Origin: Clostridia bacterium
GTDB taxonomy: Bacteria > Bacillota > Clostridia > Oscillospirales > Acutalibacteraceae
Reading direction: 5' to 3'
Length of the DNA stretch: 64,000 bases
NCBI GenBank assembly: GCA_017625095.1
Contig: JAGALQ010000024.1
Location: forward strand, 62,001 to 126,000
In this document: piece after piece, positions 1 to 64,000 of the stretch
Layout of the letters: every line of letters starts with the position of its first letter
Numbering within the stretch: the stretch's first letter is position 1
Translations under genes and position numbers: made by a program
The notes under the pieces: generated by a model
Told to the model about the DNA's origin: nothing
Databases searched by the model: none
The model's input: the letters and a program-made list of their open reading frames with translations, nothing else

Positions 1-217
1 CGGGATCACTTGAGCAATATACACAATGACAAGCAAAACCTCTCTCAATTGCATTAAGTTTTATTTTTTTCATCATTCCTGATTTTCCCGTACCGGGGCC
101 ACCCTTGATAATGTAGAGTTTCCAACCTTCGTGTGCGTTATAAAGAGTATTGAAAAGACTAAAAAATCCTTCTCCTGAATTTGCGGCTAAAAAATAAGAT
201 AATGTTTCATAATTCAT
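1..217 (-). CDS. P-loop ATPase of the PRK06851 type, N-terminal part only
   Basis: The gene starts at 217 on the minus strand and leaves the window, so only 72 codons are visible. The reading is open throughout and begins MNYETLSYFLAANSGEG. A Walker A motif (GGPGTGKS) lies at about residues 40-47, and a conserved-looking CSSDP segment follows near residue 70. The arrangement of a short lead, a GFFSL-like segment, Walker A and then CSSDP resembles the PRK06851 family of uncharacterised Firmicute ATPases; that match is from memory, not a search. A GGAGA ribosome binding site precedes the ATG. The substrate is unknown. Confidence 0.72.
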   Translation of the reverse strand, partial: MNYETLSYFLAANSGEGFFSLFNTLYNAHEGWKLYIIKGGPGTGKSGMMKKIKLNAIERGFACHCVYCSSDP

Positions 218-297
218 TACATCATCTCCTATCTCTTTTTATCAATTTATGCCGGGGAAAAATAATTGTGAAAAAATGATCTATTATCAAAAAACGG

Positions 298-326
298 TTG
301 AAAGTTTTTATGATATATTATATTAT
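298..326 (+). promoter_or_regulatory. Sigma-A-like promoter for the isomerase/DtxR pair
   Basis: TTGAAA at 298-303, a 17-nt spacer and TATTAT at 321-326, about 36 nt before the start codon at 363. It is the only good match in the gap from 218 to 362, which otherwise holds nothing recognisable. Confidence 0.6.
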
Positions 327-362
327 AAATAAAAGAAGACAAAAAATGCAGGAGGCACAATT

Positions 363-1151
363 ATGTCGGAATTTAAATTTGGTGTATGCTTAAAATTCAG
401 AGACCGCGAAAAGCTCCTTACTGCAAAAGAGTCCGGCGCCGATTTTTATGAGCTTGGTTTTAGCGACCTTGTAAGCGGTTCGGAGGAAGAGATAAAAGAA
501 TTTATTGATTTTAATAAGTCTTACGGTCTGCCCTGCCCTGCTGCAAACGGTATGTTCCCGGGTGAAATCAGACTTGTTGGACCTGATGTTGACTATGTAA
601 AAATTGATGAATATCTCGATTTTGCTTCAGAACGTTTTTCGTCTGTAGGTGGTGAAACCGTAGTATTCGGTTCGGGCAATGCAAGAAGATGTCCTGACGG
701 TTGGAGCTATGAAAAAGCTACCGACCAGCTTGTCGAGCTTTGTGCTGAGCATATTGCACCTTATATGCGTAAATATTCGCTTATCTGTGCTATTGAACCT
801 CTCAGAAGTTGTGAATGTAACGTTATAACATCAGCAAAACGAGGTTTTGAAATTTGCAGACTTGCAAATGTGCCCGAGGTAAAACTGCTTATTGATCTTT
901 TTCATTTTGATGCAGAAAAAGAAGAACGCGAAACAATTCTTGACTATAAAGGATATTTGCAGCACATACACATTGCAAGCGCAACGAATAATCGTAAGTA
1001 TCCTAAACCCGATGACGGAACGGATTATCAGACATTTTTTGATATGCTGAAAAAAGCTGATTATAAGGTTGGCAGGATTTCTCTTGAAGGCGGATTTGAC
1101 AATTTCTCTGATGACTCTAAGACAGCTTTTGATTTTCTAAGAAAGTTTTAA
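363..1151 (+). CDS. Sugar phosphate isomerase/epimerase-like TIM-barrel protein
   Basis: A 262-residue protein of the xylose isomerase-like TIM-barrel superfamily (AP endonuclease 2 family). Such enzymes isomerise or epimerise sugars and sugar acids with a divalent metal ion. Visible hallmarks are an AIEPL segment near residue 143 (metal-binding Glu), LLIDLFHFD near 178, a QHIHIA strand near 199 and SLEGGF near 240; together these give the usual Glu/Asp/His/Glu metal site. An AGGAGG-type ribosome binding site lies before the ATG. There is no signal peptide, so it is cytoplasmic. The next gene, a metal-responsive-type repressor, begins 14 nt after the stop, so the two are probably one transcript. 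The substrate cannot be told from sequence. Confidence 0.78.
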   Translation: MSEFKFGVCLKFRDREKLLTAKESGADFYELGFSDLVSGSEEEIKEFIDFNKSYGLPCPAANGMFPGEIRLVGPDVDYVKIDEYLDFASERFSSVGGETVVFGSGNARRCPDGWSYEKATDQLVELCAEHIAPYMRKYSLICAIEPLRSCECNVITSAKRGFEICRLANVPEVKLLIDLFHFDAEKEERETILDYKGYLQHIHIASATNNRKYPKPDDGTDYQTFFDMLKKADYKVGRISLEGGFDNFSDDSKTAFDFLRKF

Positions 1152-1165
1152 AACAGGTGATAAAT

Positions 1166-1531
1166 ATGCAGTTACTTGAATCAGGCGAGATGTATCTCGA
1201 AACTATATTTGTTCTCTCCCAAAACCAGAATTTTGTTCGAAGCGTTGATGTCGCAAATTATACCGGTTATTCTAAGCCCAGTGTCAGCCGTGCTGTAAAT
1301 CTGCTTAAGGATAACGGATATATCAGTATAGATACCGATGGTCACATAACGCTGGAGGAAAGCGGTTATGCTGTAGCCTCCGCAATATTTGAGCGTCATA
1401 CAATACTTACAAAACTGTTATGTAAAATGGGTGTAAGTGATGAAACAGCATCAGCTGATGCCTGCAAAATGGAACATGTAATAAGTAAAGAAACATTTGA
1501 AAGAATTAAAGAGTTTATTGATAGGATATAA
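1166..1531 (+). CDS. DtxR/MntR-family metal-dependent transcriptional repressor
   Basis: A short (121 aa) winged-helix regulator. The N-terminal helix-turn-helix includes SVDVANYTGYSKPSVSRAV (about residues 25-43), followed by a dimerisation domain. Metal ligands look preserved: ERHTIL near residue 76 supplies the His, and the ACKMEH segment near 99 supplies Cys, Glu and His. A Cys at this position is characteristic of iron-responsive DtxR rather than manganese-responsive MntR, where it is Glu; the inference about iron is mine. There is no C-terminal SH3-like domain, as in MntR. A GTG nine bases upstream is open in frame, but the AGGTGA ribosome binding site at 1155-1160 favours ATG at 1166. 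It is likely co-transcribed with the preceding isomerase-like gene. Confidence 0.75.
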   Translation: MQLLESGEMYLETIFVLSQNQNFVRSVDVANYTGYSKPSVSRAVNLLKDNGYISIDTDGHITLEESGYAVASAIFERHTILTKLLCKMGVSDETASADACKMEHVISKETFERIKEFIDRI

Positions 1532-1535
1532 AAAT

Positions 1536-1579
1536 ACTCCACAGCTGACTTTTGAATCAGTTGTGGAGTTTAATTTTTT
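1536..1579. terminator. Bidirectional intrinsic terminator between the repressor gene and trkH
   Basis: A 13-bp stem (1536-1548 with 1557-1569, one G-T pair) is followed by a T-rich run on the plus strand. On the minus strand it is followed by T residues from the AT-rich left flank. It separates two convergent genes. Confidence 0.85.
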
Positions 1580-1586
1580 ATAGAAC

Positions 1587-3044
1587 TTATCTTTTTCTGC
1601 TCCAGAGACCGGGGCTTACCAACGCAAGAAGCGGGAAAATCTCGAGTCTGCCCAGAAGCATATCAAGGCTCAGTATAATTTTAGAGAAATAGCTGTAATG
1701 ACCGTAATTACCGGTTGCGCCGACAAGCTCGAAACCGGGACCTATATTATTGAAACAGGCTGTTACAGCGGAGAAATTTGTGCCGATTGTGTTGCCGTCC
1801 AAAGAAATAAGAACAAAACTGAGTAAAACAATTGCACAGTAAACAGCAAGGTATGCATCAACACCATTGCATATTGATTCATCTACAGGCTTGCCGTCCA
1901 TTCTTACAACATATACTTTACGGGGATGCAATGTCTTTCCTATTGTTCGCCAAATGTTTTTGCCGAGCAGGATAACGCGTGAAACCTTAAGTCCGCCGCC
2001 TGTGCTGCCTGCGCTGGCTCCTATAAACATAAGAAACAGAAGAATTGCTTTGGAGAATGCCGGCCACTGTTCAAAATCAACTGATGTGAAACCTGTTGTT
2101 GTCATAATACTGCTGACCTGGAAAGCAGCGTGCTTTATTGTTTCTCCAATTGATGAATACATATTGGAGATATTGATAGAAATGGCAATAACGGCAGTAA
2201 CTGCAATAAGTATATATGCTCTGAGTTCTTCATTTTTTAGTACAGCTTTGAACTGACGGAGAATAATTAAGAAATATATATTGAAATTAACACCGAAAAG
2301 GAACATGAATACGCTTGCAACATTCTGCAAATATGAGCTGTATGATGCAAAACTGTCGTTTTTAACACCGAATCCGCCTGTACCGGCTGTACCGAAAGCT
2401 GTGCAAAGACTCTCAAATACAGGCATGCCGCCTGCGATGAGGAATATTACACAAAGTAAGGTAAGAAGTATGTAGATTCCGTAAAGAATAAGCGCTGTTT
2501 CTCTTATGTGAGGTGTAAATTTACCGACGCTCGGACCAGGGCTTTCTGCTCTCATAAGATAAATGCCGGAACCCGAACCTTTTTTGGTCTGCGGTATAAC
2601 AGCAAGAATGAATACGAGCATACCCATTCCGCCGAGCCAATGACTGAAACTGCGCCAATAAAGATTACAACGTGACAAACTTTCAACATCGGAAAGAATT
2701 GAAGCACCTGTAGTTGTGAAGCCTGAAATTATTTCAAACAATGCATCAATATAATTGGGGATTTCGCCGCTCCAGAAAAAAGGCAGAGCACCGAAAAGTG
2801 ATATTGAAAGCCAGGAAAGACCGGTTGCAGCAACACCCTCCTGTGCATAGACAGATGATTTATAGTTTTTTGTTGCAATCAACATCGCAGAACTGATAAT
2901 CATCATCAGCAGTGTTGTAACAATATAAGCACTGGCGTTTTTAATTTCGCCGTCGATTAATGCAATGGCTGCAGGAGCGATCATAAAAACCGAAGTAATC
3001 AGAATCGCAAGAGAGACAATGCGAAAGACAAATTTTACATTCAT
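1587..3044 (-). CDS. trkH: Potassium uptake protein TrkH/KtrB, membrane subunit
   Basis: A 485-residue polytopic membrane protein with the four pore-loop repeats of the Trk/Ktr/HKT family. SGFTTTGAS, GTAGTGGFG, MTTTGFTS and NNIGPGFE are visible in order; each contributes the selectivity-filter Gly. It forms the K+ translocating subunit in the plasma membrane. trkA lies directly upstream, with 17 nt between stop and start, so the pair forms a two-gene operon. The length is usual for TrkH. Some Firmicute annotations call this pair ktrB/ktrA; the TrkA partner here has two RCK modules, which favours the Trk naming. Confidence 0.92.
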   Translation of the reverse strand: MNVKFVFRIVSLAILITSVFMIAPAAIALIDGEIKNASAYIVTTLLMMIISSAMLIATKNYKSSVYAQEGVAATGLSWLSISLFGALPFFWSGEIPNYIDALFEIISGFTTTGASILSDVESLSRCNLYWRSFSHWLGGMGMLVFILAVIPQTKKGSGSGIYLMRAESPGPSVGKFTPHIRETALILYGIYILLTLLCVIFLIAGGMPVFESLCTAFGTAGTGGFGVKNDSFASYSSYLQNVASVFMFLFGVNFNIYFLIILRQFKAVLKNEELRAYILIAVTAVIAISINISNMYSSIGETIKHAAFQVSSIMTTTGFTSVDFEQWPAFSKAILLFLMFIGASAGSTGGGLKVSRVILLGKNIWRTIGKTLHPRKVYVVRMDGKPVDESICNGVDAYLAVYCAIVLLSFVLISLDGNTIGTNFSAVTACFNNIGPGFELVGATGNYGHYSYFSKIILSLDMLLGRLEIFPLLALVSPGLWSRKR

Positions 3045-3061
3045 TCTGAATCAGACCGTCC

Positions 3062-4423
3062 TCAGGCAAAAATATCGTTAAACTGTAATATAGGAGCTTC
3101 ACGGTTTGTTATAACAATTACCGTATCGCCGATTTCGAATGTTGAATTACCGTCGGGTACAATATTAGTGCCGTGGTGTGTTATGCAGGCAATAAGCACT
3201 TTGCTTTTAAGGTGGAGCTTCTTGAGCGGAACGCCGATGTTTCGCGAACGTTCATTCATTACGAATTCAAGAGCTTCGATTCTGCCGTTAGCTATTTTAT
3301 GCAGTGTTATCGCAGCACCTGCCTGATTATCCATAGCGCGTACATACTGAACGACGTTAGCACTGCAAAGTTCTTTCGGGCTTACAATACCGCCGACATT
3401 AAGATTTTCAATAATGCCTGTCGGATCAATTCTGTTAACCTTCGTTACGACATTAGGTACGCCTCTTGTTTTGCCGTACATTGATGATATAACATTTTTT
3501 TCATCAAGACCTGTAAGCGTTACAAGAGCATCCATTTCGGACAAACCTTCGCTCTCAAGTACTTCCTGAGAAGATCCGTCAGCAAGAACAATTGATGCTG
3601 AAGGAACAATCTGAGCAAGATGTTCACATCTTTCGGCATTATTCTCAATAATTTTAACGCGTACACCTGCATCAGTAAGATGCTTGGCAAGGTAATAACA
3701 AACTCTGCCGCCGCCTATAAGCATTGCGTGTTTAATTCGTTTCTGAGTAATACCTAATTTTTTGAGGATATGAGATAAAATTGCAACGGGTGCAGTAACA
3801 TAAATATGGTCGCCTGCGCGAAATACCGTATCTGCAGTAGGAATAAAAGCTTCTCCATCGCGAATAACGGCACATACAAGAACCTTTTTACCGCCGAGAG
3901 CATAGTGAAGTCTGCTCAGTTGAACACCATTAAGTACAGAATCTTCTTCAATTTTCAGCTCGACAATTTCAACTCGTCCCTTGGCGAATGTCTCTCGACG
4001 AAGGAAACCGGGAAGCTGCAACAGACGGTATATTTCCTTAGCTGCGTCTTTTTCGGGATTTATAATAAGCGAAAGACCGAAGTCTTCACGCATTTTGAAA
4101 AGCTGCTCGGTATATTCGGGATTTCTGACACGTGCAATGGTGTGAAGTGTAGGGTTAAGTTTTCTTGCGGTCAGACAGCAAAGAAGGTTGGTTTCGTCAG
4201 CGCTTGTTGCAGCGATTAGCACATCAGTGGTTTCAACTCCTGCTTCACGAAGTGTTTCCATTGTTGCGCAGTTGCCTACAACTGACATAACGTCAAGATC
4301 AAGTCCGCTTTGCTGCAGAATATTGGCTTTAGTGTCAATGGCAACGATGTCGTGTCCTTCTTGTGATAACAGACGTGTAATGGCAATTCCTACCTTACCG
4401 TCACCTGCTACAATGATTTTCAT
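3062..4423 (-). CDS. trkA: Trk system potassium uptake protein TrkA, two RCK modules
   Basis: A 453-residue cytoplasmic NAD-binding regulator that gates the TrkH channel. Two Rossmann/RCK_N domains are evident, one at the start (MKIIVAGDGKVGIAI) and one near residue 230 (AMLIGGGRVCYYLAK). Each is followed by an RCK_C-type domain; the last contains DTVIVITNRE. The open frame extends 25 codons upstream, but an AAAGGA ribosome binding site just before 4423 fixes the start at MKIIVAG. It is the first gene of the trkA-trkH operon. Its 5' region is AT-rich and contains a TATAAT about 45 nt upstream, without a good -35. Confidence 0.92.
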   Translation of the reverse strand: MKIIVAGDGKVGIAITRLLSQEGHDIVAIDTKANILQQSGLDLDVMSVVGNCATMETLREAGVETTDVLIAATSADETNLLCCLTARKLNPTLHTIARVRNPEYTEQLFKMREDFGLSLIINPEKDAAKEIYRLLQLPGFLRRETFAKGRVEIVELKIEEDSVLNGVQLSRLHYALGGKKVLVCAVIRDGEAFIPTADTVFRAGDHIYVTAPVAILSHILKKLGITQKRIKHAMLIGGGRVCYYLAKHLTDAGVRVKIIENNAERCEHLAQIVPSASIVLADGSSQEVLESEGLSEMDALVTLTGLDEKNVISSMYGKTRGVPNVVTKVNRIDPTGIIENLNVGGIVSPKELCSANVVQYVRAMDNQAGAAITLHKIANGRIEALEFVMNERSRNIGVPLKKLHLKSKVLIACITHHGTNIVPDGNSTFEIGDTVIVITNREAPILQFNDIFA

Positions 4424-4605
4424 TGACTTTATTCCTTTCAAAAACCAAAGTTTAAGCGTTTCTGTATTATATACTAAAAAAAACAGTTTGTACAGCAATT
4501 ATTAGTTTTTCGTTGATTATAATAAGATTTTTTATAAAAAGTTAAAACTTTGTATAAAATTAACTTTTTTTTAAAGAAATATCTTATAATAATTTAAAAA
4601 ATATA

Positions 4606-4634
4606 TTGAAATGAACAAATTTTAGTGATATAAT
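4606..4634 (+). promoter_or_regulatory. Sigma-A-like promoter of the CofE-like gene
   Basis: TTGAAA at 4606-4611, a 17-nt spacer, TATAAT at 4629-4634. It lies 72 nt upstream of the start codon in a very AT-rich intergenic stretch (4424-4706). No structured leader was recognised. Confidence 0.7.
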
Positions 4635-4706
4635 TGTTCAGTTGTTTGAGGTAATAATATCTGAAACAAAATTAGTCAATTTCTTTATTTATAAGGAGTG
4701 TCAACT

Positions 4707-5900
4707 ATGAGCCGTATGATCGGTACAGTTTCCCGTGGTGTCAGAGCCCCCATTATCAGACAAGGTGACGATATTGTTAAAATCGTTACAGATTCTGTTC
4801 TTGAAGCTTCTGAAGACGCAGGATTTAAATTTTACGATCGTGACATTGTTGCTATGACTGAGGCTGTTGTTGCCCGCGCTCAGGGTAACTATGCAACAGT
4901 AGAGGATATTGCAACTGATATTAAAGCTAAGTTCGGTGGCGGAACCGTAGGTGTTATTTTCCCGATTCTCAGCCGCAACCGTTTTGCTATTTGTCTTCGC
5001 GGCATCGCAATGGGTGTTAAAAAAATTGTTCTTATGCTCTCCTACCCTTCTGATGAAGTCGGCAACCATCTTGTCAGCATTGATGCTCTTGATGAAAAAG
5101 GTGTCGATCCCTATAAGGATGTTCTTTCACTCGAAAAGTACAGGGAGCTTTTCGGTTATGAAAAGCATAGATTCACAGGTGTTGACTATGTTGAGTATTA
5201 TGAGAAGCTGATACGTGATTGCGGTGCAGATGTTAAGATAATTTTCGGCAACAATCCTAAGGCTATTCTTGATTATACAAAAAATGTTCTTTGTTGTGAT
5301 ATTCACACACGTGCACGCACAAAGAGAATTCTCAAGGCTGCAGGCGGTGAGGTTGTTCTTGGCCTTGACGATATCCTCAACGCTTCTATCAACGGCAGCG
5401 GTTATAATGCTGAATACGGTCTTCTCGGTTCCAATAAAGCTACTGAAGATCAGGTTAAGCTCTTCCCGCGTGACTGTCAGCCCGTTGTTGATGCTATTCA
5501 GAAGAATCTTTTCGAAGCAACAGGCAAAAGAATTGAAGTTATGGTTTACGGTGACGGCGCATTCAAGGATCCCGTAGGTAAAATCTGGGAGCTTGCTGAC
5601 CCTGTTGTCTCCCCTGCTTACACTTCGGGTCTTGAAGGCACACCTAACGAGCTTAAGCTCAAGTATCTTGCAGATAATGATTTCTCCGACCTTTCGGGTG
5701 ATGAGCTCAAGGAAGCTATCAAGAGCAAGATTCAGGAGAAAGACGATAACCTTGTAGGTCAGATGGCATCTGAAGGTACTACTCCCCGTCAGCTTACCGA
5801 TCTTATCGGTTCTCTTTGTGACCTCACATCAGGTTCAGGCGATAAGGGTACACCCATTGTCTTTATCCAGGGTTATTTTGATAACTACACAACTGAGTAA
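4707..5900 (+). CDS. Coenzyme F420-0:L-glutamate ligase-domain (CofE-like) protein
   Basis: A 397-residue protein that I recognise as the CofE/FbiB-like ligase family found widely in Clostridia. Characteristic stretches are IRQGDDIVKIV near residue 18, DIVAMTEAVVARAQGNYA near 43, a central metal/nucleotide region with YGDGAFKDPVGKIWE near 294, and a C-terminal LIGSLCDLTSGSGDKGTP. In archaea and actinobacteria CofE adds glutamate to F420-0. No other F420 gene is in this window, so the substrate here is an open question. GTG at 4698 is in frame but overlaps the AAGGAGTG ribosome binding site, so ATG at 4707 is the start. It is probably monocistronic. Confidence 0.75.
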   Translation: MSRMIGTVSRGVRAPIIRQGDDIVKIVTDSVLEASEDAGFKFYDRDIVAMTEAVVARAQGNYATVEDIATDIKAKFGGGTVGVIFPILSRNRFAICLRGIAMGVKKIVLMLSYPSDEVGNHLVSIDALDEKGVDPYKDVLSLEKYRELFGYEKHRFTGVDYVEYYEKLIRDCGADVKIIFGNNPKAILDYTKNVLCCDIHTRARTKRILKAAGGEVVLGLDDILNASINGSGYNAEYGLLGSNKATEDQVKLFPRDCQPVVDAIQKNLFEATGKRIEVMVYGDGAFKDPVGKIWELADPVVSPAYTSGLEGTPNELKLKYLADNDFSDLSGDELKEAIKSKIQEKDDNLVGQMASEGTTPRQLTDLIGSLCDLTSGSGDKGTPIVFIQGYFDNYTTE

Positions 5901-5929
5901 TTGACTTATTGCTTCGGTTATGGTATATT
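5901..5929 (+). promoter_or_regulatory. Promoter of tRNA-Leu
   Basis: TTGACT at 5901-5906 directly after the stop of the previous gene, a 17-nt spacer, TATATT at 5924-5929. The tRNA starts 20 nt further on. The same region also forms an inverted repeat (about 5912-5942) that lacks a T tract. Confidence 0.72.
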
Positions 5930-5948
5930 ATCATAGCCGAAGAGATAA

Positions 5949-6035
5949 GCCGGTGTGGCGAAATAGGCAGACGCAAGGGACTTAAAATCCCTCGGTGGCA
6001 ACACCGTACCGGTTCAAGTCCGGTCACCGGCACCA
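5949..6035 (+). tRNA. tRNA-Leu, anticodon TAA, CCA encoded
   Basis: A type II tRNA with a long variable arm. The acceptor stem GCCGGTG (5949-5955) pairs with CACCGGC (6025-6031), and ACCA is encoded at 6032-6035. The anticodon loop CTTAAAA (5981-5987) holds TAA at 5983-5985, which reads UUA leucine codons. A T-loop GGTTCAAGTCC lies at 6010-6020. Confidence 0.97.
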
Positions 6036-6037
6036 AC

Positions 6038-6077
6038 AAAAAACGCACTTTTGTCAAATGACAAAGGTGCGTTTTTT
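6038..6077 (+). terminator. Strong intrinsic terminator of tRNA-Leu
   Basis: A near-perfect 19-bp hairpin with a single-base loop (about 6038-6056 with 6058-6076), ending in six T residues, starts two bases after the CCA. Confidence 0.9.
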
Positions 6078-6184
6078 GAATAATTTTTTCTCTCAGCAAA
6101 CATTGTTAGTAGAACCATCATTGAAATATATAGATTTTTATTATATAATCAAATCAATTGATAAAAACTTGCGGTGATATTAAA

Positions 6185-6622
6185 ATGATTAGAGAAATTT
6201 ATGATAGTGAGTTAAATGAACTTTTAGAGTTGTACTTACATTTACACGAAAAAGAAGTACCGGATATAACTGAGCATATTGAAAATATATGGGATATCAT
6301 TATTAATGATAAAAATCATCACATTATTGTAAATGAAATAGATGGAAAAATTGTTTCTTCTTGTGTCTGTGTCATTATACCTAATTTAACAAGAAATATC
6401 AGACCTTATGCATTTATTGAAAATGTTGTTACGCATAAAGATTATCGTGGCAGAGGATATGCTACACAATGTCTGAATTATGCAAAGAAATTAGCCATCA
6501 AAGATAATTGTTACAAAATGATGTTGCTTACAGGTTCGAAAGATGATAAGACCTACGAGTTCTATGCTAACGCAGGCTATAACAGTTCAGATAAAACAGC
6601 TTTTATTCAATGGCTCGAATAA
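6185..6622 (+). CDS. GNAT-family N-acetyltransferase
   Basis: A 145-residue single-domain acetyltransferase. The acetyl-CoA pyrophosphate-binding loop is RGRGYA near residue 92, preceded by the beta-strand ENVVTHKDY. A later KTYEFYANAGY segment is the typical GNAT C-terminal YxxxGF-like element. The start at 6185 follows a GGTGAT ribosome binding site; an in-frame upstream codon has none. The gene is more AT-rich than its neighbours and stands alone between two terminators. The substrate is unknown. Confidence 0.82.
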   Translation: MIREIYDSELNELLELYLHLHEKEVPDITEHIENIWDIIINDKNHHIIVNEIDGKIVSSCVCVIIPNLTRNIRPYAFIENVVTHKDYRGRGYATQCLNYAKKLAIKDNCYKMMLLTGSKDDKTYEFYANAGYNSSDKTAFIQWLE

Positions 6623-6656
6623 TTCTACAAATTTCAATTTGCATATAATACGACAA

Positions 6657-6682
6657 AAGCGACCTGAATTATCAGGTCGCTT
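6657..6682. terminator. Bidirectional terminator between the GNAT gene and pyrI
   Basis: An 11-bp perfect stem (6657-6667 with 6672-6682) and a 4-nt loop. T runs are short on both sides (TTTT on the minus strand after the pyr operon). It is the likely end point of the pyrimidine operon. Confidence 0.75.
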
Positions 6683-6686
6683 AAAT

Positions 6687-7109
6687 TTATGCTTTTTTTG
6701 CTTTTGTTTCACAGTAAAGGCAACGGTAAACTTGATTTTCTTTATCGGTGAGTTTGAAAATCTGCGGAAGCTCCTGCTCGGTTGAAGTAATACAACGAGG
6801 ATTCTTACACTTAATTACGTTTGTAAGCTTTTCGGGAAGCTCAAGATTTTTCTTTTCAACGATTACTTCGTCTTTAATAACGTTAACTGTTGCACCGGGA
6901 TCAACATAGCCGAGGATATCGGTATCGACAACAATATCATCATCAATTTTGATAATGTCCTTTTTGCCCATTTTTTTGCTTGATACGTTGGTTATAATTG
7001 CTACGCGGCAATCAAGGCTGTCAAGACCGAGGAGCTTATAGATTTTCATAGCATTACCGGCTGTGATATGATCGATAACAAGTCCGTTTTTGATAGAATC
7101 AATTTTCAT
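6687..7109 (-). CDS. pyrI: Aspartate carbamoyltransferase regulatory chain
   Basis: 140 residues, the usual size for PyrI. The N-terminal allosteric domain (MKIDSIKNGLVIDHITAGNA) binds nucleotide effectors. The C-terminal zinc domain keeps the four cysteines as CKNPRC near residue 103 and CLYC near 131. It binds the PyrB trimers and makes the enzyme sensitive to CTP/ATP in enzymes where this has been studied. It is the last gene of the operon, one base after pyrB, just before a terminator. Its presence means the pathway is likely controlled by feedback at the enzyme as well as at the leader. Confidence 0.95.
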   Translation of the reverse strand: MKIDSIKNGLVIDHITAGNAMKIYKLLGLDSLDCRVAIITNVSSKKMGKKDIIKIDDDIVVDTDILGYVDPGATVNVIKDEVIVEKKNLELPEKLTNVIKCKNPRCITSTEQELPQIFKLTDKENQVYRCLYCETKAKKA

Positions 7110-7110
7110 A

Positions 7111-8022
7111 TTATTCTACCTCCAGAAGCTTGAGGATAAGAGCCATACGGATAAACTTGCCGTTGAGAACCTGCTTGAAATAACAGGCTCTGGGGTCATC
7201 ATCAATAGCAACGCTTATCTCGTTAACTCTGGGCAGCGGATGCATTATCGAAAGGTCTGATTTTGCATTGTTCAGCCTTTCGGGATAAAGAATATAGCTA
7301 TCCTTAAGTCTGAGATAATCCTCCTCGTTGAAGAAACGCTCACGCTGAACACGAGTCATGTAAAGAATGTCAAGCTCAGGCATAACGCTGTCAAGATCAG
7401 TAGTCTGAACAAAATCGAGGTTATTTGCAGTGAGCACGTCCTTTACATATCCGGGAAGCTTAAGCTCTTCAGGAGAAACAAGAACAAATTTAATGTTCTT
7501 ATATCTTGAAAGAGCTGAAATCAGCGAATGAACGGTTCTGCCGAATTTAAGGTCTCCGCAGAAACCGACAGTCAGATTATCGAGTCTGCCCTTCTCTCTG
7601 TATATTGTGAGAAGATCGGTCAGAGTCTGTGTGGGATGGTTGTGACCGCCGTCACCTGCATTGATAACTGGAACAGATGCGTTCATTGCAGCAACAAGCG
7701 GTGCACCCTCTTTAGGATGACGCATTGCGATAATGTCAGCGTAACAAGAAGTTGTTTTGGCAGTGTCTGCTACGCTCTCGCCTTTTGCGGCAGAAGAGTT
7801 CTGCGCAGCTGAAAAACCGAGCACGTTACCGCCGAGTTCATACATAGCAGCCTCAAAACTGAGACGTGTTCTTGTTGAGGGCTCAAAGAAAAGTGTGGCA
7901 AGCTTTTTGCCCTTGCACTTTTCACTATATTTTGCAGGATTAGCTATGATATCGTTTGCCTTATCAATAAGCTGAGAAATTTCGTCTGTATTGAGGTCCA
8001 GAATATCAATCAAACTTCTCAT
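7111..8022 (-). CDS. pyrB: Aspartate carbamoyltransferase catalytic chain
   Basis: 303 residues. It joins carbamoyl phosphate and aspartate to carbamoyl aspartate, the committed step of pyrimidine synthesis. Visible active-site motifs are [13 protein letters not shown] (carbamoyl-phosphate loop, near residue 45), [12 protein letters not shown] near 121 and [10 protein letters not shown] near 258. The ATG overlaps the pyrE stop by four bases (ATGA), implying translational coupling. It pairs with the downstream PyrI. Confidence 0.97.
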
Positions 8023-8657
8023 TTTGTTTCACCGATCCAGCTCTCATCGGAGGGATTATTGCGGAATTTGATGAGTCTTGCAATATCTTCTGTTGCAATG
8101 TAGCCTTCTTCAGCTGCAACTTCAGCAATTGTGTCAAAATCAGTAAGGCTAATATTCTTAACTTCAGCTGCAGCAAGTCTGTCAAGACCCTTCTGCATAC
8201 CGTATGTGAAGATTGAAGCGATGCCGAGAACCTCTGCACCTGCCTCACGAAGTGCATCAACAACGTCAATTACGCTGCCGCCTGTTGAGATAAGATCCTC
8301 AACAACAACAACCTTCTGACCAGCTTCGAGCTTGCCCTCGATACGGTTCTGTCTGCCGTGATCCTTGCTTGAACCGCGAACATAACCCATAGGAAGACCC
8401 ATGATTTCAGCTGTGATAGCTGCGTGAGCAATACCTGCTGTTGATGTGCCCATAAGTACTTCAACATCGGGATAATTCTCTTTAATGATTGTTGCCAGGC
8501 CGTTCTCAACATCCTTACGTGCTTCAGGAGCTGTGAGGATAAGACGGTTGTCACAGTATACGGGGCTCTTGATTCCGCTTGCCCAGGTAAAGGGTTCTTC
8601 GGGGCGGAAGAAAACGGCCTTGATTTTGAGCAGATCTTTTGCAATAAGCTTCTTCAT
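8019..8657 (-). CDS. pyrE: Orotate phosphoribosyltransferase
   Basis: 212 residues. It converts orotate and PRPP to OMP. The PRPP-binding motif [17 protein letters not shown] lies at about residues 106-122, and the flexible catalytic loop with [16 protein letters not shown] is just before it. An AAGGAGATATAAAT ribosome binding site precedes the start. It sits between pyrF and pyrB in the operon. A PRPP synthetase-type gene elsewhere in the window (32084) would supply its cosubstrate. Confidence 0.96.
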
Positions 8658-8680
8658 ATTTATATCTCCTTAATTAATTA

Positions 8681-9379
8681 TTAACCTACAAATTCAGCTA
8701 CACAGCGCTTATATGCTGCAACGGGATCTTCTGCTGCAGTAATCGGACGGCCGACAACAATGTAGTCACTGCCGATTTCTTTTGCCTGTGCAGGTGTCAT
8801 AACACGTGATTGGTCGCCGATATCGCCGTCAGCAAATCTGACACCGGGTGTAACTGTCATAAAGTTTTTGCCGCAAAGCTCGTGAACTTTGCCTGCCTCA
8901 AGCGGAGAACAGACAACACCGTCAAGACCTGCCTTTGCAGCATTCTGTGCGTAGTGCATAACAACTTTATCAGTTGGTTCGTTGATGAGCAGATCCTGCT
9001 CCATACGTTCCTGGCTTGTTGAAGTAAGCTGAGTAACAGCGATGAGAAGCGGTCTTGTACCGTCAGGACGTGTAAGACCCTCGAGTCCTGCCTCCATCAT
9101 TGAAATTGTGCCGCCTGCGTGGAGGTTAGTCATATCAACATCAAGACCTGAAAGAACAGCCATTGATTTTTTTACAGTGTTGGGGATATCGTGAAGCTTG
9201 AGATCAAGGAAAATTTTATGACCTCTTGCTTTGATTTCTTTAACAATTGAGGGACCTTCAGCATAGAAAAGCTCCATACCGATTTTTACAAAAGGTTTGC
9301 AGTCTGTGAACTTATCAAGAAAGTTCATAACAGCGTCTTTACTTGCAAAGTCACAAGCGATAATTACGTCCTTACCCAT
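8681..9379 (-). CDS. pyrF: Orotidine 5'-phosphate decarboxylase
   Basis: 232 residues of the short bacterial type. It decarboxylates OMP to UMP. The catalytic signature [14 protein letters not shown] near residue 59 holds the Asp-x-Lys-x-x-Asp charge network, and [16 protein letters not shown] near 173 is the phosphate region. The start codon overlaps the pyrD stop by one base (TAATG), with AGGAGG upstream. Confidence 0.96.
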
Positions 9380-10290
9380 TAGTGTGCTCCTCCTATTATT
9401 GATGTAAGATCATCTATTCCGTATTTTTTCATAACTGACGGTAAATCGTTGATTATATCGCGGCATGCGAAGGGGTCAACAAGATTCTGTGCACCAACCT
9501 GAACAGCTGTTGCACCAGCAAGCATCATCTCAATAACATCCTTTGCTGTTGCAATACCGCCCATACCGATAATCGGTATTTTAACTGCTTCATATACCTG
9601 ATAAACCATTCTGAGCGCAACCGGCTTGATTGCAGGACCTGAAAAGCCACCCATTTTGTTAGCTATAACAGGACGTCTTGTCTTGAGGTCAATTCTCATA
9701 CCGAGCATTGTGTTTATCATACTGATACCGTCAGCACCTGCAGCTTCACAAGCTTTTGCAATTGCAACGATATCTGTTACGTTTGGTGAAAGTTTTATAA
9801 ATAACGGTTTGTCAGTTACATTACGTACTGCTGCAGTAACCTCGGCAGCTGCCTCGGGTGATGTGCCGAAGCTCATACCGCCACCGTGTACGTTTGGACA
9901 TGATACATTGACTTCAAACCAACCTATCTGATCCTGTGAATCAAGCTGCTCAACAGTATAAGCATAATCTTCAACGGAAAAACCGCTGACGTTAGCCATT
10001 ACGGGTTTATTAAAGCATGCTTTAAGTTTGGGAAGCTCGTCCGAAATTACCTTTTCAACTCCGGGATTCTGAAGACCAACCGCATTGATCATACCTGAAT
10101 CACATTCAGCTATTCTTGGAGTCGGGTTTCCGAATCTCGGGTCTTTTGTAGTGCCCTTGAATGAAAATGTACCAAGGCAGTTTATATCATAGATTTCGGC
10201 AAACTCATAACCAAATCCGAATGTACCGCTTGCAGGGATAACAGGATTATCAATTTCAATACCGCAAAGATTGATTTTAGTATTTACCAT
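9379..10290 (-). CDS. pyrD: Dihydroorotate dehydrogenase, class 1B catalytic subunit
   Basis: 303-residue FMN-binding TIM barrel. [12 protein letters not shown] near residue 129 contains the catalytic Cys of class 1 enzymes (class 2 has Ser), and [19 protein letters not shown] near 244 is the FMN phosphate site. Directly upstream is pyrK, so the enzyme is the PyrDB/PyrK heterotetramer that uses NAD+ rather than fumarate or quinone. This suits an anaerobe. It overlaps pyrK by seven bases. Confidence 0.95.
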
Positions 10291-11015
10291 ATGATTTCCT
10301 CCCTCTCAAGCACGGGACCGTCCTTACAGATTCTCTTGTTACCGTATTTTGTTTTGCAGCTGCAACCCATACATGCTCCGAAACCGCAACCCATACGTTC
10401 TTCAAAGCTGTACTGACCGCTTGTAACAGCAGTAGATTCAATTGCTTTGAACATAGGCATAGGTCCGCAAGTGAAGAAATATGTATAGTTAATATCCTTC
10501 ATAGCATCGGTTACAAAGCCTTTTGTGCCGTAGCTACCGTCTACTGTTGTGACAATGACATTTGCACCGAGAGCTTTGAAATCATCCTCAAGGAAGATTT
10601 CATCAGCATTGTTGAAGCCGAGAATTACAGTGCAGGTTTTGCCGGCTTTAATAAGCTTTTTGCAAAGATTGTAAAGCGGAGGAATACCGACACCGCCGCC
10701 GATAAAAAGCGGCTTTTCACCGCACTTATCAAGGCTGTATCCGTTACCGAGGCCAACAAGCACATCGATCACTTCGCCTGCTTTCATTTCAGCCATCTGT
10801 TCTGTACCCTCGCCCACTACCTTGTAAACAAGCGTAATTGAAGTATCGTCATAATCGCAGATTGAAATAGGCCTGCGTAAGAATTTGCCTTCAAGTTTGA
10901 GATTGACAAACTGACCGGGCGCTGTAATAGCAGATGTGTCACCTTTAATAACCATTTTATAAACAGTTGAGGTCAACGCATCGTTTTTAATTATTTCATA
11001 TAACCCTTGAGTCAT
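10284..11015 (-). CDS. pyrK: Dihydroorotate dehydrogenase electron transfer subunit
   Basis: 243 residues with a ferredoxin reductase-like fold. RRPISICDY near residue 48 is the FAD-binding motif, GGGVGIPPLYNLCK near 105 is the NAD-binding segment, and the C-terminal CGFGACMGCSCK plus a later Cys (RICKDG) bind the 2Fe-2S cluster. It passes electrons from PyrD FMN to NAD+. AAGGTGATC is the ribosome binding site. Confidence 0.95.
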   Translation of the reverse strand: MTQGLYEIIKNDALTSTVYKMVIKGDTSAITAPGQFVNLKLEGKFLRRPISICDYDDTSITLVYKVVGEGTEQMAEMKAGEVIDVLVGLGNGYSLDKCGEKPLFIGGGVGIPPLYNLCKKLIKAGKTCTVILGFNNADEIFLEDDFKALGANVIVTTVDGSYGTKGFVTDAMKDINYTYFFTCGPMPMFKAIESTAVTSGQYSFEERMGCGFGACMGCSCKTKYGNKRICKDGPVLEREEIIW

Positions 11016-11029
11016 TATCTGATCACCTT

Positions 11030-14000
11030 TTAAGCATCAATTGTTGAAATGAAGAGTGTTGTTTCTTCAAGAACATCAAGAAGAACCTTTACAGTATCAA
11101 GAGAAGTGAACATTGTAACGTTGTTTTCAACAGCACACTGTCTGATTTCGTGACCGTCTGAAAGAGCACCGACAGAGCTTGTATCTCTTGTGTTGATGAC
11201 GTATGTTACGTAACCCTGACGGATTGCCTGAAGAATTTCATCGCTACCTTCGCTGATTTTTGGAAGTACGTGAGTTCTTATACCGTTATCCTTGAAGAAT
11301 TTTGCTGTGCCTTCAGTTGCCTGAATATTGAAGCCCATATTATAGAAGCGGCGGATAAGCGGAAGAGCCTCTTCCTTATCCTTATCGGATATTGTTGCGA
11401 ATACGGTGCCGTAATTCATAACGTTCATACCGCTTGCCTGAAGTGCTTTGTAGAGAGCTCTTGTCAGGCTGTTATCGTAACCGATAGCTTCACCTGTTGA
11501 CTTCATTTCGGGTGAAAGATAAGCGTCAAGACCTCTGAGCTTTGAGAATGAGAATGCGGGAGCCTTGACATACCAGCGGTTCTTTCTGGGAGCTACTGTA
11601 TAATCAATTCCCTGATCTTTAAGTGACTTACCGAGCATACAGAGAGTTGCAATATCTGCAAGGCTGTAGCCTGTTGATTTTGAAAGGAACGGAACTGTTC
11701 TTGATGATCTGGGATTAACCTCAATGATAAAGACGTTATCATCCTTATCTACAATGAACTGAATATTAAACAGACCAACAATGCCGATACCGAGACCAAG
11801 CTTCTTTGTGTAATCGATAATTGTTTCCTGAACCTTTTCAGATATGCTGAATGTCGGATAAACACTGATTGAGTCACCCGAATGGATACCTGTACGTTCA
11901 ACGAGTTCCATAATACCGGGAACGAATACGTCTGTACCGTCGCAGATTGCGTCAACCTCAACCTCTTTACCGACAATATATTTGTCTACAAGAACAGGCT
12001 TGTCCTCGTCAATTTCAACTGCTGTGTTAAGGTATCTGCGAAGCTGAGCTTCATCAGCAACAATCTCCATAGCACGACCACCGAGAACGAATGAGGGACG
12101 AACAAGTACGGGATATCCGATTCTTGCAGCAGCTGCAACACCGTCTTCGATTTTTGTAACAGCCTGTCCTTCGGGCTGGGGAATGTTGAGAGACTGAAGA
12201 ACCTTCTGGAATGAATCACGGTTTTCTGCACGCTCAATAGCATCGCAGTCTGTACCGATAATCTTTACACCTCTGTCACGAAGACCTTCGGAAAGGTTAA
12301 TTGCTGTCTGACCGCCGAGAGAAGCAACGACACCTTCAGGCTTTTCGAGGTGGATAATATTCATTACGTCTTCAACACAGAGAGGCTCAAAATAGAGCTT
12401 GTCTGAGCATGTATAGTCTGTTGAAACAGTTTCGGGGTTGTTGTTGATTATGATAGCTTCATAACCGCTCTTTTTGATTGTTGTAACAGCGTGAACAGTT
12501 GAATAGTCAAACTCAACACCCTGACCGATACGAATAGGACCTGAACCGAGAACAACAATTTTCTTCTTGTCGGAAACAATTGATTCATTCTCTGATTCAT
12601 AAGTTGAATAGAGATAAGGAATGTATCCGTCAAACTCAGCTGCACAAGTGTCGATCATTTTGTATACGGGGAACATATCGTTTTCTACACGCATTTCATA
12701 AACTTCTTTGCCTGTAATACCCCAGAGCTGAGCGATAAAATCATCAGAGAAGCCCATTTTCTTGGCTTTATAAAGAGTGGCAACGTCACCTTTGTTAGCC
12801 TTAACTTCATACTCCATCATAACGATGTTCTTGATCTTCTCGATGAAGAGCATATCAATTTTGGTTGCATGGTAAATCATACCCATATCTGTGCCTCTGC
12901 TGATAAGCTCAGCAATTGCATAGAATCGGTCATCAGTACCGTTTACAATATATTTGAGAAGCTCTTCTTCAGTGTAACTGTCAAACTTCTTCATATAAAG
13001 GTGATTTACACCAATTTCAAGTGAACGTGTTGCTTTAAGGAGACTCTCCTCAATTGTTCTGCCGATGCTCATTACTTCACCGGTAGCTTTCATCTGAGTT
13101 GAAAGTGTGTTATTTGCCGTTGAAAATTTATCAAACGGGAATCTGGGCATTTTTGTAACAACATAGTCGATTGTAGGCTCAAATGCCGCAGGAGTATTTG
13201 CGATTCTGATTTCATCAAGTGTCATACCCATTGCGATTTTTGCGGTTACGCGAGCAATCGGATAGCCGCTTGCCTTAGAAGCAAGTGCAGATGAACGTGA
13301 AACTCTGGGATTAACTTCGATGAGGTAGTATGTGAATGAAAGCGGATCAAGCGCAAACTGCACGTTACAGCCGCCTTCAATTTTAAGTGCGCGGATAATT
13401 TTGAGAGCACTGTCACGAAGCATAGCGTTCTCTTTTGCGGTAAGAGTCTGTGTGGGGCAGACAACAACTGAGTCGCCTGTATGGATACCTACAGGGTCAA
13501 CATTTTCCATATTGCAGATTGCGATTGCTGTGTCGTTAGCATCACGCATAACTTCGTATTCGATTTCTTTATAGCCCTTTATGCTCTTTTCAACAAGAAC
13601 CTGATGTACGGGAGAAAGTGCAAGTGCGTTCTTAAGAATTTCACGGCATTCAGCTTCATTGTCTGCGAAACCGCCGCCTGTTCCACCGAGAGTGAATGCG
13701 GGACGAAGAACAACGGGATAGCCGATTTCTTTAGCTGCGGAAAGACCCTCATCCATTGTGTTTGCAATAAGAGAAGGAAGAACGGGTTCACCGAGACTCT
13801 CGCAGAGCTCTTTGAAAAGCTCTCTGTCTTCAGCCATCTCAATACTCTTGCTGCTTGTGCCGAGAAGTTCAACACCGCACTCCTTAAGAATGCCCTTCTT
13901 CTCAAGCTGCATAGCGAGGTTAAGACCTGTCTGACCGCCGATACCGGGAATGATTGCATCGGGACGCTCAAAGCGGATGACCTTAGCAACATACTCAAGA

Positions 14001-14209
14001 GTAAGAGGCTCCATATATACTTTATCGGCGATTGTTGTATCAGTCATTATAGTTGCGGGGTTTGAGTTGCAGAGAACAACCTCATAACCCTCTTCCTTAA
14101 GAGCAAGACAAGCCTGTGTGCCGGCGTAGTCAAATTCGGCTGCCTGACCGATAACAATAGGTCCTGAACCGATAACAAGTACCTTTTTAATATCTGTTCT
14201 CTTTGCCAT
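11030..14209 (-). CDS. carB: Carbamoyl-phosphate synthase large subunit
   Basis: 1059 residues, full length. Two homologous halves each carry an ATP-grasp domain (GGTGGG near residue 173 in the first; [13 protein letters not shown] in the second), starting with [21 protein letters not shown] and [18 protein letters not shown]. The C-terminal MGS-like allosteric domain ([18 protein letters not shown] onward) is present. It makes carbamoyl phosphate from bicarbonate, ammonia and 2 ATP. Ammonia normally comes from CarA; here CarA lacks the glutaminase triad (see carA), so CarB is probably fed by free ammonia. It starts two bases after the carA stop. Confidence 0.96.
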
Positions 14210-14210
14210 C

Positions 14211-15293
14211 TTACTTGTCCCCCTTCATAAGGTTAATGAATCTTTCATAGAATGTTGAGAACTCGCTGGGAAGATACTGTACGCCGTAGACGTTATCTTT
14301 TTCACAGCTGATACCTTCAACAGTTTTATCAAAAATATTAAGGTGTGTAATTTTAAGTTCTGTACCTTCGATAGAATCTGCATCAACGGCATAACCGTGA
14401 TTCTGCAGATGGTTGCGAAGTGTGTTGTTGATGAGTGATCTGACCGAATGATTGCAGCCTCTGTGACCGAACTTGAGCTTGTATGTTTTGGCGCCGTATG
14501 CAAGACCGATAATTTCGTGACCGAGACCGACACCGATAATCGGGCACTTACCTTTAAGTGTTTTGACAAGATCGATTACAGTCGGCACATCCTCGGGATT
14601 ACCGGGACCGTCGGAGATATAGATTCCGTCAGGCTTCATCTTCATAACTTCTTCGGCAGTTGTGTCGTAAGGAACAACTGTTATGTTACATCCTCTTGAG
14701 TTGAGTGTGCGGATAAGGCTGAGCTTGATACCGCAGTCGATTGCTACAACGTTGTATTTCATATTGGGAGTTCTTGAGTACCAACGCTTTTTGCAGCTTA
14801 CCTTTGAAACAGCATCTGTAGGAATCTGAGTTGATGCAAGAATCTCAAGTGCTTTCTCTTTAGGTGTTTCAATTGAGGTGAAAAGCACCTTATAAGTACC
14901 GTTATCACGGATTTTTCTTGTAAGCTCACGTGTATCAAGACCGCTGATACCGGGGATTTTGTAATCCTCCATTACTTCTGCAAGAGTTTTTGTTGCGCGG
15001 AAGTTTGAAGGAACATCGTTGTATTCTCTGACAACAAGACCGCCGAGAGTTGGCACCTTTGTCTCAAAATCGTCGTCTGCCGTACCGCAGTTACCAATAA
15101 GCGGATAAGTCATAACAACTGCCTGATATGTGTATGTCGGGTCAGAAATGATCTCCTGATAACCGAGCATAGCTGTGTTGAACACGAGCTCGCATACTCT
15201 GTCACAGTCGTAACCGAAACCGTAGCCGAAATACTCACTGCCGTCTTCAAGCACGATTTTTTTGTTGTAGTTCATTATTCTTTGCATATCCAT
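14211..15293 (-). CDS. carA: Carbamoyl-phosphate synthase small subunit with a degenerate glutaminase site
   Basis: 360 residues, full-length CarA. The N-terminal domain is well kept ([37 protein letters not shown]), and a class I amidotransferase fold follows ([25 protein letters not shown]). However, the nucleophile elbow GxCLGHQ reads GVGLGHE, with Gly at residue 256 in place of the catalytic Cys. The canonical YHPE reads YLPS, so the His (residue 341) and Glu (343) are lost too. All three triad residues are therefore missing, while the frame and flanking structure are intact. From family knowledge it should be unable to hydrolyse glutamine and may act as a structural or allosteric partner, as in ammonia-dependent CPS1. 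Start: GGAGGTAAAGCAGT before the ATG; the gene overlaps pyrC by 19 bases. Confidence 0.93.
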
Positions 15294-16495
15294 ACTGCTT
15301 TACCTCCACATACTGTAAGTTCACACTTTCCGTACACAAGTTCATTTTCAAACGGCGTGCTTCTGCCCTTTGATAAGAATTCGTCCGGATCTATTCTATA
15401 AGCCTTTTCAAGGTCATATACACAATAATCTTCAGTTTCGGGTAAACCGAAGCGTTTTCTGGGGTTGACAGACATAAGTTCAATCAGTTTTTCAAGGGAT
15501 ATAATTCCTTCTTTAACAAGCTTAGTATAAAGAATCGGGAATGCTGTTTCAATGCCTACAATTCCCATCATACTGCCTGCAAGTCCTTTGGATTTTTCTT
15601 CTGAGCTGTGCGGAGCATGGTCTGTGGCAATCATATCAATTGTGCCGTCTTTGATGCCTTCGATAAGTGCGAGTCTGTCCTCTTCACTGCGTATAGGCGG
15701 ATTCATCTTAAATCTGCCCTCATCCTTTAGCATACTGTCATTCATTACAAGGTAATGAGGACCTGTTTCGCAGGTTACGTCGACACCTCGCGCTTTAGCT
15801 TCGCGAATAATCTGTACACTTTCTTTGGTGGAGATATGACAGACATGATATTTACAACCGATTTCTTCGACGAGTTTCAGGTCACGCGCAATAGGTTTCC
15901 ATTCGCTTTCGCTGCAGATGCCTTTGTGTCCGTTTGCCTTTGCGTATTCACCGTCGTGGATATATCCGCCGAAAAGAAGCGAATTATCTTCGCAGTGAGC
16001 AACAATGATCTTGTCAAGCTCTTTGGCTTTAATCATTGCATCACGCATCATATCTTCATTCTGTACTCCCCTGCCGTCATCAGAGAAACCGGAACAGATA
16101 GGAGCAAGACCCTCGAAATCCGAAAGTACTTCACCGTTTTGTCCGACTGTTATTGACGCATAGGGATGAACGTTTATGACTGCATCGCGTTCAATAATAT
16201 CGCGCTGAATCATCATATTCTCAACACTGTCAGGTACAGGCTTCAGATTAGGCATTGAGAAAACATCGGTGTATCCGCCTCTTGCACAAGCTGCTGTACC
16301 GGTTGCGATGGTTTCCTTATAAAAAAAACCCGGCTCTCTAAGATGTACGTGTACATCACAAAAAGCGGGAAAAATAAAACAATTATTAAAAGTAAAATCA
16401 ACGGCGTCACTGCCCTGAATTGTATCAACAGGGAAGGAGGTTTTAACGAATGAACCGTTATCATATTTGAAGCAATTTTCAAAATATGCCTTCAT
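15275..16495 (-). CDS. pyrC: Dihydroorotase
   Basis: 406 residues, class I dihydroorotase, which cyclises carbamoyl aspartate to dihydroorotate. Zinc ligands appear in DVHVHLREPG (near residue 48), and later in VAHCEDN (near 165), YHVCHIST (near 215) and ATDHAPHS (near 292). The open frame extends to 16564, but that extension runs through the leader terminator and the AAAGGAG ribosome binding site. The real start is ATG at 16495. It is the first gene of the nine-gene pyr operon. Confidence 0.95.
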   Translation of the reverse strand: MKAYFENCFKYDNGSFVKTSFPVDTIQGSDAVDFTFNNCFIFPAFCDVHVHLREPGFFYKETIATGTAACARGGYTDVFSMPNLKPVPDSVENMMIQRDIIERDAVINVHPYASITVGQNGEVLSDFEGLAPICSGFSDDGRGVQNEDMMRDAMIKAKELDKIIVAHCEDNSLLFGGYIHDGEYAKANGHKGICSESEWKPIARDLKLVEEIGCKYHVCHISTKESVQIIREAKARGVDVTCETGPHYLVMNDSMLKDEGRFKMNPPIRSEEDRLALIEGIKDGTIDMIATDHAPHSSEEKSKGLAGSMMGIVGIETAFPILYTKLVKEGIISLEKLIELMSVNPRKRFGLPETEDYCVYDLEKAYRIDPDEFLSKGRSTPFENELVYGKCELTVCGGKAVWICKE

Positions 16496-16512
16496 ACTTA
16501 ACTCCTTTCTCG

Positions 16513-16539
16513 AAAAAAACCTTGCAACACGGCAAGGTT
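16513..16539 (-). terminator. Intrinsic terminator in the pyr operon leader
   Basis: In the minus-strand transcript an 8-bp stem (16539-16532 with 16525-16518), a 6-nt loop and a run of T residues (16519-16513) end 18 nt before the pyrC start. Being inside the leader of a well-formed operon, it is best read as an attenuator. Confidence 0.85.
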
Positions 16540-16630
16540 TGATTACAGCACAAAACACCGCCAACCAAAGCTGCGGTTATGTTATGATCAATCTTGCCGA
16601 CGTCACTGCATCGCACTTAAAGATATCATT
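16518..16630 (-). promoter_or_regulatory. pyr operon leader: candidate transcription attenuator
   Basis: The leader can form two exclusive structures. The upstream CGGCAAG (16599-16593) followed by TTGAT can pair with ATCAA and CTTGCCG (16536-16530), giving 7 plus 5 bp around a small internal loop. That pairing uses the 5' arm of the terminator and would block it. A small hairpin with arms ACCGC and GCGGT sits inside the antiterminator loop. I see no PyrR-type anti-antiterminator consensus, so the effector is unknown. Control by pyrimidine supply is inferred from the operon content. Confidence 0.7.
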
Positions 16631-16636
16631 TGTAAT

Positions 16637-16665
16637 ATAGTATCATAAGTGTAATGTAATGTCAA
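16637..16665 (-). promoter_or_regulatory. Sigma-A promoter of the pyr operon
   Basis: TTGACA (16665-16660), 17-nt spacer, TACTAT (16642-16637) on the minus strand. Transcription would start near 16630, giving a leader of about 135 nt before pyrC. Confidence 0.82.
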
Positions 16666-16714
16666 GAAAAAACCGACTGACTGACCATACAAAAATTATC
16701 ACAAAAACAGTAAA

Positions 16715-16930
16715 TTATTCATCAAAAATACTGTTTTGTAAAGCTAAAATCTCTGTTTTGAGTTCTTCTTGCGTTTTGAAGTCATTGATATATTCACCGT
16801 CAGTAAATATCAGCACACTTCCCTCTTCTGTTTCAGAGGGAAGTTCACTTAATGCGATGTCTTTCATTGACCCGTCTTCAAGCTCACATACGGCATATTC
16901 GCCTTCTATTCTGTCGACTATGATTCTCAT
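16715..16930 (-). CDS. DUF3006-family small protein
   Basis: 71 residues beginning MRIIVDRIEGEYAVCELEDG, the typical opening of DUF3006 proteins, which fold as small beta-barrels and are often encoded beside ComEC-like metallo-hydrolases. That is exactly its position: it starts 10 nt after the MBL gene stop. The start at 16930 is chosen because GAGGTGAATCAA precedes it; the open frame includes three further upstream codons. Its function is unknown. It is the last gene of the ftsK-ygiQ-MBL run. Confidence 0.72.
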   Translation of the reverse strand: MRIIVDRIEGEYAVCELEDGSMKDIALSELPSETEEGSVLIFTDGEYINDFKTQEELKTEILALQNSIFDE

Positions 16931-16940
16931 TTGATTCACC

Positions 16941-17855
16941 TCATTGATCAGCGATTTTAACTTGGTTTACATTAAGTCCGTCTTCATTGACACTGAATAT
17001 AATGTTTCCTGACTTATAAGTGGAATAATAGTCTATTCCGAGTTTTTCGAGTGAATCTATTATTTCATCGTGCGGATGACCGTAATCATTGTCAGATGAG
17101 CAGGATATAACGGCATATTTGGGTGAAATTGCTTTAAGGAATTTAAGCGTATTCGATGTTGAACTTCCATGGTGAGCAAGTTTATATACATCTGCCGATA
17201 TATCAGTACCTGAGTTGAGAATCTGCTTTTCAACTTCTTTTTCGGCATCTCCCGTGAACATAAAGCTGTATTGGTCATAGCTGAGTCTGAGAGAAACAGA
17301 CATATTATTGAGATTTTCATCCTGAGAAAACGGTGCGAGTACAGTAAACGATGCATCACCTAAGGTGTAGTTTTTGCCTGGTGCGGCAGCAATAACTTTA
17401 GCTCCGCTTTCCTTGATGGCATTGAGCATTTTCTTATATGTCTGTGTTGTAGGAGTATTTATTGATGAAAGTTTCGGCATAATTACGTTTTTCACTTTAA
17501 CGTGCTCTATAACCTCAGCTGCACCGCCAATATGGTCAGAATGCGGATGAGTTGCAACAAAGTACTCAAGTTCGGTTATGCCGTGTTTATCAAGATAACT
17601 GATAACGGCGTTTTCCTGACCGTTTTCACCGGCATCAATAAGCATATTGCCTTTGTCAGTTTTGATAAGTGTACAATCACCCTGACCGACATCAATATAA
17701 TGAACGGAAAACGCGCCATAATCAATTTGCATTTCCTGAGTTTCGGGTACTTTAAATCCGCCATTTACGACACCGTATATCGCAAATATGATTGTGGCTA
17801 TTACAGATATTACGATATAGATCAGCTTATTAGCGTTTTTTCGTTTTCCTGTCAT
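16941..17855 (-). CDS. ComEC-like metallo-beta-lactamase-fold hydrolase, membrane-anchored
   Basis: 304 residues. A basic N-terminus and one membrane segment (IYIVISVIATIIFAIYGVV, about residues 11-29) are followed by an MBL domain: HYIDVGQGDC near 51, the metal-binding motif THPHSDHIGG near 99, FTGDAEKE near 197 and LAHHGSSTSN near 220. The domain matches the stand-alone C-terminal hydrolase of competence protein ComEC, probably facing outside, but without the channel region. The start at 17855 follows AAGAGGTAAAGCC and overlaps the ygiQ end by 26 bases. Nuclease or phosphodiesterase activity is plausible but not shown. Confidence 0.82.
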   Translation of the reverse strand: MTGKRKNANKLIYIVISVIATIIFAIYGVVNGGFKVPETQEMQIDYGAFSVHYIDVGQGDCTLIKTDKGNMLIDAGENGQENAVISYLDKHGITELEYFVATHPHSDHIGGAAEVIEHVKVKNVIMPKLSSINTPTTQTYKKMLNAIKESGAKVIAAAPGKNYTLGDASFTVLAPFSQDENLNNMSVSLRLSYDQYSFMFTGDAEKEVEKQILNSGTDISADVYKLAHHGSSTSNTLKFLKAISPKYAVISCSSDNDYGHPHDEIIDSLEKLGIDYYSTYKSGNIIFSVNEDGLNVNQVKIADQ

Positions 17856-19701
17856 TGGCTTTACCTCTTTGTTTGAAATTTCTGTTACTGTCAGGTTTGC
17901 GGTAATTATTATCATTTTCACCTTTAATCAGACAGTTCTTACCGTTTCCTATCAGATCACTGCGTCCGGCCCTCTTGAGAGCTTCTGTTACGAGTGCACG
18001 GTTTTTGGGATTGAAATATTGAAGTAATGCGCGTTGCAAAGCTTTATCGTGTTCGTTTCGTGCGACATAAACTTCTTTTAATGTATAAGGATCAAGACCT
18101 GTATAAAACATACAGGTAGAAACAGTCCCGGGTGTCGGATAGAAATCCTGCACTTGCTCAGGTCTGATTCGGTTGTTTTTCAGGAATACCGCAAGTTCAA
18201 CAGCATCTTTAAGCGTGCTGCCGGGATGTGATGACATAAGATAAGGCACAAGATACTGTTCTTTGCCGATTTCTTTATTATATTTAAAATATCTTTTGGC
18301 AAATTCGAGATAAGTCTCAATATGCGGTTTACCCATTTTATCGAGAACTGCTGCCGAACAGTGCTCCGGAGCAACCTTCAGCTGACCGCTTGTGTGATGT
18401 TCAACAAGTTCACGGAAAAATTTATCATCTTTATCTGCAATAAGATAATCAAATCTGATTCCAGAACGGATAAACACTTTTTTGATTTTTGGTAAACTTC
18501 TGACTTCACGCAAAATTGACAGATATTCATCGTGATTTGCAATCAGGTTCGGACAAGGCTTGGGCGCAAGACATTTTTTGCCCTTACATAAGCCTTTTTC
18601 AAGTTGAATATCACATGCAGGTCTGCGGAAATTAGCCGTCGGACCTCCTATGTCGTGAATATAACCTTTAAATCCCGGTAATGTTGTCAGAAGTTTTGCT
18701 TCTTCGATTATTGATTCTTTGCTTCGTGATGTTATGAATCTGCCCTGATGGAATGCAAGCGAACAGAAATTGCATGCACCGAAACAACCTCTGTTATGAG
18801 TAATTGAAAATTCAACTTCGGCAATTGCAGGCACCCCGCCCTCTTTATCATAGCAAGGATGTACAGCACGCATAAACGGAAGTTTATATACGGCATCGAG
18901 TTCTTGGGTAGTAAGCGGAGGCATAGGCGGATTCTGAACAAGCATTCTGTTGCCGTGGCGTTGTTTTACAAGCTTGCCTCTGATGTGGTCGGCTTCATCC
19001 ATCTGAATGCGGCACGAAACCGCATATTCACGTTTGTTGCTGACTACATTTTCAAATGACGGACATTCTGCACCCATAAGCGGTGTTTCACGTACATCAC
19101 ACAAATAACAAGTGCCTCTGATATCACGGATATCGGAAATGTTTTCACCTGAATTGAGCCTGTCAGCAATCTCGATTGTCTGCTTTTCTCCCATACCGTA
19201 TGAAAGTATATCGGCTTGTGAATCTACAAGAATTGAACGACGCACTTTATCATCCCAATAATCGTAATGGGCAAAGCGTCTGAGGGAAGCCTCAAGACCG
19301 CCGATAATTATAGGTACATTACCGTAAATCTCACGTATTTTATTACAGTAAACAATAACAGCTCTGTCAGGACGTCTGCCGGATTTTCCTCCCGGTGAAT
19401 ACGCATCATCGCTTCTGTGTTTTTTAGCGGCAGTATAGTGGGCAACCATTGAGTCTATATTGCCGCTGCTGACCATAAATCCGAGTCTTGGTTTACCGAA
19501 ACGCATAAAATCGTCATTTGTTCGCCAATCTGGCTGTGCAAGAAAAGCGACTTTGTATCCCCTGCTTTCCAGTACTCGACAAATAATGGACGCACCGAAA
19601 CTGGGGTGATCAACATAAGCGTCACCGCATACATAAACAAAATCGACTTCATCCCAGCCTCGTTCAATCATCTGCTGTTTATTTATAGGAAAAAATGGCA
19701 T
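17830..19701 (-). CDS. YgiQ-family radical SAM protein
   Basis: 623 residues. It carries an N-terminal cobalamin-binding-like region (VYVCGDAYVDHPSFGASII near residue 22) and a radical SAM core with the CxxxCxxC cluster motif in RGCFGACNFCSLAFHQGRF near 300. A characteristic C-terminal region follows, with KVAPEHCS and QVQDFYPTPGT. This is the UPF0313/YgiQ family; its biochemical role is not established. The C-terminal tail is highly basic and repetitive (Lys/Arg/Asn). The start lies two bases after the ftsK stop, with GAGGAG as ribosome binding site inside the ftsK end. Confidence 0.9.
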   Translation of the reverse strand: MPFFPINKQQMIERGWDEVDFVYVCGDAYVDHPSFGASIICRVLESRGYKVAFLAQPDWRTNDDFMRFGKPRLGFMVSSGNIDSMVAHYTAAKKHRSDDAYSPGGKSGRRPDRAVIVYCNKIREIYGNVPIIIGGLEASLRRFAHYDYWDDKVRRSILVDSQADILSYGMGEKQTIEIADRLNSGENISDIRDIRGTCYLCDVRETPLMGAECPSFENVVSNKREYAVSCRIQMDEADHIRGKLVKQRHGNRMLVQNPPMPPLTTQELDAVYKLPFMRAVHPCYDKEGGVPAIAEVEFSITHNRGCFGACNFCSLAFHQGRFITSRSKESIIEEAKLLTTLPGFKGYIHDIGGPTANFRRPACDIQLEKGLCKGKKCLAPKPCPNLIANHDEYLSILREVRSLPKIKKVFIRSGIRFDYLIADKDDKFFRELVEHHTSGQLKVAPEHCSAAVLDKMGKPHIETYLEFAKRYFKYNKEIGKEQYLVPYLMSSHPGSTLKDAVELAVFLKNNRIRPEQVQDFYPTPGTVSTCMFYTGLDPYTLKEVYVARNEHDKALQRALLQYFNPKNRALVTEALKRAGRSDLIGNGKNCLIKGENDNNYRKPDSNRNFKQRGKANDRKTKKR

Positions 19702-19703
19702 CT

Positions 19704-22394
19704 TTACTCCTCGTTATTACCGTCTGCGGCGACGAAGTTACCGCCGTTTAAAGCGATCATTTCATTATATTGCTGTTTTGTCATAAGTACTTTTCGGGGC
19801 TTACTGCCTTCGAAAGGACCTATGATGCCTTTTTCTTCGAGCTCATCCATAATTCTTGCGGCTTTGGCGTATCCGATTTTGAGTTTTCTCTGAAGAAGTG
19901 TGGTTGATGCAAGCTGATTTTCAACAACTACAGCGACAGCACGCATGGTTTCTTCGTCTGCACCGCTGTCGGGAGAAGCATCGGCATCAACGTGATATCC
20001 CTCTTTCTTCTTTTCTGCAACAGCCTGTTTCTCGATTTCTTCCATAACATCGCTGTCATATTCACATTGACCTTGCGATTTGATAAAGTCAACAACTCTT
20101 TCAACTTCTTCATCGGATACATAACAACCCTGAAGACGGACGGGTTTTGAAACACCGACGGGATTGAACAGCATATCTCCGTTACCAAGAAGCTTTTCTG
20201 CACCTGCAGTGTCGATAATTGTTCTTGAGTCAACCTGTGAAGAAACGAAGAGTGCAATACGGCTCGGAATATTAGCCTTGATAATACCGGTAATAACATT
20301 AACCGAAGGACGCTGAGTTGCAATAACAAGATGCATACCTGCTGCACGTGCCATCTGAGCAAGACGGCATATTGAATCTTCAACCTCATTCTGAGCAACC
20401 ATCATAAGGTCGGAAAGCTCATCAATAAAGATACAAATCTGATACATCGGTGTCATTTCGGGATCTTTTGCCGCCATCTTATTGTATCCTTTGATATCAC
20501 GCACGCCTTTTTCAGAGAACATCTTGTAACGTTTTGTCATTTCCGATACAGCCCAGGCAAGCGCACCGGCTGCCTTTCTCGGGTCAGAAACGACAGGAAC
20601 CATAAGATGAGGAATATCTCTGTAAACAGTGAATTCAACCTGCTTCGGGTCGATCATAATGAGTTTGACCTCATCAGGATTCGAGTTGAACAAAATACTG
20701 ATAATCATTGCATTAAGACAAACTGATTTACCCGAACCGGTCGTACCTGCTATAAGAAGATGCGGCATTTTTGCAAGGTCAGTGCATGTGACGTTACCTG
20801 AAATATCCTTGCCAAGTGCAACATTGAGTTTGCTTGTAGCGTTCTTGAACTGCGGAGAATCAATGATTTCGCGCAGGCTGACTGTTAATCTTGTACGGTT
20901 GGGAATCTCAATGCCAACAGCGGCTTTATTCGGGATAGGTGCCTCGATACGTACACCTGAAGCTGCAAGGTTCATTGCGATATCATCGGAAAGATTAGCG
21001 ATACGGCTAATTTTAATGCCCGGAGCAGGCTGAATCTCATAACGAGTTACAGACGGGCCGCGTGCAATATCAACAATTTTTGTTTCAATATTGAAACTTC
21101 TGAGGGTTTCAACGAGCTTATTTGCGTTTGCAGTAAGCTCTTCTTTTATGTCAGCATCTCCTGAGCTGTTAGCCTGTGCAAGACACTCGACATCCGGAAG
21201 AACATAAACGTGTTCGATTTCTTCATCTTCTGCTTCTTCATCAGTTTTATCTTCAATTTGAACTTCAGGAGTATCGGAATTATCTTCACTTGCTTTGTTA
21301 ATCAGATCGATAACTTCATCTGTTTGTTTTATCGGACCGCGTGAAATCGGAATATCAGCCGGAATATGTTCTGTTACACTATCTTCTGTTTCAATTGAAT
21401 CATCCGGATTATAAGCGGGTGTTGATGTTCCTGAAAAATCAGGAATAGGCATCGGATCAAAAACGGGGATTTCAGTGACCTGATCTTCTTCCTCTTCTGT
21501 TTCTTCGAAAACAATCGGTTTAATTTCTTCTGCAGTTATATTTATATCGACTGTTTCAGACGGTTCTTCATATATATCTTCACTTTTCGGTTTACGATAT
21601 TCTTTCTCTTTCTTAGTCTTTTTCGGTTCACGGGGTGATTCTGCTTTTTGCTTTTCGAGTTCTTCAAATCTTTCTTTTGTGGCACCTGAAACTTTGCCGA
21701 AAACAGAAGAAAAAACTTCAAAAAGACTTGACATTGATGTGCCGGTGATAATCATTATTGCAACAAAAAGGAGAATAAATGTTGTTACAATTGAGCCCGC
21801 TTTTCCGAAAAGCAAAGCAATACCGCCGCCGAAAAATGCGCCGACTACACCCGAGCCCTTAAATCCTGCTTGCCATGCAATTGAAATTTGTTCACTCAAA
21901 GTGTTTACTTTGAGAAAATCTGAAGAGTGCGGGAAAATATAACATAATGTCGAAAGGCATATTACGCCTAAAACGCAACTCATCAGACGAACAATGTAAC
22001 TGCTCAGGGGCTTGTCTTTTGCAAGAGAAACGGAAAGATAAACCATAATCGGCACTATAGCAAATGAGCAAAAACCAAAAATGCCGAAGAATATGTTCTT
22101 TGCTCCTTGCCACAGATTGGTTTCACCTTCAGTGACACCACTCGGGATTATAATCACAAATAACAAAAATATTGCAAGTGCAAAGATGACACAAGACACT
22201 ATTTGCTTTTTTGCAACTGTGCTGATACCGGTATTCGTATTTGGTTTAGCTTGCGATCCTGATTTTCGTGTTGTAGTGGATCTAGAAGTGTTTTTATTGT
22301 TCGCAGACTTGGATTTAGAGTTATTTGATTGAGTTTTGGTCTTATTTTGAGTGTTTCTGGTATTGCCTGAATTAGTTTTTCTTTTTTCTGCCAT
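19704..22394 (-). CDS. ftsK: DNA translocase FtsK/SpoIIIE
   Basis: 896 residues. A Lys/Asn/Ser/Thr-rich tail (about 1-70) leads into four or five transmembrane helices (about 70-220) and an acidic linker. The motor follows, with Walker A IAGTTGSGKSVCLN near residue 560 and Walker B IFIDELSD near 660. The C-terminal gamma winged helix, RKLKIGYAKAARIMDELEEKG, reads KOPS/SRS-type DNA. The protein moves chromosome termini through the division septum or into the forespore. The frame continues 23 codons upstream, but AAAGGAAATGAAGAA marks ATG at 22394. Confidence 0.94.
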   Translation of the reverse strand: MAEKRKTNSGNTRNTQNKTKTQSNNSKSKSANNKNTSRSTTTRKSGSQAKPNTNTGISTVAKKQIVSCVIFALAIFLLFVIIIPSGVTEGETNLWQGAKNIFFGIFGFCSFAIVPIMVYLSVSLAKDKPLSSYIVRLMSCVLGVICLSTLCYIFPHSSDFLKVNTLSEQISIAWQAGFKGSGVVGAFFGGGIALLFGKAGSIVTTFILLFVAIMIITGTSMSSLFEVFSSVFGKVSGATKERFEELEKQKAESPREPKKTKKEKEYRKPKSEDIYEEPSETVDINITAEEIKPIVFEETEEEEDQVTEIPVFDPMPIPDFSGTSTPAYNPDDSIETEDSVTEHIPADIPISRGPIKQTDEVIDLINKASEDNSDTPEVQIEDKTDEEAEDEEIEHVYVLPDVECLAQANSSGDADIKEELTANANKLVETLRSFNIETKIVDIARGPSVTRYEIQPAPGIKISRIANLSDDIAMNLAASGVRIEAPIPNKAAVGIEIPNRTRLTVSLREIIDSPQFKNATSKLNVALGKDISGNVTCTDLAKMPHLLIAGTTGSGKSVCLNAMIISILFNSNPDEVKLIMIDPKQVEFTVYRDIPHLMVPVVSDPRKAAGALAWAVSEMTKRYKMFSEKGVRDIKGYNKMAAKDPEMTPMYQICIFIDELSDLMMVAQNEVEDSICRLAQMARAAGMHLVIATQRPSVNVITGIIKANIPSRIALFVSSQVDSRTIIDTAGAEKLLGNGDMLFNPVGVSKPVRLQGCYVSDEEVERVVDFIKSQGQCEYDSDVMEEIEKQAVAEKKKEGYHVDADASPDSGADEETMRAVAVVVENQLASTTLLQRKLKIGYAKAARIMDELEEKGIIGPFEGSKPRKVLMTKQQYNEMIALNGGNFVAADGNNEE

Positions 22395-22520
22395 TTCTTC
22401 ATTTCCTTTATTATCTGAAATTCCAAAATGCATTATATCATTTTTTTCACAAACAATCAACAAAAGAATGTAAGTTTTTTAAATACTTTCACAATATATT
22501 GTATTTTTATATATTTTTGA

Positions 22521-22549
22521 TTGACAAACCTAAATTTTAGCTTTAATAT
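22521..22549 (+). promoter_or_regulatory. Sigma-A promoter of the aconitase-IDH operon
   Basis: TTGACA at 22521-22526, 17-nt spacer, TAATAT at 22544-22549. It lies 31 nt before the start codon in the divergent gap after ftsK. Confidence 0.8.
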
Positions 22550-22580
22550 AACAATGTATATTTTTAGGGAGGTACATACA

Positions 22581-24524
22581 ATGGGCTACAATATAGCACA
22601 AAAGCTTATCAAGAGCCATCTTGTAAGCGGTGAAATGATTCCCGGTACGGAAATCGGACTTAAAATTGATCAGACTCTTACTCAGGATGCTACAGGCACA
22701 ATGGCATATCTTGAGTTTGAAGCAATGGGCGTAGAAAGGGTCAGAACAGAACTTTCTGTTGCTTATATCGACCATAATACACTTCAGACAGGCTTTGAAA
22801 ACGCTGATGACCACAGATTTATCCAAAGCGTTGCCAAAAAGAGAGGCTTGAGATACTCAAGACCCGGTAACGGTATCTGCCATCAGGTTCATCTTGAAAG
22901 ATTCGGCAAACCCGGCAAGACTCTTATCGGTTCAGACAGCCACACACCCACAGGCGGCGGCATCGGTATGCTCGCAATCGGTTCAGGTGGTATGGACGTT
23001 GCAGTTGCAATGGGCGGCGGAACATATTATATCCCTATGCCTAACATTGTTAAGGTTAACCTTACAGGCAAGCTCAGCCCCTGGGTTGCAGCTAAAGACG
23101 TAATCCTTGAAGTTCTCAGAATTATGAGTGTCAAGGGCGGTGTCGGCAGAATTATCGAATACGGCGGTGAAGGTGTCAAGACACTTTCTGTTCCCGAAAG
23201 AGCTACAATCACTAATATGGGTGCTGAGCTTGGTGCAACAACTTCAGTATTCCCGTCAGATGAAAACACAAAGGCTTTCCTTGCTGCTCAGGGTCGTGAG
23301 GAAGATTGGTGTGAACTTAAAGCTGATGAAGATGCTGAGTATGAAAAGATTATTGATATAGATCTTTCTGCTCTTACTCCCCTTGCAGCAATGCCCCATA
23401 TGCCCGATAATGTAAAAACAGTTAATGAAATCGGTGAAATCAAGGTAGATCAGGTTTGTATCGGTTCATGTACAAACTCATCACTTATGGATATGCTCAA
23501 GGTTGCTGCAATCCTTAAGGGCAAGAAGGTTCATCCTGATGTCAGCCTTTCGATTGCTCCCGGATCAAAGCAGGTTCTCACAATGCTTTCTCTTAACGGT
23601 GCTCTTGCCGACATGATTGCGGCAGGTGCAAGAATACTCGAATCCGCTTGCGGTCCGTGTATCGGTATGGGTCAATCACCCAACTCAAAGGGTGTTTCAC
23701 TCAGAACATTCAACAGAAACTTTGAGGGCCGTTCAGGTACAGCTGATGCCGGTATTTACCTTGTAAGCCCTGAAGTTGCTGCTGCAAGCGCAATTACAGG
23801 CGTTCTTACCGATCCTAGAACACTCGGCGAATGCCCTGCAATAGAAATGCCCGATGAATTCCTTATTAATGACAATATGGTTGAGCTTCCCGCTTCTGTT
23901 GAAGAAGCTGACAGTGTTGAGATCAAGTACGGTCCCAATATTAAACCGTTCCCCACAAGTGTTGCTCTTCCTGACAGCATTGAAGCAAAAGCAGTTCTCA
24001 AGGTCGGTGATAACATTACAACCGACCATATTATGCCTGCAGGCGCTAAGATTCTCCCCTACCGTTCAAACATCCCCTATCTTTCAAACTTCTGTTTCCG
24101 TCAGTGCGATGAGCACTTTGCAGAAAATTGTAAGCGCGAAGGCAGCGGTATGATTATCGGCGGTGCAAACTACGGTCAGGGATCTTCGCGTGAGCACGCA
24201 GCTCTTGTTCCGCTTTACCTTGGTATCAAGTGTGTTATCACAAAGTCCTTTGCACGTATCCACTGTGCTAACCTTATTAATGCAGGCATCATCCCCTTTA
24301 CATTCAAAAATGCAGATGATTATGACAGAATCGATCAGAACGATCTTCTTTGTCTTCCCGATGTTAAGGCTGAAATCTCTGCAGGTAAAGAGGTTAAGCT
24401 CATCAACAAGACTAAAAATGAAGAATATGTACTTTGCTATGATCTTTCAGACCGTCAGAGAGATATGATTCTTGCAGGCGGACTTCTTAACTATACAAGA
24501 GAAAACGGAAAGGACGATAAATAA
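22581..24524 (+). CDS. Aconitate hydratase
   Basis: 647 residues, which fits the shorter aconitase type of anaerobes rather than the 900-residue AcnA. The 4Fe-4S ligands are visible in CIGSCTNSS (near residue 299) and ACGPCIGMG (near 360). The swivel domain has AGAKILPYRS (near 490) and GGANYGQGSSREHAAL (near 527). It isomerises citrate to isocitrate. The ATG at 22581 follows AGGGAGGT; the open frame upstream of it includes the promoter. The stop overlaps the next start by one base, so it is coupled to isocitrate dehydrogenase. No citrate synthase gene is in the window. Confidence 0.93.
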   Translation: MGYNIAQKLIKSHLVSGEMIPGTEIGLKIDQTLTQDATGTMAYLEFEAMGVERVRTELSVAYIDHNTLQTGFENADDHRFIQSVAKKRGLRYSRPGNGICHQVHLERFGKPGKTLIGSDSHTPTGGGIGMLAIGSGGMDVAVAMGGGTYYIPMPNIVKVNLTGKLSPWVAAKDVILEVLRIMSVKGGVGRIIEYGGEGVKTLSVPERATITNMGAELGATTSVFPSDENTKAFLAAQGREEDWCELKADEDAEYEKIIDIDLSALTPLAAMPHMPDNVKTVNEIGEIKVDQVCIGSCTNSSLMDMLKVAAILKGKKVHPDVSLSIAPGSKQVLTMLSLNGALADMIAAGARILESACGPCIGMGQSPNSKGVSLRTFNRNFEGRSGTADAGIYLVSPEVAAASAITGVLTDPRTLGECPAIEMPDEFLINDNMVELPASVEEADSVEIKYGPNIKPFPTSVALPDSIEAKAVLKVGDNITTDHIMPAGAKILPYRSNIPYLSNFCFRQCDEHFAENCKREGSGMIIGGANYGQGSSREHAALVPLYLGIKCVITKSFARIHCANLINAGIIPFTFKNADDYDRIDQNDLLCLPDVKAEISAGKEVKLINKTKNEEYVLCYDLSDRQRDMILAGGLLNYTRENGKDDK

Positions 24525-25690
24525 TGTACGAAGCACAAATCAAGGCAGCTGCTGAAAGATACGCTGATCTTCTTCGTGAGCAGCTTGAAAGAAACGAAAG
24601 AATCAAATCAATCGGTGACTTCACCGATTATGCTAAGCTCGACAAAATCATTATCGGTATCTGTGGCGGCGACGGCATCGGTCCGATTATCTGTAAAGAG
24701 GCAGAAAGAGTTCTGCGTTATATGCTCGCTGACGAAGTAGCAAGCGGTAAGGTTGAGTTCAAAGAAATCGACGGACTTACAATTGAAAACCGTGTTGCTG
24801 CAAACAAAGCAATTCCCGATGATGTAATGGAAGAACTCAAGGCTTGTCACGTTATTCTTAAGGGTCCGACAACTACACCTCAGGCAGGCGATCCCTGGCC
24901 GAACATTGAGAGTGCAAACGTTGCGATGAGAAAGGCTCTTGACCTTTTCTGCAACCTCCGCCCCGTTAAGATTCCCGAAGAAGGAATTGACTGGGCATTC
25001 TTCCGTGAGAATACAGAAGGCGCTTACGCTGTCGGTTCAAAGGGCGTTAACGTAACTGATGACCTTGCAACTGACTTTGTTGTTACAACAACAGAGGGCA
25101 CAGAGCGTATTGCAAAGCTTGCATATAACTATGCTCGCGCTAACGGTAAGGAAAGAGTATCAATTATTACAAAAGCAAACATCATCAAGACAACAGACGG
25201 TAAGTTCCTTTCCATCTGTAAGCGTATCGGTGAAGAATATCCCGAAATCACAACTGACGAGTGGTACATCGATATCACAACAGCTAAACTTATTGATCCT
25301 AAGCGTCGCCGTGATTTCAAGGTGTTTATCCTTCCCAACCTTTACGGTGATATCATTACTGATGAAGCTGCTGAATTCCAGGGTGGTGTCGGCACTGCAG
25401 GCAGCGCAAACATCGGTAAGAAATACGCAATGTTTGAAGCTATTCACGGCTCTGCTCCCAGAATGATCCGTGAGGGACGCGGCGCTTATGCTGATCCCTG
25501 CTCAATGCTCAGAGCTGCTGTTATGCTTCTTTCTCACATCGGCTATGTTGACAAGGCAAATGCTCTTGAGGCTGCACTTGATAAGTGTATGATAACTGAG
25601 AAAAAGCTTGTTATTACAGGTCGTGACGATGGATGCACATGCAGCGAGTTCGGCGATTATCTTATGGAAACAGTTGAAGCTCTCAACTGA
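24524..25690 (+). CDS. Isocitrate dehydrogenase, isocitrate/isopropylmalate family
   Basis: 388 residues. GGDGIGPIICKEAERVL near residue 46 is the nucleotide-site start. FCNLRPVK near 145, FRENTEGAYAVGSK near 165 and NLYGDIITDEAAEFQGGVGTAGSANIG near 272-298 are substrate- and metal-binding signatures. The NLYGDI form is typical of NAD-dependent isocitrate dehydrogenase. With the preceding aconitase it makes 2-oxoglutarate for glutamate synthesis, an oxidative half TCA branch common in anaerobes. TAATG overlap with the aconitase gene implies translational coupling. Confidence 0.9.
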   Translation: MYEAQIKAAAERYADLLREQLERNERIKSIGDFTDYAKLDKIIIGICGGDGIGPIICKEAERVLRYMLADEVASGKVEFKEIDGLTIENRVAANKAIPDDVMEELKACHVILKGPTTTPQAGDPWPNIESANVAMRKALDLFCNLRPVKIPEEGIDWAFFRENTEGAYAVGSKGVNVTDDLATDFVVTTTEGTERIAKLAYNYARANGKERVSIITKANIIKTTDGKFLSICKRIGEEYPEITTDEWYIDITTAKLIDPKRRRDFKVFILPNLYGDIITDEAAEFQGGVGTAGSANIGKKYAMFEAIHGSAPRMIREGRGAYADPCSMLRAAVMLLSHIGYVDKANALEAALDKCMITEKKLVITGRDDGCTCSEFGDYLMETVEALN

Positions 25691-25691
25691 C

Positions 25692-25730
25692 AAAAAAGCC
25701 TTCGGTATTAATTTACCGAAGGCTTTTTTT
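25692..25730. terminator. Bidirectional terminator after isocitrate dehydrogenase
   Basis: A long stem (25692-25707 with 25714-25729) flanked by A6 and T7 runs, so it works on both strands. It also ends the convergent GT87-like transcript. Confidence 0.92.
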
Positions 25731-25764
25731 ATGATTTGAATGCTGTTGTAAATGATGTCACATT

Positions 25765-27090
25765 TTATTTATTCTTCAGTTTAATTCTTACACGCGGTAA
25801 TTTTATTTCACCGCGACTTATTGATATAAGAACATCCGCAAACATATATAGAGTAACAGCTGTTACGATAAATGCAGCAATCAACTGATTTGGAGAAGCC
25901 AGATAATCGTTAGTGAAGGCAAATAATTGATCTAACACTGTAATTCCTTCAGTTAAATCGAGCATATCACCGATATTAAAATAATATACAGGCGGAATGA
26001 GGATAATCATTAATAAGAATGCAATGTAATATGGTATATCACGTTTTCTGAATGAATTTGAACAAATAAAAACAATAAACGGTATTATTGCAAATATAAG
26101 AATATACGTTCTTGCTGTTGACGGATAATTCATTATCGCATAGGCAATTGCCCAGATCTTTTGCCATTCTGTATCTGAAAAGATGAAAATTAAAAGTGCT
26201 GATAAATAAGTTACGGTAGCAAGAAAGGTGTATGCATCAGAGAATTTAATACCAAATAAAGTGTTAGCATACATTGCTAAAACATCAATGCAAACAAACT
26301 CAGGCGAAAGCTTATCGAGTGTATAATCCGAAAACTCATTAAGATTATTAAACAAATCACTGATACTTTCAAATCCGTCATAAAAAAAGAAAGGTAATAT
26401 AATACATATGATTCCGTAGACAGCAAGACGGATTGCATCCTTATATTTCTTATCAGCCAGCAATAACAGGCCAAATGCAGCAGGATAGAGTTTTATTCCT
26501 GCTGCGATTGCAAGCAGAATAAATGAAAGCTCCCTGATAAATTTATTTTCACTTTTTCGGTTAAATATAAAGAACATTGAGAAAACAAGCGAAAGCAGAG
26601 CTATATTTCCTCGTTGAACACAATAGATCATCGGATATGAAAATACAAGTAAAACCGTAAAAGCAGAAGAAAATTTATCTAGACCGTGTTTTGCAAAGTA
26701 ACGCTTGATTATTGATGAAAACAGTAAAAAACAAAGAATTACAAAAACAAAATATATAAAAAGACAGACATAATCCCTCTGCAACATAGTACGTCTTGAA
26801 AACTTTGTTGCCGCCAAATCCGGATCTATCATAAGCGATAAGACATAAAAGAACATATTAGCCAACGGAGGATAAATAATCCCCTCTTTATAAACATCTT
26901 TTGTGCTTGCATCACGGATTGAATTGAAAAAATCCATAAAGAAATCTGTACCGACGGTGTTCCTGAACAACGTGTTGATAAAAGATTGCCCGTCGGTAAG
27001 AATAAGCATTATGAAAAATATAACGGCAGAAACTGAAAAAACGCCGAAATATATCTTTAACAGATTTTTAGAGTTAAGTCTGTTTTTCAT
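25765..27090 (-). CDS. GT87-like (DUF2029) integral membrane glycosyltransferase
   Basis: 441 residues with about ten hydrophobic segments. Early acidic and aromatic residues (FFMDFFNS near residue 46, IIYPPLANMF near 67) are placed as in GT-C enzymes of the GT87/DUF2029 family, which use polyprenyl-phosphate sugars at the membrane. Two starts are possible. ATG at 27102 overlaps the upstream stop (TAATG) but lacks a ribosome binding site; ATG at 27090 has GAGGA at good spacing and is preferred. It is last in a three-gene minus-strand run with the lysophospholipase-like and sialidase-like genes. The acceptor is unknown. Confidence 0.65.
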   Translation of the reverse strand: MKNRLNSKNLLKIYFGVFSVSAVIFFIMLILTDGQSFINTLFRNTVGTDFFMDFFNSIRDASTKDVYKEGIIYPPLANMFFYVLSLMIDPDLAATKFSRRTMLQRDYVCLFIYFVFVILCFLLFSSIIKRYFAKHGLDKFSSAFTVLLVFSYPMIYCVQRGNIALLSLVFSMFFIFNRKSENKFIRELSFILLAIAAGIKLYPAAFGLLLLADKKYKDAIRLAVYGIICIILPFFFYDGFESISDLFNNLNEFSDYTLDKLSPEFVCIDVLAMYANTLFGIKFSDAYTFLATVTYLSALLIFIFSDTEWQKIWAIAYAIMNYPSTARTYILIFAIIPFIVFICSNSFRKRDIPYYIAFLLMIILIPPVYYFNIGDMLDLTEGITVLDQLFAFTNDYLASPNQLIAAFIVTAVTLYMFADVLISISRGEIKLPRVRIKLKNK

Positions 27091-27101
27091 TAATTTCCTC
27101 A

Positions 27102-28055
27102 TTAATTGTGTATATTATTAAAAACCGTATTATCAAGCCAGTTAAGAATATCGTTCATAACGTCAGCTCTCTCAATTTCGTTGAGTATTTCATGACGCAT
27201 ACATTTATATATCTTAACATCAACTTTTTTGTGTCCTGATTTTTTCAGGTCAGAAGCAACTTGTTTTACACCTGCACCGTACTCACCAACAGGGTCAGAG
27301 TCTCCAGCAATAAGGTAAATTGGCAGATTTTTGCGTACGCCTTTATACCAGTCTTTTGTTGAAACATACCTGAGAACAGAAAATAAATCGCGGTAACCGC
27401 AAGCTGTGAAAAGAAAGCCGCAATATTTGTCAGCGATATATTTATCTACAATTACTTTATCTGTTGTAAGCCAATCAAAATCTGTTCTTTTCGGTTTGAT
27501 TTTCTTATTATATGTTCCGAAAGCAAGAGTATTAATAAATTCGCTGCGGTGAAGATTACCTTTGCTTTTTGCAACATAATCTGCAAGCTTTATCGCAATT
27601 CCTGCAGCGGGATTAGGTCCGCTTGTGCCGCAGAAAATAGCAGCGTCGAGAGCATTGTTATGAATCTCGGAATATGCTCTGGCAATAAATGATCCCATAC
27701 TGTGACCAAATAGCACAACAGGTTTATGCGGAAAGAGCTCTCTGGCATATTTATTTATTGTAAAACAGTCTTCTACCAGATTCTTCCAACCGTCCTCTTC
27801 GCCGAAAAAGCCAAGATACTTATCGTCACTTACAGATTCACCGTGTCCGAGATGGTCATGAACAAATACGGCATATCCGTTTTCTGCAAGAAATGAAGCG
27901 AATTCATCGTATCTTTCTTTATGTTCAGCCATACCGTGTGCAATTTGCACAACAGCTTTTGCTGTAACTTTTACAACAGGAGCATAACAAACACCGTGAA
28001 TTACAACAGGTTTAAGTGCCGAATTGACGGTGAATTCTATTTTTTCAAATTTCAT
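27102..28055 (-). CDS. Alpha/beta hydrolase, lysophospholipase/monoacylglycerol lipase type
   Basis: 317 residues. VQIAHGMAEHKERYDEFA (near residue 36) is the oxyanion-hole region of the Hydrolase_4 family. The nucleophile elbow is GHSMGS near 117, the acid is in IAGDSDPVGEYG near 250, and the His is in MRHEILNE near 292. There is no signal peptide. The start follows AAAGGAGACCGCA, 17 nt after the sialidase-like gene. Candidate substrates are lysophospholipids or monoglycerides. Confidence 0.85.
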   Translation of the reverse strand: MKFEKIEFTVNSALKPVVIHGVCYAPVVKVTAKAVVQIAHGMAEHKERYDEFASFLAENGYAVFVHDHLGHGESVSDDKYLGFFGEEDGWKNLVEDCFTINKYARELFPHKPVVLFGHSMGSFIARAYSEIHNNALDAAIFCGTSGPNPAAGIAIKLADYVAKSKGNLHRSEFINTLAFGTYNKKIKPKRTDFDWLTTDKVIVDKYIADKYCGFLFTACGYRDLFSVLRYVSTKDWYKGVRKNLPIYLIAGDSDPVGEYGAGVKQVASDLKKSGHKKVDVKIYKCMRHEILNEIERADVMNDILNWLDNTVFNNIHN

Positions 28056-28072
28056 TGCGGTCTCCTTTAAAA

Positions 28073-29047
28073 TTAATCAGTAACTTTAATTCGTGCAAAA
28101 CAAATACGCTTTCTGTTCCATGTATAAGAAATAAGAAGCTCGTTGCCACTGGCAATGATTGCGGGATATGAATACTCACCCGGCATACTTTCAAGGACAG
28201 CACCAAGTCCCCAGGTTTTGCCGTTATCTTCTGAACACACGACAGTAAGAGGTGTGCGTTCACCCCAGTTCTCTTTAACCGGATTAGAGATAAGGAAAAG
28301 CTTACCGTCATCAGTACGAGCGATATCAATGCCGCTGTTATTGTTGAACAGACCGGTTTTATATGCCGGGCACCAGGTTTTGCCGCCATCTGCGGAATCG
28401 CTTCTGTAAATATATCTGCTGTTTGTTCTTACAAACACATGAACGTTATCAGGAGCAGATTCCCACAAAGTAGGCTGTATCATACCTACAGTTTTGCCGT
28501 AACGTTTGGGACGCTCGATAAAGTCCGTTTTATTCCAGGTTTTGCCGTTATCGTCAGATATATCAACAAAACAGCGCCAATCTTTATTCTGCTCGGTTGA
28601 AGAAGGTGCAAGAATTCTGCCGCTGAGCAAACGGATAGCTTTATTTTTTACAGGGCCTCTGCCGCCGCTTGTATCACCGGGTACAAGCTCTTCAGGCTCA
28701 CTCCAGGTTTTACCGCAATCTTCGGAAATGCTGAAATAAGTCTGCCATTGCGGAATCTTTTTACCGACTTTGAAATAAAGTGTCAGAGATCCGTCATCAT
28801 TTTTGAATAAAACGGGATTCCAATGTGGAATCTGAAGATCAGCTGTGATTCTTACAGGCTTATTCCAACCTTTTTTACTGCGTGAAGCAAACCAGATATC
28901 CACGTCATCGTGGCTTTCGTATGTGCCGCCGAACCAGGCAACACCGATCTCACCGTTATCCATTGCAATAACGGTAGACGCATGGCTTGATTTGGTTGGT
29001 GCATTAGTTTCGTCAAAAATAAACTCGCGCTTTATATCTAATTTCAT
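28073..29047 (-). CDS. Sialidase-like protein with four Asp-box (BNR) repeats
   Basis: 324 residues. Four Asp boxes of the SxDxGxTW type lie at about residues 108-115, 164-171, 218-225 and 272-279, evenly spaced by about 55 residues as in a six-bladed beta-propeller. There is no signal peptide, unlike most secreted sialidases. This matches the group of cytoplasmic BNR-repeat glycosyl hydrolases (COG4692 type, from memory). True sialidase activity needs an Arg triad that I cannot place with certainty. It is first in the run with the hydrolase and GT87-like genes. The ribosome binding site is TGAGGT. Confidence 0.78.
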   Translation of the reverse strand: MKLDIKREFIFDETNAPTKSSHASTVIAMDNGEIGVAWFGGTYESHDDVDIWFASRSKKGWNKPVRITADLQIPHWNPVLFKNDDGSLTLYFKVGKKIPQWQTYFSISEDCGKTWSEPEELVPGDTSGGRGPVKNKAIRLLSGRILAPSSTEQNKDWRCFVDISDDNGKTWNKTDFIERPKRYGKTVGMIQPTLWESAPDNVHVFVRTNSRYIYRSDSADGGKTWCPAYKTGLFNNNSGIDIARTDDGKLFLISNPVKENWGERTPLTVVCSEDNGKTWGLGAVLESMPGEYSYPAIIASGNELLISYTWNRKRICFARIKVTD

Positions 29048-29152
29048 AACGGAACCTCACAAATAATTATTTGATTATAGAATAACAAACGTATCATAAA
29101 AAAGCAAGTATTTTTATAATTAAGTCATCATAATTATAACTGAGGTGCTTAT

Positions 29153-30688
29153 ATGCAAAACGGTAAATTATTGATTCTTAATACATCTGTTTTGACCGTC
29201 GGAACTGTAATTATGAGGTCAATATCGGTTTTCTTTAATATTTATCTGTCGAACAAAATCGGTTCTGCCGGAATAGGATTATTACAGCTTATAACAACTG
29301 TGTATAATCTAGCTGTTACTTTTGCTTCGGGCGGTGTCAAGCTCGGTGCAACGAGACTTGTCAGCGAAACAAGTGCCGGCAATAAAGAGAAAATTCGTTT
29401 TATTGTTTATGTTTGTATGAGATATGCTCTTGTTTTCGGGATGATTACTGCGGCAATACTTTTCATATTTTCAGGCATTATAAGTGATAAGTGGATTGTT
29501 GATAAAAGATCAACAATGGCATTAAAAATTCTTTCTTTGAGTTTACCTGCCGTTGCTGTTTCCTCCGTTCTGAGCGGCTATTTTACAGCAAAAAAGACAA
29601 TGGCTAAATACTCGATTGTTCAACTGATTGAACAAGCTTTCAAAATTATTGTAACTGTCGTATCGCTTACTTTTTTCAGCAGCGGTGATACAGAATTCGC
29701 TTGCTCTGCTATTGCTTTTGGTATTACTGTCTCAGAATATATTTCTGCTATTATTTCATATTCTGTTTTTCGTTCTGAAAATAGAGTGAAATATGTTTCT
29801 GACGCAAGCCTTTTAAGAAAACTGTTACATATTTCACTGCCTGAAGTTACAGGTAGCGGTTGCAGAGCGGTTTTATTAACAGTTGAACATATTCTTATTC
29901 CATCAGGTTTCAGAAAATCAGGTTTTAATACCGAAAATGCAATGAGTATATACGGTTATATACACGGTATGGCATTGCCTGTAATCCTTTATCCTTCGGC
30001 ATTTATTTCCTCACTTTCATCAATGCTTGTACCTGAATTATCTCAGATTAAGTTATCGGATAATTCAAAAAAAATCAGCGCTATATGTAGAATTTCATTA
30101 AGATTTGCAATGATATTTTCATTTGGTGCCGCAGCTTTCTTTTTTGCTTTCTCTGATACAGTATCATCCGCTGTGTATAAAGAAAACAGTGCTGCTTTTT
30201 ATATAAAACTTCTTTCTGTTCTTATTCCAATTATGTACTGTGATATGATAACTGACGGTCTTTTAAAAGGTCTTGATGAACAGTCAGCATCAATGAGATA
30301 TAATATTTTTGATTCAGCAATTTGTGTTATTCTCGTCGCCGTTCTTGTGCCTCGATATTCTGTAAGCGGATATATTTTTATTTTGTTTCTTAGCGAAATA
30401 ATTAATTTCAGTCTCAGCATTAACAGATTAATCAGAAAAATCGGAGTAAGCATAAATCCGATTAATGATATTATTAAACCGTTGGTTTGCTCAATATTTT
30501 GCGGATTAGCAGTATATGTGTTAATAATTCCGAAAATTTGCCTGATTAAAAACAATGTAATAATATTGGCATTTTCTGCTGTGATATTTATTCTTTTATA
30601 CTTACTTGGTCTATATTTTATGGGAGGTATAAATAAAGAAGAAAAAAACGCATGTGGAAGAATAATAAAAAACGGAAATTATACTTGA
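29153..30688 (+). CDS. SpoVB-like oligosaccharide flippase (MVF/MATE superfamily)
   Basis: 511 residues and about 14 hydrophobic segments. The opening NTSVLTVGTVIMRSISVFFNI and the motif IGSAGIGLLQLITTVYNLA (near residue 36) are typical of stage V sporulation protein B and related lipid II/oligosaccharide flippases. The length is that of SpoVB (about 520). It is divergent from the sialidase-like operon and 57 nt upstream of a CDF transporter on the same strand. Base composition is notably AT-rich. Whether it serves sporulation cortex or another surface polymer is not decided here. Confidence 0.78.
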   Translation: MQNGKLLILNTSVLTVGTVIMRSISVFFNIYLSNKIGSAGIGLLQLITTVYNLAVTFASGGVKLGATRLVSETSAGNKEKIRFIVYVCMRYALVFGMITAAILFIFSGIISDKWIVDKRSTMALKILSLSLPAVAVSSVLSGYFTAKKTMAKYSIVQLIEQAFKIIVTVVSLTFFSSGDTEFACSAIAFGITVSEYISAIISYSVFRSENRVKYVSDASLLRKLLHISLPEVTGSGCRAVLLTVEHILIPSGFRKSGFNTENAMSIYGYIHGMALPVILYPSAFISSLSSMLVPELSQIKLSDNSKKISAICRISLRFAMIFSFGAAAFFFAFSDTVSSAVYKENSAAFYIKLLSVLIPIMYCDMITDGLLKGLDEQSASMRYNIFDSAICVILVAVLVPRYSVSGYIFILFLSEIINFSLSINRLIRKIGVSINPINDIIKPLVCSIFCGLAVYVLIIPKICLIKNNVIILAFSAVIFILLYLLGLYFMGGINKEEKNACGRIIKNGNYT

Positions 30689-30745
30689 CTAACAGCATAA
30701 TTTTCAGATATTATTCAAAGGTAAACATTTAAATGAGGTATTCAA

Positions 30746-31912
30746 ATGACGGATTTACTTATAAGGCTTTTTATTAAAAATAAAGATGACATTAATGATG
30801 TAAAGGTACGCACAGCATACGGTACATTAAGTGGAAGTGTAGGCATTGTTGTTAATATATTATTATCACTTGCTAAGCTTATTATCGGCAGCATTACACA
30901 CAGCATTACCATCACCGGCGATGCGCTCAACAACTTATCAGATGCAGGAAGCTCAACAATTTCATTGCTTGGCTTCAGAATCGCATCAAAGCCTGCAGAT
31001 AAAGAACATCCTTACGGTCACGGCAGAATTGAATATATATGCGGTCTCGGTGTTTCCGTAATTATAATGTTTATGGGTTTTGAGCTTATAAAATCTTCCA
31101 TCGGCAAGATAATTGAACCTCAAGCTCCCGAATTCAACTATGCAGCAATTATTGTGCTCGTACTGTCGATTTTCGGTAAATTATGGCTAGCATTATTCAA
31201 CAGAAAAATCGGTAAAGCAATCAGTTCGGATACGGTTGATGCAGTTGTAAAAGACAGCCTGAGTGATATGGCTGCAACTGCAGTTTCAATAATCTCATTG
31301 GTGCTTTCACGCTACTTTGATATACCTTTTGACGGTATATTCGGTGTTGTTGTGTCCCTTTTCGTTATCTGGGCAGGTATAGGAGTTTTCCGTGCAACCA
31401 CTGCTTCTCTGCTTGGTCAGCCACCCGAAGAATCAACCGTAAAAATGCTTGAAGAAAAGATTATGTCATATGACGGTGTTTTCGGCGTGCATGACCTTAT
31501 TGTACACGATTACGGTCCCGGCAGATGCTTTGTAACGGCTCACGCAGAGGTACCTTCAACAGCCGATATAATGGAAAGTCACGACCTTATGGACGTAATT
31601 GAACAGGAAATCAGAAACGATACGGGATACATTATTACGCTTCACATGGATCCTATTGTCATGGATGACGAAAAAACTAATGCTGCCAGAGAAATGGTCA
31701 GTGAAATTGTCAAGGAAATTGATTCATCATTAAGCATCCACGATTTCAGAATGGTTTCAGGACCTCATCATACAAACCTGATTTTTGATGTTGTCCTTCC
31801 CTTCTCTTGCAAGATTGATAGCTCTGATGTCATTGATATGATTAACAAAAAACTTTCTGCGTTAGCAAATAACTATTACGCTGTTGTTACGGTTGATCGT
31901 AATTATAACTGA
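30746..31912 (+). CDS. Cation diffusion facilitator (CDF) metal exporter
   Basis: 388 residues. An N-terminal cytoplasmic lead precedes six membrane helices. DALNNLSDAGSS (near residue 59) in TM2 and DAVVKDSLSDMAAT (near 161) in TM5 give the two metal-site motifs; HPYGHGRIEYICGL (near 89) is the conserved cytoplasmic loop. A C-terminal ferredoxin-like domain (VHDLIVHDYGPGRCFVTAHAEV) follows, and an additional C-terminal extension. It probably exports Zn2+, Mn2+ or Fe2+. The ribosome binding site is TGAGGT. Confidence 0.92.
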   Translation: MTDLLIRLFIKNKDDINDVKVRTAYGTLSGSVGIVVNILLSLAKLIIGSITHSITITGDALNNLSDAGSSTISLLGFRIASKPADKEHPYGHGRIEYICGLGVSVIIMFMGFELIKSSIGKIIEPQAPEFNYAAIIVLVLSIFGKLWLALFNRKIGKAISSDTVDAVVKDSLSDMAATAVSIISLVLSRYFDIPFDGIFGVVVSLFVIWAGIGVFRATTASLLGQPPEESTVKMLEEKIMSYDGVFGVHDLIVHDYGPGRCFVTAHAEVPSTADIMESHDLMDVIEQEIRNDTGYIITLHMDPIVMDDEKTNAAREMVSEIVKEIDSSLSIHDFRMVSGPHHTNLIFDVVLPFSCKIDSSDVIDMINKKLSALANNYYAVVTVDRNYN

Positions 31913-31916
31913 TTTT

Positions 31917-31957
31917 TTCACTCTTTTGTTATTTTCAACAAAAGAGTGAACTTTTTT
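31917..31957 (+). terminator. Intrinsic terminator after the CDF gene
   Basis: A 14-bp perfect stem (31917-31930 with 31937-31950), a 6-nt loop, then C and six T residues. Confidence 0.92.
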
Positions 31958-32002
31958 AATGAATTATTCTACTTGCAAGAACCGACAAAAAAATTATTTC
32001 GG

Positions 32003-32031
32003 TTTACAAAAACAAATATATTATGTACAAT
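32003..32031 (+). promoter_or_regulatory. Sigma-A-like promoter of the PRPP synthetase gene
   Basis: TTTACA at 32003-32008, 17-nt spacer, TACAAT at 32026-32031; 52 nt of leader precede the start codon. Confidence 0.65.
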
Positions 32032-32083
32032 ATATGTTGTTAGATAAAGTGTATTACACTAAATATAAAGGAGAATTGTAACC

Positions 32084-33280
32084 GTGAAATTTACTGAGCT
32101 TGATGAAAACTTCCAGACCATTCCTAACGGCCCGCTCGGAATAATCGCACTTCCCGGCTGTGAGGAACTTGCAAAGAAAATTGATTGGTACCTCACTTCC
32201 TGGAGATCACAGAGACATGATGAGCACAAGGAAACTCTTCATTTCCGCGGCTATGACCGTTCATCTTATCTTATCGATGTTCGTTTCCCTCGCTTCGGCA
32301 CAGGTGAAGGTAAAGCAACAATCCATCAAACTGTTCGCGGCTATGATCTTTTCATACTTTGCGACTGCTTTAATTATGGTGTTACATACGAAATGTACGG
32401 TATGGATGTACCGATGAGTCCTGATGAACATTTTTCAAATCTCAAGCGTGCTATAAGCGCTGTCGGCGGTAAAGCGAAGCGTATCACAGTTATTATGCCT
32501 ATGCTCTATGAAGGCAGACAGCACAAGCGCTCCTCACGTGAGTCACTCGACTGTGCAAATATGCTTCAGGAGCTTTGCCACGATATGGGCGTTGATAATA
32601 TTATCACATTTGATGCTCACGATCCCAGAGTTCAGAATGCTATTCCTCTCAGCGGCTTTGAAAATGTTCAGCCCGTATATCAGATGATTAAGGCTATGGT
32701 ACGCACAATCGATGATCTTCATTTTGATAAAGATCATCTTATGGTTATCTCCCCCGATGAAGGCGGTATGGGCCGATGCATTTATTACTCAACTGTTCTT
32801 GAGGTTGAGCTCGGTATGTTCTATAAGCGCCGTGATTTTACAAGAATTGTAAACGGTCGTAATCCGATTATCGCTCACGAGTTTCTTGGTGCAAACGTTG
32901 AAGGCAAGGACGTAATCATTGTTGATGATATGATTTCTTCCGGTGAATCAATGATTGAGGTTGCAACAAAGCTTAAGGCTCTCAAGGCAAACAGAGTTTT
33001 TGTATGTACAAGCTTTGGTCTTTTCTGTAACGGACTTGACGCTTTTGATGAGGCGTACGAAAAGGGTCTTATCGACAAGGTGTTTACAACTAACCTTATC
33101 TATCGCACACCTGAGCTTCTTTCACGCGAATGGTATGGCGAAGTTGATCTTTCAAAGTATGTATCTTATATCATCGATACACTCAATCACGATCTTTCTG
33201 TCAGCGGTCTTCTTGATCCTGCAGACAGAATTGAGAACCTTCTTGTTTCAAACGGTTATAAAGAACCCAAGAACAAATAA
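32084..33280 (+). CDS. prs: Ribose-phosphate pyrophosphokinase, enlarged variant
   Basis: 398 residues, against about 315 for ordinary bacterial PRPP synthetase. The two phosphoribosyltransferase-like domains are recognisable: TVRGYDLFILCDC, then FDAHDPRVQNAIPLSG (near residue 175, equivalent to the LDLHAGQIQGFF region). MFYKRRDFTR (near 245) is the catalytic flexible loop, and DVIIVDDMISSGESMIEV (near 275) is the ribose-phosphate loop. Extra residues lie at the N-terminus (aromatic/Arg-rich, about 1-60) and the C-terminus. It makes PRPP for purine, pyrimidine, His and Trp synthesis. GTG is the start after AAGGAG. It is monocistronic between a promoter and a terminator. Confidence 0.85.
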   Translation: MKFTELDENFQTIPNGPLGIIALPGCEELAKKIDWYLTSWRSQRHDEHKETLHFRGYDRSSYLIDVRFPRFGTGEGKATIHQTVRGYDLFILCDCFNYGVTYEMYGMDVPMSPDEHFSNLKRAISAVGGKAKRITVIMPMLYEGRQHKRSSRESLDCANMLQELCHDMGVDNIITFDAHDPRVQNAIPLSGFENVQPVYQMIKAMVRTIDDLHFDKDHLMVISPDEGGMGRCIYYSTVLEVELGMFYKRRDFTRIVNGRNPIIAHEFLGANVEGKDVIIVDDMISSGESMIEVATKLKALKANRVFVCTSFGLFCNGLDAFDEAYEKGLIDKVFTTNLIYRTPELLSREWYGEVDLSKYVSYIIDTLNHDLSVSGLLDPADRIENLLVSNGYKEPKNK

Positions 33281-33295
33281 TTTTTCTCACATTAT

Positions 33296-33330
33296 AACGC
33301 TTCTTCAAAATAGAGGAAGCGTTATTTTTT
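33296..33330 (+). terminator. Intrinsic terminator after prs
   Basis: An 11-bp stem (33296-33306 with 33313-33323, one G-T pair), a 6-nt loop and a T-rich tail. Confidence 0.9.
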
Positions 33331-33337
33331 ATTATAC

Positions 33338-33366
33338 TTGTAATAGAAAAATTAATATGTTATTAT
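33338..33366 (+). promoter_or_regulatory. Sigma-A-like promoter of the GH38 operon
   Basis: TTGTAA at 33338-33343, 17-nt spacer, TATTAT at 33361-33366; 28 nt before the start codon. Confidence 0.68.
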
Positions 33367-33394
33367 TGAATAAATAATTATTAGGAGTGTGCGT

Positions 33395-36300
33395 ATGAAA
33401 AATAAAAAAGCAGAAATTTATACCATATCCAATGCACACCTCGACACTTCATGGATATGGACTCTTGAAGAAACGATTGATTGGTATATTCCCGATACAA
33501 TTAAATGTAACTTCAAACTGTTTGATAAATATCCCGAATATAAATTCAACTTCGAAGGCAGTTACAGATATGAACTGATAAAGGAATATTATCCTGAACA
33601 GTTCGAAAAAATAAGAAAATATGTTAAAAAAGGCAGATGGCATCCCTGCGGCTCTTGCTATGAAAACGGCGATGTAAATATTCCTTCTCCCGAAGCTATG
33701 ACAAGAAATATTCTCTACGGTAACGGATTTTTTGATAAAGAATTCGGTATTCGCTCTAACGATATTTTCTTACCTGACTGCTTTGGCTTCGGCAGAGCTT
33801 TGCCGACAATTTCTGCTCATTCAGGACTTACAGGTTTTTCTACCGGTAAACTTTTCTGGGGCAGCTCAGTTCCGATTCCTTTTGATACAGGAAAATGGAT
33901 CGGACCCGACGGAAAGTATATTTGGTCAGCTCTAATGCCTTTTTCTTATACTACAAGCTTCAGAAAGATGACTAAGGCAAAACGAGTACTTGAAAAGATT
34001 GATAATAACATAAAGAACGGTCTCCCCTCTTTTACATTTGCTTATCACGGTATCGGTGACCGTGGCGGTTCACCACACAAATCATCCGTAAAGAACGTTG
34101 CATTGGCACAAAGAAACAATAAGCATAACAAAACACTTGTGTATTCGGCATCAACCAAAGAATATTTTGATATGCTTGAAGCTATGTCTGATGAGCAAAA
34201 GCAAAAAATGCCGACATACAATAACGAGTTTCTTCTTACTGCACACGGTGCAGGCAGCTATACTTCACGTACTGTTACCAAGCGTTGGAATAAACGTTGT
34301 GAACAGCTTGCAGATGCTGCAGAGAGATTTGCAACATCGGCTTTTATAAATGGAGTTGCCGATTATCCGCAGTACGGTCTTGATAAAGCCTGGAAAAATG
34401 TTATAGCTCATCACTTCCACGATGATATAACAGGAACTTCCTTTGAAGAGTGTTATATCCGCAGCCATAACGATTATGTTCAGGCGATGAATACTTTTTC
34501 AACTGAATTTACTTCGGCCTGTAAAGCACTTTCAAATCAGATTGATACATCTTTTGTGAATGGTGTTGCGGTTATAGTCGCTAATCCCCTTCAGTCTGCT
34601 TCATGCAGAAAAGAAGCTGTAAAAGTAACAATCGAAAGTGATGCTGAATTTTTCCGCGTTTATGACAGTAACGGAAACGAAGCACCCTCTCAGGTCAAAA
34701 AGATTTCCGATAATAAAAGAGAAATTTCCTTTATTGCTGAGGTTTTATCCTGTTCACTTACAGCTTACGATATACGCGAATCGGAAAAACCGACAGATAT
34801 TAAAACGCAGCTTACTGTATCAGACAGAATTATCGAAAACAGAAACATCAAAGTTACTCTTGATTTAAACGGCGATATCTGTTCTGTGTTTGATAAACGA
34901 ATAGGAAAAGAGCTTATCCGCGAACCTATAAGATTTGCTGTTTTAAACAATACACACAGTTTTGATTGGCCTGCATGGGAAATAAAATATGATGATTTAT
35001 GCGGTGAACCGTATATGTATCCCACTTCTCCCGATATATCAATAGTTGATAACGGACCGGCACTTTGCTCAATCAGAATAAACAGAAAAGCAGGAAAATC
35101 AACGTTCAATCAGCTCATTTCTCTTGACTGTGAAAGTGAGTATATAAGCATACATAATGAAACTGATTGGCGGGAAGAATCATCACTTCTTAAAGCGCAA
35201 TTCAACTTTACTGTTCAGAACGATTTCGCTTCATATGATATAGGCATAGGCTCAACAAAGCGCGCAACAAACACAAGCAGTCTTTGTGAAGTGCCTGCGC
35301 AGAAATGGGCTGATATCACAAATGAAGACGGTGAATATGGTGTCAGTGTATTCAGCGATTCAAGGTCCGGTTGGGATAAACCCGATAAATCTACGCTTCG
35401 TCTGACACTTATCCATACACCTTTGTCAAATTACCGTTGGGAATGTTCACAGCATTTATTGGATATGGGAATAAACCGCTATTCATTTGCGATAATGGGA
35501 CATAGCGGCCAACCTGAAAATGTAACCTCTTATGCTGATTCGTTCTGCCAACCGATGCATACATTTATAACAGAAAAGCACAGCGGTAATTTAGGACGTA
35601 AGTATTCTTTTGTTAAAATCAATAATGACAAAGTAAGAATAACTGCAATAAAAAAAGCTCAGGATTCCGACGATGTTATTATCCGTTTTGCCGAATGTTC
35701 CGGTGTTGATCAGAACGATATCGAAGTGACATTTGATAAAAACATCATTAGTGCAAAACTTGTACGCGGTGACGAGGTTGAAGTTTCAGAGTATCCTCTC
35801 ACTGAAGGCAAACTGAGATTTGATATCGGTCATAATGAAATCAAGAGTTTTGCTCTCTCTTTTGAGAAATCGGATACGAATTATATTCATTCAAAGCCTT
35901 TGAAGCTTGAATTTAATTGTGTAGGCATTACATCTGACGGCGACAGAGACACTTCTACGTTGAACGGCGGTTATTCTTTACCACGTGAAATGCTTCCTAA
36001 AACCCTGCTTTACTCCGGAATAGAATATAAATTTTCAGACGAGAAACTTAACTGCATCGTATGCGACGGTCAGCAGATAACTGTGCCTGAAGGATATAAC
36101 ACTGTTCATTTGTTACTTGCTTCACTTGACGGCGATAAATACCCTGTATTCAGATGCGGAAATAAAGAGATTAAAACATTTATTCCCGATTGTTTTGAAC
36201 CACTCGGCTATTGGGATTTTATGAGGCTGAAATTAACCGGATATATAAAGGGAAAATCTCAGGCTCTGACTCTTTCGCACACACACAATAAGCAAGGCAA

Positions 36301-36703
36301 CATAACCGCAAAACAGTTTTACCTGTTTGATGCCGTTATACCTGTCAGCGAAAACAACCTTATTGAATTACCTGAAGACAGTAATCTTGTTTTGTTTGCT
36401 GCAAGTGCCGTAAATGAAGTTTATTCATTTACACCTGCAGATGAACACTTTGACAGACTTGATAAGCGTAAGTTTGACTACACGTTCTCCGATTACGCTT
36501 TAAGGCGTATGAAACCATCCACAGCAGAATCGGTGCTTGATAAGCTTATTAACAGAAGAACTGTTGTAAAGGCAAAAGCTCCAAACTCATATAATGAAGT
36601 TTCTCTGAGTGAACTGTACTATTTTATTCGCAAGATTGTTGACAGTATCAGCTATAAAAAGAAAGCACAAAAGCTTATTTTATCGCGAAAGCAGAAATAT
36701 TAA
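33395..36703 (+). CDS. GH38 family alpha-mannosidase
   Basis: 1102 residues with no signal peptide, hence cytoplasmic. The GH38 zinc site starts with AHLDTSW (residues 14-20: His15, Asp17); the nucleophile Asp128 is in FLPDCFGFG, and IAHHFHDDITGTS near 347 provides another zinc His. A central helical domain and long C-terminal beta domains follow. It would trim alpha-mannosides after import. The start is ATG at 33395 behind TTAGGAGTG; a GTG six bases upstream is inside the spacing. It is followed after 42 nt by a sugar:cation symporter, which suggests uptake and cleavage of mannose-containing oligosaccharides. Confidence 0.92.
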   Translation: MKNKKAEIYTISNAHLDTSWIWTLEETIDWYIPDTIKCNFKLFDKYPEYKFNFEGSYRYELIKEYYPEQFEKIRKYVKKGRWHPCGSCYENGDVNIPSPEAMTRNILYGNGFFDKEFGIRSNDIFLPDCFGFGRALPTISAHSGLTGFSTGKLFWGSSVPIPFDTGKWIGPDGKYIWSALMPFSYTTSFRKMTKAKRVLEKIDNNIKNGLPSFTFAYHGIGDRGGSPHKSSVKNVALAQRNNKHNKTLVYSASTKEYFDMLEAMSDEQKQKMPTYNNEFLLTAHGAGSYTSRTVTKRWNKRCEQLADAAERFATSAFINGVADYPQYGLDKAWKNVIAHHFHDDITGTSFEECYIRSHNDYVQAMNTFSTEFTSACKALSNQIDTSFVNGVAVIVANPLQSASCRKEAVKVTIESDAEFFRVYDSNGNEAPSQVKKISDNKREISFIAEVLSCSLTAYDIRESEKPTDIKTQLTVSDRIIENRNIKVTLDLNGDICSVFDKRIGKELIREPIRFAVLNNTHSFDWPAWEIKYDDLCGEPYMYPTSPDISIVDNGPALCSIRINRKAGKSTFNQLISLDCESEYISIHNETDWREESSLLKAQFNFTVQNDFASYDIGIGSTKRATNTSSLCEVPAQKWADITNEDGEYGVSVFSDSRSGWDKPDKSTLRLTLIHTPLSNYRWECSQHLLDMGINRYSFAIMGHSGQPENVTSYADSFCQPMHTFITEKHSGNLGRKYSFVKINNDKVRITAIKKAQDSDDVIIRFAECSGVDQNDIEVTFDKNIISAKLVRGDEVEVSEYPLTEGKLRFDIGHNEIKSFALSFEKSDTNYIHSKPLKLEFNCVGITSDGDRDTSTLNGGYSLPREMLPKTLLYSGIEYKFSDEKLNCIVCDGQQITVPEGYNTVHLLLASLDGDKYPVFRCGNKEIKTFIPDCFEPLGYWDFMRLKLTGYIKGKSQALTLSHTHNKQGNITAKQFYLFDAVIPVSENNLIELPEDSNLVLFAASAVNEVYSFTPADEHFDRLDKRKFDYTFSDYALRRMKPSTAESVLDKLINRRTVVKAKAPNSYNEVSLSELYYFIRKIVDSISYKKKAQKLILSRKQKY

Positions 36704-36745
36704 TTACTTTTCTTCGATCATAACTGGATAATTGAGGGTGATATT

Positions 36746-38353
36746 ATGTCAAAAAGAAATGAACCCAACTCAAACGCCAAAGAGTTTGAAAGACTCAGAC
36801 AAGCGGAACTCGAGCAGCAGAAAAAGGCCGATGCGTCAAAAGTTCAGGACAGACGCTACGTTGGCACCAAAGAAACACTGGGATTTATTGTCTGGGATGC
36901 TGCACAGAATTTTAATATCAACATATATTCCAACCGCTTTATAACAAGTATTGTCGGCATTAATCTTAAATCACAAACACTTGTAAACTCAATCAACAGC
37001 ATATGGGATATCGTGAATGATATTTTCTTCGGTGCAATTGTTGATAAAACCCGCACACGCTGGGGTAAATTCAGACCATATCTTCTCTTCCTCGCTATTC
37101 CCGGATGTATTCTTACATCACTTTACTGGCTTATGCCTCACCTTTTCGGAAGTTCGCCCGAACCCGACATAATTAAACTGGGGTTCTACCTTCTTCTGAC
37201 TATTGCGCGTGAAGGTATAACAACGTTTCAGACAATTTCAAGAACAGGTCTTATGTCCACAATAACACCACATCCTAATGACAGAACAAGGCTTATCACA
37301 ATTGCAAGTTTTGCCTCAGGATTTTTTGGGGCAAAGCTGCCTGAACAGGCTGTTACAATTATGATTGACGTGTTCAGAAACATGTTCCTGCATGACTCAC
37401 AGAAGCTATCTAAGGCTTATACTCACCTTTTTGTCGGAATGGGTGTATTCACTACAGTTGCTTCCAGCCTTTCTTCCTTCTGGTTCTTCTATAACTCAAA
37501 GGAACGAGTTATGCAGTCTATAAAATCACCCAGTGTACTTATGTCAATCAAATCTGTTATAAATAACAGACCTCTTCTTCTCATAACATTGTCCGATTTC
37601 CTCAGCGGATTTGCAATCAGAGGCAGTCAGGATGATTACTATACAGATGTTCTGCATTTCTCGTCAATGACTCTTGTTGCAGGCTTACCTGCTGCACCTA
37701 TCAGTCCGACGAGCTATGCCTGGGTACCCTGGATGAGACGGCATTTCTCAAGCCGACTTCTCTATATACTTGCAAAAGAGATAGGCAATATTCTATATGT
37801 TCCCGTCTTCCTTTTCGGATGTATCGGTATGAAGAAAGATTATTCAGGCGGTATGTATCAGAAAGCACTTCCCATGGGTTTTGCTATGGCGATATGGGAA
37901 ATCATCTGGACATTATTCTTCGGCCTTAAAATGGTTATCGGTACTGAAATGTATAATGAGGCTATGGACTACTGCGAATGGAAAAACGGCTATCGCACCG
38001 AAGCAATGGCATCCGTTACAAAAGGTATTGCTGCAAAACTATCAACCAGCGTTAGTACTGTTGTTACAACTGCACTCAAGAGCAAAATCGGTTATAAGAC
38101 AGAAGCGTTCAGAGTCGGCACAGAGCAGACGGATAAAGTTAAATTCTATCTCTTTGCAATGTTCACAATTATACCTGCAGTAACAGGTTCACTGGGTATT
38201 ATTCCGATGCTATTCTACAACCTTAATAACAAGAAAAAAGAACAGATGTATGCTGAGCTTCTTGCAAGACGTAAGATGATGTCAACTGCCGTCGAATCAG
38301 GCGATTCTGAAGCTTTAAATGCAGCATCTGAGTCTCAGATTAACTTAAAATAA
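36746..38353 (+). CDS. GPH-family sugar:cation symporter (MFS_2 superfamily)
   Basis: 535 residues and about 12 membrane helices. A hydrophilic Gln/Glu/Lys-rich N-terminal extension of about 45 residues precedes the first helix. The DKTRTRWGKFRPYLL motif (near residue 99) is the hallmark loop of glycoside-pentoside-hexuronide symporters such as MelB and of the wider MFS_2 group; MDYCEWKNGYRTEA near 410 is the matching C-terminal loop motif. It sits between the GH38 mannosidase and an acetyltransferase in one transcript. The imported glycoside is probably a mannoside, by context only. Confidence 0.88.
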   Translation: MSKRNEPNSNAKEFERLRQAELEQQKKADASKVQDRRYVGTKETLGFIVWDAAQNFNINIYSNRFITSIVGINLKSQTLVNSINSIWDIVNDIFFGAIVDKTRTRWGKFRPYLLFLAIPGCILTSLYWLMPHLFGSSPEPDIIKLGFYLLLTIAREGITTFQTISRTGLMSTITPHPNDRTRLITIASFASGFFGAKLPEQAVTIMIDVFRNMFLHDSQKLSKAYTHLFVGMGVFTTVASSLSSFWFFYNSKERVMQSIKSPSVLMSIKSVINNRPLLLITLSDFLSGFAIRGSQDDYYTDVLHFSSMTLVAGLPAAPISPTSYAWVPWMRRHFSSRLLYILAKEIGNILYVPVFLFGCIGMKKDYSGGMYQKALPMGFAMAIWEIIWTLFFGLKMVIGTEMYNEAMDYCEWKNGYRTEAMASVTKGIAAKLSTSVSTVVTTALKSKIGYKTEAFRVGTEQTDKVKFYLFAMFTIIPAVTGSLGIIPMLFYNLNNKKKEQMYAELLARRKMMSTAVESGDSEALNAASESQINLK

Positions 38354-38374
38354 TAACAATTCGGAGAATTAATT

Positions 38375-39526
38375 ATGGAAGTAAGATTTATTAAGCCTGA
38401 AGAAGCTGCTGATTTTCTCAAAGTTTCAGCGACCTCTTTTATATGGAAGTTTGATGAAAAAGTTGATGACCACGTTGATACACCTGTATTGGCTGTTTTT
38501 GATAACGGAAAGCTGATTTCGGGTCTTGAAGCCATTGATTTTGAGTGTAATTATTGCGGAACTTCACTCGGCACAATCGGCATTGGCTGCGTATGCTGTC
38601 TTCCTGAAGCCAGAAGAAAGGGTGCTGTCAGAGCTCTTTTTGATAAAATCGGTGAAATTGCACTTGAGCAAAACTGGACACTCGGTTTTCTTCATCCTTT
38701 TTCAATTGAGTACTATGAACAGTTCGGCTACGGTCATCTTAATCAGCTGCTTTCTATACATGTACCATTTGTTAATCTGAATCATATTCCGCGCAACACA
38801 AATGCAGTTCTTTATACCGGTGAACAGTTTGAAGAATTAAGTGCCCTTCATAATAAATGTGTTATAATGGAAAATCTGCTTACTTACCGTAAAGACAAGA
38901 AGTGTTTCTGTGATAAACCTCGCGAAAATACAGATTATACTTATTTCCGCCGCAATGAAAAGGGTGAAGCTGATGCATATGTACGTTTCACTGTCAGCAG
39001 ACCTGACACACTTACTGTTGAAGATCTGTATTTCCTGACACCTGAAGCACTTTTCGGAATACTCGGCTTTCTTCGCAATTACGACGGAATTGTAAAAGAG
39101 CTTATTATCAGAAGACAGTATCAGGGTTCAGCTTTTTCGCTTATAGCTGACAGAGTATCCGGTGAGAAGTACAGTTGGGACGGTTGTATGGCTGCAAGAA
39201 TCTATGATATAAAAAAGGTTCTTGAAAGCAATATTTATCCTGATGAACACGGTATATTCAGAATCAGGAGTCTTGATAAATATGAGCAGAATTCAGGCAT
39301 TTTTGAGGTTGAATACGAAAAAGGTAAAGCTAATATAACTTTATTAAAAGACGGCAAATATGACCTTTCTCTTGAGCCTCATGCTGCTGCAAGACTTCTT
39401 CTTGCCGGTGAAGGTCATACCGCAGAAAGTGCAGCATATCTGAACGGTGTTCATCTTAACAACAGTGCTGATGATTTCTTTAAGGCATTCCCCCATCGCC
39501 CGACAAGATTTGTCGACAGTTTCTGA
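38375..39526 (+). CDS. Eis-like GNAT acetyltransferase
   Basis: 383 residues, three-domain architecture of the Eis/PF13527 family: an N-terminal GNAT domain (GIGCVCCLPEARRKGAVRALF near residue 71), a second GNAT-like domain, and a C-terminal SCP2-like domain (DLSLEPHAAARLLLAGEG near 335). HPFSIEYYEQFGYG near 109 is a typical Eis-type segment. Mycobacterial Eis modifies aminoglycosides and peptides; the substrate here is unknown. It lies 21 nt after the transporter gene, so it belongs to the GH38 operon. Confidence 0.85.
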   Translation: MEVRFIKPEEAADFLKVSATSFIWKFDEKVDDHVDTPVLAVFDNGKLISGLEAIDFECNYCGTSLGTIGIGCVCCLPEARRKGAVRALFDKIGEIALEQNWTLGFLHPFSIEYYEQFGYGHLNQLLSIHVPFVNLNHIPRNTNAVLYTGEQFEELSALHNKCVIMENLLTYRKDKKCFCDKPRENTDYTYFRRNEKGEADAYVRFTVSRPDTLTVEDLYFLTPEALFGILGFLRNYDGIVKELIIRRQYQGSAFSLIADRVSGEKYSWDGCMAARIYDIKKVLESNIYPDEHGIFRIRSLDKYEQNSGIFEVEYEKGKANITLLKDGKYDLSLEPHAAARLLLAGEGHTAESAAYLNGVHLNNSADDFFKAFPHRPTRFVDSF

Positions 39527-39540
39527 TTATTCTTTTAAAA

Positions 39541-39575
39541 ATTTTGCCCCGCAATACTTTAAAGTATTGCGGGGC
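39541..39575 (-). terminator. Terminator of the lipase-like transcript (perfect 30-nt palindrome)
   Basis: 39546-39575 is a perfect inverted repeat (15-bp arms, GC-rich base). On the minus strand it is followed by an A/T-rich tail with five T residues. On the plus strand no T run follows, so it mainly ends minus-strand transcription. Confidence 0.8.
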
Positions 39576-39597
39576 ATTGCTATATAACTGTGTTTAA

Positions 39598-41442
39598 TTA
39601 CAGAGCACCGATAATAGGAGCGATTACATAATTGGTAATCAGTGAGAATATTGTACCCAGAAGTGAAATTACAGTTGTAAAGGGAAGCTCAGAGAAACCG
39701 TTTGAACCGAAATTATCAAATAACCAAAGACTGAGATCTGTGAAGAATGTTGAGGGCTCTTCCTCTTCTTCTGCAGTCCATACACCGATTTTTATAAGAA
39801 TATTACTGAGTCTGGCCTCAATTTCTCTGTACTGACCGTAGTAACATACCGTACCGTTTACAAATGCTTCAGCTTCAGCAATCGCTGCCGCAAGTTCCTG
39901 TGCATCTTCGGCACTGAGCTTTGATGTATCAACAGATTTAGCTGTGGGGATATAATTATTCTTGAGTCCTCTTGTATCTCTCTGGCCGTTAAACTGAGGA
40001 TAATCGGGTGTTGAATAAACGTCTTTGATATCATCAGTTGCAAGAAGTCTTGTGGCAAGAGATATAATTATGTCATTACGTGCAGTCTGCTCATGATTCT
40101 GACCGTCAAAATAGAATGTTGTATCGGGAAGAAGACCTGCTGAAGCATCAACAACACCATCGGGAGAAATGTGATTATGGGTGGGATCAGAACAGTTTTT
40201 GCTTGTGTTAGCCTGAATGTAGTTTTTGCCTAATGTATCGCCTACGCATGCGCTTACAGCACCCATAGATGTTGATGAAAGGTGGATAACACCGTCAGCA
40301 TTGTCTGTATTCCAGGATCTGCCAATCTGATAGAGAGGTACATCGTAATCAACAATATTGAATACCTGAACGCCCTTATCGATAAGCATCTGAATATTAG
40401 TATCGGAATTTAACTGTGCTTCATAGAACATATCTGTCTGACGTTTGATTTCGGGCTTATCTGCAAGAAGCATCTGTGCAGCCTGAGGATAATACTCCTT
40501 CGGGCAGAGACCCCAGAGGCTTGTGATATTGGCAGCTACATCTTCAACAAGGCAATTTGCAACATTTTTGAGTACACCTGTAAGAACTTCATCAGGAAGA
40601 ATTCTTGCAATTACCTCAATCATTCTTGCCTCTTCCTCGTCCATAAGCGACTCAAGGAAGCCATTGTAGAGGAATTCTGTGTCAAAGAATGCAAAGTTCT
40701 TTGTATAAAGGTCACCGACAATAGTGGAACCGTTGAGAGCGGGAACAATATAAACAACCTTGTTAAGGTCATCCATTACCTTCGGAAAATACTGTAAGAG
40801 TCCGTTTGCGATTGAACCACCCATGCTTATGGGTACGATATTTACTTTATCATGGCCTGTTTCTTCCTTTACCATCTGGATAAAGTCATAAAGCTCACAA
40901 ACAGTATCATAGTTATTGCCGAATGAGTTGTAGGCGAAATAGTAGAGATGATCTTCACCTGCTAACTGTGAAAAAGCCTGAAGCGGGATATTATCGTAAA
41001 TCTCATTCTTCTCATATTCGCTGCACTCTGCAACTGAGTAAGGATATTTTTCGACCTCTATGTTGCCTGTGTTCTTACCGGTATTCGGATCACATGCATT
41101 AACAGCGAAACTGTCAAGAACTACCTGGCACAGAGCATCAGAAAGACCGATATCAGCCTGAGTGAAAAGTGTAAGAAGTGCGGGGAAAATAACTTTTCCG
41201 ATGATTGAAGGAATATCAAATGTTGCGGGGAAGCAGCTGATTCTCTCACCGTCTTCATCAAGGAGATAATCGCCGTTTTCATCAAGTGCCCATACATTTG
41301 ACTGACCGATACCCGGAACAACAATTGATGGGCAAGTGTCACAATCGCCCTGACACTCTGTTTTTACTGCCGCAGAGGACGGAAGAACTACAACAGAGAA
41401 TAAAAGGACACCTACAAGCAAAAATGATAAGATTTTTTTCAT
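39598..41442 (-). CDS. Secreted lipase-like alpha/beta hydrolase A
   Basis: 614 residues with a clear signal peptide (MKKILSFLLVGVLLFSVVVL, cleavage after PSSAA near residue 25). The mature protein starts with a Cys-rich segment (TECQGDCDTCPSIVVPGIG); PGIG is the usual oxyanion strand of LCAT/PGAP1-like lipases. The nucleophile elbow is PISMGGS with Ser206. A candidate His is in NHEQTARND, and a HNHISPDGVVDAS block precedes it; both are repeated in the neighbouring paralogue. The C-terminus is hydrophobic (about the last 30 residues), perhaps a membrane anchor. It lies directly downstream of paralogue B (16 nt). Exact family and substrate not recognised. Confidence 0.68.
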   Translation of the reverse strand: MKKILSFLLVGVLLFSVVVLPSSAAVKTECQGDCDTCPSIVVPGIGQSNVWALDENGDYLLDEDGERISCFPATFDIPSIIGKVIFPALLTLFTQADIGLSDALCQVVLDSFAVNACDPNTGKNTGNIEVEKYPYSVAECSEYEKNEIYDNIPLQAFSQLAGEDHLYYFAYNSFGNNYDTVCELYDFIQMVKEETGHDKVNIVPISMGGSIANGLLQYFPKVMDDLNKVVYIVPALNGSTIVGDLYTKNFAFFDTEFLYNGFLESLMDEEEARMIEVIARILPDEVLTGVLKNVANCLVEDVAANITSLWGLCPKEYYPQAAQMLLADKPEIKRQTDMFYEAQLNSDTNIQMLIDKGVQVFNIVDYDVPLYQIGRSWNTDNADGVIHLSSTSMGAVSACVGDTLGKNYIQANTSKNCSDPTHNHISPDGVVDASAGLLPDTTFYFDGQNHEQTARNDIIISLATRLLATDDIKDVYSTPDYPQFNGQRDTRGLKNNYIPTAKSVDTSKLSAEDAQELAAAIAEAEAFVNGTVCYYGQYREIEARLSNILIKIGVWTAEEEEEPSTFFTDLSLWLFDNFGSNGFSELPFTTVISLLGTIFSLITNYVIAPIIGAL

Positions 41443-41458
41443 AGTAAGACCTCTTTCT

Positions 41459-43288
41459 TTAATTGAAAATCTTTTTTATTATCTTAACAGCCCTGTCAAC
41501 AGGACTGCCGCCACCAAATAAAAACAATGTTGATTTGCTTAATGAATAAGCAACCGTATTAAACGTTTTAGTAAACAATGATTTCTTTTTTTGAATGTCG
41601 TTATATCCTTCAGCGCCGACATTATGAAGAACTGCAATCAATCTCTTTTCAGCAGCTTCAATTCGCAGTTGATCAGCAACAGTCAGTTTAAGAACATCTT
41701 CGGCTTCAATTATAGCGGATTCAAGCTCTGCCTTGTCCGTTTTACTGAGTTTTGATGAATTTACTTTATATGCATCCGGAAGATTCCGGCGACGTATATT
41801 TTGAGTGTTACAAGCTCCGTTAAACTGAGGATAATTAAGCGGATCGCTGTTAATATCTTTAATCCTACCGAGTATAAGTGATTTTGCAAGATTTAGCACA
41901 ACATCGTTTCGACCGACTTCGTGATGTTGATTGAGGAAAATCCATGTGTTTTCAGGGAAGAGTGCCGTCGAAGCGTCTACCCTATTATCACGTGAAATAT
42001 GGTTATGTTCAAAGTTTTCACATCGGCTGTTCTTTTTATATTTAATATCTGAAAGCAGCTTATTATGCGGAGCACCTGTTGCACCGAGAGAAGCAGAACT
42101 GAGATTAACTATTCCGTCAGAGTTTATTTTCTCAGCTGAATCAACAATGTTGAAATATGTATACATCTGTTCGCCAAAATCCAGGTTTGCGCAAGCGATT
42201 GAATTTATACGCACACCATCGTTAGAAGCTGAAAGAAGATTATTATTGAGATTGAGCCTTGCATTCTGAAAATTATCTGTTCTCGCTTTTAACACAGGCT
42301 TATCTGACAGGTATCGATCTGCAAGCTCGTCATATCTGTATGACGGGAGCATAGCCCAGAATTGCGGACAGTTAAGCATCAGGTTGTCAAGAATTGCGCT
42401 GATTGCACTAGAAAGAACACCGTTAACAGCTTTTCTTGGAAATATATGTAGCAGAGTATTGATAAGGTATCCTTTTAATGGCACGCCGTCAGATTCGGTG
42501 AAAATATCAGCCAAAAACTTATGATATAAGTAATAATCATCAAGTCGCCATTTTCGTGCATAAAAATCAGCAGCGATATCAGTGCCGTCAAGGCAAGCGA
42601 CTATGTTTACAATCTGATCAATGTTACCGTGACCGTATTTTTCGAGATAAGCGGTAAGTATTGTGCCGCCAAGGCTGATCGGGAGAAGTGTTACTTTCTC
42701 GTGTCCTGTTTGCTTTTTAACAGTTTCAATATAGTCATTTAAATCGTCTGCTGAATCCATTGGATCACCTACAAGGTTGAAGGTGAAAAAATAAACGTGA
42801 TCCTCCCCTATTTCATCAACTAGTGACTTCATAGGAACCATACGGTAAACCCATTTAATTTCTTCTTTTGTCATTTGCTCGAGAGAATGATTCCACCGCT
42901 TGGTTTTTAGATTTTCTATATGATTACCGTTATTATCACATTTCTGAAATTTCAGTAATTCACTGACGGTATAGTAAATATATTTCTCAAGCCCTGCATC
43001 GTTTTGAGTAATAATTGATGCGAGTGCTTTTGAAATAATCTTAAATGCTGTTTGTTTTGAGAAAACCCGCCTATCAGGTATAATAAGCGTACCGCCGATA
43101 TGAGATTCACCTAATAGAACAGGGGTATCGTCTTTATCATAAAGAAAAGTTGGCGAATGATTAATACCGGGAAGTATAATTACTGGCGAATGACAGCAAG
43201 AGTTTTTGCAGTCTGTTTCTGAATCAGCCGAACAAGAATCATTTGAATGTTTCAAATCAATTACTCTCCTCATTGGCTTATTTTTCAT
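41459..43288 (-). CDS. Lipase-like alpha/beta hydrolase B, paralogue of A without signal peptide
   Basis: 609 residues. It aligns by eye with hydrolase A throughout: CCHSPVIILPGINHS at the start, EDHVYFFTFNLVGDPMDS, the nucleophile elbow PISLGGT, a HNHISRDNRVDAS block and HHEVGRND near the end of the core. Unlike A it begins with a polar stretch rich in Asp, Ser and Cys and has no signal peptide or C-terminal hydrophobic tail. No ribosome binding site precedes ATG 43288. An in-frame TTG at 43255 follows GAGGAGAG at fair spacing, so the true start is uncertain. It is the first gene of the A/B pair. Confidence 0.65.
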   Translation of the reverse strand: MKNKPMRRVIDLKHSNDSCSADSETDCKNSCCHSPVIILPGINHSPTFLYDKDDTPVLLGESHIGGTLIIPDRRVFSKQTAFKIISKALASIITQNDAGLEKYIYYTVSELLKFQKCDNNGNHIENLKTKRWNHSLEQMTKEEIKWVYRMVPMKSLVDEIGEDHVYFFTFNLVGDPMDSADDLNDYIETVKKQTGHEKVTLLPISLGGTILTAYLEKYGHGNIDQIVNIVACLDGTDIAADFYARKWRLDDYYLYHKFLADIFTESDGVPLKGYLINTLLHIFPRKAVNGVLSSAISAILDNLMLNCPQFWAMLPSYRYDELADRYLSDKPVLKARTDNFQNARLNLNNNLLSASNDGVRINSIACANLDFGEQMYTYFNIVDSAEKINSDGIVNLSSASLGATGAPHNKLLSDIKYKKNSRCENFEHNHISRDNRVDASTALFPENTWIFLNQHHEVGRNDVVLNLAKSLILGRIKDINSDPLNYPQFNGACNTQNIRRRNLPDAYKVNSSKLSKTDKAELESAIIEAEDVLKLTVADQLRIEAAEKRLIAVLHNVGAEGYNDIQKKKSLFTKTFNTVAYSLSKSTLFLFGGGSPVDRAVKIIKKIFN

Positions 43289-43408
43289 ATTTTATCATAT
43301 TAAACTGTTAAATTCAACAATTTTAACTGAATGATGTGTAGTTTTTTATTCTTTCATTTTAGTAATACTAACTAAATTTTTAAATTAATATTAATATTAA
43401 TATAAATA

Positions 43409-43436
43409 ACGGAGCAACATCATTAGATTGCTCCGT
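43409..43436 (-). terminator. Hairpin after nhaC
   Basis: A 9-bp stem (43409-43417 with 43428-43436) and a 10-nt loop; on the minus strand the tail is A/T-rich but with only a short T run. A probable terminator of the nhaC transcript. Confidence 0.6.
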
Positions 43437-43449
43437 TTCTGCAATAAAT

Positions 43450-44766
43450 TTAATTAATTTTGCTTTTGGTTTTTTTAAAAAATATGAATACAATTGAGCT
43501 TATAAGAAGAAGCATCGGATAGAAAAGGTTCGAAATAATCTGGAACGCCGTCATCTCAGAACCTAACGTATTTACAACAGAAAGAGCCACAAGAATCTGT
43601 GCGCCGTAAGGAAGAATACCCTGGAATATACATGAGAAAGTATCAAGAATTGACGCAGTTTTTCGCGGCGATATATCGTAATCCTTTGCCATTTCAGCAG
43701 CAATCGGATTAGCCATAACAATTGCTACTGTGTTGTTTGCAGTGGCAATATCCATTAGACCTACCAGAAGACCTATGCCGAGCTGACCGCCTTTGTTACC
43801 TTTAAATACCTTACGGATTGAGTTGAGAAGTGCTTCAAATCCGCCATTGTGCTTAATAAGTGCACAGAGTGCCGCGACAAGTACTGCAACCATTGCAGTT
43901 TCAAACATACCTGAAGCACCTGCACCCATATTTGCAAGCAAATCGGGAAATGCTACTGAATAGGTCGCAAGTATAATAATGCTGCCGGAAATAATACCAA
44001 TAAGCAGAGTAAGAAACACATTTACACCAACAATTCCGCTTATGAGTACAAGCACATAAGGAAGAATCTGAAGCAGATTATAATCCTTATTAATAATTTC
44101 GGATACATCAGACTTTGCTGACAAAACAAGAATAAGAGCAAGTGTCAACACTGCAGCAGGCACGACAACTGCAAAGTTTGTACGGAATTTATCCTTCATC
44201 CTGCAGCCTTGTCCGTTACATGCGGCAATTGTTGTATCAGAGATAAAAGAAAGGTTATCACCGAACATAGCACCACCTACAACCGTACCTACACATAAAG
44301 GAAGCGCAAAGCCTGAACCTTCAGAAATCGCAACAGCAATAGGTGTGATCAGTGTAATTGTGCCTACTGATGTGCCCATTGCAGTAGATACGAAGCAACT
44401 GATAACAAAAAGCACAGCAACCGCAAGGCGCGGAGGAGTAACCGACAGCAGAAAATATGCTACGCTCTCTGCAGAATCTCTGCCGACGACACCGACAAAA
44501 ATACCCGCAAGCAAAAATATTATAAGCATGGTAATAATATTTTTGTCGCCTACACCCTGTCCCATTATTTCGAATTTTTTATCAAGAGAAATTCCCTTTG
44601 TCTGCAACACTGCGACAAGCAAAGCCACAAGGAAAGCTACAATAACAGGTACATTATAAAATCCCATAGGAATTTTCATAATGTATTCAAAAACAATACC
44701 TAATGATAAGTAAAAAACAACGAATACTCCGATGGGAATTAGTGCTAAAGCGTTAGATTTTTTCAT
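43450..44766 (-). CDS. nhaC: NhaC-family Na+/H+ antiporter
   Basis: 438 residues, about 12 membrane helices. The typical NhaC signatures are present: STAMGTSVGTITLITPIAVA (near residue 126), GTVVGGAMFGDNLSFISDTTIAA (near 159-181) and ANNTVAIVMANPIA (near 343). It exchanges Na+ for H+ or related ions across the plasma membrane. The protein is of ordinary length. It has its own promoter upstream and stands between the lipase pair and the tRNA-Pro island. Confidence 0.88.
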   Translation of the reverse strand: MKKSNALALIPIGVFVVFYLSLGIVFEYIMKIPMGFYNVPVIVAFLVALLVAVLQTKGISLDKKFEIMGQGVGDKNIITMLIIFLLAGIFVGVVGRDSAESVAYFLLSVTPPRLAVAVLFVISCFVSTAMGTSVGTITLITPIAVAISEGSGFALPLCVGTVVGGAMFGDNLSFISDTTIAACNGQGCRMKDKFRTNFAVVVPAAVLTLALILVLSAKSDVSEIINKDYNLLQILPYVLVLISGIVGVNVFLTLLIGIISGSIIILATYSVAFPDLLANMGAGASGMFETAMVAVLVAALCALIKHNGGFEALLNSIRKVFKGNKGGQLGIGLLVGLMDIATANNTVAIVMANPIAAEMAKDYDISPRKTASILDTFSCIFQGILPYGAQILVALSVVNTLGSEMTAFQIISNLFYPMLLLISSIVFIFFKKTKSKIN

Positions 44767-44805
44767 ATCTGACTCACTTTCTGAAATTTTGAATAAACTT
44801 AATGA

Positions 44806-44834
44806 ATTATATCACGCAATTACTGAAATCTCAA
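44806..44834 (-). promoter_or_regulatory. Promoter of nhaC
   Basis: TTGAGA (44834-44829), 17-nt spacer, TATAAT (44811-44806) on the minus strand. Confidence 0.75.
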
Positions 44835-44864
44835 TAAGTATATTAATAATAATTTCTCTTAAAC

Positions 44865-44902
44865 AAAAAAACAGAGCAACGGCAAAAGCGATTGCTCTGT
44901 TT
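44865..44902 (-). terminator. Displaced terminator of tRNA-Pro
   Basis: An 11-bp perfect stem (44902-44892 with 44879-44869) and a run of T residues on the minus strand. It sits immediately after the duplicated tRNA-Pro 3' end, so before integration it probably terminated the tRNA-Pro transcript. Confidence 0.8.
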
Positions 44903-44926
44903 GTGGTCGGAGTGACGGGACTTGAA
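44903..44926. repeat. Left direct repeat: copy of the tRNA-Pro 3' end (putative att site)
   Basis: 24 bases identical to 47830-47853. They cover the CCA, discriminator, 3' acceptor strand and part of the T-arm of tRNA-Pro. The rest of the tRNA is absent here. Confidence 0.85.
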
Positions 44927-45044
44927 AGCTGAAGAAGCTTTCGCGTATCGTTGCGCATAACATTGCAAAGCGCTATGTTTCAACGATTATAAAATTTGTA
45001 TTTTCCATCCCATTTCACATCTTTGCATATCTTTTCATAAGTAT

Positions 45045-45065
45045 AAGGACCAAATAAGGACCATT
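45045..45065 (+). repeat. Inner direct repeat, left copy (possible recombinase arm site)
   Basis: 21 bases built on two AAGGACC-type units 11 bases apart; 20 of 21 bases match 47752-47772 in the same orientation. It lies about 120 bases inside the left att copy. Confidence 0.65.
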
Positions 45066-45276
45066 AATCAATATTTTGTGACTTAACATTTATATTCTCA
45101 ATATTTTGCATTTTTATGCACGGAGTGGTTGATTGGCACATCCCCATGAGAATACTTGCATGCCTATATAGTTCCACAATTCTTATAAATGATTCTCAAT
45201 TGAAATACTTATTATCAGATATTGAGTGTTGAAGAAACTTTAAACATATCTAAATTTGTTGATGTTGCTATTGTGA

Positions 45277-45726
45277 TTACAATGTTGTAATCGCATTAGA
45301 ACCGTCTGTTAATTGTTCTACACGAGTCGAATAATAACCCGTGGAATTTTTATGCACATCGACAAAAGAGAGCCCCAAAAAAAGCAATACCAAAGCCAAT
45401 ATTACGGCTGCTAAACCCAACAAAAGCTTAAAAACGGTATGTCTGAATTTAATAACGGGTTTAATGTCGCAATAATTCTCAGGTACAAAGAATTCTTTGG
45501 CTATTTCTGAGGGTGTACCGAAATGCTTGATTACATCGTCAAATTGCTGAACTCTATTTGTTTGGACGTACTCATTGACATTACAACGAAACTCTTTTAA
45601 AAATCGTTTTTTAATTTTTGAGGAGCAAACAAGATTATCGCTGATAGCTTTAACATATCTGTCAATCTCTTGATTGGTAATTGCAGACTCTGACGAAAAA
45701 AGTATTATTTTATTTGATGGTTTCAA
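45277..45726 (-). CDS. HAAS-domain-like membrane protein partnered with PadR
   Basis: 149 residues. The first 100 residues form a helical, charged cytosolic region (ITNQEIDRYVKAISDNL, then FLKEFRCNVNEYVQ) ending in a FGTPSEIAKEF motif, as in HAAS/DUF1700 proteins. One transmembrane helix (LLLGLAAVILALVLLFLGL, about 105-123) and a short outer tail follow. Such proteins are commonly encoded right after PadR regulators, as here (12 nt). The start is TTG at 45726 after AAGGATG; no ATG or GTG fits. The role is unknown, possibly a membrane sensor for the PadR partner. Confidence 0.68.
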   Translation of the reverse strand: MKPSNKIILFSSESAITNQEIDRYVKAISDNLVCSSKIKKRFLKEFRCNVNEYVQTNRVQQFDDVIKHFGTPSEIAKEFFVPENYCDIKPVIKFRHTVFKLLLGLAAVILALVLLFLGLSFVDVHKNSTGYYSTRVEQLTDGSNAITTL

Positions 45727-45738
45727 AACGACACATCC

Positions 45739-46095
45739 TTAGGCATAATTCTGCGAATAACCAATGGTTCTGTCTAAAATGGAATTTATTGCATATATAA
45801 TCCCGTCAAATTCCTCAAGAAGCTCGCGATAGTATACTTTGCCTGCTTCTTCAAGATGATAATATCTGCGTTTCCTTTTTACTCCTACCAATTGCTCATA
45901 TTCGCTCAGGTAACCTGCATCCACCAGACGAAACAGCACGGGATAAAGTGAACCTTCGAGCACTGTGTATTCGCCTTTGCTCTTTTCGTTGAAAAGCTGA
46001 GTTATCTGATAACCGTACAAATCTTCTTTTTGCAGCAAATGAAGAATTAACAACTCTGCTGTTCCTCTTTTAAAATTATCTTTACTTTGACTCAT
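45739..46095 (-). CDS. PadR-family transcriptional regulator
   Basis: 118 residues. Winged-helix PadR core: RGTAELLILHLLQKEDLYGYQI (from residue 10), then VLEGSLYPVLFRLVDAGYL (recognition helix region, near 48) and a RKRRYYHLEEAGK wing near 76. A C-terminal dimerisation helix follows. The start at 46095 uses GGTGAT as ribosome binding site; a GTG nine bases earlier is part of it. It is the first gene of a two-gene unit with the HAAS-like protein and probably autoregulates that unit. Confidence 0.9.
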   Translation of the reverse strand: MSQSKDNFKRGTAELLILHLLQKEDLYGYQITQLFNEKSKGEYTVLEGSLYPVLFRLVDAGYLSEYEQLVGVKRKRRYYHLEEAGKVYYRELLEEFDGIIYAINSILDRTIGYSQNYA

Positions 46096-46207
46096 TTTAA
46101 TCACCCATATAATATTAGCACAATATATAATTGCTGTAAATACCTTTGCTGCAAATACTATTGACGGAAATGTATTTATGTGTTATTATCAAATAAATTA
46201 AGCAGGT

Positions 46208-46300
46208 GTGGTACACAAATTTGAAACTCAGGGAAGTTTTACACTCAATTTGACTTGGACAAAAGGACAAACTTATGAAGATATCAAGGAGACCTTATGA
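46208..46300 (+). pseudogene. Short ORF or 3' gene remnant overlapping the lipoprotein start
   Basis: A 30-codon open stretch with alternating hydrophobic residues (GSFTLNLTWTKGQTYEDIKE), reading like the end of a beta-rich domain. Its stop overlaps the ATG of the next gene (ATGA). The GTG at 46208 has no good ribosome binding site and a stop lies just upstream, so it may be the truncated tail of a lost gene. Very tentative. Confidence 0.25.
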
Positions 46301-46953
46301 AAAATGTATTTAGAAAAGTTGCAAGTGTACTATGTATTTTTTTTGTATCATCTATTGGATTAACTGCTTGCTTATCAGAAGAAAAAAGTAGTTCCATCTC
46401 CGAATTTAACACAACATCATATTCATACAAAGAAAATATGGACATTGCAATGAAAAATGCAAAATCTCCCAAACTTCTGGCTAAAATTGACGGTATAGAA
46501 ATAACACAAGTGGATTTAGATTTATACTCGATTGATGGGGAAACATATACGACCGAAGATATAATCAAATATTATATTATCACTGATTATGCTGAAAAAA
46601 TTGGATTATCCTTACAGACATGGGACGAAGAATTATACAACAACATTGATAATGATGACGGAAACAACGAGGGAGTTGATGAAGAATACTGCCAAAAAGT
46701 ATATGGGGTATCCAAAGACAAAGTTACTGAATACAGAAGAAAGAGAATCTACCAATTGGGGATGAATTATTCTTTTTCAAAAATGATCATTGATGATGTA
46801 GCTTCAGGAGAGTTTGTTAAACGTCATCCAGAGCTGAATAAAGCATACGAAGCTTTTGAAACACAGCGCTATACAAATAAAAAAGCTTGGGATAATCTTG
46901 AAGATGCTTACTATGAATTTATTGCTAAGAATTATGAAATAGTAATTTACTAA
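46297..46953 (+). CDS. Predicted lipoprotein of the island
   Basis: 218 residues. The signal sequence is MKNVFRKVASVLCIFFVSS and a lipobox LTAC places the lipidated Cys near residue 25. The body has a AKIDGIEITQVDLDLYSIDG segment and a YIITDYAEKIGLSLQTWDEE segment, recalling the N-terminal helical part of SurA/PrsA-like chaperones, but there is no visible peptidyl-prolyl isomerase domain. It is AT-rich compared with flanking chromosome. AAGGAG precedes the ATG. Function not known. Confidence 0.72.
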   Translation: MKNVFRKVASVLCIFFVSSIGLTACLSEEKSSSISEFNTTSYSYKENMDIAMKNAKSPKLLAKIDGIEITQVDLDLYSIDGETYTTEDIIKYYIITDYAEKIGLSLQTWDEELYNNIDNDDGNNEGVDEEYCQKVYGVSKDKVTEYRRKRIYQLGMNYSFSKMIIDDVASGEFVKRHPELNKAYEAFETQRYTNKKAWDNLEDAYYEFIAKNYEIVIY

Positions 46954-47022
46954 TTTTATTGACCTTGACGGAAGCTATTATGGCAATTTCCAATTCTATA
47001 TAAATTTCTAGGAGGAAAAACT

Positions 47023-47544
47023 ATGTTAACAAGGATTCTCTCTTTTATTATGTCTATCTTACTGATAATCTTTCCGTTTTTCGGAGAAAAAAATACTGTC
47101 AGTAATGAAGAAGTTGCAGAAGCGGTAATTTATGCAGTTGAAAACAAAGATGCATCTGCAATGGAAGCCGTTATGTGTAAAAACATCAAAGACAATTTCG
47201 ATGATCTAACTGGAGAAATAAACAAAATGCTTTCTTATATTGAAGGTGATATCGAAAGTGTTACTTGGCAAAGATTAGGTGCATATTCTCAAAGTGATGG
47301 TGAAGGAAAATCAATAAGTCAAAATAACCAAAACTATGATATTTTTACATCAAGCGGTGCGTACGGTATCTCCGTTGTTGTTGAAACATACAATTCGTTT
47401 TCATCTGACGAATTAGGAATACGTGCAATAACTTTATATTCCAAAGTTAAAAATACCAACTCGGAAGATCCAAGAGAATATGTATATGGTGAAACTTTAA
47501 TTAGACTTGCTGCAACCGAAGGTGTTAAAGATTGGCATGATTAA
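47023..47544 (+). CDS. DUF5104-like secreted or membrane-anchored protein
   Basis: 173 residues. A hydrophobic N-terminus (MLTRILSFIMSILLIIFPFF) is followed by SNEEVAEAVIYAVENKDASA and a MCKNIKDNFDDLTGEI segment, then a predicted beta sheet ending TLYSKVKN. This pattern is what I recall from DUF5104 proteins of Clostridia; function unknown. AGGAGG precedes the start. It lies 69 nt after the lipoprotein gene on the same strand, so the two are probably co-transcribed island cargo. Confidence 0.65.
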   Translation: MLTRILSFIMSILLIIFPFFGEKNTVSNEEVAEAVIYAVENKDASAMEAVMCKNIKDNFDDLTGEINKMLSYIEGDIESVTWQRLGAYSQSDGEGKSISQNNQNYDIFTSSGAYGISVVVETYNSFSSDELGIRAITLYSKVKNTNSEDPREYVYGETLIRLAATEGVKDWHD

Positions 47545-47587
47545 TGCAATATAACATCTTTTAATCTAAAAGCTCCCTGCTGTTTTA

Positions 47588-47700
47588 TTGAACTGACCCC
47601 AAAAAGTTAGATAAATTTTAAAATGAAACATTTTCAAACTTAATATTGAACAGCTAAAATGGCTTGAGAACTGCGCATAGCAGGTGTCAAGCCATTTATT
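47588..47700. mobile_element. IS3-family-like end fragment
   Basis: CTGACCCCAAAAAGTTAGAT near 47593 is the familiar terminal sequence of IS150/IS3-type elements. About 65 bases further on, an 11-bp hairpin (47657-47667 with 47687-47697) encloses a second small palindrome. No transposase frame accompanies it, so it is a remnant at most. From memory, not confirmed by search. Confidence 0.5.
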
Positions 47701-47751
47701 TCTATAGTTATATATTATTACTTAAATATTATTCAATAGAAAATTAAATTA

Positions 47752-47772
47752 AAGGACCAAATAAGGATCATT
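47752..47772 (+). repeat. Inner direct repeat, right copy (possible recombinase arm site)
   Basis: Matches 45045-45065 at 20 of 21 positions, same orientation, about 58 bases inside the right att copy. Confidence 0.65.
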
Positions 47773-47787
47773 CTTAGTTTTTAAGAA

Positions 47788-47827
47788 ATAAAAAAAACCG
47801 CTGAAACCCAATAGTTTCAACGGTTTT
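47788..47827 (-). terminator. Element-provided terminator of the intact tRNA-Pro
   Basis: A 14-bp stem (47827-47814 with 47807-47794, one G-T pair), a 6-nt loop and a T run on the minus strand, directly after the tRNA 3' end. It has no sequence similarity to the terminator beyond the left repeat, as expected if the element brought it. Confidence 0.85.
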
Positions 47828-47829
47828 GA

Positions 47830-47853
47830 GTGGTCGGAGTGACGGGACTTGAA
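47830..47853. repeat. Right direct repeat inside the intact tRNA-Pro (putative att site)
   Basis: Identical over 24 bases to 44903-44926; here it forms the functional 3' end of the tRNA. Confidence 0.85.
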
Positions 47854-47907
47854 CCCATGGCCTCTTGGTCCCGAACCAAGCGCGATACCAAACTTCGCCA
47901 CACCCCG
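47831..47907 (-). tRNA. tRNA-Pro, anticodon CGG, CCA encoded
   Basis: The acceptor strand CGGGGTG (47907-47901) pairs with CACTCCG, followed by ACCA at the 3' end (47834-47831). The anticodon stem CTTGG/CCAAG encloses the loop TTCGGGA with anticodon CGG, reading CCG proline codons. The T-arm GGTTCAAGTCC is standard. Its 3' end is the integration site of the neighbouring element. Confidence 0.95.
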
Positions 47908-47921
47908 AAATATTACACTGC

Positions 47922-47967
47922 TTTCAGACAGCTTGATTATTATATATTAAGCTGTCTGAAAAATCAA
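47922..47967 (-). promoter_or_regulatory. tRNA-Pro promoter embedded in a 13-bp inverted repeat
   Basis: TTGATT (47967-47962), 17-nt spacer, TATAAT (47944-47939) on the minus strand, 32 nt before the tRNA. A perfect 13-bp inverted repeat (47922-47934 and 47949-47961) flanks the -10 box. Neither strand has a T tail, so it is not a plain terminator. Confidence 0.7.
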
Positions 47968-47995
47968 GTGTTTTCGTTAAATTTATTGCAACATA

Positions 47996-49000
47996 TTATT
48001 TAAATAAAGGAAAACCGCAGCAAAAGTCAAGCTTTGTTATATATGTACATCTTGGCTTTGCGAAGAAATCAGGATTATCTGTTGCATGGTAAACCATATA
48101 GATATCGCCGTTTTCTCGGTAAAGAAAGCTGCAGTGGCCCGTATGATAAAGCGATTTTTCCGGCTGCTTTTTAAATACACTTACAGGACTCTTGAGCCAA
48201 GATGATTTATTTAGCACATTATTGCCGCTGAGCGTCAACATACCAAGGCAGTATTCGCCCGATGAATAACCCGATGCCGAATATACAATATAAATACTGT
48301 CATCGGTGTATAGGACTGCAGGACCTTCGTTAACCTTCCAGCCATTTTTCTCCCAGCTGTAAAACGGTTTTGATAAAATCTCACTTTCAGAATCAGCATT
48401 GATTGTGTACGGATTATCCATCAGTGAAATATATATGCACTGATGACCGACACCGAGATATGCTGAACAAACATAATACAGCTTACCGTCCTTATGAAGA
48501 TAAGTACCGTCAATGTTATTCATTCCGTCAGGCGCAAGAATACCCTTGAATTCATATTCACCCATTATATCGGCGGTTTTACTTTCAAGAACAAATCCGT
48601 ATCGGTAGTAGTCATCATGCACTTCCGATTCACTGCCATCAGGCATAGCACCTCGCGGTACAGCTGAAGAATCAAATAGTGCACACGAAACAATATACCA
48701 CCTATCCCCTATTTTATGGATTTCAGGTGCCCAGATGTCACGTACAATTCCGTTATTGCCTACGCTGAAAACAGATTTTTCAGATAAAACTGTAACATCT
48801 TGAAATGAAGCAATCTGTTTGATTGATATGTTTCCGCCGGTTGTGTAAGTATAATAGGTGTTGCCGTTATTCTCGACAATAAACGGATCGCCGCCGTTTA
48901 AATTATCCAGTGGTTTTGCAGGCAATACATCTGTCGATGTTGTGAACAGCAGTACAAGAGCAAAATACAAATATAAAAAGATTCCAAAAAGAGCTTTCAT
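47996..49000 (-). CDS. GH43-family glycoside hydrolase, secreted
   Basis: 334 residues. A signal peptide-like N-terminus (MKALFGIFLYLYFALVLLF, to about residue 28) is followed by a five-bladed propeller domain. GH43 catalytic positions fit: base Asp38 in NGGDPFIV, pKa-modulating Asp in NIDGTYLHKDGKLYYV near 162, and acid Glu in VNEGPAVLY near 225; DIWAPEIH near 88 is also typical. It probably acts on arabinan or arabinoxylan side chains. The open frame extends 40 codons upstream, but GGAGAGG sets the start at 49000. It is divergent from the GH30 gene. Confidence 0.83.
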   Translation of the reverse strand: MKALFGIFLYLYFALVLLFTTSTDVLPAKPLDNLNGGDPFIVENNGNTYYTYTTGGNISIKQIASFQDVTVLSEKSVFSVGNNGIVRDIWAPEIHKIGDRWYIVSCALFDSSAVPRGAMPDGSESEVHDDYYRYGFVLESKTADIMGEYEFKGILAPDGMNNIDGTYLHKDGKLYYVCSAYLGVGHQCIYISLMDNPYTINADSESEILSKPFYSWEKNGWKVNEGPAVLYTDDSIYIVYSASGYSSGEYCLGMLTLSGNNVLNKSSWLKSPVSVFKKQPEKSLYHTGHCSFLYRENGDIYMVYHATDNPDFFAKPRCTYITKLDFCCGFPLFK

Positions 49001-49140
49001 ATTATTCCTCTCCTGCAATTTATTTAACTGAATTATAACTTCTTGCTTTAAAAATATCAATAGTAGAAGAAAAAATGTTGCGTAAAAAGATGTTGTTATG
49101 ATATTATGGAAAAAACACATCTTAACTATGATCGGAGCGA

Positions 49141-50568
49141 ATGATATTGAATATCTTAATGAAAATAATAGCTTTTATTATTTCACTTGTTCAATTTTGC
49201 TTTATGCCGCTTACAGGAGCACTTGGGAGGCACGAAATTATGATTGACACATTTACTGAATATCAGACCTTTGAAGAATTCGGCACAAGCTCATGCTGGT
49301 GGGCACAAACTATTGACAGCGATGAAATGGCAAGAGACATTGCCAAAAGATTATACAGCGAAGATGAAGGACTCGGTCTCAAAATCTTCCGCTATAATAT
49401 CGGTGGCGGTGAAGCTGATAATCCCGATTGCAGAATCTGGGATAAAAGCCGAAGAACAGAAAGCTTTTATGTTCTCAATGAAGAAACCGGTGAGTATGAA
49501 TATGATTTCACAAGAGATGCCAACGCCAGAAGAGTTATGGATTACTGTATTGAATACGGTGCAGAAAAAATAATTCTTTTCTGCAACAGCCCTCACTTTT
49601 CAATGACATCAAGCGGCCACGCATCCGGCGGTCTTACAGAGTATCACTCAAATCTGCCTGAGGAAAATTACTCTGCATTCGTTGATTACGTGCTGACAAT
49701 TGCTGATTGGTTTGTAACACAGGGATATCCGATTTATGCCATCTCCCCTATCAATGAGCCGATGTGGAGCTGGGGCGGTGACTGGGTAGGTCAGGAAGGA
49801 TGCCACTACACAGTTGATGAAACCGTAAAGGTTCTTGAGCTTTTTGCCACAGAAATGAAAAAACGCAATTCCCCATATAAGCTCAACGGACCCGAGAGCG
49901 GTGAAATGAGTTGGGCATATTATGAATATGTTGAAAAATTCTTTGCAAGTGAAATTCTCAATGAATTCTGCGATACTTACAGCGGTCATTCCTATTGGAT
50001 GGATACAAAATCTGATGAAAAAAAGCAAGTTGGCGATAAAATGAAAGAGATGTATCCAGACAAAAAGTATGAGATGAGCGAATGGTGTGAGCTTCCGCTG
50101 ACCATTGACAGCACAACAATTGACAGCGGTCTGCATATGGCACAGGTTATTGTTGATGACCTTACCAAAATGAACGCTGTTTCGTGGCAGAGCTGGACTG
50201 CGGTTAACGGTGACGGTTTGCTGGACAGAAACGCCGATGGCGAGCTTATTACATACAACCGCTATTATGCTTTCAAGCATTTCACCTCGTTTATAAAACC
50301 GGGTATGGTGAGAATTCGCGCTATTGATAATTTCGAAGAGGAGTCTTCGCTTAAAATTGTTGCATTTAAGGACAAAGAAAGAAAAGTTGTCGTTATTGTA
50401 AATCCGACAGAAACTGAAGAAAATATCAATCTCTGCGGTCTCTTTGGTCAATCAGAGGTATATCTAACCGACAGTACACACAACTGCGAAAAGATATATG
50501 ACGGCAAGTTTGAACAGAAGATGACCGTACCTGCAAAGAGTATCATGACGGTATGTGTTGATTCTTAA
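49141..50568 (+). CDS. GH30-family glycoside hydrolase, secreted
   Basis: 475 residues. A hydrophobic leader (about 1-28) precedes a beta/alpha barrel beginning FEEFGTSSCWWAQ. The acid/base Glu is in AISPINEPMWSW near residue 207 and the nucleophile Glu in YEMSEWCEL near 316. The barrel packs on a C-terminal beta domain (KIVAFKDKERKVVVIVNPT), the standard GH30 fold (endo-1,6-glucanase or xylanase group). The start is uncertain: GGAG is only three bases from ATG 49141, while TTG at 49147 has better spacing. Confidence 0.85.
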   Translation: MILNILMKIIAFIISLVQFCFMPLTGALGRHEIMIDTFTEYQTFEEFGTSSCWWAQTIDSDEMARDIAKRLYSEDEGLGLKIFRYNIGGGEADNPDCRIWDKSRRTESFYVLNEETGEYEYDFTRDANARRVMDYCIEYGAEKIILFCNSPHFSMTSSGHASGGLTEYHSNLPEENYSAFVDYVLTIADWFVTQGYPIYAISPINEPMWSWGGDWVGQEGCHYTVDETVKVLELFATEMKKRNSPYKLNGPESGEMSWAYYEYVEKFFASEILNEFCDTYSGHSYWMDTKSDEKKQVGDKMKEMYPDKKYEMSEWCELPLTIDSTTIDSGLHMAQVIVDDLTKMNAVSWQSWTAVNGDGLLDRNADGELITYNRYYAFKHFTSFIKPGMVRIRAIDNFEEESSLKIVAFKDKERKVVVIVNPTETEENINLCGLFGQSEVYLTDSTHNCEKIYDGKFEQKMTVPAKSIMTVCVDS

Positions 50569-50597
50569 AATGAATTTTGTTAACTACAGGTGTATTT

Positions 50598-51005
50598 ATG
50601 AGACAAATAGAATTACTACACTCAATATCAAAACTTTTTGATTTCAAAGTTATTAAAGACAAAGATGGTAACGAATACGTTGTTTATTCCAAGAACCGCA
50701 TAAATTATATTGATGAAACAATCACTGACAAAACTGCTTTTGAAGCCTCTGAAAACCACGAGCATATTTCAGCAGGTATCAAGAAGTCTGATTTTGATGA
50801 CGCTTGCTATATTGGCAAAACGTTCGGTAAAACTATGCTTTCATCGCTTAAGCATACATTCCCTGATAAGGAATTTATAGTTTTTGTTGACATTCACTTT
50901 GACGAAATAATTATCAGATTTCATCAGAAGTGGGATAACGAATCTGCTTACTATAATATAAATGCAGATTACGGACAAGAAAGCAAACTTTTTACATTTG
51001 AATAA
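50598..51005 (+). CDS. Hypothetical protein
   Basis: 135 residues, cytoplasmic, not recognised. The sequence opens MRQIELLHSISKLFDFKVIKD and contains a beta-strand-rich C-terminal half (EFIVFVDIHFDEIIIRFHQKW). The start at 50598 is supported by CAGGTG seven bases upstream; the open frame begins earlier without a ribosome binding site. It is followed by a DUF6440-like gene on the same strand 21 nt later, so the pair likely share a transcript. No membrane segment or motif seen. Confidence 0.6.
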   Translation: MRQIELLHSISKLFDFKVIKDKDGNEYVVYSKNRINYIDETITDKTAFEASENHEHISAGIKKSDFDDACYIGKTFGKTMLSSLKHTFPDKEFIVFVDIHFDEIIIRFHQKWDNESAYYNINADYGQESKLFTFE

Positions 51006-51026
51006 TATAAAAGGAGATGCAGACAT

Positions 51027-51212
51027 ATGTCTAAGAAAGATAACAGATTTGAAAAAGTATACAGTCAAGGCTCTATAAGCGGTGTTGAGATATTGGTTGA
51101 CAAAGAAACCGGTGTAAATTACATATTCGGATATAACGGATACGCAGGCGGAATGACCATATTGCTCGACAAATTCGGCAAACCCGTTATAACACCGGTT
51201 GAAAAAGAATGA
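51027..51212 (+). CDS. DUF6440-like small protein
   Basis: 61 residues: RFEKVYSQGSISGVEILVD followed by KETGVNYIFGYNGYAGGMT and a short C-terminus LLDKFGKPVI. The conserved pattern of a ligand-like KxTGVxY strand and a GGMTxLxDxxGKP end is what I recall of DUF6440. AAAGGAGATG precedes the start, and a terminator follows two bases after the stop. Function unknown. Confidence 0.68.
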   Translation: MSKKDNRFEKVYSQGSISGVEILVDKETGVNYIFGYNGYAGGMTILLDKFGKPVITPVEKE

Positions 51213-51214
51213 GC

Positions 51215-51249
51215 AAAAGAGGAAGAAGCCAAAACTTCTTCCTCTTTTT
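51215..51249 (+). terminator. Intrinsic terminator after the DUF6440-like gene
   Basis: A 14-bp perfect stem (51215-51228 with 51235-51248), a 6-nt loop and five T residues. Confidence 0.92.
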
Positions 51250-51270
51250 ATTGTTGTATAATCAATAAAA

Positions 51271-51615
51271 CTATTTTTTACTGCCAAGCCATTCTATTAA
51301 TACAAGCAAACAGGATGCCAAAGCTCCTCCGACAACAACGACAGGCATTAATATCGGTTTTGACTTTAAAACTGATATAACTTCAGTTATTGTATTCCCT
51401 TCCAAAATAATAAGTAACAGCGGAACGATGAGAGAAAAACCAACACTGAATAAAACAAAAGTAAGCATTACACCTAATAAGTTGATATTAAAATTTCTTT
51501 CAAAAATACTTTTGAAATGACAATCTTCTTTATTAAGCTTTTTCAATTCCGATTTTTTAGTTGCTGCTTTAACTGCTCTCTTTGTCCAAAGCTCATAAAA
51601 AAGGTTACACTTCAC
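51271..51615 (-). CDS. Small membrane protein of uncertain start
   Basis: About 114 codons open. Two hydrophobic segments (GVMLTFVLFSVGFSLIVPLLLIILE split by positions, about residues 48-73, and a second near 89-108) follow a basic N-terminal region (KRAVKAATKKSELKKLNK). The only upstream start, GTG at 51615, lies inside the trpB terminator hairpin and has no ribosome binding site. It may be a gene fragment or be read from trpB read-through. Not recognised. Confidence 0.4.
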   Translation of the reverse strand: MKCNLFYELWTKRAVKAATKKSELKKLNKEDCHFKSIFERNFNINLLGVMLTFVLFSVGFSLIVPLLLIILEGNTITEVISVLKSKPILMPVVVVGGALASCLLVLIEWLGSKK

Positions 51616-51634
51616 AAACAGAAGTGTAACCTTT
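51595..51634 (-). terminator. Terminator of trpB
   Basis: A 14-bp perfect stem (51634-51621 with 51613-51600), a 7-nt loop and a T run on the minus strand, 31 nt after the trpB stop. Confidence 0.9.
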
Positions 51635-51664
51635 GAAAAATTTAAATATTAGACAGATACGGTC

Positions 51665-52885
51665 TTATCTTATACCGTAATTCTCAATGATATAGTCCAT
51701 ATCCTTATCGCCTCTGCCGGAGAGGTTAATAAGCACTGAGCCGTGATCCATACGCTGAGCGAGCTTCATACCGTATGCAACTGCATGAGAGCTTTCGATT
51801 GCAGGGATGATACCCTCCATACGAGAGAGCTTGAAGAACGCATCAATTGTTTCCTCATCGTCGATAACATCGTACTTGACTCTGCCGATATCCTGAAGGA
51901 ATGCGTGTTCAGGACCTGATGAAGGATAATCAAGACCGCTTGCAACAGAATAAACAGGAGCAGGCTCTCCGTTTTCATCCTTGAGCATAATGCTGTTAAA
52001 GCCGTGCATAATGCCTTCTGTGCCGTACTTAAGACTTGCTGCGTGGTCACCGAGCTTAGGTCCTCTGCCAAGAGGCTCAACACCGTAGATATCAACAGGG
52101 TCGTTGAGGAAGCCTGCAAAAAGACCTGCTGCGTTTGAGCCGCCGCCGACACAGGCAACAATAGCATCGGGCAGATGACCGGTCATTTCAACAAACTGAT
52201 CTCTGGCTTCAATACCGACAACACTCTGAAAATCACGCACCATCATCGGGAACGGATGAGGACCAAGAACAGAACCGATGCAATATATAGCATCATTATA
52301 TTCCTTGCTGTACGCTTCAAATGCAGCATCTACAGCCTCTTTAAGAGTCTTGAGTCCGTGGGTAACCTCAACAACATTAGCACCGAGAATCTTCATACGT
52401 GCAACGTTGGGAGCCTGCTTCTTGATATCAACAGAGCCCATATAGATATCGCACTCAAGTCCGAAATATGCCGCAGCAGTTGCAAGGGCAACACCGTGCT
52501 GACCAGCACCTGTTTCGGCGATAACCTTTTTCTTTCCCATATATTTTGCAAGAAGTGCCTCACCCATACAGTGGTTAAGCTTATGTGCGCCCGAATGGTT
52601 AAGGTCCTCACGCTTTGCATAAAGCTGAACATTACCGCCGAGATAGTCCGAAAGCCTTTCAAGATGAGTTACGGGAGTAGGTCTGCCCTGAAACTCCTTT
52701 CTGATTCTGCGAAGCTCTGCGATAAACTTACGAGACTGGCAGATTGAATAATAAGCCTCTGTAATTTCAGCCATTGCATTTTTTAGTTTTTCATCAATAA
52801 AAACTCCGCCGTATTTTCCGAAATATCCGTTTTCATCGGGAAAATTTTTAAAATATGTTTCAAAATCAATACCGTTGTATATCAT
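51665..52885 (-). CDS. trpB: Tryptophan synthase beta chain
   Basis: 406 residues, the TrpB1 type. PLP-binding Lys102 is in HSGAHKLNH, the phosphate loop is GGGSNAAG (near residue 228), and [20 protein letters not shown] (near 120) and GSVLGPHP (near 187) are canonical. It condenses indole and serine to tryptophan. No trpA or other trp gene is beside it. A Trp-specific T-box leader lies upstream, so expression rises when tRNA-Trp is uncharged. A stand-alone trpB suggests scavenging of environmental indole, or a trpA elsewhere. ATG at 52885 follows GGAGGATATAGTA. Confidence 0.93.
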
Positions 52886-52980
52886 TACTATATCCTCCAA
52901 TATATAATATTACTTTCAGTTTCAGATTATATGCTTCGCCATCGTTTTGTTAAAAGACACATTTATATCACTCCAAAATA

Positions 52981-53012
52981 AAAAGTCCCCGACAGAAGAA
53001 TCTGTCAAGGAC
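52981..53012 (-). terminator. T-box terminator upstream of trpB
   Basis: Stem 53012-52997 with 52996-52981 in the minus transcript, ending in T residues. It is the off state of the T-box and lies about 95 nt before the trpB start. Confidence 0.88.
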
Positions 53013-53256
53013 GAATAAACTTATCCGTGGTGCCACCCTGATTCACGCGTTTTGCGTGCACTTAAAGGATACTGACATATCCCAAGCAACTGACGTATGC
53101 TTTCACGTTGCAGAATACTCTGTGTAGTAACACACATTTGACTGCACCCTCCGCGGTCCATTTGACGAACTGTTTCCTACCCGAATTCCAGCTTGCACGG
53201 GCTCTCTGTGAGGGCATTTTCCGCCTTTATCTCCGCATCAACGGTTTAATATTTAT
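52981..53256 (-). ncRNA. T-box riboswitch (Trp specifier) controlling trpB
   Basis: The leader transcript runs from about 53260 down to the terminator. The T-box proper, AGGGTGGCACCACGG, lies at 53039-53025. Stem I ends with AAATGGACCGC, placing TGG (53160-53158) as specifier codon for tryptophan; the AG-rich stem I interior (CAGAGAGCC) fits. Uncharged tRNA-Trp would pair with TGG and with the NCCA-binding bulge and favour the antiterminator over the terminator. Specificity matches the downstream trpB. Confidence 0.93.
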
Positions 53257-53266
53257 TTTTTTTGAT

Positions 53267-53295
53267 ATTATATCACTGTAAAAATACATTGTCAA
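53267..53295 (-). promoter_or_regulatory. Consensus sigma-A promoter of the T-box-trpB unit
   Basis: TTGACA (53295-53290), 17-nt spacer, TATAAT (53272-53267) on the minus strand: a perfect consensus. Confidence 0.92.
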
Positions 53296-53301
53296 GAAAA
53301 T

Positions 53302-54165
53302 TTATGCCAACAACATAACAAGAAGTATTTTCATGATACCTGTAAGATCAAAAGCCAAAGGTTTTGTAAACATACTGTCAGGCACGGAAGATGTTATATA
53401 CTCTGCATTAATCGGCAAAAGATCGTTTGAACTGAGCTCTGCGCTGTCATCAGCAAGATCATACAGAACAATTTCAAAAGCAACAAGTTTATCATTATCG
53501 TAATAGAACTTTGCGTTTGAATCGAGCATTCTGAGAACATTTCTGCCGGGCTGGCCGAGAGAATTAAGCATTGAAATCATTTCAGCTTCTGACATTGTTG
53601 CAAGATCAGAATTTGCAGGAATACTAATTACACCCTCTTTAACAGCAAGGTCAACGCATTTTCTGAGATCGGGTACAAACTCTTCAACATAAACTTTTCC
53701 ATATTCTGTTGTTTCTTTCTCCCCTGCTGATTTTAGCTTGAGGCAGTCAAATACATCAGAATTAAGCAGATCAATCATCGAATCAATACTGTCGGCAAAG
53801 CGAGAAAAATCAATGCTGCCGCCAAAAAAATCCGACACACAGAAGCTTACAAGAGGAAGATAGGCATAAATCTCGCCGTCAGTGAGTAAAAGCTTTACGT
53901 CAAAGAAAAGAAGTTTTGCGTTTGCTGCAACTTTAACGTCTTTGCTTCCGTCAGCGTTTTTATAAACTTTTGCACAAGCTGTAATATCTCTGAACGGTAT
54001 TGCATATTTTTCAAGTGATTCGTTATCAAAAGTAATACTGATTGATCTTGTTTCAAGAATTTCATTAATTATTGCATCTGTCTTGGTTGCATCGGCAAAA
54101 GCTGTCATTGCAAAAGCAGATACTGCAATAATTACAGCAAGAATTACGCTAAGAACTTTTTTCAT
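53302..54165 (-). CDS. Secreted protein of unknown function with hydrophobic C-terminus
   Basis: 287 residues. A typical signal peptide (MKKVLSVILAVIIAVSAFAM, cleavage after TAFA near residue 24) and a mature part rich in Asp, Leu and Ser with repeated beta-strand-like stretches (NKLLFFDVKLLLTDGEIYAYLP-like, about 82-103). The last residues (GIMKILLVMLLA) are strongly hydrophobic, maybe a short anchor. CAGGAGG precedes the ATG. It lies 39 nt downstream of the GH39-like gene on the same strand and may be co-transcribed. Family not recognised. Confidence 0.6.
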   Translation of the reverse strand: MKKVLSVILAVIIAVSAFAMTAFADATKTDAIINEILETRSISITFDNESLEKYAIPFRDITACAKVYKNADGSKDVKVAANAKLLFFDVKLLLTDGEIYAYLPLVSFCVSDFFGGSIDFSRFADSIDSMIDLLNSDVFDCLKLKSAGEKETTEYGKVYVEEFVPDLRKCVDLAVKEGVISIPANSDLATMSEAEMISMLNSLGQPGRNVLRMLDSNAKFYYDNDKLVAFEIVLYDLADDSAELSSNDLLPINAEYITSSVPDSMFTKPLAFDLTGIMKILLVMLLA

Positions 54166-54204
54166 AATTTTATCCTCCTGTTTCTGATAATTTAATGATT
54201 TTTA

Positions 54205-55881
54205 TTACGACACGGGAGTAATCTCATAGAATACTACACCGTTAGCGACAAGTTCATTTTCGATCACGATACATCCGTCAATAACTTCGGCTGTATATGT
54301 AACAGGCTTGAGAAGTGAACACTCCTCATATTTATTGTAAAGCTTTTCATAATAGACTTCACGGGCCTGCGGATTATTTAAAGTTACGGTTGAATCTATC
54401 TGAGGGTCATCAGGTGACCAACCAAAGCAATCGTCACCTATTCCGTAAGTCACTCTGTCTTCCTGCCATTCATCAAAGTAATTGCAGTTATCGTCGACTG
54501 TATAGACCGTCACATTTACCTTATCGGAGTTAAACTGAGGAACTGAAACATTTAATTTAAGATCAACAGATTTGCTGTAATCAACGTTATTTTTGAAGTT
54601 GTATGCCATAATACGCAGTGTGTTATTTTCACTGTCATAAGCACTGAGTGCATCGACCTCTGCGCCATATATTACACCTTTTTTATCGGGAGCTACAGCA
54701 ATACGCTTACTGCCGGCAAAAGCTGAAAGATTTTTAGCGACGTGATAGCTGACAGTAGGATAACCATCACATAAACCGCCCGACAGATATCCCCAGGCAG
54801 AGAAGTAATCGCCACCCTGATCAATAAGCTGCTTATTAAGACGTGCATCATAAGCTGCCTGATATGTAAAACCAACTGTTCGTGATAAAAGCTGATTATC
54901 ATCAGTTCCGCTGTTGATACCGGTTAATAGTCTACCTTCATCAATGCCGAAAATAAGGTCTTTTAATCCTGCGTTTTCAGCGTATTTCTGAAGTTCTGCA
55001 ATTGTTTCAGGCAAGGTGAAACCATCAGTGTATTCACCGGGGCAATAATCATAGAACGAAGCCGAAAGGAAGCAGATTCGAGTACCTTTCTTGCAGGTTT
55101 TATAGTTAGTGCCTTTTCCGCAGTGTTCAATAAATATACTCTCATCCCATAAACCTTCGGTAACAGTCATTGAATGAGCGCCGACAAAAACGTCTTCACC
55201 GATTTCTGTCTGAAGTGCGTCTACCGTATAATCATAGAGCTTGCAGTAAGCAACAGCAGAATTATCGGGGTCTTCATCTGGTGACATAAACCACTGTGCA
55301 TTTTCATATTCTGTCATAACACCAAAGCGCCATGTAAGAACCTCATCAGCGCCGAATTCATCAACAAGAGCACGAGCCATAGCAGCCATATAGTTGTAAT
55401 AAATATCATAATCATCAGGCGGATAAAGGTTTGTGCCAAAATCAGCTCCCTGAGCAGAATTCTGTGAATATTTAAGCGGTACACTACCGAGCTTAAGATG
55501 AGGTTTAGCACCTAGTGTAAGAATACCGTGACAGTTTTCAATAAGGGATGAAAAATCATAATCATCAAGCACATCAAAATTTGTAGGGTCAACAAACAAA
55601 TCACGCTGCGCATTGCCGCCTGTGCACTGCATAAGCTGAACGTACTCAACAAATTCAAAAATATTGTACTTATCGTTTAAATGCGGCTGAGTAAACAGAT
55701 TAGTGCCTTGCATATCCCAGACATTAACATTACTCAAAGTGTTTGGAACTGTTTCACCGATAACACTCGAATCGATATTAAACGAATAATCGTTCACAGA
55801 TTCACCAAGTGAAGTGATAATGGCGGGCAACGCGATAATGAGTGATAATAAATAGGTGAAAAAATATTTAATAGCTTGCAT
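54205..55881 (-). CDS. Secreted TIM-barrel protein, GH39-like
   Basis: 558 residues. A signal peptide-like start (MQAIKYFFTYLLSLIIALPA) is followed by a barrel resembling GH39 beta-xylosidases. WRFGVMTEYENAQWF near residue 190 resembles the acid/base region with Glu in place of the usual WNEPN. FGIDEGRLL near 317 gives a nucleophile candidate. A C-terminal beta domain (LRIMAYNFKNNVDYSKSVDL near 412) follows. The family assignment is by pattern only, and the activity is uncertain. AAAGGGG precedes the start. Confidence 0.58.
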   Translation of the reverse strand: MQAIKYFFTYLLSLIIALPAIITSLGESVNDYSFNIDSSVIGETVPNTLSNVNVWDMQGTNLFTQPHLNDKYNIFEFVEYVQLMQCTGGNAQRDLFVDPTNFDVLDDYDFSSLIENCHGILTLGAKPHLKLGSVPLKYSQNSAQGADFGTNLYPPDDYDIYYNYMAAMARALVDEFGADEVLTWRFGVMTEYENAQWFMSPDEDPDNSAVAYCKLYDYTVDALQTEIGEDVFVGAHSMTVTEGLWDESIFIEHCGKGTNYKTCKKGTRICFLSASFYDYCPGEYTDGFTLPETIAELQKYAENAGLKDLIFGIDEGRLLTGINSGTDDNQLLSRTVGFTYQAAYDARLNKQLIDQGGDYFSAWGYLSGGLCDGYPTVSYHVAKNLSAFAGSKRIAVAPDKKGVIYGAEVDALSAYDSENNTLRIMAYNFKNNVDYSKSVDLKLNVSVPQFNSDKVNVTVYTVDDNCNYFDEWQEDRVTYGIGDDCFGWSPDDPQIDSTVTLNNPQAREVYYEKLYNKYEECSLLKPVTYTAEVIDGCIVIENELVANGVVFYEITPVS

Positions 55882-56063
55882 AATATATCCCCTTTCTTAA
55901 ATATATTTTATCATATTATTACAAATTTGTCATCACAAAGAAGTAATGATTTAAGAATTAGTTAACAATAATGGTATTTATTAATGAAAAAATTTAAATT
56001 CTATTAACAAATATAATATTCATTATTGTATAATATTCTTTATAAAATATTGGAGGATTTAAA

Positions 56064-57215
56064 ATGAATACAAAACTTGTTAAGTCACTTGCTATTCTCT
56101 TAACTGTTCTGTCTTTATTTGCTATTGCTCCTGTCTGTGCTTTAGCCGCAGATGAAGAGCTGCCCGAAGATGTTACCGACACAACACCTGTTCTTGTTAT
56201 AAGCAGTGATAGCCTCACTGTTGCTATGGGTAAGACAATTCAGCTGACCGCTGTTGTTTCAAACGTTGATGTTCAGCCTAAAATCAATTGGAGATCATCC
56301 AATGACAGAGCTGCATCAGTTGATCAGAACGGTCTTGTCAAAGGAAAATTTGAAGGCAAAGTGACTATTATTGCTTCAACTGAAGTTGACGGTAAAGTTC
56401 TTGAGGGTGAATTCACAATCAACGTTATAAAAAGAGGCAATCTCCTTCAGCTGCTTCTTTCAAAGCACCAGGTTCTCAGTTATCAGTACAGCTATGTTGA
56501 TGACTATTACTACACAAATGATAAAGATGCCTGGCAGCATAATTTCGGTTTCGGAAAGATTTATGATTTTGTGTCACCGTATCTCCTTCTTGAATATGAC
56601 TATGTACGCGTCTTTTTTGAATATGAAGGAAAAGACTGGATGATTCAGATGTGGAAAGGTCAATACGGTATGATCTTCTACGGCGGTGAAATCGGTGTAT
56701 ACAACCGTCCGCACTCTGATAAGGGAGTGCACGAGTGGACAATGTACAATTGTCCTGATGAAGACGATTGGCTCAAGATGGAAATGACTCTTTATCATCA
56801 GGATATAAACGGCAACTATGTTGAAGAATTCACACGAGAATATGACAAGTATTGGTGGTGCACAGGTTTTAAGAACGGCCATCTCCGTCAGGAAGAGCCT
56901 GCTGACGAACTCAGACTTGAAGGTAGAATTACCTTTAAATCAAAAGAAATGTGCGACCTTTTTGTAAGCGGTCTTGATGCCTGCGGTTTCAGTGTAAGCG
57001 ATTCAAAAGATTTAATCGGGCTCGATCAATATTATGTTGAAGACGTCGATGTTTATTTTATCTGGCAGAATATCAGCAGCGCAGAAAACACTATGTTCAT
57101 CAAAGCCGGTCTCGGAACAGTAATTTCAGTATTACTTCTTCCGTATATGCCTTTCATTCTCCCCTATGCCGGTGCATTCCTTATTCTTGTGCTCCTGGCT
57201 TCAATTTTAGTATAA
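56064..57215 (+). CDS. Secreted Ig-like (BIG2) plus DUF4474 protein with C-terminal membrane helices
   Basis: 383 residues. A signal peptide (to about ALAADEE, residue 30) is followed by a BIG2-type Ig domain (about 42-125): LTVAMGKTIQLTA, INWRSSNDRAASVDQNGLVKG and GKVTIIAST. A domain with NDKDAWQHNFGFGKIYDF and VRVFFEYEGKDWMIQMWKGQYG (about 155-300) matches DUF4474, and a hydrophobic C-terminus (IKAGLGTVISVLLLPYMPFI and beyond) is probably membrane-embedded. GGAGG precedes the start; it is divergent from the GH39-like gene. A cell-surface role is inferred. Confidence 0.72.
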   Translation: MNTKLVKSLAILLTVLSLFAIAPVCALAADEELPEDVTDTTPVLVISSDSLTVAMGKTIQLTAVVSNVDVQPKINWRSSNDRAASVDQNGLVKGKFEGKVTIIASTEVDGKVLEGEFTINVIKRGNLLQLLLSKHQVLSYQYSYVDDYYYTNDKDAWQHNFGFGKIYDFVSPYLLLEYDYVRVFFEYEGKDWMIQMWKGQYGMIFYGGEIGVYNRPHSDKGVHEWTMYNCPDEDDWLKMEMTLYHQDINGNYVEEFTREYDKYWWCTGFKNGHLRQEEPADELRLEGRITFKSKEMCDLFVSGLDACGFSVSDSKDLIGLDQYYVEDVDVYFIWQNISSAENTMFIKAGLGTVISVLLLPYMPFILPYAGAFLILVLLASILV

Positions 57216-57227
57216 AAGATAAAAATT

Positions 57228-57260
57228 AAGACCTGCATGTTTTCATGCAGGTCTTTTTTT
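57228..57260. terminator. Bidirectional terminator
   Basis: A 12-bp stem (57228-57239 with 57244-57255), a 4-nt loop, a T run on the plus strand and A-rich flank on the left that gives T residues on the minus strand. It ends two convergent genes. Confidence 0.9.
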
Positions 57261-58086
57261 ATGCTACACCGTAAAAATCTAAAAGTGCAGGATTTATAAC
57301 AGTTTCTGTCTGATCAAAGCAGCTGCTGTGTCCGCCGCCGACTATCATTAATTCCTGTGCGCCTTCAATTGATTTTGTAATCTTTTTTGAATGCCAGCGT
57401 TGGATCATATCGTGTTCGCCGAAGATATTAAGAACAGGTACTTTAATTGCTGAAATATCTTCAAATGTAAGACTCGGCTGACCGACCATCATACCCTTAA
57501 TATCACGTCTTCTACCATATTCAGGATCATCATACAGCCATGCTTCAATGCAAAGGATTATGTATTGATAAGTAATCTGAATCTGATCAAAAGTGTTTGT
57601 ACCCCAGGTGTTGATATTGGACCCCATAATAGCAAGAGCTTCTACTCTTTCCTGATGAGCAAGGGTGAATACAACACCGAGATTTCCGCCGTCGCTGAAG
57701 CCGAATATTCTTGTCTTTTCAATGTTAAGATAGTCAAGCAATGCCGCGATATCGTCGCTCATTGCTTCGAAAGTCATAGCACCTTCAACCCAATCGGATT
57801 TGCCTGTTGCTCTGGGTGACATACATATAACCTTAAAATGTTTCGTCATTTCAGGAAGTATACTGCCATCAAATGAGTGCATATCGCCGCCGTTAGGAGG
57901 AAGAAGAAGCAGGGGTTCTCCGTCAGCCTGACCGTAAATACCGTATTCGATGTTTACACCGTTAAGATTTACAACCTCGTAAGCAATAGGCTGAAGTGAA
58001 GCATCCTGAGCACTGCACACAGGCATACTGCAAAGCATTAAAACAACCGCTAAAATTAATGATAATACTCTTATTCTTTTAGACAT
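57259..58086 (-). CDS. Secreted alpha/beta hydrolase
   Basis: 275 residues. The signal peptide ends near CSAQD (about residue 27). The fold core has LLLLPPNGGDMHSF (oxyanion region), nucleophile elbow GFSDGG near 147, acid Asp in FGEHDMIQ near 229 and His in GGGHSSC near 256. It resembles the small esterase/haloperoxidase-type hydrolases. Two ATGs are close: 58092 is only three bases from GGAGG; 58086 has normal spacing and is preferred. It lies 16 nt after the GH3 gene on the same strand, so they probably form an operon. Confidence 0.82.
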   Translation of the reverse strand: MSKRIRVLSLILAVVLMLCSMPVCSAQDASLQPIAYEVVNLNGVNIEYGIYGQADGEPLLLLPPNGGDMHSFDGSILPEMTKHFKVICMSPRATGKSDWVEGAMTFEAMSDDIAALLDYLNIEKTRIFGFSDGGNLGVVFTLAHQERVEALAIMGSNINTWGTNTFDQIQITYQYIILCIEAWLYDDPEYGRRRDIKGMMVGQPSLTFEDISAIKVPVLNIFGEHDMIQRWHSKKITKSIEGAQELMIVGGGHSSCFDQTETVINPALLDFYGVA

Positions 58087-58102
58087 AATCATTTACCTCC
58101 GA

Positions 58103-60466
58103 TTAAGCAAGCTTGAGGAACATCTCAAGAATACGTTTAACGCAAAGCTCTAGATCAGCTCTTGTTATACGACCTGATTTATAGCCTTCCATAAGGTCTT
58201 CAGGATAACCACAGTGCATCTTCATATCATTGCCTGCTTTAACTTCTTTTACAGGGTCATTCTTAACCCCCCAGTCAGTAACAACCATTCCGTTGTATCC
58301 CCATTCGTTACGGAGAATACCGGTAAGCAGCTCATAACTTTCTGATGTATGCTGACCGTTTATAAGGTTGTAAGAAGACATTACGGTCCAGGGAGAAGAC
58401 TCTTTAACAGCAATCTCAAATCCCTTAAGATAAATTTCCCTGAGAGCACGCTCGGAAAGTCTTGAGTCACAGCCCATTCGGTTAGCTTCCTTGTTGTTAC
58501 AAGCAAAGTGCTTCATCGAAACGGCAACTTTCTGTGACTGAACACCTCTGATATTTGCTGCAGCACATTTACCTGCAAGAACAGGATCTTCAGAATAGTA
58601 TTCAAAGTTTCTGCCGCAAAGCGGATCGCGGTGAATATTCAAAGCGGGAGCAAGCCAGATTGCAAGGTTGTTTTCTCTTATTTCAGCACCACCGCCCTGG
58701 CCTACTAAGTAGTTAAGTTCAGTATCCCATGTACAGGCAAGAAGAGTAGCACAAGGCCATGCTGTAGTCGGAATGCCTGTCTCAGTATCAAGTCTGAGGC
58801 CTGCGGGACCGTCTGCTGTCGGCATTGCAGGAACACCGAGTCGTTTCATCGGACCAAAACAACCGGTATTGGCAACTCCCGTAGGCGGCTGACCACCGAC
58901 AAAGTCCATCAGCTCTTCAAGTGTGAACTGTGCTACAAATTCATCAATCGTTATGCTTTCGCTCACTTTATCAAACATTACTACTTTTTCGGGAGCTACT
59001 GCACCTGTGGGCTGATTCTCAGCATAATAGTGGCTTTCTTCACCCAACGGAAGAGATTCGTAACTGCCGTCAGCAAGGAGTCGCTTTTCGAGCTTAAACG
59101 GCTTACACCATTTTGAAAGCTGCTCAGTAACGGTATCTGAATCAACGGTATAGATAAAGTTGAGTTTCTCACAGTCTCTTACAGATGTACCGAGATAAAA
59201 CTCATAGTCACCTTTTTCAAGAACATAAGCTGATTCGCAGATTTTTCCGAGATCATCAAAGCTTGCCATATCGCTTATTTTAAAAGTAAGAGCAAGTGTT
59301 TCAGATTCTCCCGGTGCAAGGAGCTTCGTCTTTTTGAAGGCAGCAAGTTCTTTTGCAGGTTTGCCGAGCTTTCCCTGAGGAGCTGAATAATAAACCTGAA
59401 TAACCTCTTTGCCTGCAGCATCACCGATGTTTTTAACAGTTACAGCAACAACAATATTGTCACCGTCAACACCGCAAAGCTTACCGCTGAGCTCGAAGGT
59501 TGTATAAGAGAGTCCGTAGCCGAAGGGATATCTGACCATATCTTTCTTGCCTGGAATTGTTTCAAAATAACGGTAACCGACAAAAATATCTTCTGAGTAG
59601 TCAAGATGGTCAAAGCACTCCCAGAAATCTTCCTTGCAGGGATAACAATCGTATGATTTAGCAATTGTATCAGCAAGTTTACCGGAAGGATTTACATCGC
59701 CACAGATAATATCAGCAATTGCTGCTCCGCCTTCCAGACCGCCCTGCCATGAGAACAAAACAGCATCAATCGCATCGTTCTCAGCAAAATACTCGCAATC
59801 AATTGTTGCACCTGAATTAAGCACAATAATTACCTTTTTGAAGAGCTCTGAACACTTGTCAATAATGTTCTTCTCAATGTCTGAAAGATAATAGTCGCCT
59901 GCCTGCGGTCTGCGGTCAACACCCTCTGCTGAAAAACGGTTAAGAGTGATTATTGCGGTATCAGCATGCTGAGCAGCTGACTCGATAAGCTCATCAGACA
60001 CTGCAGGTTCTTTAACGTGCATACTTGCAAAAGTGTCATATGTCATATCGTCACGCTTGGTGCAGAATTCCATTGCGTTGACAATATCCCAAGTGGCGTT
60101 AATCTGTGCCTGAGTCGGAATGTTTACGCTTTCGCGCTTTACATAATCCTTATAAAACTCAACAAGGGGCATATAAATGTCAACGTCTTTATCTGAAAAG
60201 CCTTCGTAAATATTGCAGATATACGGTGTATTTACGTCACCGCTTCCTCCGCCGCCTTTTATGTATTCAATTGTAGCTTTACCGAAAAGTGCAATACTCT
60301 CTCCTTTTTTTAAAGGAAGTGCATTGTTGTTATTTTTCAGCAAAACCATACCGTCTGCCGCAGCTTTTCTTGAAAGCTGTGTATGCTTGAGTGAAGCTGT
60401 AACACATCTGCCGTTTTCACCGAGCGGAATACAAGGCTGATATTTGAATCTTGCATATTTTTCCAT
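58103..60466 (-). CDS. GH3 beta-glucosidase-like enzyme with inverted domain order
   Basis: 787 residues, no signal peptide. The usual GH3 order is reversed: the C-terminal alpha/beta sandwich comes first (AAADGMVLLKNNNNALPL near residue 35, GGGGSGDV near 68, then FPFGYGLSYTTF-like region), followed by an FnIII-like module (IGDAAGKEVIQVYYS). The catalytic barrel is at the end (MPTADGPAGLR, APALNIHRDPLCGRNFEYYSE, MKHFACNN). The nucleophile Asp is in VVTDWG near 730. This permuted layout is known in Ruminococcus albus and Butyrivibrio beta-glucosidases. The open frame starts 15 codons earlier, but ATG 60466 starts the family-like sequence. Confidence 0.88.
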   Translation of the reverse strand: MEKYARFKYQPCIPLGENGRCVTASLKHTQLSRKAAADGMVLLKNNNNALPLKKGESIALFGKATIEYIKGGGGSGDVNTPYICNIYEGFSDKDVDIYMPLVEFYKDYVKRESVNIPTQAQINATWDIVNAMEFCTKRDDMTYDTFASMHVKEPAVSDELIESAAQHADTAIITLNRFSAEGVDRRPQAGDYYLSDIEKNIIDKCSELFKKVIIVLNSGATIDCEYFAENDAIDAVLFSWQGGLEGGAAIADIICGDVNPSGKLADTIAKSYDCYPCKEDFWECFDHLDYSEDIFVGYRYFETIPGKKDMVRYPFGYGLSYTTFELSGKLCGVDGDNIVVAVTVKNIGDAAGKEVIQVYYSAPQGKLGKPAKELAAFKKTKLLAPGESETLALTFKISDMASFDDLGKICESAYVLEKGDYEFYLGTSVRDCEKLNFIYTVDSDTVTEQLSKWCKPFKLEKRLLADGSYESLPLGEESHYYAENQPTGAVAPEKVVMFDKVSESITIDEFVAQFTLEELMDFVGGQPPTGVANTGCFGPMKRLGVPAMPTADGPAGLRLDTETGIPTTAWPCATLLACTWDTELNYLVGQGGGAEIRENNLAIWLAPALNIHRDPLCGRNFEYYSEDPVLAGKCAAANIRGVQSQKVAVSMKHFACNNKEANRMGCDSRLSERALREIYLKGFEIAVKESSPWTVMSSYNLINGQHTSESYELLTGILRNEWGYNGMVVTDWGVKNDPVKEVKAGNDMKMHCGYPEDLMEGYKSGRITRADLELCVKRILEMFLKLA

Positions 60467-60499
60467 AAAGGATACCGTCCAATCTATAATATTAGTATA

Positions 60500-60527
60500 A
60501 TTATAGCACATTAGTATATATCGTCAA
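60500..60527 (-). promoter_or_regulatory. Promoter of the GH3 gene
   Basis: TTGACG (60527-60522), 16-nt spacer, TATAAT (60505-60500) on the minus strand, right after the upstream terminator. Confidence 0.8.
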
Positions 60528-60559
60528 GCAAAAAAAGAAAAACCGCCGCAGCGGTTTTT
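60528..60559 (-). terminator. Terminator after the 26-residue ORF
   Basis: A 9-bp perfect stem (60559-60551 with 60546-60538), a 4-nt loop and seven T residues on the minus strand. It isolates the small ORF from the GH3 gene. Confidence 0.92.
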
Positions 60560-60573
60560 CAAAAAACGATTGT

Positions 60574-60654
60574 TTACTTGTTTTTAGTCTGTGTAGGCTG
60601 CTTTGTCTCGGGATTGCCCTTCTGCTGAGGCTGTTTATTCTGCTTTTCGGTCAC
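60574..60654 (-). CDS. Small Lys/Gln/Pro-rich protein (26 residues)
   Basis: A GTG-started 26-codon ORF: MTEKQNKQPQQ... ending QTKNK. A near-ideal ribosome binding site GGAGGTG sits seven bases before the start, and a strong terminator follows 15 nt after the stop. Composition is almost entirely Lys, Gln, Pro, Thr and Asn; no hydrophobic segment is present. It lies 66 nt after a GNAT acetyltransferase gene and is probably on its transcript. The lysine-rich peptide could be a substrate, antigen or RNA-binding peptide; none of this is shown. Function unknown. Confidence 0.55.
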   Translation of the reverse strand: MTEKQNKQPQQKGNPETKQPTQTKNK

Positions 60655-60720
60655 TGTTAATCACCTCCGTAATTAGCTGTAACAACAGTATGACCAAAAA
60701 GAAAGGAATAATTCAGAAAA

Positions 60721-61278
60721 TCAGGCAAGATTTTTTCCGTATGCAATATCTGTGCCTAAAATATCAAGTTCATCAAAACCGTATTTTTTATAGAAATTAT
60801 TTGCAGTCACGTTATTTGTGCCGCAAGTTAACATGACACCTTTAATTCCCTTTGATAAAAGATGGTCAAAAAGTGTGTTCAGAAGCTTTCCGCCCATTCC
60901 CATACGCTGATACTCGGGCAGAATATCAATATGAAGATGTGCGGGATAAGTATTTTTATACTTTTCGTGAAGCATATATGCCTCAGTTGCCCATTCAATT
61001 CGTGATTCACCGTATTTTACAGAACGGGTAAAATATTCCTCATCGTATTTCTTTTTAAATTTATCAAAATTCTCTGCACAGATTATGTAACCGACAGCTT
61101 TACCGTCATCATCAACAACAAAACAGTTTTCGGGTTCATTATCAATATAATATCTGCAGAATGTATTGAGAACGAAATCACAGAACTCATCATTCATATC
61201 GTCATCTGCTTCACTGTTAAGACAAGCATAGCAGACATCATCATAATCTTTTAATTCGTATTTTCTTATACTAACCAT
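60721..61278 (-). CDS. GNAT-family N-acetyltransferase
   Basis: 185 residues. An IRKYELKDYDDVCYACL start is typical for this family; the acetyl-CoA loop is QRMGMGGKLL near residue 128, preceded by LHIDILPEY (beta-4), and NNFYKKYGFDEL near 165 is the conserved C-terminal signature. The long insertion between beta-3 and beta-4 (about 70-110, KKKYDEEYF) resembles the O-GlcNAcase-type GNAT members. ATG at 61278 is chosen over the ATG nine bases upstream, which overlaps the AAGGAGATG ribosome binding site. It is followed by the 26-residue ORF. Confidence 0.85.
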   Translation of the reverse strand: MVSIRKYELKDYDDVCYACLNSEADDDMNDEFCDFVLNTFCRYYIDNEPENCFVVDDDGKAVGYIICAENFDKFKKKYDEEYFTRSVKYGESRIEWATEAYMLHEKYKNTYPAHLHIDILPEYQRMGMGGKLLNTLFDHLLSKGIKGVMLTCGTNNVTANNFYKKYGFDELDILGTDIAYGKNLA

Positions 61279-61368
61279 AAAATACATCTCCTTGCAGCAA
61301 TTATTCAGAAATTTATTTATTGTTAATAATATTATTACAAATTATACAGAAAAATCAAGACTAAATAT

Positions 61369-61396
61369 TTGAAAAAAAGAAAATATAGTGTATAAT
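61369..61396 (+). promoter_or_regulatory. Promoter of the ceramidase-like operon
   Basis: TTGAAA at 61369-61374, a 16-nt spacer, TATAAT at 61391-61396, 27 nt before the start. Confidence 0.65.
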
Positions 61397-61423
61397 GAAT
61401 TTATAAAAATCAGGAGGGATTGT

Positions 61424-62893
61424 ATGAACACGGATAAAATTGTAAGAAAGAGTCTTGAACTTATTTCACAGACCGTTATATCACTGATGCCGCGCAGCTA
61501 TTTTACATCCGATGAAAATGCTAATAAATATATGATTACGGGTGATAAAAAGTTTTCATATAACAAAGGTAACTGTTTTACCTGCGGCTTCGGTAAGGCC
61601 GTCATTACTCCGGATGATGTCAGCTCAGGCAAATACTTTATTGCAGGCTATGATTCAAACAATCCCGCAACAGGTGTACTTGACGATATGTACGCACGAG
61701 CTGTATATATTGATGACAACACCTCTCGCGGAGGCGTTATTCTCTGTGCTGTCGATGCAGTCGGAATCAGCCGCAAGGATATCAACGATATCCGAAAACT
61801 TGTACTGGAAGATAACTCTGTTTCCGGACTTAAGTCAATTAACATTTGTGCAACACATTCGCACTCCGCTATTGACACTCAGGGATTGTGGGGAGAAAAG
61901 CTCTACAAAAGCGGCAGAAAAGAAGAGTTTATGACTCATCTGAAGAAAAAAACAGCCGAAGCGATTATTCAAGCTTACAAAAACAGAAAAGACGGAAAGC
62001 TGTACTATTCATTCCTTGAAACTCAGGATCTTCAGTTTGACTGCCGTACCCCCGATACATACGACCGTAATCTTACAAGAATAAGATTTGAGCCTTTTGA
62101 CTCTTCTCCTTCTGTTTATATGATAAACTTTGCTTCACACGCGGAACTCCTCGGTGACCTTACTAAAAATGTAAGTGCTGACTTCCCTTGTTACCTTATT
62201 AAAGAAATTGAGCGTGAAAACCAAGGCTCTGAAGCTGTATTTTTTAACGGTGCAATCGGCGGTATGATCTCTGCAAAAGAGATTAAAAAAATATACCGAA
62301 ACCAAATTGACTGCGAAGCATATACAAAACAGTTCGGAAAAACAATCGGTGAGCTTGTTAACTCAATGAATGATGAAACCGAAATTGAACCGATCATAAA
62401 TATTGCAAGTGCACCTGTTAAGATTGCCGCACAGAATTTTGTTCTCATTCTTGCAAGACTTATAAAAGTTCTCAATAACGATATTTCAAGAACATCAAAA
62501 AGGGGTGTGGCAGCAATTCATACTGAAGTCGGTTATCTTGAACTCGGCAACAGCGATATCGGAATGTATCTGATTCCGGGCGAGTTATTCCCCGAGCTTT
62601 ACAACGGAGAATTTATGACAGAAGCTGAGTCAGGCACCGGAAAAGCTGCCGACTATAAAGTATTATCTAAAATGGGTGGTGCTAAACATCACTTTGTAAT
62701 CGGTCTTTGTAACGATGAGCTTGGTTATATTATTCCCGATAATGATTTTGTAATAAATGAGAGAATGCCATACATCAACAAAGGCAAGGACCGTTTTGGC
62801 AGAGATCATTATGAAGAAACCAACTCAACCGGCAGAGAAACCGCACGAACCTTACTTGAATCCTCTGATAAGCTCATATTAAAAGTTAAGTAA
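61424..62893 (+). CDS. Neutral/alkaline ceramidase-like protein, cytoplasmic form
   Basis: 489 residues, no signal peptide. It resembles the N-terminal catalytic domain of neutral/alkaline non-lysosomal ceramidases: FGKAVITPDDV near residue 48 (conserved D/G-rich start), CATHSHSAIDTQG near 144 (family THxH zinc motif) and a NFASHAELLGDLTKNVSADF segment near 230 (second zinc His and neighbouring Asp). The C-terminal Ig-like domain of ceramidases is not evident. The start follows AGGAGGGATTGT. A secreted paralogue begins 14 nt after the stop, so the two form an operon. Actual activity on ceramide is unproven. Confidence 0.68.
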   Translation: MNTDKIVRKSLELISQTVISLMPRSYFTSDENANKYMITGDKKFSYNKGNCFTCGFGKAVITPDDVSSGKYFIAGYDSNNPATGVLDDMYARAVYIDDNTSRGGVILCAVDAVGISRKDINDIRKLVLEDNSVSGLKSINICATHSHSAIDTQGLWGEKLYKSGRKEEFMTHLKKKTAEAIIQAYKNRKDGKLYYSFLETQDLQFDCRTPDTYDRNLTRIRFEPFDSSPSVYMINFASHAELLGDLTKNVSADFPCYLIKEIERENQGSEAVFFNGAIGGMISAKEIKKIYRNQIDCEAYTKQFGKTIGELVNSMNDETEIEPIINIASAPVKIAAQNFVLILARLIKVLNNDISRTSKRGVAAIHTEVGYLELGNSDIGMYLIPGELFPELYNGEFMTEAESGTGKAADYKVLSKMGGAKHHFVIGLCNDELGYIIPDNDFVINERMPYINKGKDRFGRDHYEETNSTGRETARTLLESSDKLILKVK

Positions 62894-62907
62894 AGGAGAA
62901 CAACTCA

Positions 62908-64000
62908 ATGAAAAAGTTCAGAAAATCAGTAATTTCTCTTGTCCTTTCAGCAGCTTTAATTTTCTCAATGGGTACTTGTGTAACAGCTAACGATTCTCAA
63001 CCCGCTGACAACACTGCAATTATCGCAACAACAAATGTTTTTAATTTTATCATCAGCGGTGCTTTCAAGCTCCTCAGTGCTGCATTTCCGAGATTCGATA
63101 TTCCGAAGCTTGAAAATTATAAAACCGAAAACTTCTATAGCGGAACCGAAGATTTTATTGATGAACCAGCTGTTAATGCAAAATGGAGCCTTGGTTTCGG
63201 TGTCGAAAGTATAGTGCCTGATGACCTTGCTGACGGCAGCAGACAGTATTACACGGGCGGATATTTCACTCAGCAGATTAACAGTGTTCTTGATGATCAA
63301 AGAGTGCACGCAATTGCACTCAACGACGGTTCTGACCGCGGAACTGCAGTATTTGCTACAATAGACGGCATCGGTGTAAATAATGCAGATATCCGTTCAA
63401 TCCGTGCAGCTGTTGAAGATAAATTAGAAGCTCTCGGCATCAGCAGTGACATAATTGCTATAAACATCAACGCTACTCACTGCCATACTGTCCCTGACAC
63501 ACAGGGCTTCGGTCTTACACTCATTCCGAGAATCTTCCACAATATTGCAGCCATTCTTCCTTTTGTTGATCCGATAAGAAGTATTGATGATAAAGTGCTT
63601 GAAGAAATGATCAGCGGCGCATCCGATGCAATCGTTGAAGCATATACAAATATGGAAACGGGTTCTCTTTATTATTTTGAAACAGCGAGAATCGGCAAAG
63701 ATGAAGAAAAGAATATTTATCTTAACGATGAATACAGCTATCTGCGAAATAAGCGTTATGATACAGAAGGTTATCAGACGTTTTTTGCTTGTTTCAAATT
63801 TGTTCCCGATAACTTGAATTCAAAGGCTACTATATTCACTAATATCGGTGCACATCCAACGACCATTGACAGAACCACCAAAAAGCTTTCTGCAGACTTC
63901 CCTGCTTATATTGAAAAGCAAATTAATGACAATAATATGAACTTTATGTTCATCCAAGGTGCGCAGTCCCCTGTTTCAGTAAACAAAGGCGCTGTTCAGA
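62908..64000 (+). CDS. Secreted ceramidase-like protein, partial (runs off the window)
   Basis: Open from ATG 62908 (after AAAGGAGAA) to the window end, 364 codons visible. A signal peptide (MKKFRKSVISLVLSAALIF, to about TANDS near residue 33) precedes a domain that matches the upstream gene block by block: GFGVESIVPDD, then NINATHCHTVPDTQGFG near 190 and TNIGAHPTTIDRTTKKLSADF near 315. The same zinc-type His positions recur. It is thus an exported paralogue of the preceding gene. The 3' end is outside the window. Confidence 0.7.
   Translation, partial: MKKFRKSVISLVLSAALIFSMGTCVTANDSQPADNTAIIATTNVFNFIISGAFKLLSAAFPRFDIPKLENYKTENFYSGTEDFIDEPAVNAKWSLGFGVESIVPDDLADGSRQYYTGGYFTQQINSVLDDQRVHAIALNDGSDRGTAVFATIDGIGVNNADIRSIRAAVEDKLEALGISSDIIAININATHCHTVPDTQGFGLTLIPRIFHNIAAILPFVDPIRSIDDKVLEEMISGASDAIVEAYTNMETGSLYYFETARIGKDEEKNIYLNDEYSYLRNKRYDTEGYQTFFACFKFVPDNLNSKATIFTNIGAHPTTIDRTTKKLSADFPAYIEKQINDNNMNFMFIQGAQSPVSVNKGAVQ

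Follow-up and report, generated by a model that had tools for sequence, protein, structure and literature searches.

Results

Organization of the pyr operon

The window, by which we mean the whole stretch of 64,000 nucleotides analysed here, carries the entire UMP route in a single operon, including both aspartate carbamoyltransferase subunits (Table 1). The genes are arranged in the order pyrC-carA-carB-pyrK-pyrD-pyrF-pyrE-pyrB-pyrI, all on the minus strand and with gaps of -19 to +23 bases, and no non-pyr genes were found between pyrC and pyrI. The operon is larger than an earlier, sequence-only reading of this DNA had stated. A single base separates carA from carB, and the two genes stand in the same order in five other genomes of the genus, in G010 and in G066. 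The longer arrangement pyrC-carA-carB-pyrK-pyrD-pyrF is common to the window, G066 and the five genus genomes; the G010 contig breaks off within pyrD. Another contig (C22) of the window genome (G000) encodes a further carbamoyltransferase, whose PF00185 score is higher.

Table 1. Genes of the pyr operon and altered positions of CarA in the window
Feature	Position	Strand	Basis or remark
pyrI, aspartate carbamoyltransferase regulatory subunit	6687..7109	-	
pyrB, aspartate carbamoyltransferase catalytic subunit (consumes carbamoyl phosphate)	7111..8022	-	TIGR00670, 344 bits
pyrE, orotate phosphoribosyltransferase	8019..8657	-	
pyrF, orotidine-5'-phosphate decarboxylase	8681..9379	-	
pyrD, dihydroorotate dehydrogenase	9379..10290	-	
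pyrK, electron transfer subunit of dihydroorotate dehydrogenase	10284..11015	-	
carB, CPS large subunit, 1059 aa, complete	11030..14209	-	TIGR01369, 1431 bits; catalytic positions present
carA, CPS small subunit, 360 aa, triad-less (pseudo-glutaminase)	14211..15293	-	TIGR01368, Pfam domains, omega
Leu341-Ser343 stretch; loop APGPQD of live relatives absent right after Leu341 or in the next residues	14262..14273	-	
Ser343 (AGC), at E. coli Glu355	14265..14267	-	family alignments, codon reading
Leu341 (CTT), at E. coli His353	14271..14273	-	family alignments, codon reading
Cys280 in GHRGCNH	14454..14456	-	family alignments, codon reading
Glu260, at E. coli Gln273 (GHQ)	14514..14516	-	E. coli alignment, codon reading
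Gly256 (GGT), at E. coli nucleophile Cys269	14526..14528	-	alignments, codon reading
pyrC, dihydroorotase	15275..16504	-	19-base overlap with carA as drawn

The window CarA lacks the glutaminase triad

The carA frame runs for 360 codons on the minus strand without a frameshift, and its product contains both Pfam domains of the family (CPSase_sm_chain and GATase) and scores 377 bits against TIGR01368, for which the cut-off is 307. Glu355 is the third triad residue of E. coli CarA and Gln273 a glutamine-binding residue, and the loop missing after the HPE motif adjoins the tunnel exit in the E. coli enzyme. Cys269 and His353 are named as catalytic residues of E. coli CarA in passages of PMC6245113. 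In place of the Cys, His and Glu expected of a glutamine-hydrolysing CarA, the window protein has Gly256, Leu341 and Ser343. The pairwise alignment with E. coli CarA stops at the last triad residues, and Leu341 and Ser343 were placed via family alignments. Alignments and codons thus bore out the claim of the sequence-only reading that all three triad residues are gone. Sequencing or assembly error was ruled out as an explanation by like changes in seven genomes of the genus. The change is not a chance one, because the motif GVGLGHE is common to six genus genomes at a median dS of 1.36, invariant despite silent changes, and because the nucleophile Cys is likewise missing from 32 of 157 CarA of the family.

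Triad-less CarA proteins were found in 7 of 11 genus genomes (G000, G001, G002, G003, G005, G006 and G010), and in the first six of these the triad-less protein is the sole copy found. A search of the window genome, which is 87% complete, returned one CarA match and no second copy; the other five are 90–99% complete. The second carA about which the sequence-only reading had been unable to decide was therefore not found in the window genome or in five sister genomes, and G010 does have one, of canonical type. In three further members (G004, G008 and G009) the CarA is a distant one that has the triad, and G007 (86% complete) gave no match. Two of the triad-less genus proteins are identical to CarA of MAG contigs JAFQEL010000026.1 (goat caecum) and JAFXCH010000003.1 (sheep rectum).

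All seven triad-less genus members retain the QNH and GHRG motifs of the glutamine pocket, and six of the seven have lost the loop that reads APGPQD in live relatives. Cys280 is present in all seven and in none of the remaining 150 CarA; in the 25 cysteine-less CarA from outside this set, the position is occupied by S, G, A, T, E, V or N.

In G010 the triad-less CarA-CarB pair lies in the pyr operon and the canonical CarA-CarB on another contig (L254, L257). Both CarA types are present in this genome, and therefore the two could be compared in one cell.

carA is maintained by selection and CarB is intact

Selection was measured by the Nei-Gojobori method on the 15 pairs formed by six genus genomes. 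Median omega was 0.074 for carA and 0.049 for carB, beside 0.077 for pyrC, 0.082 for pyrK, 0.042 for pyrD and 0.044 for pyrF, and the GATase-like half of CarA was as constrained as the N-terminal half (median dN 0.090 vs 0.122). carA is under strong purifying selection and is maintained in the window genus. The suggestion that the changes might be clade-wide and selectively maintained thus held for 7 of 11 genus genomes (omega 0.07), and so did the earlier statement that the gene has an intact frame and is not decaying, the frame being unbroken and purifying selection being seen among six genus genomes.

For CarB we followed E. coli positions 129, 169, 215, 217, 232, 243, 299, 301 and 303, which we take to be those that matter. 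In 24 CarB rows lying beside a cysteine-less CarA, two of them second records of the same contigs, E215, E217, C232, H243, R129, R169 and R303 (E. coli numbering) were unchanged in every row, and positions 299 and 301 were kept in 23 of the 24. The earlier description of CarB as complete in the same operon agrees with its length and with the presence of the catalytic positions in the window protein. No adaptation of CarB to a dead CarA is claimed: 11 columns distinguish CarB beside live CarA from CarB beside dead CarA, but most of the live rows, unlike many of the dead ones, come from near the window.

Loss of the CarA cysteine recurs across the family

We examined an even draw of 200 genomes of the family, of which 136 had a CarA at E ≤ 1e-45; together with the genus search this gave 157 CarA that were read, from 140 genomes. 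A CarA without the nucleophile Cys is called dead here, and one with it live or Cys-type, whatever the rest of the site; a sole CarA is sole in assemblies that are 77–99% complete. Five of the 157, among them one truncated by the end of its contig, have the Cys but do not match [YF]HPE, and were counted as live. The CarA of G195, second copies in G146 and G111, weak fragments in G035, G068 and G098 and a second one in G088 stand outside the 157. A second copy in G012 (L349) and a fragment in G077 are also without Cys and are in neither the 157 nor the tree, and a CarA fragment in G064 ends before the active site.

The Cys was missing in 32 of the 157 CarA (28 Gly, 4 Ser), in 31 of the 140 genomes. 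All three triad residues were gone in 21 of the 32, while His, Glu or both remained in 11 (His in 5, Glu in 8). In G142 and G190 only the Cys was lost, the motif of G190 reading HHPE.

A CarA tree of 172 rows, built after removal of the active-site columns, requires a minimum of 15 switches between presence and absence of the Cys, and 16 clades lack the Cys under midpoint rooting, counts from which parsimony cannot by itself separate loss from gain. The figure of 15–16 losses is approximate because several branches under dead rows are weakly supported. The window genus, MAG contig L278 and G066 form one clade (SH-aLRT 95), and the QNH motif of the G066 protein is altered to QSQ. A second group is an old clade of cysteine-less CarA paralogues (SH-aLRT 100), seven of whose eight members share their genome with a Cys-type copy. 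Several cysteine-less CarA that fall outside the window clade have long branches, a possible sign of relaxed constraint there. Among the 80 named GTDB loci nearest the window CarA, four are without Cys: L269 (from G001), L270 (from G005), L278 and L336.

carB adjoins carA in all 14 cysteine-less loci examined with flanks. The gene upstream, scanned in 10 of these loci, was an OTC-like carbamoyltransferase in five, orotidine decarboxylase in one, NAD synthase in one and others in three; because of these neighbours, we conclude that Cys loss touches CPS in arginine-like as well as pyrimidine settings. The sequence-only reading had proposed an operon built around an altered CPS; the pyrimidine operon stands, whereas the impression of a single odd case does not, since the loss is recurrent in the family and is also found beside an OTC-like carbamoyltransferase.

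The NAD synthase of G202 (L155:2413-3147) is directly upstream of a cysteine-less carA and is of single-domain size, at 244 aa. Single-domain NAD synthase is described as a form known to use ammonia in passages of PMC3376133.

Sixty-four of the 200 family genomes had no CarA at E ≤ 1e-45, including the near-complete G026 (99%), G032 (99%) and G067 (98%). Auxotrophy for pyrimidines or arginine may be widespread in the family.

A short GMP synthetase accompanies the cysteine-less CarA

The GuaA of the window genome is a stand-alone ATPPase of 327 aa (open frame 335 aa) without a GATase domain. Neither a fused nor a separate GATase, as expected of a glutamine-hydrolysing GMP synthetase, was found for it in G000, where PF00117 yields CarA and HisH only (87% complete). 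PF00117 members number two in G000, G001, G002, G005, G006 and G066 and three in G003, and the member besides CarA is HisH in G000, G001, G002, G006 and G066. HisH reads GICLG and FHPE in the loci of G000, G001, G002, G006, G007 and G066, and a wholesale loss of class I amidotransferase activity was ruled out by these live motifs in six loci.

We then compared GuaA with CarA in 75 genomes, with GuaA classed from open-frame length and with G172 (434 aa) and G105 (225 aa, a fragment) scored as short. Among the 19 genomes whose sole CarA is dead, GuaA was short-only in 16, full in one (G140) and not found in two (G006, G190); G016, which has two dead CarA copies, had a full GuaA. Where a dead CarA stands beside a live one (11 genomes), GuaA was full in 10 and not found in one. 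The 44 genomes with live CarA only, which we chose among those at least 95% complete rather than drawing them at random and which include G012, later found to have a live and a dead copy, had a full GuaA in 38 cases, none in six and a short-only one in no case.

Among GuaA-bearing genomes, a short-only GuaA was thus present in 16 of 18 without a Cys-type CarA vs 0 of 48 with one (Fisher p 1.8e-13), or in 16 of 17 when G016 was left out (p 2.6e-14). With kinship allowed for, and again without G016, six independent pairs could be taken from the CarA tree, of which 5.8 on average were concordant and none was ever opposite (sign test, median p 0.031, range to 0.0625). The counter-cases to the co-loss, all without Cys-type CarA, are G140 and G016, with full GuaA, and G006 and G190, with no GuaA. 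The window short GuaA is 75–98% identical to 11 other short forms, 85% to that of G010 and 53–55% to four full ones. Sequence comparison sets the short GuaA apart as an old lineage of its own.

Class I amidotransferases numbered a median of 2 per genome in 15 of the 19 genomes with a dead sole CarA vs 5 in the 44 live-only genomes. The joint loss of the CarA Cys and the GuaA GATase could also reflect, in part, a broader shedding of amidotransferase genes by auxotrophic lineages.

Glutamine synthetase (PF00120) was found in 18 of the 19 genomes with a dead sole CarA, the window genome included, and not in G090; in G031, G116 and G202 the only match is weak and lies in a frame some 700 aa long or longer. 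Glutamine starvation was ruled out as a general cause by this presence in 18 of 19. Because the window genome keeps both glutamine synthetase and a live HisH, glutamine is not absent there and the proposed nitrogen-donor switch would be a selective one.

One type of glutamine synthetase, whose PF00120 match is longer (1095 bases, frame 475–514 aa; e.g. G000:C16:23619-24713), is present in 12 of the 19 dead-sole genomes and, among the other 56 genomes, in G136 only. Of 14 genomes searched for CTP synthase (PF06418), nine gave no match (G000, G001, G002, G003, G005, G006, G007, G066 and G100), and six of these nine are 96–99% complete.

Alternative explanations

CarA might be a regulator or docking subunit that binds glutamine or another ligand uncleaved and signals to CarB, or that holds a separate ammonia-releasing enzyme. 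This would be compatible with ammonia use by CarB, and the QNH and GHRG pocket kept in seven genus members and the purifying selection on the GATase-like half are what it would lead one to expect. We nevertheless regard it as unlikely: Glu260 in place of Gln273 should weaken glutamine binding, only pyr genes lie between pyrC and pyrI, and the pocket motif of G066 has gone from QNH to QSQ.

What selected for the change might also have been evasion of glutamine antagonists, compounds that alkylate the cysteine of amidotransferases, and not plentiful ammonia, with the enzyme still using ammonia. CPS and GMPS are targets of glutamine antagonists, and it is from both of these that the glutaminase is gone; all six HisH loci that were read, five of the genus and that of G066, however keep the cysteine, so that such an origin seems very improbable.

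Scarcely credible to us is a decaying gene, with uracil scavenged or carbamoyl phosphate supplied by carbamate kinase and CarAB idle. A median omega of 0.07 for carA and 0.05 for carB, a pyrC-to-pyrF order that is constant in the window, five genus genomes and G066, and intact CarB catalytic positions all speak against it, although, of 14 genomes checked, G000 and eight others yielded no CTP synthase, and genomes whose sole CarA is cysteine-less have fewer class I amidotransferases (median 2, 15 genomes, vs 5, 44 genomes).

We give almost no weight to a glutaminase persisting through a relocated nucleophile, Cys280 of GHRGCNH, which is found in the seven triad-less genus CarA and in 0 of 150 others, since those seven have lost the triad His and Glu too, the position holds S, G, A, T, E, V or N in the remaining 25 cysteine-less CarA, and such a nucleophile is not known from any class I amidotransferase.

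Discussion

We consider it likely that the window CarAB is an ammonia-dependent CPS in which CarA has been kept as a structural subunit, and that it is one instance of a move from glutamine to ammonia that recurred in the family. The genomic evidence thus supports the prediction of the sequence-only reading that this CPS uses free ammonia. CarA, having lost Cys, His and Glu, would no longer hydrolyse glutamine and would serve as a full-length structural subunit of CarB, a role with which the selection and the operon structure are consistent. CarB would make carbamoyl phosphate from the cell's free ammonia, bicarbonate and two ATP, and the intact CarB and complete UMP operon suggest that this product would pass to PyrB of the same operon. 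Loss of the loop after HPE might open an ammonia port at the subunit interface, which we offer as a guess.

Passages of PMC4655335 describe E. coli CPS variants whose glutamine tunnel is blocked or perforated and which show normal activity with external ammonia, and passages of PMC10526850 report that GMP synthetases of the two-subunit kind have an ATPPase subunit able to use external ammonia in vitro. Against this, passages of PMC6245113, a 2018 review, describe the ammonia requirement of E. coli CPS as very high and likely irrelevant in physiological terms, and take glutamine to be the nitrogen donor for every bacterial CPS. Among open-licence PMC papers we found no report of a bacterial triad-less CarA or of an ammonia-only CPS.

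By descent the window CPS is a bacterial CarAB. It has the same subunit make-up, domains and CarB catalytic positions as E. coli CarAB (CPS II), but E. coli CarA has the catalytic triad and the window CarA does not. The nearest engineered match is the E. coli Cys269 laboratory mutants, which, as described by Rubino et al. in 1986, reportedly keep ammonia-dependent synthesis.

In its predicted working, the window enzyme is most like vertebrate CPS I. Human CPS1 and frog CPS I retain a glutamine-inactive, glutaminase-like part and use free ammonia, as passages of PMC4655335 state; the same is predicted of the window enzyme. Both have a glutaminase-like part without a working triad, whereas CPS I is one fused chain, mitochondrial, dependent on N-acetylglutamate and devoted to urea synthesis, and the window CPS has separate subunits, stands in a pyrimidine operon and has lost the whole triad, with the loop deleted in six genomes as well. 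Passages of PMC4655335 and PMC7657897 report that in human CPS1 Ser replaces Cys and other sites may be altered, and that bullfrog CPS I keeps the triad. The likeness to CPS1 drawn in the sequence-only reading is therefore less close than it was put there. We infer an independent origin for CPS I and the window type.

The window genome GuaA resembles the ATPPase of archaeal two-subunit GMP synthetase in standing alone, but the archaeal enzyme has a partner GATase subunit and none was found in G000 (PF00117, 87% complete). The NAD synthetase family, as portrayed in passages of PMC3376133, is likewise a mosaic of glutamine and ammonia forms, one of them lost in a lineage-specific way; there the ammonia form is proposed to be ancestral, whereas here the glutaminase residues appear to have been lost secondarily and the subunit was kept.

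Repeated loss of the Cys in relatives suggests a switch to free ammonia for nucleotide nitrogen. The glutaminase-bearing GMP synthetase, whose absence is associated with that of the CarA Cys, would have been replaced by the old stand-alone form, itself predicted to use ammonia, and the shift from glutamine to ammonia for nucleotide synthesis would have recurred in this gut Clostridia family. With rather less assurance than for the window enzyme, we think it probable that the family as a whole switched nucleotide synthesis to free ammonia many times, CarA becoming a glutaminase-less scaffold and GMP synthetase being exchanged for an ammonia-only form, that loss of the loop in the window lineage may open a direct ammonia port, and that bacterial CPS would not be glutamine-dependent by rule.

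Because the defining residues were tested and are absent, the window CPS should not be filed as glutamine-hydrolysing; for such genes this would be a wrong name, although TIGR01368 accepts the window CarA. They would be natural replicas of the vertebrate change from CPS III to CPS I, in separable and assayable subunits. If the proposal is true, whole bacterial lineages build their nucleotides from free ammonia, against the view that glutamine serves all, and this would have consequences for how nitrogen moves through the guts of herbivores and for sensitivity to glutamine antagonists.
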